35,583 nt of DNA from assembly GCA_945862505.1 (NCBI GenBank), contig CAMAYJ010000022.1, forward strand, positions 1-35,583, read 5' to 3'. Both the position numbers and the translations under genes were made by a program. This document shows positions 1 through 35,583 of the stretch, one piece after another (position 1 is the stretch's first letter; every line of letters starts with the position of its first letter). The notes under the pieces were generated by a model that saw only the letters and a list, made by a program, of their open reading frames with translations, was not told where the DNA came from and made no database searches. The stretch is from Bifidobacterium breve. Lineage in GTDB: Bacteria > Actinomycetota > Acidimicrobiia > Acidimicrobiales > Acidimicrobilacustridaceae.

Positions 1-974
1 GCCCGAACCGTCACATTCACACCGAGTTCGAGCAGCTCATTGGCGAACTGCTGGACCTTCGCAGGCGATGAACCAGTTGTTGGCCATCCGGGCGTGTCAT
101 TGAGGGGGATGAGGTTGACGTGGGCGCGCAGTCGTTTGGTTGCCGCGGCCAGTTCACGTGCGTCAGACGGCCGATCGTTGACGTCGGCGATCATGGCCCA
201 TTCAAACGACAGACGTCGATTTTTTACCTTCAGGTACTCCTCGCACGCGTCGTACAGATCGGCGAGCGGATAGCGACGGTTGATGGGCACGAGTTCGTCG
301 CGCAACTCATCATTTGCGGCATGGAGAGACACGGCAAGGTTGACCGGGAGTGGTTCATCAGCAAGTTTGCGAATGCCAGGAATGATTCCAACGGTGGAGA
401 TCGTGAGATGGCGAGCCGAGATGCCGATGTCGCTGTGTATGCGATGCACGGCTCCGATCATGCGGTCGTAATTCGCCATTGGTTCACCCATTCCCATGAA
501 CACGATGTTGGAAACGCGGCGGGGCGTTGGACCTTCGTTCGCTCGTCGAGCAGCGCGCACAACTTGTTCGACAATTTCGCCAACGGTGAGGTTCCGCTCG
601 AATCCGCCCTGACCTGTTGCGCAAAATCCGCAGGCCATCGCGCAACCGGCCTGTGTGCTTACGCACACCGTTGAGCGTTCGGGGTAATGCATGAGAACGG
701 TTTCGACTGAGGCGCCGTCGGCAAGTTTCCAAAGCCACTTCACGGTGTCGCCGTCAGCAGTGGCTGATTCGGTCACCATCTCGAGTGCCGATGGAAGGGT
801 TTCAGCGAGCTGCACTCGAAGCGCAGCGGGCAGCGATGTGATGTCTTTCGGCTCGGCGAAGTCGACGTAGAGGCCCTTCCATAACTGGTCGAGGCGGTAT
901 CGCGGCTCTCCGTCGAGGATCTGGGTGAGCGCATCTCGATCGGCATCGAAAAGCGAAAGGTTCGCTGAGGTCAT
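1..974 (-). CDS. rlmN: 23S rRNA / tRNA adenine-C2 methyltransferase RlmN (3' end cut by window)
   Basis: Radical-SAM enzyme that methylates C2 of A2503 in 23S rRNA, and of A37 in some tRNAs. Translating the minus strand from ATG at 974 gives 324 codons running off the left edge. Family members are about 340-380 aa, so only some 20 C-terminal residues are missing. The radical-SAM cluster motif CxxxCxxC is seen at Cys111, Cys115 and Cys118 (GCAMACGFCATG), followed by GGFERN and then VFMGMGEPMANYD. The last residues, GVNVTVR, match the family C-terminus. The start overlaps the stop of the upstream mshD-like gene by four bases (ATGA), so the two are probably translationally coupled in one operon. 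Identification is firm. Confidence 0.95.
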   Translation of the reverse strand, partial: MTSANLSLFDADRDALTQILDGEPRYRLDQLWKGLYVDFAEPKDITSLPAALRVQLAETLPSALEMVTESATADGDTVKWLWKLADGASVETVLMHYPERSTVCVSTQAGCAMACGFCATGQGGFERNLTVGEIVEQVVRAARRANEGPTPRRVSNIVFMGMGEPMANYDRMIGAVHRIHSDIGISARHLTISTVGIIPGIRKLADEPLPVNLAVSLHAANDELRDELVPINRRYPLADLYDACEEYLKVKNRRLSFEWAMIADVNDRPSDARELAAATKRLRAHVNLIPLNDTPGWPTTGSSPAKVQQFANELLELGVNVTVR

Positions 975-1591
975 GACGCGTCACCATCAGGAAGGGCCCA
1001 CCAACTGTGAGCGTCATGGTGAGAAAACCCGAGATCTCGGTATAACGAAACTGCAGCAGTGTTGTCGTGCTCGACGTGCAACATGCCGACTGTGACTGAC
1101 TGCGCCGCGAGATAGGCGAGCCCAGCGAGAGTTAACGCGCGTCCGAGGCCCGACCCATGGAAGTCAGGGTCCACAGCGATGACGTAAATCTCACCGAGTT
1201 CGCGTTCGCTATCGGTCGCAGGATGGATCTTCGTCCAACAGAACCCGGCGAGTTCACCATTGACCTCGTGCAGCAGAAACCCTTGAGGATCGAACCAAGG
1301 TTCGCTGATCCGATCAGCGAGTTGAGCCAGTGTCAATCCTGATTGGTCAGGATGCCAAGCAAATGCGCGGTTGTTGACCCGTAAAAACGCTTCGTCGTCC
1401 TGACCGGGCAGAAACGCCCGGGTGGGGAGGGGAGTCTCGGGGGCTGGCAGGGGTAAAGAGATTCGCAGCTGTTCAACGCGGCGCGTGAGCACAAGACCGG
1501 CGGCGATCGCCTCGGAGGCGTCAGCCTCGGTGGCGGGTTCAGACTCAAGGCGCACGAGTCGACCAGTTCTGTCTCGAAGTTCATTGCGCAC
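971..1591 (-). CDS. mshD: MshD-like GNAT acetyltransferase (probable mycothiol synthase)
   Basis: A 206-aa GNAT protein. The segment EPWFDPQGFLLHE, the WTKIHP motif, LGEIYVIAVDPDFHGSGLGRALTLAGL (acetyl-CoA pyrophosphate loop) and SLYRDLGF match the C-terminal catalytic domain of mycothiol synthase, which acetylates Cys-GlcN-inositol in the last step of mycothiol synthesis. Characterised MshD proteins are about 300 aa with two GNAT domains; here nearly the whole N-terminal domain is absent. The GTG start at 1591 lies 6 nt after a TAGGGT hexamer on the minus strand, which suggests a leaderless message. Diverges from nth and is followed by rlmN with a 4-base overlap. Another GNAT function is possible because of the short N-terminus. 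Confidence 0.75.
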   Translation of the reverse strand: MRNELRDRTGRLVRLESEPATEADASEAIAAGLVLTRRVEQLRISLPLPAPETPLPTRAFLPGQDDEAFLRVNNRAFAWHPDQSGLTLAQLADRISEPWFDPQGFLLHEVNGELAGFCWTKIHPATDSERELGEIYVIAVDPDFHGSGLGRALTLAGLAYLAAQSVTVGMLHVEHDNTAAVSLYRDLGFSHHDAHSWWALPDGDAS

Positions 1592-1597
1592 GGGCGG

Positions 1598-1603
1598 ACC
1601 CTA
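1598..1603 (-). promoter_or_regulatory. -10 element of leaderless mshD promoter
   Basis: TAGGGT read on the minus strand, then six bases (CCGCCC), then the GTG start at 1591. No Shine-Dalgarno sequence is present. It forms an inverted pair with the TAGGGT of nth 16 bp away. Confidence 0.6.
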
Positions 1604-1619
1604 CCGGTGTCGGCGGCAG

Positions 1620-1625
1620 TAGGGT
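1620..1625 (+). promoter_or_regulatory. -10 element of nth promoter
   Basis: TAGGGT followed by nine bases and the ATG of nth at 1635. No Shine-Dalgarno sequence lies between, so a leaderless or near-leaderless message is likely. Divergent to the mshD promoter. Confidence 0.5.
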
Positions 1626-1634
1626 CCCGTCTCC

Positions 1635-2276
1635 ATGGCAAAGCCCCGATCTCCAAAGGGACGAGCGAAAGAAACCCTCGCCCGCCTCGACCTCGAGTAT
1701 CCCGATGCGCAGTGTGAACTTGACCATCGCAATCCGTATGAACTTTTGGCAGCGACGATCCTGTCGGCACAGTGCACCGATGTTCGAGTGAACCAGGTGA
1801 CTCCGGCCTTGTTCGAGCGATTCCCGAGCCCCGAGGATCTCGCGGTTGCCGATCCAATTGATGTCGAAGAGTTGGTTCGGAGCACAGGGTTCTACAAAAA
1901 CAAAGCTCGTTCTTTAATCGGCATGGCTCAAGCGCTGGTTGAACGGTTTGATTGCGCAGTTCCTTCGGCCATGGAAGACCTGGTCACGGTTCCCGGAGTG
2001 GGACGTAAGACTGCAAACGTCGTGCGCAGTGTGGCTATGGATCTCCCCGGGCTTCCCGTCGATACCCATGTGGGCCGACTGTCGCTCCGGCTTGGTCTGA
2101 CCACCGAAACCGATCCCGTCAAAGTCGAATACGTGCTCGACGACATGATTGAGCCTGCCGATTGGGGAAGATTCAGTTTGTTGTTGATTCTCCATGGCCG
2201 CCGAGTGTGCGCGTCGCGAAAAGCGCGATGCGTCGATTGTGTGCTCGCCGATTTCTGTCCGTCGGCATCGATCTGA
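1635..2276 (+). CDS. nth: Endonuclease III (DNA glycosylase/AP lyase)
   Basis: Base-excision repair enzyme removing oxidised pyrimidines and nicking abasic sites. The 213-aa protein has the helix-hairpin-helix and Gly/Pro-Asp signature: VPGVGRKTANVV with catalytic Lys125, and VDTHVGRLS with catalytic Asp143. The C-terminus carries the [4Fe-4S] pattern C-x6-C-x2-C-x5-C at Cys192, Cys199, Cys202 and Cys208. Length is normal for the family. The start is the first ATG after a promoter shared divergently with mshD. It is followed by about 280 bp without a long ORF, containing a candidate small RNA and a terminator. Confidence 0.95.
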   Translation: MAKPRSPKGRAKETLARLDLEYPDAQCELDHRNPYELLAATILSAQCTDVRVNQVTPALFERFPSPEDLAVADPIDVEELVRSTGFYKNKARSLIGMAQALVERFDCAVPSAMEDLVTVPGVGRKTANVVRSVAMDLPGLPVDTHVGRLSLRLGLTTETDPVKVEYVLDDMIEPADWGRFSLLLILHGRRVCASRKARCVDCVLADFCPSASI

Positions 2277-2382
2277 CCGCGAAACTTCGTCGACAAATTT
2301 GAGGGTCAGATGACACAGACCAAAAAGACCTTTGTCGCAAAAGCTGCGCGAGACGATCAAATTTTCGCGATAAGTTGACCGA

Positions 2383-2480
2383 GTCAGGCTCCCGCCGCCT
2401 GACACGGCGACAATCATCTGGGATCCGCCGCCCAGTGTCGCCTTGACGACGCCCCCTTGTGGGGCGTCGTCATCCTTTTT
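2383..2480 (+). ncRNA. Candidate structured small RNA or leader of three hairpins
   Basis: In the 279-bp gap between nth and the next gene three hairpins follow each other. Hairpin 1 is 2383-2389 paired with 2397-2403 (GTCAGGC/GCCTGAC, 7-nt loop). Hairpin 2 is 2406-2412 with 2436-2442 (GGCGACA/TGTCGCC), continued after a 5-nt bulge by CTGGG/CCCAG (2418-2422 with 2431-2435). Hairpin 3 is the terminator at 2444-2472 with a T run. A TAAGTT hexamer at 2371-2376 would place the 5' end at about 2383, exactly at hairpin 1; no good -35 is seen. It could be a free small RNA, the structured end of the nth mRNA, or an attenuator-like leader of the his operon. No known family was recognised. Confidence 0.4.
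2444..2480 (+). terminator. Strong intrinsic terminator
   Basis: A perfect 12-bp stem (2444-2455 with 2461-2472, TGACGACGCCCC pairing GGGGCGTCGTCA) with loop CTTGT, followed by TCCTTTTT. It reads on the plus strand only; the minus-strand side has no T run. It lies 168 bp after nth and 76 bp before the next start. Confidence 0.85.
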
Positions 2481-2543
2481 GCTCCGATTCACGCGAGCCG
2501 CGGCCGGTCGCGGCTGTCGCGATCGAAACTCCGCTGAGTCTGA

Positions 2544-2549
2544 AAGACT
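2544..2549 (+). promoter_or_regulatory. Possible -10 element of leaderless small gene
   Basis: AAGACT, one mismatch from TANNNT, lies exactly 6 nt before the GTG at 2556. Its last five bases equal those of the uvrB hexamer TAGACT, which has the same spacing. Confidence 0.35.
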
Positions 2550-2555
2550 GCGTCT

Positions 2556-2747
2556 GTGCACAGTGAACATGCCCAGTTGTCGAGCGCGACCACCTCACTT
2601 GAGGAACTCCTTGATCGGGTGACCTCTACCGCCGAAACGGTCTTAGCTGCGGGCGATGAATCGCTTGCCTCGGATTTGTTCGAGGTCGAGCGATCGTTAC
2701 GCACCGCTCACCGTCGCCTCGTGGCTGCAGCACGTCGGGCAAGCTGA
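2556..2747 (+). CDS. Small helical protein of unknown function
   Basis: A 63-aa product from GTG at 2556 to TGA at 2747. It is rich in Ala, Glu, Leu, Ser and Arg, with heptad-like spacing (LEELLDRVTSTAETVL and VERSLRTAHRRLVAAARR), so it is probably all-helical and soluble. There is no signal peptide or membrane segment. It stands between the terminator and hisD on the same strand, ending 52 bp before the preferred hisD start. The function is unknown. Being real is supported by position, codon pattern and the 6-nt spacing to a -10-like hexamer, but such a short ORF remains uncertain. Confidence 0.5.
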   Translation: MHSEHAQLSSATTSLEELLDRVTSTAETVLAAGDESLASDLFEVERSLRTAHRRLVAAARRAS

Positions 2748-2785
2748 AACCAGTAAACCTCTCCGGTTCATGGCGGGCCGACCGC

Positions 2786-2791
2786 TAGCGT
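2786..2791 (+). promoter_or_regulatory. -10 element of hisD operon promoter
   Basis: TAGCGT within the decamer CCGCTAGCGT (2782-2791), eight bases before the GTG at 2800, with no Shine-Dalgarno sequence. The same decamer precedes hisI and trpF. Confidence 0.55.
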
Positions 2792-2799
2792 CCTATGTC

Positions 2800-4104
2800 G
2801 TGTTGAACAGACTCGATCTCCGAGGAAGGAATGGCGACAAACTCGTTGCGGAACTCCCGCGTCCCGATCCGGGCGGCGAGGGTCCAACCGAGGCAGTTCG
2901 CACCATCATCGCTGAGGTTCGCTCTGGTGGCGATTCTGCAATTCGATCCCTGACGGAAAAATTCGACGGCGTGAACATCGCTGATTCACGTGTCAGTCGT
3001 GAAGCGCTACTCGAAGCACTCGCAACGATTCCGTCGGAACTCGCCGACGCCCTGACCGAAGCCGCTGATGCGGTTCGAACATTTCATGTTGCGCAACTTC
3101 GCGAGGAACACACTGTTGTTCGCGGAGGTATCAGCGTGACCGGTCGGTCCGTTCCCGTCGATCGTGCTGGTTGCTATGTCCCGGGCGGTCGCGGCGTCTA
3201 CCCATCGTCGGTCCTGATGACGGTGATTCCCGCCCGTGTTGCCGGAGTACCCGAGATTGTCCTGTGCGTTCCGCCCGATCGAGAGACCGGAAAGATCGCG
3301 CCTGCGACACTTGCGGCGGCTGCCATTGCTGGGGCTGACGAAGTCCGAGCAATCGGGGGCGCTCAAGCGATTGCTGCAATGGCGTACGGGACCGAAACGC
3401 TTCGTCCCGTCGATGTCATCGCTGGTCCCGGTAATGCCTTTGTGGCCATCGCAAAACGCGAAGTAGCGGGGCGCGTCGGCGTGCCAATGGCCTTCGCCGG
3501 TCCTTCTGAAATTGTTGTGGTCGCCGACGAGACAGCTCCGGCCGATTTCGTAGCGATCGACCTCATGGTTCAAGCCGAACATGGCCCCGACGGACTCGCC
3601 TGGTTAGTCACCTGGGACGAAGCCGTTGCTGATGCTGTCGACGCAGCACTGGTTCGACTCGTGGCTGAGGCGCCTCGACGATCTGAGATTGAGTCGACAT
3701 TCGCTTCAGGCGGTTTCTGCGCGCTGGTTGATTCTCGCGAAGCGGCGATCGCTGTCGTCAATCACATCGCCGCTGAACACGTTGAGATCATCACCGCCGA
3801 TGCCGCAACGCTTTCTGCCGGGGTCCGTCATGCCGGCGCGGTATTCCTTGGTCCCCTCGCGCCCGCCTCAATTGGCGATTACGTGGCTGGTCCGAGTCAT
3901 GTGTTGCCCACCTTTGGCACAGCAAGATTCGGCAGTGCCCTCACTGTCGACGACTTCACCAAACAGGTTCACGTTGTTGAAGTGACTCGTGCTGGATTCG
4001 ACGCGGCTGCGCCAGTGGTTGCGGCAATTGCCGACGCCGAAGGGTTCATGACGCACGCTGAGTCGGTGCGTCTTCGTAGCCGCGCACTCGAGGCTGAATC
4101 ATGA
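2800..4104 (+). CDS. hisD: Histidinol dehydrogenase
   Basis: Catalyses the last two steps of histidine synthesis, L-histidinol to L-histidine with two NAD+. From GTG at 2800 the protein is 434 aa, the usual family length, and starts LNRLDLRG as in actinobacterial HisD. Signature stretches include GCYVPGGRGVYPSSVLM, DVIAGPGNAFVAIAKREV, QAEHGPDGLAW (zinc-site Gln and His), HIAAEHVEI and the C-terminal VDDFTKQVHVVE with its His ligand. The frame is open upstream to 2656, and ATG at 2770 is an alternative start. GTG 2800 is preferred because it fits the family N-terminus and lies just after a -10 hexamer. The stop overlaps the hisC start by four bases. Confidence 0.93.
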   Translation: MLNRLDLRGRNGDKLVAELPRPDPGGEGPTEAVRTIIAEVRSGGDSAIRSLTEKFDGVNIADSRVSREALLEALATIPSELADALTEAADAVRTFHVAQLREEHTVVRGGISVTGRSVPVDRAGCYVPGGRGVYPSSVLMTVIPARVAGVPEIVLCVPPDRETGKIAPATLAAAAIAGADEVRAIGGAQAIAAMAYGTETLRPVDVIAGPGNAFVAIAKREVAGRVGVPMAFAGPSEIVVVADETAPADFVAIDLMVQAEHGPDGLAWLVTWDEAVADAVDAALVRLVAEAPRRSEIESTFASGGFCALVDSREAAIAVVNHIAAEHVEIITADAATLSAGVRHAGAVFLGPLAPASIGDYVAGPSHVLPTFGTARFGSALTVDDFTKQVHVVEVTRAGFDAAAPVVAAIADAEGFMTHAESVRLRSRALEAES

Positions 4105-5165
4105 TCACTCCTCGTGACAACGTTGCGCTGATGCAGGGCTACCACTCGCCTCAGGTCGATGTCGCCGTTCGTCTCAATACCAATGAAGCCCCGGATGCTC
4201 CGCCCGAGGCCTGGACCAACGCGCTCTCAAGCGCTCTCCAGAGCATCGACTGGAATCGTTATCCCGATCGCGCGGCGACGGAATTGCGGACTGCAATCGG
4301 CTCGCTCCATGGCGTCGGCCCGGAACAGATTTTTGTTGCCAATGGCTCGAATGAAGTCCTGCAGACGGTCATGCTCGCCTTTGGTGGGTCTGGTCGCACC
4401 GCGGCTGTGTGGGAGCCCACCTACGCGCTGCACAGTCACATCTCTCGAATCACAGGCACGGCCGTCATCGAAGGCGAGCGAGCAAGGGATTTCTCTACCG
4501 ATATCGCTGAGGTTCGGCGAGTTATCGATGAGGCGAGACCAGAAGTCAGTTTTCTGTGTTCGCCCAATAACCCCACGGGCGTTGTCGACGATGAAACAAC
4601 CGTGCGTTCTGTTCTCGAAATGGTGACCGCCATCGATGGACTGCTTGTCGTTGACGAGGCCTACGGGCAATTCGCGCCGTGGTCGGCCGATGTTCTCATT
4701 GGTGAAGATGTGCCGCTTGTTGTCACTCGAACATTTTCGAAAACATGGTCGATGGCAGCATCGCGATTGGGTTATCTGGTCGGTCCCGAGTGGATCGTGG
4801 CGGAACTCGAAAAAGTGGTGTTGCCCTATCACCTCGATGCGTTCAAACAATTAGCGGGCACATTGGCGCTGGCTCATGTCGCTGAAATGAACGAGCGCGT
4901 GAGCCGCCTCGTCGAAGAGCGAGGGCGGTTGGTCTCGCGTCTGAGCGAACTCGATGTCGACGTTTGGCCTTCGGGTGCCAACTTTGTTTTGTTTCGACCG
5001 CGTTCGGTCGACGGTGGCCATGTGTGGCAGCGCTTAGTCAATCGATCTGTACTTGTCCGTAATTGTTCGTCGTGGCCGCGCCTTGAAGGTTGTTTGCGTG
5101 TCACGATCGGTACACCCGGTGAGGACGATCTGTTCCTTTCCGCTCTTGAGGAGGCCCTCCAGTGA
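4101..5165 (+). CDS. hisC: Histidinol-phosphate aminotransferase
   Basis: PLP-dependent class I/II aminotransferase converting imidazole acetol-phosphate and glutamate to histidinol-phosphate. The 354-aa sequence shows RLNTNEAPDAPP near the N-terminus, NGSNEVL, CSPNNPTG, VVDEAYGQF and the Schiff-base Lys214 in TRTFSKTWSMAASRLGY. The conserved Arg lies in the C-terminal LRVTIG. The ATG at 4101 overlaps the hisD stop (ATGA), and its own stop overlaps the hisB start (GTGA), showing a tightly coupled his operon. The length is normal. Confidence 0.93.
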   Translation: MITPRDNVALMQGYHSPQVDVAVRLNTNEAPDAPPEAWTNALSSALQSIDWNRYPDRAATELRTAIGSLHGVGPEQIFVANGSNEVLQTVMLAFGGSGRTAAVWEPTYALHSHISRITGTAVIEGERARDFSTDIAEVRRVIDEARPEVSFLCSPNNPTGVVDDETTVRSVLEMVTAIDGLLVVDEAYGQFAPWSADVLIGEDVPLVVTRTFSKTWSMAASRLGYLVGPEWIVAELEKVVLPYHLDAFKQLAGTLALAHVAEMNERVSRLVEERGRLVSRLSELDVDVWPSGANFVLFRPRSVDGGHVWQRLVNRSVLVRNCSSWPRLEGCLRVTIGTPGEDDLFLSALEEALQ

Positions 5166-5776
5166 GTGCAACACGAACCGACGATGGTCGCCGAGCCGCA
5201 ACAGTTGCTCGCGCTACCTCAGAAACTTCAATCGAGATCGAGATCGATCTTGATGGTCAGGGTCGCCACGAGACCTCAACCGGCCTTCCCTTCTTCGATC
5301 ACATGCTGGCACAACTTGGTCGTCACAGCGGGTTCGATCTCATTGTGCGCGCTGAAGGCGATCTACAGATCGACGCGCACCACACTGTTGAAGACGTCGG
5401 CATCGCCGTTGGCGAGGCATTCGCAGTCGCGCTCGGAAATAAAGCTGGTGTTCGTAGGTTTGCCTCGAATCGAGTTCCTTTAGACGAAGCACTTGTCGAC
5501 GTCGCGCTCGATCTTTCCGGTCGGCCGTTTCTTGTTTACGAGGTTGCGTTTCCCGGCGAAAAGATTCTGAGTGATCCGCCATTCGATCCGCAGCTGATCG
5601 AAGAGTTCTGGCGCGCCTTTGCAACTTCGGCAGCGCTCACGCTGCACATTTCATTGGTGCGTGGGGTCAACACTCACCACATCATCGAAGCAACGTTCAA
5701 AAGCGTTGCTCGGTCACTTCGTGACGCCGTGCGTATCGAAGGTGGGGGAGTTCCTTCCACCAAGGGCGTGTTGTGA
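5162..5776 (+). CDS. hisB: Imidazoleglycerol-phosphate dehydratase
   Basis: Dehydrates imidazole glycerol phosphate to imidazole acetol phosphate, the step before HisC. The 204-aa single-domain protein lacks the phosphatase domain found in enterobacterial HisB. Both metal-binding motifs are present: DAHHTVEDVGIAVGEA and, near the C-terminus, NTHHIIEATFKSVARSL. FFDHMLAQLGRHSGFDL is also typical. It starts at GTG 5162 in a GTGA overlap with hisC and ends in a GTGA overlap with hisH. The histidinol-phosphate phosphatase must be coded elsewhere. Confidence 0.95.
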   Translation: MSATRTDDGRRAATVARATSETSIEIEIDLDGQGRHETSTGLPFFDHMLAQLGRHSGFDLIVRAEGDLQIDAHHTVEDVGIAVGEAFAVALGNKAGVRRFASNRVPLDEALVDVALDLSGRPFLVYEVAFPGEKILSDPPFDPQLIEEFWRAFATSAALTLHISLVRGVNTHHIIEATFKSVARSLRDAVRIEGGGVPSTKGVL

Positions 5777-6411
5777 CGAACGATGACCGACCGCTTGTTG
5801 CGGTTCTTGATTACGGCATCGGAAATCTGCGTTCGGCCCAAAAAGCGTTGGAGCGAGTTGGCGCCAATGCCCAACTCACCTCTGATCATGGTTTGATCGC
5901 CGAGGCCGATGCCGTTGTCCTGCCTGGGGTGGGAGCATTCGGCGCGTGCATGGCCGCGCTTCGTGATCAAGATCTCGACGAGGTCGCGGTGGCCGCGACT
6001 TCCGATGGTCGTCCGTTCCTCGGGGTCTGTGTCGGGATGCAGATGCTGTATGAAGGCTCCGATGAATCTCCCGGCGCAACTGGACTTGGGGTACTGCCCG
6101 GGCGGCTGCGTCTTCTTCCCGACACCGTCAAGCGACCGCAGATGCAATGGAACCTTGTCGATGTCCGCCGGCCAAGCCGCCTCTTCGCAGCGATCGAAGA
6201 TCCGGTGTGGATGTATTTCGTGCATTCCTACGCCGCCGATGGTGATGATCCATCTGTCATCGCCACCTGTGACTACGGCGGTCCGGTTGCTGCAGCTATT
6301 GAGCGCGGAGCACTTTGGGCCACGCAGTTTCATCCGGAGAAGTCGGGGGCTGTTGGCCTCGAGCTTTTACGCGGCTTTGTCGATGCGGCTCGCACAAAAG
6401 TTGGAGCCTGA
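5773..6411 (+). CDS. hisH: Imidazole glycerol phosphate synthase, glutaminase subunit
   Basis: Class I glutamine amidotransferase that feeds ammonia to HisF. The 212-aa sequence begins DRPLVAVLDYGIGNLRSAQKALERVG. The nucleophile is Cys86 in FLGVCVGMQMLYEGS; the His187/Glu189 dyad is in ATQFHPEKSG. PGVGAFGACM forms the oxyanion region. The GTG start overlaps the hisB stop by four bases; the stop overlaps the hisA start by one base. Its partner HisF is encoded after hisA, the common order. Confidence 0.95.
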   Translation: MTNDDRPLVAVLDYGIGNLRSAQKALERVGANAQLTSDHGLIAEADAVVLPGVGAFGACMAALRDQDLDEVAVAATSDGRPFLGVCVGMQMLYEGSDESPGATGLGVLPGRLRLLPDTVKRPQMQWNLVDVRRPSRLFAAIEDPVWMYFVHSYAADGDDPSVIATCDYGGPVAAAIERGALWATQFHPEKSGAVGLELLRGFVDAARTKVGA

Positions 6412-7142
6412 TGGATCTCTATCCCGCAATTGATCTTCTCGATGGTCGAGCCGTTCGTCTTTACCAAGGCGATTACGCGCGTGAGACCGTCTATAACGAC
6501 GATCCGATTGCGCAAGCGAAGGAGTTTGCCGCCGCCGGCGCTCGATGGATCCATGTGGTCGACCTTGACGCTGCCCGAACGGGTGCGCCGCGTAATCGCG
6601 ATGTCATCGCTGCAATCTGCGACGCAGTTGATGTGCCTATTCAGACTGGTGGCGGTGTTCGTAGTGAGGCAGCGGCCGATGCGCTGTTTGATCTCGGTGT
6701 GACTCGGGTTGTTCTCGGCACGGCTGCACTCGAGGATCCAGAACTCGTTCGACTCTTGGCTTCGCGTCACCCCGTTGCGGTCGGTCTCGATGCCCGCGGT
6801 CGCGAGGTTGCGGTGCGTGGTTGGGAAGAAGGCTCTGGCCAAGATCTCCTCGATGTCGCTCGCGGATTTGCCGATGCCGGAGTCGAGGCGCTCATCGTCA
6901 CCGAAATTGGCCGAGATGGCACGCTTGAAGGTCCTGATCTCGATGGACTCGGCGAGGTTCTCGAGGCCACCGAGTTGCCGGTGATTGCATCAGGCGGCGT
7001 CGGTTCGTTAGCGGACATTGTCGCTCTTAATGCGTTGCGATCAGCCGGGCGGCGGCTTTCTGGCGCGATCGTAGGACGAGCGCTGTACGAGGGTGAATTC
7101 ACATTGAGCGACGCGCTCGCATCGGTTTCTGTAAAACCCTGA
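6411..7142 (+). CDS. hisA: ProFAR isomerase HisA
   Basis: A (beta/alpha)8-barrel that isomerises ProFAR to PRFAR. From ATG 6411 the protein has 243 aa. The N-terminal catalytic Asp lies in [19 protein letters not shown] and the second in [15 protein letters not shown]; phosphate-binding loops are TGGGVRS and ASGGVGSL. Many actinobacteria use the bifunctional PriA, which also performs the TrpF reaction. A separate trpF lies at 13733, so a HisA-only role is likely here (inference). The start is set by the TGATG junction with hisH; reading further upstream would enter hisH. Confidence 0.92.
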
Positions 7143-7164
7143 CTCTCGTCCTCCAGCGCGGTTC

Positions 7165-7170
7165 TACACT
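7165..7170 (+). promoter_or_regulatory. -10 element inside the his operon, before hisF
   Basis: TACACT, six bases (CCGAAG), then ATG at 7177. This gives a second, internal, leaderless promoter for the short ORF and hisF. Confidence 0.55.
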
Positions 7171-7176
7171 CCGAAG

Positions 7177-7242
7177 ATGGATGCTTCCGATTGGAACTCG
7201 CGCTACGACACGGCAGAGTTGATCTGGAAAGACGATCTATGA
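7177..7242 (+). CDS. 21-codon leaderless ORF coupled to hisF; possible methyltransferase N-terminal relic
   Basis: ATG at 7177 opens a 21-aa ORF ending at TGA 7240-7242, which overlaps the hisF ATG (ATGA). It lies six bases after a TACACT hexamer. The core [12 protein letters not shown] resembles the extreme N-terminus of small class I SAM methyltransferases, which typically read W-D-x-R-Y then E-L-V-W; here nothing of the SAM-binding fold follows. It may be the stump of a deleted methyltransferase gene whose promoter and start now serve hisF, or a coupling leader peptide. Translation is not proven. Confidence 0.45.
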
Positions 7243-8012
7243 AAACCGCTCGAATTATTCCTTGCCTTGATGTCACTGATGGTCGTGTTGTTAAGGGCGT
7301 GAATTTTGTGGGTCTGCGTGATGCGGGAGACCCCGTCGAACTTGCTGCTCGATACGACGCCGATGGCGCTGATGAACTGGTTTTTCTTGATATCACCGCA
7401 ACATCTGATGGCCGAGAGACGATGGTCGACGTTGTCCGACGCACGGCTGAACAGGTGTTTATTCCTTTCACCATCGGTGGCGGCATCAGAACGGTTGACG
7501 ACGCTCGCACGATGCTTCGGGCAGGTGCCGACAAGGTGTCGGTAAATAGTGCCGCCGTTGCTCGTCCAGAACTCATCAGTGAGATCGCCGAAGTGTTTGG
7601 CAACCAGTGTGTGGTTTGTGCGATCGATGCGCGTCGCCGAGCAACCGATGGCTCGGCCGCTGAAGGCTGGGAGGTCTACGTCGCTGGTGGCCGCACGCCC
7701 ACTGGCATTGATGTCATCGAATGGGCGAAACGTGCAGCATCTCTTGGGGCCGGTGAAATTCTTTTGACTTCGATGGATCGCGACGGAACTCGCGATGGTT
7801 TCGATCTTGAACTCACTTCCGCAGTATCGAACGCAGTCGGAGTGCCCGTTATTGCTTCAGGCGGTGTCGGAACTCTCGATCACCTCGTTGATGGCGTCGT
7901 TATTGGTGGGGCAGACGCCGTGTTGGCTGCGTCGATCTTTCACTTCGATGACCATGCAATCGGTGATGCAAAAGCGCACATGATTGCTGCGGGAGTGAAT
8001 GTTCGTCCGTAG
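7239..8012 (+). CDS. hisF: Imidazole glycerol phosphate synthase, cyclase subunit
   Basis: A barrel enzyme using ammonia from HisH to convert PRFAR to imidazole glycerol phosphate and AICAR. The 257-aa protein has the catalytic Asp in [19 protein letters not shown] and the second Asp in [18 protein letters not shown], plus TIGGGIR and ASGGVGTL phosphate loops. ATG 7239 is chosen from the family N-terminus; a GGAAAG sequence lies seven bases upstream and the start overlaps the stop of the 21-codon ORF. It ends the first his cluster, 14 bp from the convergent hydrolase gene, with no terminator seen between them. hisG and hisE are not in the window. Confidence 0.95.
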
Positions 8013-8026
8013 GTCGCAGCGGTTGC

Positions 8027-8674
8027 TTAGGTAGTTATCTGGGCCTGAATGAAGTCCACAACGAGTTTTGCAACCTTGTTGGTGCGTCCAACAAAGAGAT
8101 GATCCGCGCCGGCGACCGTGACGACGGTTGTGTTGGCCCACGCAGCGGTCGCCTCGATGGCCGAAGCGGGATTTCGGAATTGATCATGTTCAGGAATAAT
8201 GAGCAGTTTGGGCCGCGGGTCGTTCCCGGCTTCTGCTGTGAGTTCGTCGAGCGGAAGGATCCGTAATGGCGGAGCGCACGCGACCCACGCCGCGATCCGG
8301 GGATCGACAATGCTTAACGACGTATCAGCACCAAACGACCAACCTGAAACGAAAACGGGAAGCGACGGACACTCGACGGTGATGGCATCAATTGCTGCGA
8401 CGATGTCGGTTGCTTCACCGACGCCAAACTCGTGGCTGCCTTCCGATTTACCGACGCCGCGAAAGTTGAAGCGGAGAACAGCGAGTCCCGACTCGGGCAA
8501 CAAGCGAAAGAGTTCGCTAGTTACGAGTGAGGTCATGGTGCCGCCCTGCTGGGGGTGGGGGTGGCAAAGTACGACGGCGGCATTGGCCTGCGCAGGAATG
8601 GCGAGCTCGGCCTCAAGGGAAAGTCCATCGGCGGTGGAGAGTGCGAGGGGGTGGGGGGCGAAGTCGTCGATCAC
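8027..8674 (-). CDS. Alpha/beta hydrolase
   Basis: A 215-aa hydrolase with the catalytic serine elbow G-x-S-x-G in SGWSFGADTSL, a candidate acid in IPEHDQFRNP and the C-terminal His in AGADHLFVGR. CHPHPQQGGTM with the following FNFRGVGKSEG is typical of a small alpha/beta hydrolase family of unknown substrate. The frame is open further upstream to 8860, but the GTG at 8674 is chosen. It follows a TACCGT hexamer by eight bases and gives an N-terminus leading directly into the first strand. It diverges from the groES-like gene and converges on hisF. Confidence 0.8.
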   Translation of the reverse strand: MIDDFAPHPLALSTADGLSLEAELAIPAQANAAVVLCHPHPQQGGTMTSLVTSELFRLLPESGLAVLRFNFRGVGKSEGSHEFGVGEATDIVAAIDAITVECPSLPVFVSGWSFGADTSLSIVDPRIAAWVACAPPLRILPLDELTAEAGNDPRPKLLIIPEHDQFRNPASAIEATAAWANTTVVTVAGADHLFVGRTNKVAKLVVDFIQAQITT

Positions 8675-8682
8675 GACTGGAG

Positions 8683-8692
8683 ACGGTACCGT
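8683..8692. promoter_or_regulatory. Palindromic bidirectional -10 element
   Basis: ACGGTACCGT is a perfect 10-bp palindrome. On plus it supplies TACCGT six bases before GTG 8699 (groES-like gene); on minus it supplies TACCGT eight bases before GTG 8674 (hydrolase). One element therefore seems to serve two leaderless genes whose starts are 24 bp apart. Confidence 0.6.
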
Positions 8693-8698
8693 CGTGTC

Positions 8699-9067
8699 GT
8701 GACCTCGCCGCAGACCACTGACCGACTCACCGACGGCGTCGGTGTCGACGGAGAGAAACTTCCCATTCAGATGCTGAATGATCGTGTTCTCGTGCATCTC
8801 GGTGGGCCTGAAGGGGAGCGTCGCTCCTCTGGCGGCATTCTCATCCCGGCAACAGCTCAAATCAGCAAGCGCCTGGTATGGGCCGAAGTCATGGCCGTTG
8901 GTCCCAATGTCCGTTCAATGGAACCAGGCGATCAGGTGCTCTTTAGTCCGGAGGACCGCTACGAAGTTGAAGTCCGGGGCGACGACTACATCATCCTGCG
9001 TGAACGAGATGTCCACGCTGTTGCCTCTGAACGGTTGTCTGAGGGCAGCACCGGCCTCTACCTCTAG
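8699..9067 (+). CDS. GroES-like co-chaperonin family protein
   Basis: A 122-aa GroES-fold protein: IQMLNDRVLVHLGGPEGERRSSGGILIPATAQ, WAEVMAVGPNVRSMEPGDQVLFSP and a conserved C-terminal STGLYL. It matches an actinobacterial GroES-like lineage, distinct from canonical GroES, that stands alone without groEL. An N-terminal tail of about 25 residues precedes the fold. GTG 8699 is preferred over longer in-frame starts because it lies exactly six bases after TACCGT and the longer forms would enter the divergent gene. Whether it caps a chaperonin is unknown. It is followed 59 bp later by hisI with its own promoter. Confidence 0.85.
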   Translation: MTSPQTTDRLTDGVGVDGEKLPIQMLNDRVLVHLGGPEGERRSSGGILIPATAQISKRLVWAEVMAVGPNVRSMEPGDQVLFSPEDRYEVEVRGDDYIILRERDVHAVASERLSEGSTGLYL

Positions 9068-9114
9068 CTCCGTGAGGTCGAGAAACTCCGTTCGTGAACG
9101 GTGAGACCCACCGC

Positions 9115-9120
9115 TAGCGT
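9115..9120 (+). promoter_or_regulatory. -10 element of leaderless hisI promoter
   Basis: TAGCGT in CCGCTAGCGT (9111-9120), six bases before ATG 9127. The decamer is identical to those before hisD and trpF. Confidence 0.6.
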
Positions 9121-9126
9121 GGCGGA

Positions 9127-9489
9127 ATGCCTGAAAGCATTCCGATCGCCGTCACTGCGGAACAACTTGCTGCGGTGGTCTACAACGCCGACGGTCTCGT
9201 GCCCGCCATCGTGCAAGAAGAAGGCACCGGCAAAGTATTGATGATGGCGTGGATGAACGCCGATTCGTTGCGTCAAACATTTGAAACTGGGCGCACGTGG
9301 TTCTGGAGTCGGTCGCGCCAGGAGTACTGGTGCAAAGGCGAAACCTCGGGCGACCGTCAGTACGTTCGCGAGGCCTATTACGACTGCGACGGAGATACGT
9401 TGCTGTTCGTTGTTGAGCAAGAAGGTAAAGGCGCGTGCCACACAGGCAACTTTTCATGCTTCTTTACCGCCTTCGGCGAAGGTGACTGA
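9127..9489 (+). CDS. hisI: Phosphoribosyl-AMP cyclohydrolase
   Basis: Opens the adenine ring of PR-AMP, the third step of histidine synthesis. The 120-aa protein carries [10 protein letters not shown], the zinc-site pattern [13 protein letters not shown] and [11 protein letters not shown], and the substrate stretch [11 protein letters not shown]. It is the single-domain form, without the HisE pyrophosphohydrolase. It heads a second operon in which trpE follows after two bases, so his and trp synthesis are physically joined here. ATG 9127 sits exactly six bases after the -10 hexamer. Confidence 0.95.
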
Positions 9490-9491
9490 TC

Positions 9492-11018
9492 TTGGACATG
9501 TTGCCCTCTCGCGATGACTTTCATGCCCTCGCTGCCGACCACAGCGTCGTGCCGGTGTGGCGTGAACTGCTCGCTGACCTGATTACGCCAGTGGCCGCAT
9601 TCGCGCGGCTGTGTGGCGACGATCGGCCCGGGTTCTTGTTCGAATCTGTGGAACATGGCGAGCGTTGGAGCCGATTCTCGTTCGTCGGACGCAATCCGAT
9701 CGCCACTCTCGTCTTGCGAGACGGAATCGTGACGGTCGATGGAGAACTCCCCGCGGCGATGCCGCGTGATCAGGGAATCCTCGCCGCCATCGAGTGGTTG
9801 TTGGCTGCTTACCGGTCACCATCTCTTGATGCACTCCCGCCGCTTCACGGTGGAGTTGTTGGGTACCTCGGTTACGACGTCGTACGCGAAGTTGAAGATC
9901 TCGCCGAGACTCCGCATGACGCGACCGGATACCCCGATGCGGTTATGGCTGTTATCGGGCAGTTGGCCGCATTCGACCATTTCCGCCAACGCGTCACGCT
10001 CATCGACAATGTGCTCGTTCCCGATGGTGCAACAACTGCGGACCTTGATCGCCTCTACGACGAAGCCGCACTTCGCCTTAAACAACTTGCGGCCGATGGA
10101 GCCAGTCCACTGGCCGAACCGATGGTCGATCCACCTTCACCGTCACCCGATCTTCCTGATGTCACCGGGTCGATGACCTACAGCCAGTGGGAGAGTGCGG
10201 TCGAGGTCGCCAAAGAACGCATTCTCGATGGCGACATTTTTCAGGTTGTCCTGTCGCAGCGATTTTCGTTTGAACTTGGTGCTGACCCGTTCGATTTCTA
10301 CCGCGTACTTCGTCAGGTGAATCCCAGCCCGTATATGTATTTCGTTCGGATGCCTGAATTGAGTCTTGCGGGCTCTTCTCCAGAGCCAATGGTGAAACTC
10401 GTTGATAATCGTGTGATCTCGCGTCCGATCGCCGGAACTCGTCGTCGAGGCGCAACCGAAGAAGAAGATCGCCGACTTGGCGCGGAACTTCGTGAGCACC
10501 CCAAAGAAATCGCCGAGCACGTGATGCTCATCGATCTTGCTCGCAACGATGTTGGTCGTGTGGTCGAGTTCGGCACTGAACAGGTCGACGAAATGATGGT
10601 GCTCGAGCGCTACAGCCACGTGATGCACCTCACTTCTCAGGTTTCCGGCGAACTTGCGCACGGCAAGACGCCGATCGATGTGCTTCGCGCCACGCTTCCC
10701 GCAGGCACCGTTTCTGGTGCGCCAAAAATTCGCGCGATGGAGATCATCGACGAGCTCGAACCGGTGAAGCGTGGTCCCTACGCTGGCGTCGTTGGCTATA
10801 TCGATTTTTCGGGAACGATTGATACTGCGCTGGCGATTCGCACGCTTGTGGTTGGAGCGGACGGAATCGCGCATGTACAGGCGGGCGCAGGCATCGTCGC
10901 CGACAGCGTGGCCGAGCACGAAGATCTTGAATGCCGGAACAAGGCACGCGGGCTCTTGAGCGCAGTTCCTGGTGCCCGGCGGATGACGGCCCAACGTCGT
11001 GGCGAACCCAACGACTGA
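9492..11018 (+). CDS. trpE: Anthranilate synthase component I
   Basis: Makes anthranilate from chorismate with ammonia from the TrpG subunit, which is not in this window. The 508-aa protein has an N-terminal domain with LFESVEHGERWSRFSF (tryptophan feedback region) and the chorismate-binding domain with SPYMYFVRMPELSLAGSSPE, RPIAGTRRRGATEEED, VMLIDLARNDVGRV and GTVSGAPKIRAMEIIDELE. TTG 9492 is chosen because GGTGA lies six bases before it; ATG 9498, two codons later, is an alternative. The C-terminus is of normal length. Starts two bases after hisI and is probably co-transcribed with it. Confidence 0.93.
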   Translation: MDMLPSRDDFHALAADHSVVPVWRELLADLITPVAAFARLCGDDRPGFLFESVEHGERWSRFSFVGRNPIATLVLRDGIVTVDGELPAAMPRDQGILAAIEWLLAAYRSPSLDALPPLHGGVVGYLGYDVVREVEDLAETPHDATGYPDAVMAVIGQLAAFDHFRQRVTLIDNVLVPDGATTADLDRLYDEAALRLKQLAADGASPLAEPMVDPPSPSPDLPDVTGSMTYSQWESAVEVAKERILDGDIFQVVLSQRFSFELGADPFDFYRVLRQVNPSPYMYFVRMPELSLAGSSPEPMVKLVDNRVISRPIAGTRRRGATEEEDRRLGAELREHPKEIAEHVMLIDLARNDVGRVVEFGTEQVDEMMVLERYSHVMHLTSQVSGELAHGKTPIDVLRATLPAGTVSGAPKIRAMEIIDELEPVKRGPYAGVVGYIDFSGTIDTALAIRTLVVGADGIAHVQAGAGIVADSVAEHEDLECRNKARGLLSAVPGARRMTAQRRGEPND

Positions 11019-11049
11019 TCTCGCTGGTGCATGTCACGGCTCTTAGTGC

Positions 11050-11055
11050 GACACT
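11050..11055 (+). promoter_or_regulatory. Possible -10 element before ygfZ-like gene
   Basis: GACACT, one mismatch from TANNNT, lies exactly six bases before GTG 11062. Weak on its own but fits the spacing of the other leaderless starts. Confidence 0.35.
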
Positions 11056-11061
11056 CGTGGC

Positions 11062-11994
11062 GTGAAGGATTCATCGGCTGAAGAGATTTCTCGCGACTAC
11101 CAACTGCTTTGCGGTTCCGGCGGTGACGGAATCGTTGAACGCGATGTTGTCAAAGTGACGGGAACAGACTGTGCTCGCTACCTCCAGGGTCAACTGAGTC
11201 AAGACGTCGTTGCGATGGCGGGCGACAGCGCGTGGTCTTTTCTTTTGGGGCCGAACGGAAAGGTCGACGCGTGGCTTCGTGTGCATCGACTTGATGCCGA
11301 GAACTACTTGCTCGAGGTCGATCAGGGTTGGGGTGACATCGTCGTGGCCCGATTGAAGCGGTTCCTTCTCCGTACAAAGGCCACGATCAGCGAACCGCAG
11401 CGCGCGCAACTTGTGCAGCGTCGCTGGAGTTCTGAAACCATTCGTCTCGGTGTCGATGAGGTCGGCGACGAACTCGTCATCGCTCCGGTGGGGCCCACAG
11501 TCGCAGGTACCGATCTGCTGGTGCTCGATGATGCCGCAACCAAAGTTGGGGACCTTTCAGCCGACTGGGTTTCAAGCGAGTCGCTCGATCGCTATCGAAT
11601 CGCTCATGGCATCCCGAAGATGGGGGCAGAACTCACGGCGGACACAATCCCCGGTGAAGCAGGTGAATGGGTGATCGACGCGTCGGTGAGTTTCACCAAG
11701 GGTTGCTATACCGGCCAAGAACTTGTTGCTCGAATCGACAGTCGTGGGAATAACGTTCCGCATCCCATCCGGTTGCTGGTGCTCGATGTCGATGCTGCAA
11801 TTGGTGATGAGGTGCTGGTGGACGGTGCAACTGTTGGTTCGCTTACAAGCGTGGCGCCTGCGTTGGGGGCTGGACTTCCCGCATTGGCCTTGGCTCGGGT
11901 CGGGCGCGCGATCGTCCCTGGAAGCGTTGTGGCAGTTCAAAACGGATCAGCCGCGGTGCCGGCTTCTGTCGTCGAGCCTGGTTCTGTCCGTTGA
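11062..11994 (+). CDS. ygfZ: YgfZ/GcvT-type folate-binding protein
   Basis: A 310-aa protein related to glycine-cleavage T protein. The YgfZ signature K-G-C-Y-x-G-Q-E is seen at residues 213-220 (FTKGCYTGQELVARID). In the family this cysteine is required for folate-dependent help in Fe-S cluster maintenance. N-terminal VTGTDCARYLQGQLSQDV and LLGPNGKVDAWLRV are also typical. Starts at GTG 11062, 43 bases after trpE; the next gene follows after nine bases. Its place between trp genes has no obvious metabolic reason. Confidence 0.88.
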   Translation: MKDSSAEEISRDYQLLCGSGGDGIVERDVVKVTGTDCARYLQGQLSQDVVAMAGDSAWSFLLGPNGKVDAWLRVHRLDAENYLLEVDQGWGDIVVARLKRFLLRTKATISEPQRAQLVQRRWSSETIRLGVDEVGDELVIAPVGPTVAGTDLLVLDDAATKVGDLSADWVSSESLDRYRIAHGIPKMGAELTADTIPGEAGEWVIDASVSFTKGCYTGQELVARIDSRGNNVPHPIRLLVLDVDAAIGDEVLVDGATVGSLTSVAPALGAGLPALALARVGRAIVPGSVVAVQNGSAAVPASVVEPGSVR

Positions 11995-12003
11995 GTTCTC
12001 GTC

Positions 12004-12546
12004 ATGTCTGAGTCTTTCTATGAACGGTTGGGAGTCTCGCCATCGGCGAGCGCGGAACAGATCCGTCGTGCGTATCTGAAACTCGCGCGAATCCATCACC
12101 CCGATTTCCACACCGACGAGGTTGCGCGCCAAGCCAACGAGCGCGAGATGCAGTCGATCAATGAGGCGTGGGCCGTCTTGGGTGATCCCGAACGCAGGCG
12201 AGCTCATGACGAAATGATGCGGTTGACGATTGACGATTCAGCGTCGGTTGGTGTCCCAACCCCTGGTCGCTACGACTTCGTTCCTTACGACGACGGCGAT
12301 GACGAAATCGATTTCCGGTTGATCGACGACGTCGGAGTGGAAGGAACGCATGTAGAGCGTTCGCTGCAGATGGCTCCGGTTCTTTGTTTGATCGGTGGAA
12401 TCATTGGCGTCGTCCTTGGCATCATCGTAAATCTCCCATTCCTGATTGCGGTGGGAATTGTCGGGCTCGTTCTGGCCGGTCTTGGATTTCTGGCCGCTCC
12501 CTTCGTTGCGCTTTCTCGAAGTCTGCGGGCTGAGCGAGAGCGGTAA
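12004..12546 (+). CDS. DnaJ-domain protein with two membrane segments
   Basis: A 180-aa protein. Residues 1-70 form a J domain: YERLGVSPSASAEQIRRAYLK, the HPD motif (HHPDFH) that stimulates DnaK, and INEAWAVLGDPERRRAHD. An acidic linker (DDGDDEIDFRLIDD) follows. Two hydrophobic segments near residues 125-142 and 144-170 form a membrane hairpin, ending in a basic tail (SLRAERER). The Gly/Phe and zinc-finger regions of true DnaJ are absent, so it is a membrane-anchored J protein that may recruit DnaK to the membrane. The client is unknown. ATG 12004 lies nine bases after ygfZ. Confidence 0.8.
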   Translation: MSESFYERLGVSPSASAEQIRRAYLKLARIHHPDFHTDEVARQANEREMQSINEAWAVLGDPERRRAHDEMMRLTIDDSASVGVPTPGRYDFVPYDDGDDEIDFRLIDDVGVEGTHVERSLQMAPVLCLIGGIIGVVLGIIVNLPFLIAVGIVGLVLAGLGFLAAPFVALSRSLRAERER

Positions 12547-12555
12547 ACGGTCGCC

Positions 12556-12561
12556 TAAGGT
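12556..12561 (+). promoter_or_regulatory. -10 element before ABM monooxygenase gene
   Basis: TAAGGT, eight bases, then ATG 12570. Suggests an internal promoter for the monooxygenase and trpC. Confidence 0.45.
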
Positions 12562-12569
12562 TTGCGACC

Positions 12570-12884
12570 ATGACCCAGACATCGCTGTTCGTAAAGATGG
12601 TGTTCCAGCCCGGCAAGCGCGACGAAGGTGTGGCTGCTCTCGAGACGATGCTCCCGGTTGTTGCCGGCGAGCCGGGGACACTTGTGTATTCGTTCCATCG
12701 TGATGCGGGCGATGAAAACGCCGTTTGGATCTTCGAGCTGTATTCCGATGGTGACGCACTTGGCGTTCACGGTGGTTCCGATGCAATAAAGGAACTGTTC
12801 GGAACCCTTGGCGGACTCATGGCTGAGCCGCCGCTGATGGTCATGTCGACGCCGACGGGTAACGCAAAGGGTCTTCCAAACTGA
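12570..12884 (+). CDS. Antibiotic-biosynthesis-monooxygenase (ABM) domain protein
   Basis: A 104-aa ferredoxin-like fold protein of the ABM/YgiN type: FVKMVFQPGKRDEGVAALETMLPVV, GTLVYSFHRDAGDENAVWIFELYSD and a C-terminal MVMSTPTG. Family members act as cofactor-free quinone or polyketide monooxygenases, or as stress proteins; the substrate cannot be told here. The stop at 12882-12884 overlaps a CTG that appears to start trpC (CTGA), suggesting translational coupling. Confidence 0.75.
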   Translation: MTQTSLFVKMVFQPGKRDEGVAALETMLPVVAGEPGTLVYSFHRDAGDENAVWIFELYSDGDALGVHGGSDAIKELFGTLGGLMAEPPLMVMSTPTGNAKGLPN

Positions 12885-13675
12885 CCACCTATCTCGACCG
12901 CATTCTTGAGGCGCACCGCGAAGCGGCGTCTCGTGATGATCGCCCGTTCGACGAACTCGTCGAGCGGGCGATGTCCGTCGCGCCAGCACGTGGATTCCGA
13001 CATGCACTCGAGGTCGTTGCTGCTTCGGGTGACATTGCCGTGATCTCAGAAATCAAACGTCGTTCGCCCTCGAAAGGTGAACTCGCTGCGGGTCTCGATC
13101 CAGGTGTGCTTGCTCGGCAGTACGAAGCTGGTGGAGCCGCGTGTCTGTCGGTACTCACCGACGTTGACTTCTTCGGAGGTTCGGTTGACGATCTCGTTGC
13201 CGCACGGTCGGCATGTTCGCTTCCGGTGCTGCGCAAAGATTTCACGGTGAGCGCGCGCGATGTTTGCGACGCACGGATTATGGGCGCCGATTGTGTCCTT
13301 CTAATCGTGGCGGCTCTCGACCAACCCGAGCTCCAATCGTTTCTGAAATTGGCACATACAATCGGCTTCGATGCACTCGTCGAAATTCATGATGAAGCCG
13401 AACTCGAACGGGCTGTGGCTGCAGGGGCCGACCTGATCGGAGTGAACCAACGAGATCTTGTGACCTTTGCGGTCGACACTGATCGTGCTGTGCGGATGGC
13501 TCCGCAAATGCCGGCAGGTGTTGTGCGCGTGGCCGAATCGGGCATCACCGGAGCTGGCGATGCCGCGGTTCTGGCTGCTGCGGGCTACCACGCTGTCCTT
13601 GTGGGGGAGCACCTCGTTACTTCGGGCGATCCCGAGGCTGGTGTTGCCGCTCTTCGGGGCGCACGTCGCCTCTAG
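12881..13675 (+). CDS. trpC: Indole-3-glycerol phosphate synthase (CTG start)
   Basis: Ring-closing decarboxylase of tryptophan synthesis. Key motifs: VISEIKRRSPSKGEL with catalytic Lys, VLRKDFTVSARDV, CVLLIVAAL, LVEIHDEAELERA, GVNQRDL and VAESGI. The first ATG in frame is 12971, but the 30 codons before it read TYLDRILEAHREAA, the conserved TrpC N-terminal helix. The frame is closed by a stop at 12860, and between there and 12971 no ATG, GTG or TTG occurs before the conserved block. CTG 12881 overlaps the previous stop as CTGA, and AAAGGG lies nine bases before it. So a CTG start giving 264 aa is proposed. Confidence 0.88.
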   Translation: MTTYLDRILEAHREAASRDDRPFDELVERAMSVAPARGFRHALEVVAASGDIAVISEIKRRSPSKGELAAGLDPGVLARQYEAGGAACLSVLTDVDFFGGSVDDLVAARSACSLPVLRKDFTVSARDVCDARIMGADCVLLIVAALDQPELQSFLKLAHTIGFDALVEIHDEAELERAVAAGADLIGVNQRDLVTFAVDTDRAVRMAPQMPAGVVRVAESGITGAGDAAVLAAAGYHAVLVGEHLVTSGDPEAGVAALRGARRL

Positions 13676-13720
13676 ACGTGTTGTTCGAAATCTCGCTTCA
13701 GCCAAGATCTTTGGTGCCGC

Positions 13721-13726
13721 TAGCGT
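13721..13726 (+). promoter_or_regulatory. -10 element of leaderless trpF promoter
   Basis: TAGCGT in CCGCTAGCGT (13717-13726), six bases (CGAAGC) before GTG 13733. No Shine-Dalgarno sequence. Confidence 0.6.
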
Positions 13727-13732
13727 CGAAGC

Positions 13733-14365
13733 GTGTTCATCAAGATCTGCGGAACAACGAACGCCAACGATGCACTGCTTGCAGTGTCCCTCGGTGCTGA
13801 CGCGCTTGGGTTTGTTTTCGCCGAGTCGAAACGTCAGGTCGATGCCGAAACGGTTGCGGCGATCGTTCAACAACTCCCGGCGGAAACACTGACCATCGGG
13901 GTGTTTCGTAACGAGACAGCGGAACGCATTTCGGAGATCGTGAAAGCGACCGGGATTCGAGGGGTGCAACTGCACGGAACCGAAGGCCCCGAGGTCGCCG
14001 AGGCGATTCGCGCAGTCGTTCCTTTCCTCGTGCAGGTCTTCACTGTCGATGATGCCCGACTTGAACGGCTGGACAACTATCCCATCGATGCGGTGTTGCT
14101 CGATTCGCCAACTCCAGGTTCGGGTCAGACCTTCGACTGGTCAAAAGTCACCGATTTGCAGCAGCAACGCCGAGTGATCCTCGCTGGCGGATTGAACCCG
14201 GCCAATGTGGCCGACGCCATCGAGCGTGTTCGTCCTTGGGGGGTCGACGTTGTCAGTGGGGTCGAGGCCTCCGCGGGCCAGAAAGATCCTGAAGCGCTGG
14301 CCACCTTCATCGCTGTTGCGCGAGATGCGCTTTCCGAGTTCTCCAACGACCCGGGCCCGGCGTAG
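13733..14365 (+). CDS. trpF: Phosphoribosylanthranilate isomerase
   Basis: Isomerises phosphoribosylanthranilate to CdRP, the TrpC substrate. The 210-aa barrel starts [16 protein letters not shown] with the catalytic Cys, and has [17 protein letters not shown], the catalytic Asp in [27 protein letters not shown] and VDVVSGVEA. Its presence is notable since many actinobacteria rely on PriA. GTG 13733 matches both the family N-terminus and the -10 spacing. The gene lies 57 bp after trpC and is followed by trpB, whose -10 hexamer overlaps the trpF stop codon. Confidence 0.95.
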
Positions 14366-14368
14366 CCT
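14363..14368 (+). promoter_or_regulatory. -10 element before trpB, overlapping trpF stop
   Basis: TAGCCT, whose TAG is the trpF stop, then seven bases and ATG 14376. No Shine-Dalgarno sequence; trpB may be expressed from its own leaderless message as well as by read-through. Confidence 0.45.
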
Positions 14369-14375
14369 CATCATC

Positions 14376-15533
14376 ATGTCATTGTCAGAGCCATCAGCGA
14401 GCGGTCGATTCGGAGAGTTCGGGGGCCGTTACGTGCCCGAGACTCTTGTACCGGCCTGTCAGGAACTCGAGGCCGCATTCCGTGACGCATGGGCCGACCA
14501 AACCTTTCGTGACGAACTCGATGCGCTGCTTGCCGATTATGCCGGGCGGCCATCGCCAATTACTGAGTGCCACCGGTTGTCTGAAGAACTCGGCGTTCGC
14601 GTTCTTCTTAAGCGTGAGGACCTGAACCACACCGGATCACACAAGATCAACAACGTTCTTGGTCAAGCTCTTCTTGCAAAGCGCATGGGCAAGACTCGCC
14701 TGGTCGCCGAAACTGGCGCCGGTCAGCACGGTGTCGCCTCAGCAACTGCTGCAGCCCTCATGGGCATGGAATGCAAAGTCTTCATGGGTGAAGTCGACAT
14801 GGAGCGTCAAGCCCTCAATGTTTTTCGCATGAAACTTCTCGGCGCTGAGGTGGTTCCAGCCATGTCGGGCAGCCGAACACTGAAGGACGCAGTAAACGAA
14901 GCCATGCGCGATTGGGTCGCCACCGTAGAAAACACCCATTACTGCCTTGGTTCAGTGATGGGACCGCACCCATACCCATGGATGGTGCGCGAATTCCATA
15001 CCGTGATCGGAAAAGAGTCTCGCGAGCAATGTGCGAAGTTGCTAGAGAATGAAATCCCCGATGTCGTCACTGCGTGTGTCGGTGGCGGTTCGAATGCCAT
15101 CGGTATCTTCAGTGGTTTCGCCGATACCACCGCGGAACTCGTTGGTGTGGAACCGGCAGGTGGCGCGGCAGTTGGGCGCGGTGTACCCGGCGTTGTCCAC
15201 GGCATGAAGAGCTACCTCATGCAGGACGAATTCGGACAGGTGCAAGAAGCGCACTCCATTTCCGCTGGTCTTGATTACCCCGGGGTTGGTCCCGAACATT
15301 CACATCTGTCATCAATCGGTCGTGCCCGCTACGAGCAGGTCACCGATGCCGAAGTCATCGAGGCATTTCAGCTTCTGAGTCGCACCGAAGGAATCATCCC
15401 TGCGCTTGAACCAGCGCATGCGTTGGCATGGGTGATCCGTGATCGGGCCAAGCTCGCAGGAAAGACCGTTCTTCTCAACATGTCTGGGCGCGGCGATAAA
15501 GACGTTGCCCAGATGATGGAAATTCTCGGATGA
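14376..15533 (+). CDS. trpB: Tryptophan synthase beta chain
   Basis: PLP enzyme joining indole and serine. The 385-aa protein starts [16 protein letters not shown]. The PLP-binding Lys is in [33 protein letters not shown], the phosphate loop [10 protein letters not shown] and [16 protein letters not shown] are all present. It is a canonical TrpB1 that pairs with the adjacent trpA. The frame is open 57 codons upstream, but ATG 14376 matches the family N-terminus and follows a -10-like hexamer. The stop overlaps the trpA start (ATGA). Confidence 0.96.
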
Positions 15534-16360
15534 GCGCATCGCTGGCCGACGAAGGTCTCGTCATTCCCGACGCGCCGACGGAGCCAGGTGAATTCGAACG
15601 TTCTCTTCGTTTACTTCGAGACAACGGTCGCAAGTTGTTGGTTGCCTATGTCACGGGCGGACTTCACGATGAATGGCCCGATGTTGTTCGAGCCGTTGCT
15701 GACGCAGGTGCTGATGCAATCGAAATCGGAATTCCGTTCTCCGATCCGGTAATGGACGGCCCGATCATTCAAGAAGCCAGCGAACTGGCATTGCGCGATG
15801 GAGCGTCACCAGTCACGGTGCTTGATACCTTGCGCACGATTGATGCCGGTGTCCCTCTTGCGGTGATGACCTATTACAACCTTGCGTTCCACATGGGTCA
15901 CGAGCGATTCGCAGCATCGCTACACGAAGCTGGCGTGCGCGCGGCGATCCTTCCTGATCTTCCGCTTGAAGAAGTTGGTCCTTGGGCCACCGCCGCCGAT
16001 CCCGCAGGGATCGAAACAGTGATGCTCGCCGCGCCGACAGCGCCCGATGAACGCCTTCCGCGAGTCGTCGCACGTTCCCGTGGATTCGTCTACGCCGTTG
16101 GTCTTCTCGGAGTCACCGGTGAACGCGACGCGCTTGCCGCGTCTTCGCTCGTTATTGCTCGGCGTCTGAAAGCCATCACTGACAAACCTGTTCTGGTTGG
16201 TGTCGGTGTCTCGAATGCACAGCAGGCTGCCGAAGTAAGCCAAGTCGCTGATGGCTGTGTGATTGGTTCGGCGCTTATGCGCCGCGTCGTCGCTGGAGAA
16301 GGACCTGCAGGAGCTGGCGCCTTCATTGCTGAAGTACGCGCCGCTCTCGACGCGTCATGA
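15530..16360 (+). CDS. trpA: Tryptophan synthase alpha chain
   Basis: Cleaves indole-3-glycerol phosphate to indole, which is channelled to TrpB. The 276-aa sequence includes [40 protein letters not shown] (catalytic Glu and Asp), [37 protein letters not shown] and [13 protein letters not shown]. About 20 residues precede the usual N-terminus. Overlaps trpB by ATGA and the globin gene by ATGA, so the three are in one translationally coupled run. Confidence 0.95.
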
Positions 16361-16785
16361 GCCAGGACAGCGCCGAGAACGAACGGCGCAAGATTCCGCT
16401 CGAACAACCGCTCTATGACCGAGTCGATCCCGAGTTCTTCACCCGACTCGTCGACCATTTCTACGACGCGGTGCTCGTCGACCCGGTTCTGGCGCCGCTG
16501 TATCCGCCCGAAGACCTCGATGGAGCCCGTGAACGCTTGCGGTTGTTCCTCACGCAGTTCTGGGGCGGCCCTCAGACCTACAGCGACCAGCGAGGCCACC
16601 CTCGCCTTCGTATGCGCCATGCGCCCTTTGTGATCGGCGAGGTCCAGCGTGAGGCCTGGTTTCGTCTCATGGCCAATGCCGTGGGCGCTGAGGTCGAAGC
16701 AGGGGCGTTGAGCGAACAGGACGAGGCCGCAATGCTGGGCTATTTCGACCATTCGGCCCGTTTCATGATGAATGTTGAGCAGTGA
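16357..16785 (+). CDS. glbO: Group II truncated hemoglobin (GlbO type)
   Basis: A 142-aa 2-over-2 globin. LVDHFYDAVLVDPVLAPLYP forms the A-B helices, FLTQFWGGPQTYS the C-D region, the proximal His88 is in GHPRLRMRHAPFVIG, and Trp101 (position G8, typical of group II) is in QREAWFRLM. Such proteins bind oxygen tightly and may handle NO or peroxide; the role here is not established. The ATG overlaps the trpA stop by four bases, so expression follows the trp genes. Confidence 0.88.
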   Translation: MSQDSAENERRKIPLEQPLYDRVDPEFFTRLVDHFYDAVLVDPVLAPLYPPEDLDGARERLRLFLTQFWGGPQTYSDQRGHPRLRMRHAPFVIGEVQREAWFRLMANAVGAEVEAGALSEQDEAAMLGYFDHSARFMMNVEQ

Positions 16786-16993
16786 CAACCGTCTCATTCG
16801 AGTCCCTGACCTGCACCGATTCAATGGCCTGCATAGTCATGCAATGAATTCCGCGGCCATCCACCATTTCCGTTGCTGGGGCCGCAATGCTTTCTCTTTA
16901 TCGGGCGGTCCTGCCCGAGTTCGAAGGCAGTCGGGGGCCGACCCGGTTGTCAACCCGTGCCGGGCCGTCAGGTTGGGCCAACAGGAGGAAGTC
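16786..16993 (+). promoter_or_regulatory. Upstream region of hup with likely promoter
   Basis: A 208-bp gap without a convincing gene. TTGCTG at about 16873 followed after 18 bp by TTTATC is a possible -35/-10 pair, and a short hairpin (CGGGC/GCCCG) lies just downstream. The leader would be long, matching the presence of a strong Shine-Dalgarno. Promoter assignment is tentative. Confidence 0.35.
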
Positions 16994-17278
16994 ATGACCA
17001 AGAGCGAACTTATCGCCGAGATCTCGAACCGGACGGGCCAGACAAAGGCCGACGTCGAGAAGACAATGAAGTCATTCGAAGAGATTGCCCACGAGGTTGT
17101 GGCCAAGGGTGGAGAGAAACTCACTCTTCCTGGCTTCATCAGCTTCGAACAGACCCACCGCAAGGCTCGTACCGCTCGTAACCCGCAGACCGGTGCAACC
17201 ATTCAGGTTCCCGCCACCAACGCCGCCAAGGTGTCGGCTGGCGCAAAGCTCAAGGCATCAGCCAAGGCTGGCGTCTGA
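16994..17278 (+). CDS. hup: HU-type DNA-binding protein
   Basis: A 94-aa histone-like protein of the bacterial HU/IHF family: MTKSELIAEISNRTGQTKADVEKTM, LPGFISFEQTHRKARTARNPQTG and the DNA-binding arm followed by IQVPATNAAKVSAGAKLK. A short Ala/Lys tail (ASAKAGV) ends the protein; the long Lys-rich tail of mycobacterial HupB is missing. A strong Shine-Dalgarno AGGAGGA sits at 16984-16990, unlike the many leaderless genes nearby, and decides the ATG at 16994. A strong terminator follows, so it is probably a single-gene unit. Confidence 0.93.
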   Translation: MTKSELIAEISNRTGQTKADVEKTMKSFEEIAHEVVAKGGEKLTLPGFISFEQTHRKARTARNPQTGATIQVPATNAAKVSAGAKLKASAKAGV

Positions 17279-17301
17279 GTCTTCTGCGACTCAAGAAGTT
17301 G

Positions 17302-17338
17302 AAAGGAGGAGCGCGAGAGCGCTCCTCCTTTCTCGTTT
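17302..17338 (+). terminator. Strong intrinsic terminator after hup
   Basis: A perfect 13-bp stem (17302-17314 with 17319-17331, AAAGGAGGAGCGC pairing GCGCTCCTCCTTT) closed by a GAGA tetraloop and followed by CTCGTTTT. Confidence 0.9.
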
Positions 17339-17379
17339 TGCCACCTGACAGTTCTTGGTCCGAGACGATGCGCGCCCGC

Positions 17380-17385
17380 TAGTTT
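17380..17385 (+). promoter_or_regulatory. -10 element of leaderless bcp promoter
   Basis: TAGTTT, six bases (CAATCC), then ATG 17392. Preceded by CCCGC, as in the hisD, hisI and trpF elements. Confidence 0.55.
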
Positions 17386-17391
17386 CAATCC

Positions 17392-17856
17392 ATGGCCACC
17401 ACACAACTCGCTGTCGGTGCGAAAGCACCTGCGTTCACCCTCGCCGACCAAACCGACACCAAGGTGAAACTTTCGGGTTTCGCTGGCGCCAAAGTGCTCG
17501 TGTACTTCTACCCAAAGGCCGATACGCCTGGCTGCACGACGCAGAGCTGCGGGCTTCGTGACATCGCCAAGAAGATCGGCGAAACGGTCGTCATCGGCAT
17601 TAGCCCCGACCTTCCCGCCAAGCTCGCCAAGTTCGATGACAAATACAAACTCGGCTTCACGTTGTTGTCCGACCCGGAACATGCGGTGGCCGAGAAGTTT
17701 GGTGTGTGGGGCGAGAAATCGATGTATGGAAAGAAGTACATGGGCATCGTTCGCTCAGCGTTCCTGATCGATGAGAAGGGCAAGATCGAGGAGGCCTGGT
17801 ACAAGGTCAGTCCGAAGGACACGCCCGCCAATTTGCTGAAGGCGTTGGGCAAGTGA
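17392..17856 (+). CDS. bcp: Thioredoxin-dependent thiol peroxidase (Bcp/PrxQ)
   Basis: A 154-aa peroxiredoxin reducing peroxides and lipid hydroperoxides with thioredoxin-type reductants. The peroxidatic and resolving cysteines lie five residues apart in YFYPKADTPGCTTQSCGLRD, the atypical two-Cys PrxQ arrangement. TLLSDPEHAVAEKFGVWGEKSMYGKKYMG and RSAFLIDEKG are family hallmarks. The stop overlaps the GTG start of fabZ (GTGA), coupling it to a fatty-acid gene. Confidence 0.94.
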   Translation: MATTQLAVGAKAPAFTLADQTDTKVKLSGFAGAKVLVYFYPKADTPGCTTQSCGLRDIAKKIGETVVIGISPDLPAKLAKFDDKYKLGFTLLSDPEHAVAEKFGVWGEKSMYGKKYMGIVRSAFLIDEKGKIEEAWYKVSPKDTPANLLKALGK

Positions 17857-18278
17857 GCTTTCCTGCTCCCGCCGACGTGCTTCCGCATCGGCCGCCGTTC
17901 CTTCTCCTTGACGAAGTGACCGGACTCGAGATCGGTGTTTCAGCCACTGGACTGTGGCGCGTCACTGGCGACGAATGGTTCTTTCCCGGGCACTTTCCCG
18001 GTCGGCCAACGCTGCCTGGTGTGCTCATGCTCGAAGCCATCGCACAGCTCGGTGCTTACGCGGTGCTGAGCGATCCCGCATTCGCCGGCAAGTTGCCATT
18101 GTTCGGTGGTGTTGAGAAGTCACGATTCCGTCGTCAGGTAGTGCCGGGCGATGTTCTTGAACTCGAAGTCACGCTTGGTCGTATGTCGGCGCGTGCCGGC
18201 AAAGGTTCGGGTCGCGCCCATGTCGGCGGCGAAACCGCAGCCGAAACCGAACTCCTCTTCGTCTTCGCCGACGCCTGA
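17853..18278 (+). CDS. fabZ: FabZ-type 3-hydroxyacyl-ACP dehydratase
   Basis: A 141-aa hot-dog-fold dehydratase. VLPHRPPFLLLDEV and HFPGRPTLPGVLMLEAIAQLGAY (catalytic His and Glu) define the family; the second half has FGGVEKSRFRRQVVPGDVLELEV. It supplies the dehydration step for the fab genes that lie on the other strand 480 bp away, while reductase and condensing enzymes are in the minus-strand operon. GTG 17853 overlaps the bcp stop. Some members of this fold are thioesterase-like, but the motifs favour FabZ. Confidence 0.88.
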   Translation: MSFPAPADVLPHRPPFLLLDEVTGLEIGVSATGLWRVTGDEWFFPGHFPGRPTLPGVLMLEAIAQLGAYAVLSDPAFAGKLPLFGGVEKSRFRRQVVPGDVLELEVTLGRMSARAGKGSGRAHVGGETAAETELLFVFADA

Positions 18279-18281
18279 ACG

Positions 18282-18749
18282 ATGGCCAAAGCGCTGATCG
18301 ATTCTCCCATCGGTGTTGTGACTGTCATCGCGAACGACGTCGGGGTGTGTCGCGTCTGGTTCGGTGACCTTGATGATGATGAGCAAGCAACGGACATCGC
18401 CAACGAAATCGTGATGCTCGCGGTATCTCAACTGGGCGAGTACTTCGATGGAACCCGCACGGAGTTTGCAGTTCCTCTCAATCGAAGCGAGCGTCTGGGT
18501 TTTCGAGGCGAGGTTCTCACTGTGCTCGAACATGTGCCTTTTGGGGCCACGGTGACCTACGGACAACTTGCTGCGCGTGCAGGGCGACCAAAAGCAGCTC
18601 GCGCCGTTGGGACTGCAATGGCTACGAATCCAATTGGGATAATCGTGCCTTGTCATCGAGTGCTGCCGAGCGGCGGTGGCATCGGCCAGTTTGGCGGGGG
18701 AGTGCCTGCCAAAGAATGGTTATTGCGCCGAGAGGGCAGTCTCGACTGA
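18282..18749 (+). CDS. ogt: Methylated-DNA-protein cysteine methyltransferase
   Basis: A suicide repair protein taking the alkyl group from O6-alkylguanine. The acceptor cysteine is in IVPCHRVLPSGGGIGQFGGG; the DNA-binding helix is FGATVTYGQLAARAGRPKAARAVGTAMATNP, including the arginine finger. The 155-aa length with a short N-terminal domain (SPIGVVTVIANDVGVCRVWF) suits Ogt/MGMT. It starts three bases after fabZ and converges on fabF, eight bases from its stop, with no terminator visible. Confidence 0.94.
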   Translation: MAKALIDSPIGVVTVIANDVGVCRVWFGDLDDDEQATDIANEIVMLAVSQLGEYFDGTRTEFAVPLNRSERLGFRGEVLTVLEHVPFGATVTYGQLAARAGRPKAARAVGTAMATNPIGIIVPCHRVLPSGGGIGQFGGGVPAKEWLLRREGSLD

Positions 18750-18757
18750 GGAACTGC

Positions 18758-19939
18758 TCAGGCCGGTGCTGGGCCGATCACAACGCAACCGTTATGACCG
18801 CCAAAACCGAAACTGTTTGAAAGCACCGGAGCGGGAGTCCACTCACGAGCCTCGCCCACGACGATGTCGATGGGGGCCATATCGGGATCGACATTCGCGT
18901 AGCCAGCCGTCGGAGGGATCGCACCCTTCTGCATGCCGAGCACGATGCCCACTGCTTCGAGTGAGCCAGCGCCACCAAGAGCATGACCAGTGACACCCTT
19001 GAACGATGTGACTGCCGGCGGAGTTGCACCGAAGACCTCAGCGATTGCAGCAGCCTCAGCCGCGTCATTGAGCGGTGTTGATGTGCCGTGCGCGTTGACG
19101 TAGGTGACATCTGCCGGAACGAGTCCAGCATCGGCGATGGCAGCGCGCATGCAGTTGATGGCACCAACGCCACCAGGAGAAGGGGCAGTGATGTGATAGG
19201 CGTCGGCGTTTGATGCCGCACCCATGACTTCAGCGAGGATTGTTGCGCCACGAGCAATGGCCGATTCCATTTCCTCGAGTACAAGGACACCAGAACCTTC
19301 GGCCAGCACGAAGCCGTTGCGGTCGCGGTCGAAGGGTCGAGACATGTTGTCGGAAGACATCGCTGTCATGTTGGTGAAGCCAGCGATACAGGTCGGGGTC
19401 ATTACCGATTCAGACGAACCGGTGACCATGGCATCGCACAGACCCGACATGACGAGTCGGTAGGCATTGCCAATTGACTGTGTGCCGGCAGCGCAGGCGG
19501 TACAGGTGTTCTCGCATGGGCCCTGCCAGCCATATTTCATGGAGATCGCAGCTGATGCGGCGTTAGCCATGAGCATGGGGACCATGAACGGGCTGACTCG
19601 ACGTGCGCCCTTGTGCTCGTTGACAAGCACCTGTTCTTCAAGGGTTGTTAATCCACCAATACCGGTGCCGATCCACACACCCTTGCGAGTGGGATCGCCA
19701 CCGACGTCGCCGGCCATGGTCATTGCTTCATCGGCTGCTGCAAGTGCGAACTGCGCGAAGCGGTCGGTGCGACGCGCTTCTTTCGGGTTGGTGAAGTAGG
19801 CCTCTGGATCGAAGTTTTCAATACGGCGAAGCCCTTCGGGCGGTGCCGACAACAATCCCTGCCAATAGGCCTCGGTGCCGATGCCGCATGGGCTAACGAC
19901 GCCGACGCCTGTAATCGCTACCCGACGCTTGGTGCTCAC
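18758..19939 (-). CDS. fabF: 3-oxoacyl-ACP synthase II (KAS II)
   Basis: The elongating condensing enzyme. The 393-aa thiolase-fold protein has the catalytic Cys149 in ENTCTACAAGTQSIGNAYRL, the first His in VNAHGTSTPLND and the second in GVTGHALGGAGSLEA; the C-terminal SNSFGFGGHNGCVVI is typical. It starts at GTG 19939 in a GTGA overlap with acpP and is the last gene of the fabD-H-G-acpP-F operon. Confidence 0.96.
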   Translation of the reverse strand: MSTKRRVAITGVGVVSPCGIGTEAYWQGLLSAPPEGLRRIENFDPEAYFTNPKEARRTDRFAQFALAAADEAMTMAGDVGGDPTRKGVWIGTGIGGLTTLEEQVLVNEHKGARRVSPFMVPMLMANAASAAISMKYGWQGPCENTCTACAAGTQSIGNAYRLVMSGLCDAMVTGSSESVMTPTCIAGFTNMTAMSSDNMSRPFDRDRNGFVLAEGSGVLVLEEMESAIARGATILAEVMGAASNADAYHITAPSPGGVGAINCMRAAIADAGLVPADVTYVNAHGTSTPLNDAAEAAAIAEVFGATPPAVTSFKGVTGHALGGAGSLEAVGIVLGMQKGAIPPTAGYANVDPDMAPIDIVVGEAREWTPAPVLSNSFGFGGHNGCVVIGPAPA

Positions 19940-20169
19940 CGCTTCGACATCACCAGTTCGTAGGCTTCGCCAACAGTCGTGATGTTCTCGAGTTCAGACT
20001 CGTCGACGGTGACGTCGAACTCTTCTTCAAGCTTCATAACGAGCTCGACGAGGTCGAGGCTGTCGGCATCGAGGTCTTCGGAGAACTTGGCTTCCATCGT
20101 CACCTGATCGGCTGAGACGGCGAGGATCTCAACAGCACAGGCCTTGAACTTTTCGAAATCGTCACTCAT
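19936..20169 (-). CDS. acpP: Acyl carrier protein
   Basis: A 77-aa acidic four-helix carrier. The phosphopantetheine attachment Ser37 is in DLDADSLDLVELVMKLEEEF, the DSL motif. ATG 20169 is chosen over an upstream start since AAGGAG lies four bases before it and the product then has standard ACP length. Between fabG and fabF, the usual order. Confidence 0.95.
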   Translation of the reverse strand: MSDDFEKFKACAVEILAVSADQVTMEAKFSEDLDADSLDLVELVMKLEEEFDVTVDESELENITTVGEAYELVMSKR

Positions 20170-20237
20170 GGGGCTCCTTGGTATTCGGTGCGACAAACCT
20201 AGTCGGGGGTCGCAGTGGTTTTGGTGCTGCTTGGGAC

Positions 20238-20948
20238 TTAGCCGCCCATGCCGAGACCGCCATCGACGGGTAGGACTGCACCCGTGATGTAGCCGGCCTC
20301 GTCAGAAGCGAGGAAGGAAACGGCGGCGGCGATTTCATCGGGTTGACCCATTCGGCCAAGGGGTACGGCGCCGGTGATGGACTCACGCATTGCGTCATCA
20401 ACGGCGGCGAACATGTCAGTAGCGATGGGGCCAGGGGCAACAACATTCACCGTGACATTGCGCGAGGCGAATTCGCGGGCCAGTGAACGTGCGAGCCCGA
20501 CGAGCCCTGCCTTGGACGCGGCGTAGTTGGCTTGACCGGCTTGGCCGATTGAGCCGACCACGGAGCCGACAAAGATGATTCGGCCCCAGCGGGCGCGCAT
20601 CATTTTCGGGACGGCTCTCCGGGCGGCTCTAAACCCGCCAACAAGATTGGCGTCGAGGACGTCAGAGAAATCTTCGTCGGTCATGCGCAAGACGAGTTTG
20701 TCAATGGTCATGCCCGCGTTCGACACGAGAATTTCGACAGACCCGAGTTTCTCTTCAATGTCAGTGAACGCCGCTTCGACCTGTTCGGTGTTGGTGACGT
20801 CGCACTTCACGCAATAAAGATCGCCGGCATCGGCTGGTGCTTCGCCGCGGTAGGTGATTGCGACCTTGTTGCCGGCAGCGGCGAAGGCTTTTGCGCACGC
20901 AAGGCCAATACCGCGATTGCCGCCAGTTACGAGAACGACTCGACTCAT
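20238..20948 (-). CDS. fabG: 3-oxoacyl-ACP reductase
   Basis: A 236-aa short-chain dehydrogenase using NADPH. The nucleotide motif TGGNRGIG is at residues 8-15, NAGM at 77-80, and the catalytic Ser129, Tyr142 and Lys146 lie in VGSVVGSIGQ and ANYAASKAG. The C-terminal GYITGAVLPVDGGLGMGG is typical of FabG. ATG 20948 follows a clear GGAGGG Shine-Dalgarno and overlaps the fabH stop (ATGA). The frame is open well upstream inside fabH, but that extension has no family match. Confidence 0.95.
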   Translation of the reverse strand: MSRVVLVTGGNRGIGLACAKAFAAAGNKVAITYRGEAPADAGDLYCVKCDVTNTEQVEAAFTDIEEKLGSVEILVSNAGMTIDKLVLRMTDEDFSDVLDANLVGGFRAARRAVPKMMRARWGRIIFVGSVVGSIGQAGQANYAASKAGLVGLARSLAREFASRNVTVNVVAPGPIATDMFAAVDDAMRESITGAVPLGRMGQPDEIAAAVSFLASDEAGYITGAVLPVDGGLGMGG

Positions 20949-21907
20949 TTGTTTCCCTCCGGAAGGTGGCCCGTCCAACGAATGACGGCACTGGCCCAAC
21001 TCATGCCGGCGCCGAATCCAACAAGGAGAACGTTGTCGTCGCGTTTCACGCGTCCGTTTTCGAGCGCATCGACTAATGCAAGAGGGATTGAAGCCGATGA
21101 AGTGTTGCCCGTTCGGTGGAGAACCATAGCGACGCGATCCATTGGCATCCCGAGTTTCGAACAAGCGGTTTCGATAATGCGAATATTTGCTTGATGGGGG
21201 ACGACCAAGGCAATGTCGTCAGCAGTGAGATCCGCCGAAGCTAGAGAAATCTTCGCGGAGTCGACCATGACCGTGACCGCTTTGCGGAACACTTCTTTGC
21301 CGACCATTGACATGTAGCCACCGATGGGCGCGTCAAGGAGTTTGCGGGCAGTTCCGTCCGAGCCGAGGTCGAACGAGACGAGTTGTCCTTCGCCCTCGAC
21401 TGCTTCGAGCACAACTGCGCCAGCCCCATTACCAAAAAGAATCGCGGTGTTGCGGTCGTCTTGGTCGGTCAGTCGCGCCAGCGTCTCGGAGCCGATGAGT
21501 AGAACTCGCTTGAGGCCCATGGCGATGAGTCCGTGTGCCTGCACCAGCCCGTAAACGAAACCTGAGCACGCGGCATTGACGTCGCAGGCGCCGCCGCTGA
21601 TTCCCAGTTCTTCTTGGACCTGCGAGGCGGTGGAAGGAATCTGATAATCGGGTGTGGTTGTCGCAAGAAGGATGAAGTCGATGTCGGCGCCGGTGAGGCC
21701 CGCCATTTCGAGAGCGTTGCGACCTGCTTCGACGGCTAGTCCTGCCGTGGTTCCGCCATGGCGCCGTTCACGGATTCCGGTTCGCTCGGTGATCCATTCG
21801 TCGGTGGTGTCGAGGCGCGCTTCGAAATCGGCGTTCGTGACAACGAGGTCAGGAAGCGCCGTTCCCCATCCGATGATTGTTGCGCCGCTCTGGGTCGAAG
21901 TAGTCAT
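20945..21907 (-). CDS. fabH: 3-oxoacyl-ACP synthase III (KAS III)
   Basis: Starts fatty-acid chains from acyl-CoA and malonyl-ACP. The 320-aa protein has the catalytic Cys114 in DVNAACSGFVYGL, His in VVPHQANIRII and Asn in RTGNTSSASIPLAL. TTDEWITERTGIRERR is also diagnostic. ATG 21907 (MTTSTQSG) follows GAGGA and starts 22 bases after the fabD stop; an ATG-proximal extension would overlap fabD. Confidence 0.95.
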   Translation of the reverse strand: MTTSTQSGATIIGWGTALPDLVVTNADFEARLDTTDEWITERTGIRERRHGGTTAGLAVEAGRNALEMAGLTGADIDFILLATTTPDYQIPSTASQVQEELGISGGACDVNAACSGFVYGLVQAHGLIAMGLKRVLLIGSETLARLTDQDDRNTAILFGNGAGAVVLEAVEGEGQLVSFDLGSDGTARKLLDAPIGGYMSMVGKEVFRKAVTVMVDSAKISLASADLTADDIALVVPHQANIRIIETACSKLGMPMDRVAMVLHRTGNTSSASIPLALVDALENGRVKRDDNVLLVGFGAGMSWASAVIRWTGHLPEGNK

Positions 21908-21929
21908 CGGATCCTCATGGTGGTGGCGA

Positions 21930-23099
21930 TCACGCGGTGCGCAACCAAGCAATGGGTTGACTCGTTGTCACTCGCTCGCCTTCAACGGCGAGTACGCCCA
22001 CAAGGATGCCCGCAAATGGCGAACGAACCTCGTGATCTCCGACCATGCCCAGCACGGTGCCGGGCGTGAGTTCGAAACCTGGCGCAAGTTCGGTGGCAGG
22101 AGTGAACACGCCGGCGGCTGGACTTACGACCATGCGTTCAGTGGCGAAGAGATGCTCGCCCTCGTGCACCGCGATGCTTTCCGAAGGTGACGCGAGGGCA
22201 GTGAGGAGTTTGTCGAGATCGTCAGGCGTTGAGACCGAAAGAGTGGTGGTGCCCGTGACGGTGCGTTTGGCCATTCCGGTGAGGACGTTTCCGGGTCCAA
22301 GCTCGACAAAGACCGTGGCCCCGTTGTCGCCCAAGTTGTGCAAAATCTGGCGCCAGCGAACAGGGCTGCACAACTGTGCGTTTAGGAGGTCAGTCCACTC
22401 AGCACCGGTATGCGCGCGTGCATCGACATTTGCATAGACGGGGAGATCGGCATTGCGGAGGTCGGCTGATTCAATTGCGCTGCGCAGGCGGTCGCGAGCT
22501 GGGGCCATAAACGGCGTATGGAACGCCCCGCTCACGGCCATCGGCATGACTTTCTTTGCGCCGAGTTCTTTGGCGATTTCCGATGCCCGAGCAATCGCAT
22601 CGGGATCGCCGGCGATAACAACCTGACCGGGAGCGTTGTAGTTGGCGACCCAGACATCGCCGTCGATCCGAGCGCAGGCGGCCTCGACATCGTCGTCGTC
22701 AAGACCCAGAACTGCAGCCATCGTTCCGACGCGCGCGGTGGTGGCCTCGAGCATGGCCGCGCCGCGTTCGGCGACAAGCGTGAGTCCTTCGTCAAACGCG
22801 AGTGCGCCTGAAGCAACGAGAGCGGTGTACTCACCAAGGCTGTGTCCGGCCGTAGCTGCTGGTTCGACGCCAAGACGTTCAACGGCATCGAGAACGATCA
22901 AGCTTGTGAGGAATGTCGACAGCTGGGCATTGTCGGTTCGAGTGAGTTCCTCGGCTTCGGTGTGCAAAAGGAGATGTTCGAGATCGCGGCCAAGGACACT
23001 CGACGCCTCGGCAACCAATTCCCATGACGGGTGGTCTCGCCACGCGTCTCCCATGCCGGGCTTCTGGGATCCCTGGCCGGGGAAAGTGAAGACGATCAT
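21930..23099 (-). CDS. fabD: Malonyl-CoA:ACP transacylase with C-terminal biotinyl/lipoyl-like domain
   Basis: Loads malonyl groups on ACP. Residues 1 to about 300 are a normal FabD: FTFPGQGSQKPGMG, the catalytic Ser87 in GHSLGEYTAL, the catalytic His in SGAFHTPFM, and ELGPGNVLTGMAKR. The protein is 389 aa, about 80 longer than usual. Residues 323-389 form two half-repeats (SPAAGVFTP and RSPFAGILVGVLAVEG, then VTTSQPIAWL), like a biotinyl/lipoyl domain. The hairpin that would hold the modified Lys reads MVGDHEV, with no Lys. So the domain is probably unmodified, perhaps a docking module (inference). First gene of the fab operon. Confidence 0.92.
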   Translation of the reverse strand: MIVFTFPGQGSQKPGMGDAWRDHPSWELVAEASSVLGRDLEHLLLHTEAEELTRTDNAQLSTFLTSLIVLDAVERLGVEPAATAGHSLGEYTALVASGALAFDEGLTLVAERGAAMLEATTARVGTMAAVLGLDDDDVEAACARIDGDVWVANYNAPGQVVIAGDPDAIARASEIAKELGAKKVMPMAVSGAFHTPFMAPARDRLRSAIESADLRNADLPVYANVDARAHTGAEWTDLLNAQLCSPVRWRQILHNLGDNGATVFVELGPGNVLTGMAKRTVTGTTTLSVSTPDDLDKLLTALASPSESIAVHEGEHLFATERMVVSPAAGVFTPATELAPGFELTPGTVLGMVGDHEVRSPFAGILVGVLAVEGERVTTSQPIAWLRTA

Positions 23100-23209
23100 C
23101 GTGGCGGTGGCGGCTTTCGCTGGTGGGACAGTGGCGGTACTGCTCTGACCCGGAGGCGGTCACTTCGGTTTCATCTTCTCTTGGCCAACGGGGCCGAGAG
23201 GGGATCTTG

Positions 23210-23293
23210 TGCGGCGGGAGGGACTCGAACCCTCAAGCCCCGAAGGGCAGCGGGGTTTGAGCCCGCCCTGTATGCCAATTCCAGCACCGCCGC
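23210..23293 (-). tRNA. tRNA-Leu (anticodon CAA)
   Basis: A class II tRNA read on the minus strand. The 7-bp acceptor stem GCGGCGG/CCGCCGC lies at 23287-23293 and 23211-23217, with discriminator A (23210). The anticodon stem is GCGGG/CCCGC with loop CTCAAAC, giving anticodon CAA for UUG codons. A long variable arm (GCCC-TTCG-GGGC) and the T arm GAGGG-TTCGAGT-CCCTC follow. No CCA is encoded. It lies upstream of fabD on the same strand. Confidence 0.95.
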
Positions 23294-23308
23294 AGTGGTG
23301 CGAGCGCC

Positions 23309-23314
23309 ACGCTA
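23309..23314 (-). promoter_or_regulatory. -10 element of tRNA-Leu promoter
   Basis: TAGCGT on the minus strand 15 bp before the tRNA 5' end, leaving a leader of some eight bases to be removed by RNase P. No clear -35. Confidence 0.4.
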
Positions 23315-23382
23315 CCAACTGTCTGGAGCCCCTTTTCGCGCTCTGTCCTACTGGGCCCTGTGCCCGCCTGCCGGTCCGGTCC

Positions 23383-23388
23383 TACACT
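23383..23388 (+). promoter_or_regulatory. -10 element of small coiled-coil gene
   Basis: TACACT, eight bases, then ATG 23397; no Shine-Dalgarno. Confidence 0.45.
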
Positions 23389-23396
23389 TCGCCGCC

Positions 23397-23690
23397 ATGA
23401 CCCGGGCCATGTTGGAGAAGCGGCTCATCGAGATCGGTGCGCAACTTCGGGACCTCCGCAATGAGTTGGCGGTGGTCGATGAACAATTCGCCCATTTTGC
23501 CGATGAGGCCGATGATGCTCGGCTTCGATCGCTGGTCTCTGAAACCCCATTGGCCGAGCGCGAGCACCGAGTCGCCGCTCGTCATGCCAACGCAATGGGT
23601 CGTCACCGCGATGAAGTCATCACCGACATCGGACGTCTTGAGCAGCAGCAGGACGAATTGCTCGACCGGCTCAACGACGTCATCGCCTGA
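23397..23690 (+). CDS. Small coiled-coil protein of unknown function
   Basis: A 97-aa charged protein, MTRAMLEKRLIEIGAQLRD onward, with long helices rich in Leu, Glu, Arg and Asp and heptad-like spacing throughout (LRDLRNELAVVDEQF and IGRLEQQQDELLDRLNDVI). No membrane segment, signal peptide or catalytic motif. ATG 23397 follows a -10 hexamer. It stands 62 bp before pdtaR. Probably a dimeric coiled coil; function not recognised. Confidence 0.7.
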   Translation: MTRAMLEKRLIEIGAQLRDLRNELAVVDEQFAHFADEADDARLRSLVSETPLAEREHRVAARHANAMGRHRDEVITDIGRLEQQQDELLDRLNDVIA

Positions 23691-23752
23691 GCCGGTACGA
23701 TCGGAAGACGGTCCGTACTTGGTCGGACCTTCACTCTCAAGGGGCTGCAACG

Positions 23753-24337
23753 TTGCCGACCCGTGTCGTTATCGCCGAAGACGAGGCGATCATCCGACTC
23801 GACCTGAAAGAAACCCTCGAAGAAGAGGGATACGAGGTCGTTGGCGAAACCGGACGTGGCGACGAAGCCGTTGCGTTGGTTCGCGAGCTTCAGCCCGAGA
23901 TCGCCATCCTCGATATCAAGATGCCAGGAATCGACGGACTCACCGCGGCCCGGCAGATCACCGCAGACCAGTTATGTGCAGTTTTGGTGCTCACCGCGTT
24001 TAGTCAGCGTGACTTGGTTGAACAGGCTCGTGATTCCGGGGCGCTTGCCTATTTGGTGAAACCCTTCCAGCGAAGCGACCTCGTGCCGGCGATTGAACTC
24101 GCAGTGGGCCGCTTCCGCGAATTGCGAGCGCTAACCGAACAAACGAAGTCACTCGAAGAACAACTCGAGACGCGCAAAGTTGTCGACCGCGCCAAGGGCA
24201 TCCTCATGGACACCCATGGTCTGACCGAGGCCGATGCATTCGCGTTTATTCAGAAGAGCGCTATGGGTGACCGCACCACGATGCGTGCCGTAGCCGACGC
24301 AATTCTCGCTGGAACGCTGAAACCGGAGAATCCATGA
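23753..24337 (+). CDS. pdtaR: Response regulator with RNA-binding ANTAR domain (PdtaR type)
   Basis: A 194-aa two-domain regulator. The receiver (residues 1-120) has the acidic pocket AEDEA, phospho-acceptor Asp54 in AILDIKMPGIDG, Thr in VLTAFSQRDL and Lys in AYLVKPF. The ANTAR domain (about 130-190) has VDRAKGILMDTHGLTEADAFAFIQKSAM. ANTAR proteins bind paired hexaloop RNA hairpins and prevent termination. Sequence and neighbourhood (polA, rpsA, coaE, uvrB) match mycobacterial PdtaR; its kinase PdtaS is not in the window. A TTG start at 23753 is chosen, with AAGGGG eight bases upstream. A 6-bp hairpin (GGTCCG/CGGACC, 23710-23729) lies in the leader. Confidence 0.92.
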   Translation: MPTRVVIAEDEAIIRLDLKETLEEEGYEVVGETGRGDEAVALVRELQPEIAILDIKMPGIDGLTAARQITADQLCAVLVLTAFSQRDLVEQARDSGALAYLVKPFQRSDLVPAIELAVGRFRELRALTEQTKSLEEQLETRKVVDRAKGILMDTHGLTEADAFAFIQKSAMGDRTTMRAVADAILAGTLKPENP

Positions 24338-27021
24338 CCACGCTCATGCTGATCGATGGGAACTCGCTGACCTATCGCGCGTTCTTCGCCCTGCCCACCG
24401 ATATGGCGACAGCATCGGGTCAGGTCACCAACGCAGTGTTTGGGTTTACCTCAATGCTCGTGAACCTCTTGCGTGATCAAAAGCCCGATCACCTTGCGGT
24501 GGTGTTCGACCGTTCCGAGCCAACGTTTCGGCACGAAGCCCTTTCGACGTACAAAGGCAATCGCGATGCGACACCCGATCTGCTTCGTCAGCAGATGGGC
24601 ATCGTTCGCAAGGTGGTCGAGGTCTTACACGTTCCTGTGCTCGACCTTGTGGGGTTTGAGGCCGACGACATCATCGCCACACTGGCGACAGCGGCCGAGG
24701 CTCGCGGCGACAATGTCATTATCGTCACTGGCGATCGAGACAGTTATCAGCTTGTGCACGATCCGAACATCAAGGTTTTGTACAACAAGCGCGGTGTTTC
24801 TGATTACGCGTTGTACGACGAGGCAGGCATCTTCGAACGCACGGGCGTAAAGCCCACCGATTATGTGCATTACGCCGCATTACGTGGTGACCCTTCGGAC
24901 AATCTTCCCGGCGTTCCCGGTGTAGGGGAGAAGACCGCGGCGAAGCTGATCAATCAGTACGGCGGCATCGACGGGATCTACGAACATCTCGACGAACTCA
25001 CACCGAAACTCCGCCAGAACTTGGCCGAGAACGAGGACAAGGCTCGAATGAATATCGAGCTCATGAAGTTGCGGCACGACGCACCCGTAACCGCCGACCC
25101 CGACGATCTCCAGATCGGAGACTTCGATTTGGCCGAAGTTCGTCAGTTGTTCGATTTTCTTGAGTTCCGTCAGTTATTCGATCGATTAGTCGATGTTCTT
25201 GGCGTCACCGCCGATGCCGTTGAAGCAGGCGGGGCGCGGGTGCTCGAAGCAGAACGCACCGACGTGACCGATCAGAAAGAACTCGTTGCTCTTTTCGGCG
25301 CACTGGCAAGTTCCAACGGTCCGCTGGCTGCTGCCGGGGGATGGCTGGGCGACGAAGGGCGATCCTCGTTTGAAGGCGTAGCGCTTGTTCGTGACGCTTC
25401 TTCGGGCGATGTCGTCTGGATTCCGGCCGAGGCCCTGAACGATCCCAAAGTTTCCTCTGCCGCATCAGCGTTGTTCTCTGATGGTGGCCGACCGCTTGTG
25501 GCGCACGATGCGAAGGCGCTCATGCGTGGTCTCAATGAATGTGGGATCGATCTTCGGTCGCTTTCACTCGACACGATGATCGCGGCCTATCTCCTTGATC
25601 CCGCCGAAACGAAGTATTCGCTCGAACCGTTGCTTGATCATTATGCCGATGCCCGACTTCCTGAGGACGATGACCAAGGCGAAGGCCAACTCGACTTCGG
25701 TGGTACCGATGTTTCTGTCGTTGCGCAACGTTCGGCTCGTCGTGCACTTGGTGTCGACGCCCTCGTCGTCCCGTTGCGTGAATCGCTCGAGTCCCGGGGT
25801 CTCTTGGATCTCAACGCTGACATCGAAGTTCCCTTAGTTCGAGTTCTCGCTCAAATGGAGATACTCGGGGTCGGTGTCGACGAGCCGGAACTCCGACGGT
25901 TGCGCGATTCGCTCGTCGAGCGCTGCGATGAACTTCGAGCGTTGATCTGGACAGATGCCGGCGAGGAGTTCAACGTGAACTCCACGATCAAGTTGCGCGA
26001 AATCTTGTTCGAAAAACTTGAACTGACTCCGCAGAAGAAAACTAAGACGGGTTTCTCCACCGATGCGGCGACTCTCGAGAAACTTCTTGGTGAGCACCCA
26101 ATCATCGAGCACTTGTTGGCCTATCGCGAGGTCGAGAAACTGCGCTCTACCTATGGCGAAGGACTTCTCGCTGAAATCGCGCCCGATGGTCGGATCCACG
26201 CCACGTTTAATCAAACGGTCGCTCGAACCGGTCGACTCAGTTCTGATGCGCCGAATCTCCATAACATCCCCGTGCGCAGTGAGCTCGGTCGTGAATTCCG
26301 GAAAGCATTCGTACCGGCCAAGGGTTACACGCTGCTTATTGCTGACTACAACCAGATCGAACTTCGTTGCATTGCCCACCTCGCAGAAGATCCAGGTCTG
26401 ATCGGGGCATTCGAATCGGGCGAAGACATCCATAACGCCACTGCAGCACGCGTTTTCGATGTCGATCCCGACTCGGTCACGATCGAACAACGGTCGAAAG
26501 CGAAGATGGTGAGTTACGGGCTCGCTTACGGGATGGAAGCGTTCGGACTCGCGCAACGCTTGAGCGTCCCCATCGGTGAGGCGCAACAAATCCTCGACGC
26601 GTATTTCGTCGCCTTCCCCGCTGTGCACGACTACATGGATAAGACAATCGCCGAAGCACGCGAGCGCGGTTACACCGAAACACTGTTTGGTCGTCGCCGT
26701 CAGATCCCAGAGCTTGCATCGGACAACTTCCGAATCCGTCAAGCCGGCGAGCGTCAAGCAATGAACGCTGGAATCCAAGGCCTCGCCGCTGACATCTTCA
26801 AGGTCGCACTTATCCGACTCGATCAAGCCCTCGATGCGGCGGGTTCAACAAGTCGCCTCATCTTGCAGGTGCACGATGAAGTCATCTGTGAAGTTCCGCC
26901 TGCCGATCTCGACGCGGTGACGGCGATTGTTCTCAAGGCAATGTCGGGCGCGTTTGATCTGCGAGTTCCTCTCGAAGTCCATCTCTCGAATGGCGACTCA
27001 TGGGCAGCGGCGAAAGGCTGA
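24334..27021 (+). CDS. polA: DNA polymerase I
   Basis: An 895-aa repair and Okazaki-processing polymerase. Residues 1-290 form the 5'-3' exonuclease (FDRSEPTFRHEALSTYKGNR, GFEADDIIATLA, GDPSDNLPGVPGVGEKTA). About 310-480 is an exonuclease-like domain lacking the first DxE metal ligands, so proofreading is probably lost. The polymerase has motif A LLIADYNQIELR (Asp671), motif B RSKAKMVSYGLAYG (Tyr728) and motif C LQVHDEVICE (Asp848). Tyr at the O-helix position is the type that does not discriminate against dideoxynucleotides. ATG overlaps the pdtaR stop. Confidence 0.96.
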   Translation: MTTLMLIDGNSLTYRAFFALPTDMATASGQVTNAVFGFTSMLVNLLRDQKPDHLAVVFDRSEPTFRHEALSTYKGNRDATPDLLRQQMGIVRKVVEVLHVPVLDLVGFEADDIIATLATAAEARGDNVIIVTGDRDSYQLVHDPNIKVLYNKRGVSDYALYDEAGIFERTGVKPTDYVHYAALRGDPSDNLPGVPGVGEKTAAKLINQYGGIDGIYEHLDELTPKLRQNLAENEDKARMNIELMKLRHDAPVTADPDDLQIGDFDLAEVRQLFDFLEFRQLFDRLVDVLGVTADAVEAGGARVLEAERTDVTDQKELVALFGALASSNGPLAAAGGWLGDEGRSSFEGVALVRDASSGDVVWIPAEALNDPKVSSAASALFSDGGRPLVAHDAKALMRGLNECGIDLRSLSLDTMIAAYLLDPAETKYSLEPLLDHYADARLPEDDDQGEGQLDFGGTDVSVVAQRSARRALGVDALVVPLRESLESRGLLDLNADIEVPLVRVLAQMEILGVGVDEPELRRLRDSLVERCDELRALIWTDAGEEFNVNSTIKLREILFEKLELTPQKKTKTGFSTDAATLEKLLGEHPIIEHLLAYREVEKLRSTYGEGLLAEIAPDGRIHATFNQTVARTGRLSSDAPNLHNIPVRSELGREFRKAFVPAKGYTLLIADYNQIELRCIAHLAEDPGLIGAFESGEDIHNATAARVFDVDPDSVTIEQRSKAKMVSYGLAYGMEAFGLAQRLSVPIGEAQQILDAYFVAFPAVHDYMDKTIAEARERGYTETLFGRRRQIPELASDNFRIRQAGERQAMNAGIQGLAADIFKVALIRLDQALDAAGSTSRLILQVHDEVICEVPPADLDAVTAIVLKAMSGAFDLRVPLEVHLSNGDSWAAAKG

Positions 27022-27022
27022 T

Positions 27023-27766
27023 GTGACTGAGTCCGGCGAAGGCCATTGGTTCGAAGGCATCGCCGATCATCTTGGATCGTCCTATCTGCGTTACTCATTC
27101 ACAATGGGTACGTCGAATGAAGTCGCGTTCCTGGTTGACGAACTCGAACTCAAACCAGGAATGCGAGTGCTTGACGTTGGGTGTGGTCCCGGCCGCCACG
27201 CGTACGCGCTTGCAGCACTCGGTATAGAGGTGCACGGCGTCGATATCGCGCAGACCTTCATCGATATTGCGCGTCAAGACGCGCCGGCTCTCGCGACCTT
27301 TGAGCGACTCGATGCCCGGTCCCTCCCATTCGATGGCGAGTTCGATGCCGTGATCTCGCTGTGCCAAGGAGCATTCGGATTAGCCGGGGGAGCGGCCGCT
27401 GTTGGGCCCGACCCTGATAGTGCTGTGCTCGATGGGATGGCTCGGGCGCTCGCGCCAGGAGGACGTCTCGCGGCGTCGGCCTTTTCTTCGTACTTTCAGG
27501 TGCACTGGCTGGAGGACACCGATTCGTTCGATGCCGATGCCGGCGTGAACCATGAATTGGCCCCGCTCAAGGCCCCCGACGGGACCGAAACGGTCAGGGA
27601 CCTGTGGACGACCTGCTTCACCCCGAGAGAATTGCGGTTACTGGCATTCCAAGCCGGATTACGGGTTGATGCAGTGTGGTCGGTGACACCGGGGGACTAT
27701 GCCCGACGGACACCGGAGATCAACCGACCCGAGTTTTTACTGGTGGCCACTCGCCCGACTGCCTGA
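27023..27766 (+). CDS. Class I SAM-dependent methyltransferase
   Basis: A 247-aa methyltransferase. The SAM-binding motif I is MRVLDVGCGPGRHAYALAALG, motif post-I GVDIAQTFIDIARQ, then FDGEFDAVISLCQGAFGL, and ALAPGGRLAASAFS for the later motif. Substrate is not identifiable. GTG 27023 begins one base after the polA stop, with GAAAGG upstream; longer starts would lie inside polA. It sits between polA and rpsA. Confidence 0.85.
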   Translation: MTESGEGHWFEGIADHLGSSYLRYSFTMGTSNEVAFLVDELELKPGMRVLDVGCGPGRHAYALAALGIEVHGVDIAQTFIDIARQDAPALATFERLDARSLPFDGEFDAVISLCQGAFGLAGGAAAVGPDPDSAVLDGMARALAPGGRLAASAFSSYFQVHWLEDTDSFDADAGVNHELAPLKAPDGTETVRDLWTTCFTPRELRLLAFQAGLRVDAVWSVTPGDYARRTPEINRPEFLLVATRPTA

Positions 27767-27806
27767 TGGCCCAATTGCGGGCTGGCGGGGCCTGTGGACA
27801 GAGGTC

Positions 27807-27812
27807 TAGCCT
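27807..27812 (+). promoter_or_regulatory. Possible -10 element of rpsA
   Basis: TAGCCT in a 117-bp gap before rpsA; the resulting leader of about 65 nt would contain the hairpin 27819-27842 (TCTCCC pairing GGGAGA with inner GC pairs). Such a leader contrasts with the leaderless genes and could host S1 autoregulation. Confidence 0.35.
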
Positions 27813-27883
27813 TGCCGTTCTCCCATGCGCCTGCGCGGGAGATTTCCTATCCCCTACTTCCTGTCCATCGAAGAGAGAACCCT

Positions 27884-29302
27884 GTGTCCGAGCAGTCCAC
27901 CACCGAAGAGGCCACTCCGGCCGCCGCCGTCGCCGTCGCTGAAGCACCAGCAGGCATGGGAAGTTTCGCCGCTGACGGCACGTACGTTCCGCGTCAGGTT
28001 ATTGAAGACGATCTTGGTGGGTTGTCGCTTGATGATGCATATACCGCATCAATGGTGCAGGTTGAAGACGGACAAATCGTCCAAGGCACCGTGGTCAAGG
28101 TTGACCGCGACGAAGTTCTTCTCGACATTGGTTATAAGTCTGAAGGCGTCATCCCTTCTCGCGAACTTTCGATTCGCAACGATGTCGATCCCTCCGAAAT
28201 CGTTTCAATGGGCGAGGTCATCGAGGCACTCGTTCTGCAGAAGGAAGACAAAGAAGGTCGTCTTGTTCTTTCCAAGAAGCGCGCGCAGTACGAGCGTGCC
28301 TGGGGAACAATTGAAAAGATCAAAGAAGAAGACGGCGTTGTCAGCGGCCCAGTCATCGAGGTCGTCAAGGGTGGTCTCATCATCGACATCGGTCTTCGTG
28401 GCTTCCTCCCTGCTTCACTCGTCGAGTTGCGTCGTGTCCGCGACCTTGCGCCGTATGTCGGCCGCACCCTCGACGCCAAGATCATCGAACTCGATAAAAA
28501 CCGCAACAACGTTGTGCTTTCACGTCGTGGATGGCTCGAAGAGACCCAGAAGGAACAGCGCGAAGACTTCCTCGCCAACCTCAAGCCTGGCGAGAACCGT
28601 CGCGGTGTTGTTTCTTCAGTCGTGAACTTTGGTGCATTCGTCGACCTTGGCGGCATGGACGGCCTCGTCCACGTTTCCGAGCTGTCGTGGAAGCATGTTG
28701 ACCATCCCGGTTCCGTTGTGCAGGTCGGCGACGAGATCGACGTGCAGGTTCTCGAGGTCGATCTTGACCGCGAGCGCATCAGCCTTTCGCTCAAAGCCAC
28801 CCAGCAGGATCCGTGGCAGGAATTCGCCACCGCCCATCAGGTTGGCGAACTCGTGTACGGCCGTGTCACAAAGCTGGTGCCGTTCGGTTCGTTCGTGCAG
28901 GTTGGCGACGGCATCGAAGGACTCGTGCACATTTCGGAAATGTCGGCCCATCATGTCGATCTCCCCGAACAGGTTGTTACTCCTGGCGAAGAACTTTGGG
29001 TCAAGATCATCGATCTCGATCTTCAGCGTCGTCGCATCAGCCTCTCAATCAAGCAGGCTGCCGAAGGTGGCGTTGTTGCTGCTGAGTACCAGGAGCACTT
29101 CGGGGATCATGCCTACGACACCGAGGGCAACTACATCGGTGGCGAGTCCACTGAAGCTCAAGAAGCGTGGGCTGAGTACTACGCCGAACAGGGCGATACG
29201 TCGATTCCTCCAGTGCCGACAGCTGCGGAAACCGCTGCTGCCGAAGCAGAAGCCGCTGTTGCCGAGGAATCGGCCGCAGATCCCGACGCTGCGGCTGAGT
29301 GA
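27884..29302 (+). CDS. rpsA: 30S ribosomal protein S1
   Basis: A 472-aa RNA-binding ribosomal protein. Four S1 domains start near IVQGTVVKVDRDEVLLDIGYKSEG, VSGPVIEVVKGGLIIDIGLRGF, RRGVVSSVVNFGAFVDLGGMDGLVH and VYGRVTKLVPFGSFVQVGDGIEGLVH. An Ala/Glu-rich N-terminal tail and an acidic Ala/Glu C-terminal tail flank them, as in other actinobacterial S1. GTG 27884 is preferred as it gives the usual N-terminus; the frame is open 30 codons upstream. Confidence 0.95.
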   Translation: MSEQSTTEEATPAAAVAVAEAPAGMGSFAADGTYVPRQVIEDDLGGLSLDDAYTASMVQVEDGQIVQGTVVKVDRDEVLLDIGYKSEGVIPSRELSIRNDVDPSEIVSMGEVIEALVLQKEDKEGRLVLSKKRAQYERAWGTIEKIKEEDGVVSGPVIEVVKGGLIIDIGLRGFLPASLVELRRVRDLAPYVGRTLDAKIIELDKNRNNVVLSRRGWLEETQKEQREDFLANLKPGENRRGVVSSVVNFGAFVDLGGMDGLVHVSELSWKHVDHPGSVVQVGDEIDVQVLEVDLDRERISLSLKATQQDPWQEFATAHQVGELVYGRVTKLVPFGSFVQVGDGIEGLVHISEMSAHHVDLPEQVVTPGEELWVKIIDLDLQRRRISLSIKQAAEGGVVAAEYQEHFGDHAYDTEGNYIGGESTEAQEAWAEYYAEQGDTSIPPVPTAAETAAAEAEAAVAEESAADPDAAAE

Positions 29303-29305
29303 TTC

Positions 29306-29325
29306 TCACCGGCAATCGCCGGTGA
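29306..29325. terminator. Hairpin between convergent rpsA and luxR-type gene
   Basis: An 8-bp perfect stem TCACCGGC/GCCGGTGA with an AATC loop (29306-29313 with 29318-29325), placed exactly between the two stop codons. No T run on either side, so it may be a weak bidirectional terminator or an RNA 3' end-stabilising stem. Confidence 0.45.
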
Positions 29326-29586
29326 TCAATCGAGTTTCACGATCCCCAATCGCAGAGCGGTCAGCACTGCCTGAGTGCGGTCGCGCGCGTCCAGTTTCTG
29401 ATAAATCGATGCGAGGTGGTTCTTCACGGTCTTCTGCGACAGGTAGAGCCTTGAGGCCACCTCAGGGGTCGAACAGCCGTCACAAATGGCCTGAAGAACT
29501 TCCTCTTCCCTTCGGGTGACTGTGACGGGAAAACCCCGCCAATCGGTGAGCGCTGGGCGGTTCTGGAATGTCGTTGTTGTTGTCAT
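29326..29586 (-). CDS. Orphan LuxR/GerE-type helix-turn-helix regulator
   Basis: An 86-aa protein made almost only of a LuxR C-terminal DNA-binding domain: VTRREEEVLQAICDGCSTPEVASRLYLSQKTVKNHLASIYQKLDARDRTQAVLTALRLGIV, preceded by a Thr-rich tail of 20 residues. It has no receiver or ligand domain, so it is a stand-alone regulator. ATG 29586 is chosen; a GTG at 29631 would add 15 residues. It lies alone on the minus strand between rpsA and coaE, diverging from coaE, whose -10 is 70 bp away. Confidence 0.8.
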   Translation of the reverse strand: MTTTTTFQNRPALTDWRGFPVTVTRREEEVLQAICDGCSTPEVASRLYLSQKTVKNHLASIYQKLDARDRTQAVLTALRLGIVKLD

Positions 29587-29656
29587 GGAGTACTTGTCGG
29601 CAGGTTTCGCCAAAGTGTGAGCGAAAAGCACGGAAAATCACTGAGACGCGCTCTGG

Positions 29657-29662
29657 TACGTT
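29657..29662 (+). promoter_or_regulatory. -10 element of leaderless coaE promoter
   Basis: TACGTT, six bases (CCGGCG), then ATG 29669; no Shine-Dalgarno. Confidence 0.6.
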
Positions 29663-29668
29663 CCGGCG

Positions 29669-30271
29669 ATGCTTCTTCTTGGATTAACCGGCGGTATTGG
29701 TTCGGGGAAATCAACTGTCTCGGCCGAGCTTGCTCGCCGCGGGGCGATTGTGATCGATGCCGATCTGGTCGTGCGCGAGTTGCAGTCACCGGGGGGAGGG
29801 GTCTTGGCCGCGATGGTTGAACTCTTCGGAGATGGAATCCTGGCCGATGACGGAACGTTGAACCGTCAGGCCGTCGCCGACATTGTGTTCAATGATGCCG
29901 AACAGCTAAAGGCCCTCAACGCGGTCGTGCATCCGAAAGTCGGCGAAGAGATCGATGGGCGCATCGAAGCGCAGCGAGCGAGCGACAACGTCGTGGTTCT
30001 GGATGTGCCGCTGCTTGTTGAGTCAAAGGCGTACGAAACCGAAGGCATCATCGTGGTCGATACCGATCCCGAACTAGCCGTTCAGCGTCTTGTCGAATTC
30101 CGTGGATTCAATGCTGACGACGCGCGAGCTCGGATGAAGCTTCAGGCGACACGTGAAGAGCGTCGCGCTGTTGCAGCATTCATCGTTCCCAACGATGGAA
30201 CGCAAGAGGAACTCATGGCCAAAATCGACGAATGCTGGAACTGGATCCAATCCAAGCGCGACATTGCCTGA
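29669..30271 (+). CDS. coaE: Dephospho-CoA kinase
   Basis: Catalyses the last step of coenzyme A synthesis. The 200-aa P-loop kinase starts MLLLGLTGGIGSGKSTVSAEL (Walker A), then IDADLVVRELQSPGGG, VVHPKV, VVLDVPLLVES and a C-terminal lid region. FIVPNDGTQEEL replaces the usual IDNSGS-like segment. It is a single-domain form; the mycobacterial enzyme carries an extra C-terminal domain. Ends six bases from the stop of the convergent dprE1. Confidence 0.94.
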   Translation: MLLLGLTGGIGSGKSTVSAELARRGAIVIDADLVVRELQSPGGGVLAAMVELFGDGILADDGTLNRQAVADIVFNDAEQLKALNAVVHPKVGEEIDGRIEAQRASDNVVVLDVPLLVESKAYETEGIIVVDTDPELAVQRLVEFRGFNADDARARMKLQATREERRAVAAFIVPNDGTQEELMAKIDECWNWIQSKRDIA

Positions 30272-30277
30272 GCGTTT

Positions 30278-31681
30278 TTAGAGCCCGAGGCGTCGGGCGA
30301 GATCACTCATGATTCGGCGATTGGGGTCGACTCGTTCACGAACTTCTCGCCATTCATCGAGGCGTGGATACATCTCGGGAATCAGTTCAGGTCGAACTCG
30401 GCTGTCCTTCGCGAGATAAATGCGTCCTCCGACACCGACGACAAGATCGTCGAGTCGATCGAGGAGTGGTCCGAGTCCCTGAATGCCCGTAGGGATGTCG
30501 AGAGCAAGGGTCCAGCCGCCGGCAGGAAACGAAAGCGGCCCAGAATTTCCTTCACCAAACGACTTCAGCACCGCAAGGAAGGATGTGCAGCCCGACTGAC
30601 TGATTTCATCAACGATTGTGGTGAGCGTGCTGGTTGCGTCGAAGGGAATCACGAACTGCCACTGAAGGAATCCGGCGGGCCCGTAGGTGCGATTCCATCC
30701 GCGCACCATGTCGAGTGGATGGAAGAAGGTCGGTATCGACTGAATCTCATCGCGACGTTCCACGGGTGCTTTCCGGAACCACAATTCGTTAAATGCTCGG
30801 ATCGAGAGATTGTTGAGTAAGCCCGCAGGCATGAACGGCGGAGCACTTACGAGTTCGTTGGCTTTGTAGACGTAAGGGTCGGCACCGATTTTGGGTGCCG
30901 CTTCGTCTGCGCTGGCGAAGCGGCCGCGAGTGAGAACTGAACGGCCCATGTTGTTGCCGGTTGCCATGAGGTCGATCCAAGCAACCGAATAGTCGTAGAG
31001 GTGGTCGCCATCGCGCATGAGTTGACACACGGCATCAAGATCGGCGGCACGGTCGGTATCGACGACAAGTTGGCTTGAACCGATTCGGGGGCAACGGAAG
31101 GTCGCATCGAGAATGACGCCAGTTAGGCCCATACCTCCGGCTGTCGCCCAGAACAATTCGGAATCTAGATCCGGCCCGACTTCAACGACCGAACCATCGG
31201 CGAGTTGAAGATGAAGCGACTCAACATGATTGCACCACGAACCTTTGAGATGGTGGTTCTTGCCATGGATGTCTGCAGCGATTGCGCCGCCGACGGTGAC
31301 GTAACGCGTGCCTGGAGTGACCGGAACGAATAAGCCTTGAGGTACGAGCGCGTGGAGAAGGCGATCGATACTTGCGCCGGCATCGGCGGTAACGAGCACA
31401 GTGTCGGAGGTCGGATCCGATTCATGAATTGTGAACGCAGCGACATCGGTGGTTTCGATGACCGTTCCGCCGGCGTTCTGGGCCGCGTCGCCGTAGCTGC
31501 GGCCAAGGCCGCGCGCAATCAGGCCGCGCTGGAACGAGGTGGGAAGAGCGCGCTGCAGTTCGATGGGCGATGTGGGTCGACGTACATCCGCGCCTGAAGG
31601 TGCGGTGCGTCCCCAACCGAAGAGTTCGGTCGAAGAGGGAACGGCCCGAGAGGCCGCCGGTTCAGGAGGCGTAGACGGCAC
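30278..31681 (-). CDS. dprE1: Decaprenylphosphoryl-beta-D-ribose 2'-oxidase (DprE1 type)
   Basis: FAD flavoprotein oxidising decaprenyl-phospho-ribose to the 2'-keto intermediate. GWGRTAPS, ARGLGRSYGDAAQNAGG, TPGTRYVTVGGAIAADIHGKNHH (FAD-linked His region), FWATAGGMGLTG, HPLDMVRGWNRTYGPAGFLQWQFVIP and the active-site Lys in YLAKDSR all match mycobacterial DprE1. Ala393 in GGWTLALD stands where the mycobacterial enzyme has Cys387. GTG 31681 is proposed, overlapping the ubiA end by 20 bases and giving 467 aa, near the usual 461. The frame is open much further, but that extension lies in ubiA. Confidence 0.9.
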   Translation of the reverse strand: MPSTPPEPAASRAVPSSTELFGWGRTAPSGADVRRPTSPIELQRALPTSFQRGLIARGLGRSYGDAAQNAGGTVIETTDVAAFTIHESDPTSDTVLVTADAGASIDRLLHALVPQGLFVPVTPGTRYVTVGGAIAADIHGKNHHLKGSWCNHVESLHLQLADGSVVEVGPDLDSELFWATAGGMGLTGVILDATFRCPRIGSSQLVVDTDRAADLDAVCQLMRDGDHLYDYSVAWIDLMATGNNMGRSVLTRGRFASADEAAPKIGADPYVYKANELVSAPPFMPAGLLNNLSIRAFNELWFRKAPVERRDEIQSIPTFFHPLDMVRGWNRTYGPAGFLQWQFVIPFDATSTLTTIVDEISQSGCTSFLAVLKSFGEGNSGPLSFPAGGWTLALDIPTGIQGLGPLLDRLDDLVVGVGGRIYLAKDSRVRPELIPEMYPRLDEWREVRERVDPNRRIMSDLARRLGL

Positions 31682-32561
31682 AGGCGTAGATGGCGGCCCA
31701 GATCGCACCAGCGAGGAGCAAGGTTCGGTCGGAGAAAACAAGGTTCTCGGGTTCGGCGCCCTTTCCTTGTTCGAGTAGGAGCGCGTAGCGAAGGATCGCG
31801 ATGGCAAAGGGGACGATTGAGATTTGGAAGAGAACAGAACCACTTGTTGATTCCTGTGCTGAAGCAAACGCCCACAGGCAATAGGTGATCACGGTTCCGG
31901 CAGAGAACACGGCCTTCAGGTAGTTCAGATACTGCGGGGTATACGCCGCGAGAGCCGGACGAATCGTGGCGGCGTCCTCGCCGAGTTCCGCCCGTTCGCC
32001 AGCGCGCTTTCCTGTCACCATGAAGAGCGCGCCGAAACTCGTAACGATGAAGAACCATTCCGAGATCGGTAGACCAGTTGCGGTTGCTCCGCCGATTGCA
32101 CGAAGAACGAATCCGGCAGCAACAGCGACGATGTCGAGAATAGGCATGCTCTTGAGCCACAGTGAATAGACAGTGGTCAGTGCGAGGTACGCGAGGATCG
32201 TGAATCCAAAGTCGCGGCGAATAAGGAATGCGCCACCGATGGCTACGACGAGCAAAATGGCGGCGAGAACGCACGCGAGACCGATCGGCACGATGCCTGC
32301 GGCGATGGGGCGATTTTTCTTTACCGGGTGACGGCGATCGGACTCAATGTCCATGGCGTCGTTGAGGAGGTATGTGGCGCTTGCTGCTGCGCAAAAGCAA
32401 CCGAAGGCGCCAAGCGCCTGAAGGTCGGTATCTCTGTTATCGAAAATCCCTGCGGCGACCGGAGCGGCAAAAACGAGGACGTTCTTGATCCACTGCTTGG
32501 GGCGCAGTTCTCGGATGACTCCTCCGAGAAGTGAGGGGCGGGGTGAGGCTGTGGTCGTCAT
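31662..32561 (-). CDS. ubiA: UbiA-family decaprenyl-phosphate phosphoribosyltransferase
   Basis: A 299-aa membrane prenyltransferase with about nine hydrophobic helices. LRPKQWIKNVLVFAAP leads into the metal motif N-D-x-x-D-x-x-x-D (LLNDAMDIESDRRHPVKKNRPIAAG), then TVYSLWLKSMPILDIVAVAAGFVLRAIGG. These match the enzyme that joins phosphoribosyl pyrophosphate to decaprenyl phosphate. Its position between dprE2 and dprE1 supports this over quinone or heme synthesis. ATG 32561 follows the dprE2 stop by one base; the frame is open upstream in dprE2. Confidence 0.9.
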   Translation of the reverse strand: MTTTASPRPSLLGGVIRELRPKQWIKNVLVFAAPVAAGIFDNRDTDLQALGAFGCFCAAASATYLLNDAMDIESDRRHPVKKNRPIAAGIVPIGLACVLAAILLVVAIGGAFLIRRDFGFTILAYLALTTVYSLWLKSMPILDIVAVAAGFVLRAIGGATATGLPISEWFFIVTSFGALFMVTGKRAGERAELGEDAATIRPALAAYTPQYLNYLKAVFSAGTVITYCLWAFASAQESTSGSVLFQISIVPFAIAILRYALLLEQGKGAEPENLVFSDRTLLLAGAIWAAIYACAVYAS

Positions 32562-32562
32562 T

Positions 32563-33324
32563 TCACCCAGCGCTGATTTTCCGCCAGATTGGGCGAGGAA
32601 GGTGACGAAGGACGGTGAAGAGGATTGACATGATCGGAGGCGCCCAGATGATCTCTTTGTTCTTCTGAAGACCATTGATGACCGCGTCGGCAATCTTGTC
32701 GGGTGTGGTCGCAAACGGGGCAGGTTTCATGCCCTCGGTCATGCGGGTGTGAACAAATCCAGGGCGCACAACAACGCATCGGGCGCCAGAACCAATCAGT
32801 GAGTCGCCGAGACCTTGGGCGAATGCATCCATGCCCGCTTTTGTGGATCCGTAAACAAAGTTGTCAGCGCGGGCACGAACCCCAGCGACGGACGTAATCG
32901 CCAAAATGGTTCCGTGGCCTTGCGTGCGAAGTTTGGCCGCAGCGGCAAGGCCGCTGGAGACTGCGCCAACAAAGTTGACGCGCGCTGCTTCGGCAGCGGC
33001 AACTGGACTGGCATTGAACTCGGACTGCTCTCCGAGGACGCCAAAAGCAAGGATGACCATGTCGAGATCGCCGATTCGTTCGGCAGCGGCATCGATCACC
33101 TGGGCATGCGAAGCGTGGTCAAGGGCATCAAAGACGATGGTGTCGGCGTCGACTCCAGCCGAGCGAAGGCGATTGAGTGTGGTGGTGGCAGAGGCGGGGG
33201 AGCGAACGCCGAGAACTACCTTCTTGCATCGACTGGCGACCAGTCGGTCGACAATGGCAATTGCTATCTCGGAGTTGCCTCCGAGCACGAGTACTGATTG
33301 CACCGAACCCAAAGCGTCGCGCAT
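32563..33324 (-). CDS. dprE2: Decaprenylphosphoryl-2-keto-ribose reductase (DprE2 type)
   Basis: A 253-aa short-chain dehydrogenase. SVLVLGGNSEIAIAI (nucleotide site), FDALDHASH, VILAFGVLGEQSEF, the catalytic Tyr and Lys in NFVYGSTKAGMD, VVRPGFVHTRMTEGM and the C-terminal LRHLPRPIWRKI match mycobacterial DprE2, which reduces the DprE1 product to decaprenyl-phospho-arabinose. ATG 33324 follows GAGGA by ten bases. A TAACCT hexamer on the minus strand (33366-33371) may be its -10, giving a leader of about 35 nt. First gene of dprE2-ubiA-dprE1. Confidence 0.92.
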   Translation of the reverse strand: MRDALGSVQSVLVLGGNSEIAIAIVDRLVASRCKKVVLGVRSPASATTTLNRLRSAGVDADTIVFDALDHASHAQVIDAAAERIGDLDMVILAFGVLGEQSEFNASPVAAAEAARVNFVGAVSSGLAAAAKLRTQGHGTILAITSVAGVRARADNFVYGSTKAGMDAFAQGLGDSLIGSGARCVVVRPGFVHTRMTEGMKPAPFATTPDKIADAVINGLQKNKEIIWAPPIMSILFTVLRHLPRPIWRKISAG

Positions 33325-33416
33325 CTGATTCGTTCCTCTTTCATGGGGGTCGGGCCGTGGGGTCAAGGTTAGACGGAGAGTGTCGAAGCGCCGGGAGCAA
33401 TGGCCCCAACCCTTCG

Positions 33417-33422
33417 TAGACT
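33417..33422 (+). promoter_or_regulatory. -10 element of leaderless uvrB promoter
   Basis: TAGACT, six bases (TAGCGA), then ATG 33429; no Shine-Dalgarno. No LexA-like palindrome was noticed in the 100 bp shared with dprE2. Confidence 0.6.
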
Positions 33423-33428
33423 TAGCGA

Positions 33429-35444
33429 ATGCCGCCGTTCCGTCTTGTTTCCGATTTCCAGCCCGCTGGTGATCAGCCGAAGGCCATTGAGGAACTCGCG
33501 GCGAGCATCGAAGCCGGTAATCGGTATCAAACCCTTCTCGGGATCACCGGTTCCGGAAAGAGCGCGACGATCGCGTGGACTATTGAGAAGCTTCAGCGTC
33601 CGACTCTGGTGATGGCTCCGAATAAATCGTTGGCCGCACAGTTAGCTAATGAATTCCGAGAGTTCTTCCCTGAAAATCGCGTCGAGTATTTCGTTTCGTA
33701 TTACGACTACTACCAGCCCGAGGCGTACATGCCGGCCTCCGATACCTACATCGAAAAAGACTCATCGGTGAACGATGAGATCGAACGTCTCCGCCACGCG
33801 GCAACTTCGGCGCTGCTCACTCGCCGCGACACCATCGTCGTTGCATCGGTGTCGTGTATCTATGGCTTGGGCAATCCTGCGGAATATGCCGATCAGATGC
33901 TCGTTATTCGTCAGGGCGAAACTCATGAGCAGCGCACCATCCTCGGGCGCCTTGTCGACATGCAATACGAACGCAACGATATGAATCTCATCCGCGGAAA
34001 GTTTCGTGTTCGGGGTGACACCATTGAGATTCACCCCGCCTACGACGAAACCGCGATCCGCATCGAGCTCTTTGGCGATGAGATCGAGCGCATCATCGTT
34101 GTTGATCCAATCACCGGCGAGAAAGTCACCGAACTCGAAGAACTCGTTGTATTCCCGGCAACCCATTACGCGGCGAGCGATGAACGCATGCGCACGGCGA
34201 TGACGCGGATCGAGGCAGAGCTGCAACAGCAACTGGCCAAGTTCGAAGGCGAGAACAAACTCCTCGAAGCGCAGCGTCTGCGCATGCGCACGCAGTACGA
34301 CCTTGAAATGATGGCGGAACTCGGATTCTGTAACGGCATTGAGAACTACTCGGCCCACATCGATGACCGTGAGCCCGGCGAGGCGCCCTTTACATTGCTC
34401 GATTACTTCCCCGACGACTTCCTTGTCGTTATGGACGAGAGTCATCAGGCCTTACCGCAGGTTCGGGGCCAGTTTGCGGGGGACCGTTCCCGCAAACAGA
34501 CGCTGATCGAACACGGCTTTCGTCTTCCATCGGCGGCAGATAATCGGCCTTTGACATTCGACGAAGTGATGGGCCGCGTTGGTCAGGTCGTCTTTCTGTC
34601 GGCGACGCCAGGGCCATTCGAATTCGAGAACTCCGCAGCAATTGTTGAGCAGGTTGTGCGTCCTACCGGTCTTGTCGATCCAGAGATCATCGTGAAGCCC
34701 ACGAAGGGTCAGATCGACGACCTCATCGAGCAAATCAATAAACGAGTAACAGCCGGTGATCGGATCCTTGTCACCACGCTTACGAAGAAGATGTCCGAAG
34801 ATCTCACTGACTATTTGCTCGAACTTGGAGTGAAGGTTCGTTACCTCCACAGCGAGGTCGACACGATTGAGCGCATCGAGATCCTTCGCGACCTTCGCCT
34901 CGGTGAATTTGATGTGCTGATCGGCATCAATCTTCTTCGTGAAGGCCTCGATCTTCCCGAAGTGTCACTCGTGGCCATTCTCGATGCCGATAAGGAAGGG
35001 TTCCTTCGTTCGGAAACGGCGCTTGTGCAGACGATTGGCCGAGCCGCTCGAAATGTCGAAGGTCAGGTGATCATGTACGCCGACAAGATCACTGATTCCA
35101 TGCAGCGGGCGATCTCAGAAACAAATCGTCGTCGTGGGCTGCAGGAGGCCTACAACAAAGAGCACGGCATTGACCCGCAAACCATTCGCAAGGCCGTGAC
35201 AGACATCCTCGCGACGCTTCGAGGAACCTCGGGTACTCCTGTTCCCGGCAATGGCAAACGATCAACTGCTCGCGACAAGGTGCGCTCAGGTCTCGCCGAA
35301 CTCCCTGCCGATGAGCTTGGTCGATTGGTGCTGACCTTGGAAGAGGAAATGAAGGAAGCGGCGGCCGACCTGCGCTTTGAATATGCGGCTCGGCTTCGTG
35401 ACGAGATCAAAGAACTTCGTAGAGAACTTCGCGAAGTGGGTTGA
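33429..35444 (+). CDS. uvrB: Excinuclease ABC subunit B
   Basis: Damage-verifying helicase-like subunit of nucleotide excision repair. The 671-aa protein has Walker [14 protein letters not shown], the beta-hairpin [40 protein letters not shown], motif [17 protein letters not shown], motifs V and VI ([43 protein letters not shown]) and a C-terminal UVR domain ([32 protein letters not shown]) that contacts UvrC. Length is normal. uvrA follows 50 bp later from its own promoter. Confidence 0.97.
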
Positions 35445-35482
35445 TTTCTTCTTCAGCCCAAGGCGAGCAGAGGCGCCGACAG

Positions 35483-35488
35483 TAGGCT
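35483..35488 (+). promoter_or_regulatory. -10 element of leaderless uvrA promoter
   Basis: TAGGCT, six bases (CCCGGC), then GTG 35495; no Shine-Dalgarno. Confidence 0.55.
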
Positions 35489-35494
35489 CCCGGC

Positions 35495-35583
35495 GTGGAT
35501 CAACTGGTCATTCGTGGTGCTCGTGAGCACAACCTTCGTAACGTTTCGATCGAACTTCCTCGTGATCGGCTGATTGTTTTCAC
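35495..35583 (+). CDS. uvrA: Excinuclease ABC subunit A (5' end only)
   Basis: The first 29 codons from GTG 35495 read [28 protein letters not shown], the conserved N-terminus of UvrA just before its first Walker A motif. The rest lies beyond the right edge. The start is set by the family N-terminus and the 6-nt spacing to the -10 hexamer. Forms the damage-sensing partner of the adjacent uvrB. Confidence 0.92.

Follow-up and report, generated by a model that had tools for sequence, protein, structure and literature searches.

A predicted lysine-less biotinyl-like domain attached to FabD keeps company with one acyl-CoA carboxylase β subunit

The stretch of DNA analysed here (the window, 35,583 nt) carries a compact fabD–fabH–fabG–acpP–fabF cluster that runs from position 23099 down to 18758 (Table 1). 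The next gene after fabD, fabH, starts 22 nt past the fabD stop, and the true start of acpP is probably an internal ATG at 20169. No accD gene follows fabF in the cluster of the window genome (G000), which measures 2.3 Mb, is 99.6% complete and encodes only one FabD. Acidimicrobiia and Microthrixaceae MAGs are the closest named records.

Table 1. Features of the fabD locus and of the domains of its product.
Feature	FabD residues	Positions	Strand	Basis and remarks
fabD	1–389	21930..23099	minus	ORF, ATG start, 389 aa
FabD core	1–303	22191..23099	minus	TIGR00128, PF00698, AlphaFold2 pLDDT >90
Flexible linker	304–319	22143..22190	minus	Low pLDDT; conservation; contains conserved Gly314-Glu315
Lysine-less biotinyl-like (barrel-sandwich hybrid) domain X	320–388	21936..22142	minus	AlphaFold2, Foldseek, profile against PDB, hhalign
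Hairpin GDHE	354–357	22029..22040	minus	Lacks lysine; the EAMKM hairpin of BCCP is four residues longer
fabH		20945..21907	minus	ORF list, NF006829/TIGR00747; ATG at 21907 is the start chosen in the analysis
fabG		20238..20948	minus	ORF list; start chosen in the analysis; 4 nt overlap with the fabH stop
acpP (acyl carrier protein)		19936..20196	minus	ORF list; matches acpP loci of relatives
fabF		18758..19939	minus	ORF list; NF005589 above cut-off; final gene of the cluster

Residues 1–290 of the fabD product correspond to an ordinary, canonical malonyl-CoA:ACP transacylase (FabD) with the GHSLGE and FHTPF motifs intact. The protein passes the FabD equivalog TIGR00128 (285.6 bits against a cut-off of 260.9, residues 1–281) and matches Pfam Acyl_transf_1 (PF00698) over residues 3–282. 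Transacylase activity on malonyl-CoA and ACP is predicted from the GHSLG and FHTPF motifs. In contrast to canonical FabD, the window protein has about 80 additional C-terminal residues that hold a second domain, referred to below as X. The first-pass annotation had correctly placed residues 323–389 at positions 22133..21930 and had given about 310 residues as the usual length of FabD. The survey of FabD lengths that it proposed agrees with this figure: unfused relatives within the class have 291–312 residues, while fused proteins have at least 389 and mostly 389–419.

The fold of X was predicted with AlphaFold2 for residues 320–389 alone, using an alignment of 80 relatives (A1) that also served to build a profile. 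The model contains six β-strands with a pLDDT of about 97. In a Foldseek search against the PDB, biotin carboxyl carrier proteins (BCCPs) rank first, with the BCCP from P. horikoshii (PDB entry 5gua) at a TM score by target of 0.84 and 1.4 Å, followed in second place by Escherichia coli AccB (PDB entry 1bdo; TM 0.73 by target). These two proteins are also the nearest to X in sequence profile, the A1 profile matching P. horikoshii BCCP with an E-value of 5e-8 and the biotinyl domain of E. coli AccB with 6.6e-5. In hhalign, BCCP domains taken from carboxylase α subunits of this class align to X with an E-value of 2.3e-7 and a probability of 93.5%. The X domain of the window alone scores below the gathering threshold of Pfam Biotin_lipoyl (PF00364; E = 0.0019, 18.5 bits against 22.1), and a match to this family is seen in the X domains of 50 of the 80 relatives, at best with 6e-6. 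Computation thus shows X to have the predicted fold of a BCCP, as had been proposed from the window alone, and a structure unlike the biotinyl fold is excluded by the A1 profile, the model and the Foldseek ranking. The two half-repeats that had been put forward at the same time (VVSPAAGVF and VRSPFAGIL) are visible, but the self-match of the single sequence is not significant (274 of 2000 shuffles do equally well), so that the fold assignment rests on profile and structure. In the model of the full-length protein both domains are confidently predicted, with a pTM of 0.76 and a pLDDT below 50 for residues 307–315 of the linker, a combination that fits a flexible tether.

A weak match to YqeB of the selenium-dependent molybdenum hydroxylase system (TIGR03309) is found for 75 of the 80 X domains, the best with an E-value of 2e-8; in the window it spans positions 21933–22202, far under the cut-off. 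YqeB may itself contain a barrel-sandwich domain. We read this match as a common fold and not as a shared function.

The hairpin that carries the biotinylated lysine in a BCCP is altered in X. The GDHE noted earlier in place of the lysine motif is indeed found at residues 354–357. None of the 126 fused sequences has a lysine at the hairpin tip, and in one variant (GKVGDMDI) a lysine is located on strand 4, off the tip. Compared with LEAMKMENEI in BCCP, the fused form (VGDHEV) is shortened by four residues; standalone forms of X have a hairpin of full length, for example VEGPGSSTPV, and likewise contain no lysine in the equivalent biotin motif. The BCCP domain of the carboxylase α subunit in the window genome retains VLEAMKMENN, hence the organism does possess a biotinylation motif, but not in X.

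Purifying selection on X is as strong as that on the FabD core: against 12 close relatives, dN/dS is 0.02–0.07 for X and 0.02–0.05 for the core. Gly330, Gly347, Gly364 and Pro382 are invariant, and Gly314, Glu315, Glu321, Arg322, Phe362, Glu375, Arg376, Gln381, Trp385 and Leu386 are kept in more than 90% of sequences (the linker residues Gly314 and Glu315 in 122 and 121 of 126, respectively). Conservation within X is lowest in the thumb loop and below average in the hairpin; the N-terminal lead, the GER turn and the C-terminal strand rank with the best conserved elements. In the known topology of BCCP these latter elements sit at the far end from the biotin hairpin, and this is probably where X has its best conserved face, near the termini. 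In this respect, as in the missing lysine and EAMKM hairpin, X differs from BCCP. The extension is present and conserved in relatives, and the alternative of an absent and disordered extension is excluded.

In the class, 121 of 296 genomes contain a match to A1 at 1e-6; the weakest matches include a few ordinary lipoyl or biotin domains (L217, L218). Across most of the order X forms one protein with FabD, and the majority of families beyond the core of the order encode it as a standalone ORF of about 90 residues exactly between fabD and fabH. The fused and standalone forms are closely related (hhalign E-value 1.6e-35). The fusion is also seen in family f28 and, beyond the class, in families f68, f85, f99 and f102; X is present in other classes of the phylum (L182–L189, L193, L194, L198, L199), there too as a separate ORF between fabD and fabH. 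At two loci (L111, L112) fabD and a separate X ORF are in frame and split by a single stop with the X start immediately after it (TGA ATG), a near-fusion. On a tree of FabD cores the fused or separate state has changed five times, by fusion or by splitting, and a single clade of all fused FabDs is rejected by the AU test (p = 2.3e-11). Recurrent fusion or separation of one and the same pair is classically taken to indicate that the two are functionally associated.

Some lineages are without X, and large insertions or divergent copies are seen at L115 and L130. Where X is absent, the spacing between fabD and fabH is 2–19 nt (L140, L141, L147, L148) or 180–190 nt (L138, L139), or the cluster contains no fabH (L136, L137). 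The latter two loci (family f4, g13/g21) have the order fabD–fabG–acpP–fabF with a short FabD on a long branch and with neither X nor the carboxylase subunit CT2 described below; they possibly represent cluster replacement. The near-complete genomes of family f8 (G087, G095, G173, G187, G227, G289) contain no FabD match, X or CT2, and their FAS-II cluster seems to have been lost or replaced. In families f33 and f30 (L213/L254, L214) a divergent X, likewise without the lysine, stands alone outside the fab cluster next to apparent nusB/efp and pyrimidine genes, and in family f65 (L197/L256:7442–7669) an X-like domain lies near an apparent aminotransferase and sulfotransferase.

A scan for carboxylase genes identified acyl-CoA carboxylase β subunits near X, the identity of two of which was confirmed. 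Three β subunits are encoded in the window genome, the second of which, CT2, is AccD6-like. It has 474 residues and matches Pfam Carboxyl_trans only from position 67, being N-terminally shortened relative to that family (L224:1492–2913, G000 C41). Its gene is located outside the fab cluster and adjoins a LysR-type regulator and an apparent citrate synthase gene. In eleven standalone-X loci of the class (L259–L266, L270, L271, L273) the order is fabD–X–fabH–fabG–acpP–fabF–CT2, and L272 has the same arrangement without fabH. X is directly followed by CT2 at L255 (G162) and directly precedes another β-subunit gene at L246, in both cases with no fab genes. The order X–fabH–fabF–CT1 is found at L247–L253, and at L258 a fused fabD–X is present with CT1 after fabF.

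A β subunit counted as CT2 on the basis of its bit score, which is generally above 400 (about 310–405 for the universal CT1), or of its place within the fab cluster; the calls for G009, G040, G056, G068, G110, G145 and G197 rely on position, partial length or best match. Of the 99 genomes that have X, 88 contain CT2 as defined in this way, against two of the 61 that lack X. In the first set of genomes these numbers are 51/53 and 0/27, and in 80 further genomes searched afterwards 37/46 and 2/34. Both X-less genomes with CT2 (L267, L268) have contigs that are broken inside the fab cluster. Fisher's test gives p = 9e-30 by genome, inflated by relatedness, and p = 9e-9 by family, both values ignoring the tree. 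G107 and the families f13, f24, f25, f28, f30 and f33 have X but no recognisable CT2. The shared history of one gene cluster could account for much of the co-occurrence. Physical linkage cannot explain all of it, because most fused lineages retain CT2 although it is unlinked to the fab cluster, at distances of 130–594 kb in the single-contig genomes G002, G014 and G153.

Two further roles relative to the carboxylase were considered and rejected. X does not accompany a heteromeric enzyme with free BCCP, as TIGR00531 gives no match above cut-off in 80 genomes and nearly all of its matches lie in frames of about 420 residues or longer. Nor does it replace the ACC ∊ subunit, since no complementary pattern is seen. 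The α subunit of the window genome carries its own fused BCCP, and a separate pseudo-carrier is therefore not needed for catalysis.

We tentatively favour a reading, which may quite possibly be correct, in which X acts as a pseudo-BCCP without a catalytic role, either docking FabD to an acyl-CoA carboxylase dedicated to FAS-II or tuning that enzyme. X would be a biotin-carrier-like module that has lost its biotinylation site and now takes part in docking or assembly along the fatty-acid supply line. It may bind a component of the CT2-containing carboxylase through the face near its termini. In the fused form FabD would then be flexibly tethered to its source of malonyl-CoA, an arrangement that would help malonyl-CoA to be passed on to ACP locally. 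Alternatively, the tether may allow the carboxylase to be assembled or tuned to FAS-II demand, as plant BADC does for the plastid enzyme. The more specific proposal, that X physically couples the CT2 carboxylase to FabD within one complex in which malonyl-CoA is handed over or its supply is tuned, as a separate subunit or a FabD fusion depending on the lineage, is possible but doubtful. The first-pass annotation had suggested docking of acetyl-CoA carboxylase parts, or of ACP, near the malonyl loader. The co-occurrence with CT2, within the same cluster in unfused lineages, speaks for docking of the carboxylase; the persistence of X without CT2 in six families, and a conserved face that appears to be opposite the hairpin, speak against it.

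That same persistence in six families would be expected if X acted on FabD or FAS-II only, as a structural module or one that docks ACP or FabH, with CT2 being inherited and lost together with the whole cluster. The tightest genetic linkage of X is to fabD, and the flexible linker would suit an arm that catches ACP or another partner. We nevertheless consider this rather unlikely, as most fused lineages keep CT2 far from the fab cluster and X lies beside a carboxyltransferase gene without any fab gene at L255 and L246. The anatomy of X and its closest fold, that of BCCP, would also fit an inhibitor or conditional regulator that competes with the true BCCP domain and lowers malonyl-CoA output, in the manner proposed for plant BADC (PMC11926652). 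The hairpin and thumb, with which a genuine BCCP meets its enzymes, are however the most variable parts of X, which makes simple mimicry of BCCP unlikely; the BCCP of the window genome is covalently fused to biotin carboxylase; and whether BADC acts as an inhibitor is itself a matter of dispute (PMC11926652). Such a role is thus improbable. That X is a functionless, decayed remnant of a BCCP is barely credible: the absent lysine and the lineages with no X or with divergent copies or large insertions agree with decay, but the low dN/dS, on which we reject this explanation, the near-invariant residues across many families and the maintenance of X as a separate ORF in many of them do not.

Plant BADC (biotin attachment domain-containing) proteins lack the AMKL motif and are 25–30% identical to BCCP; the roles ascribed to them in the plastid carboxylase are those of an inhibitor and of a glue for its assembly (PMC11926652). 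X resembles them as a BCCP-related biotinyl-type domain with no biotinylation motif, non-catalytic and linked to fatty-acid supply (PMC11926652). It differs in being bacterial, in being fused to FabD or encoded beside it and in the shortened hairpin of the fused form. X is a BCCP-related domain without the AMK motif, as in BADC, but the carboxylases of its hosts have BCCP fused to biotin carboxylase instead of the free BCCP of a heteromeric enzyme (TIGR00531, 80 genomes). We do not class X as a BADC because the type of host carboxylase differs and the tie to the carboxylase is one of genome association.

In the mycobacterial FAS-II operon accD6 is the last gene, and we know of no X beside fabD there. 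The operon is similar to the present clusters in that an acyl-CoA carboxylase β gene closes the FAS-II cluster, whereas in the present clusters CT2 is accompanied by X. Upstream of accD6 in the mycobacterial operon lies kasB (PMC4014462).

The open-access literature on FabD with a biotinyl domain, on FabD of Acidimicrobiia and on carboxylase–FabD channelling yielded no description of this domain organisation, which appears to be undescribed there; databases of the InterPro type may list it automatically. In the textbook picture of type II fatty-acid synthesis, FabD and acetyl-CoA carboxylase are two soluble enzymes that work separately. The near-constant company of X and CT2 suggests an unreported link between malonyl-CoA production and malonyl loading. 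With its attachment to FabD and its genomic tie to a single carboxyltransferase, X is a testable candidate for connecting the supply of malonyl-CoA to its use and, spread over many actinobacterial families, a possible bacterial parallel to the plant BADC proteins.
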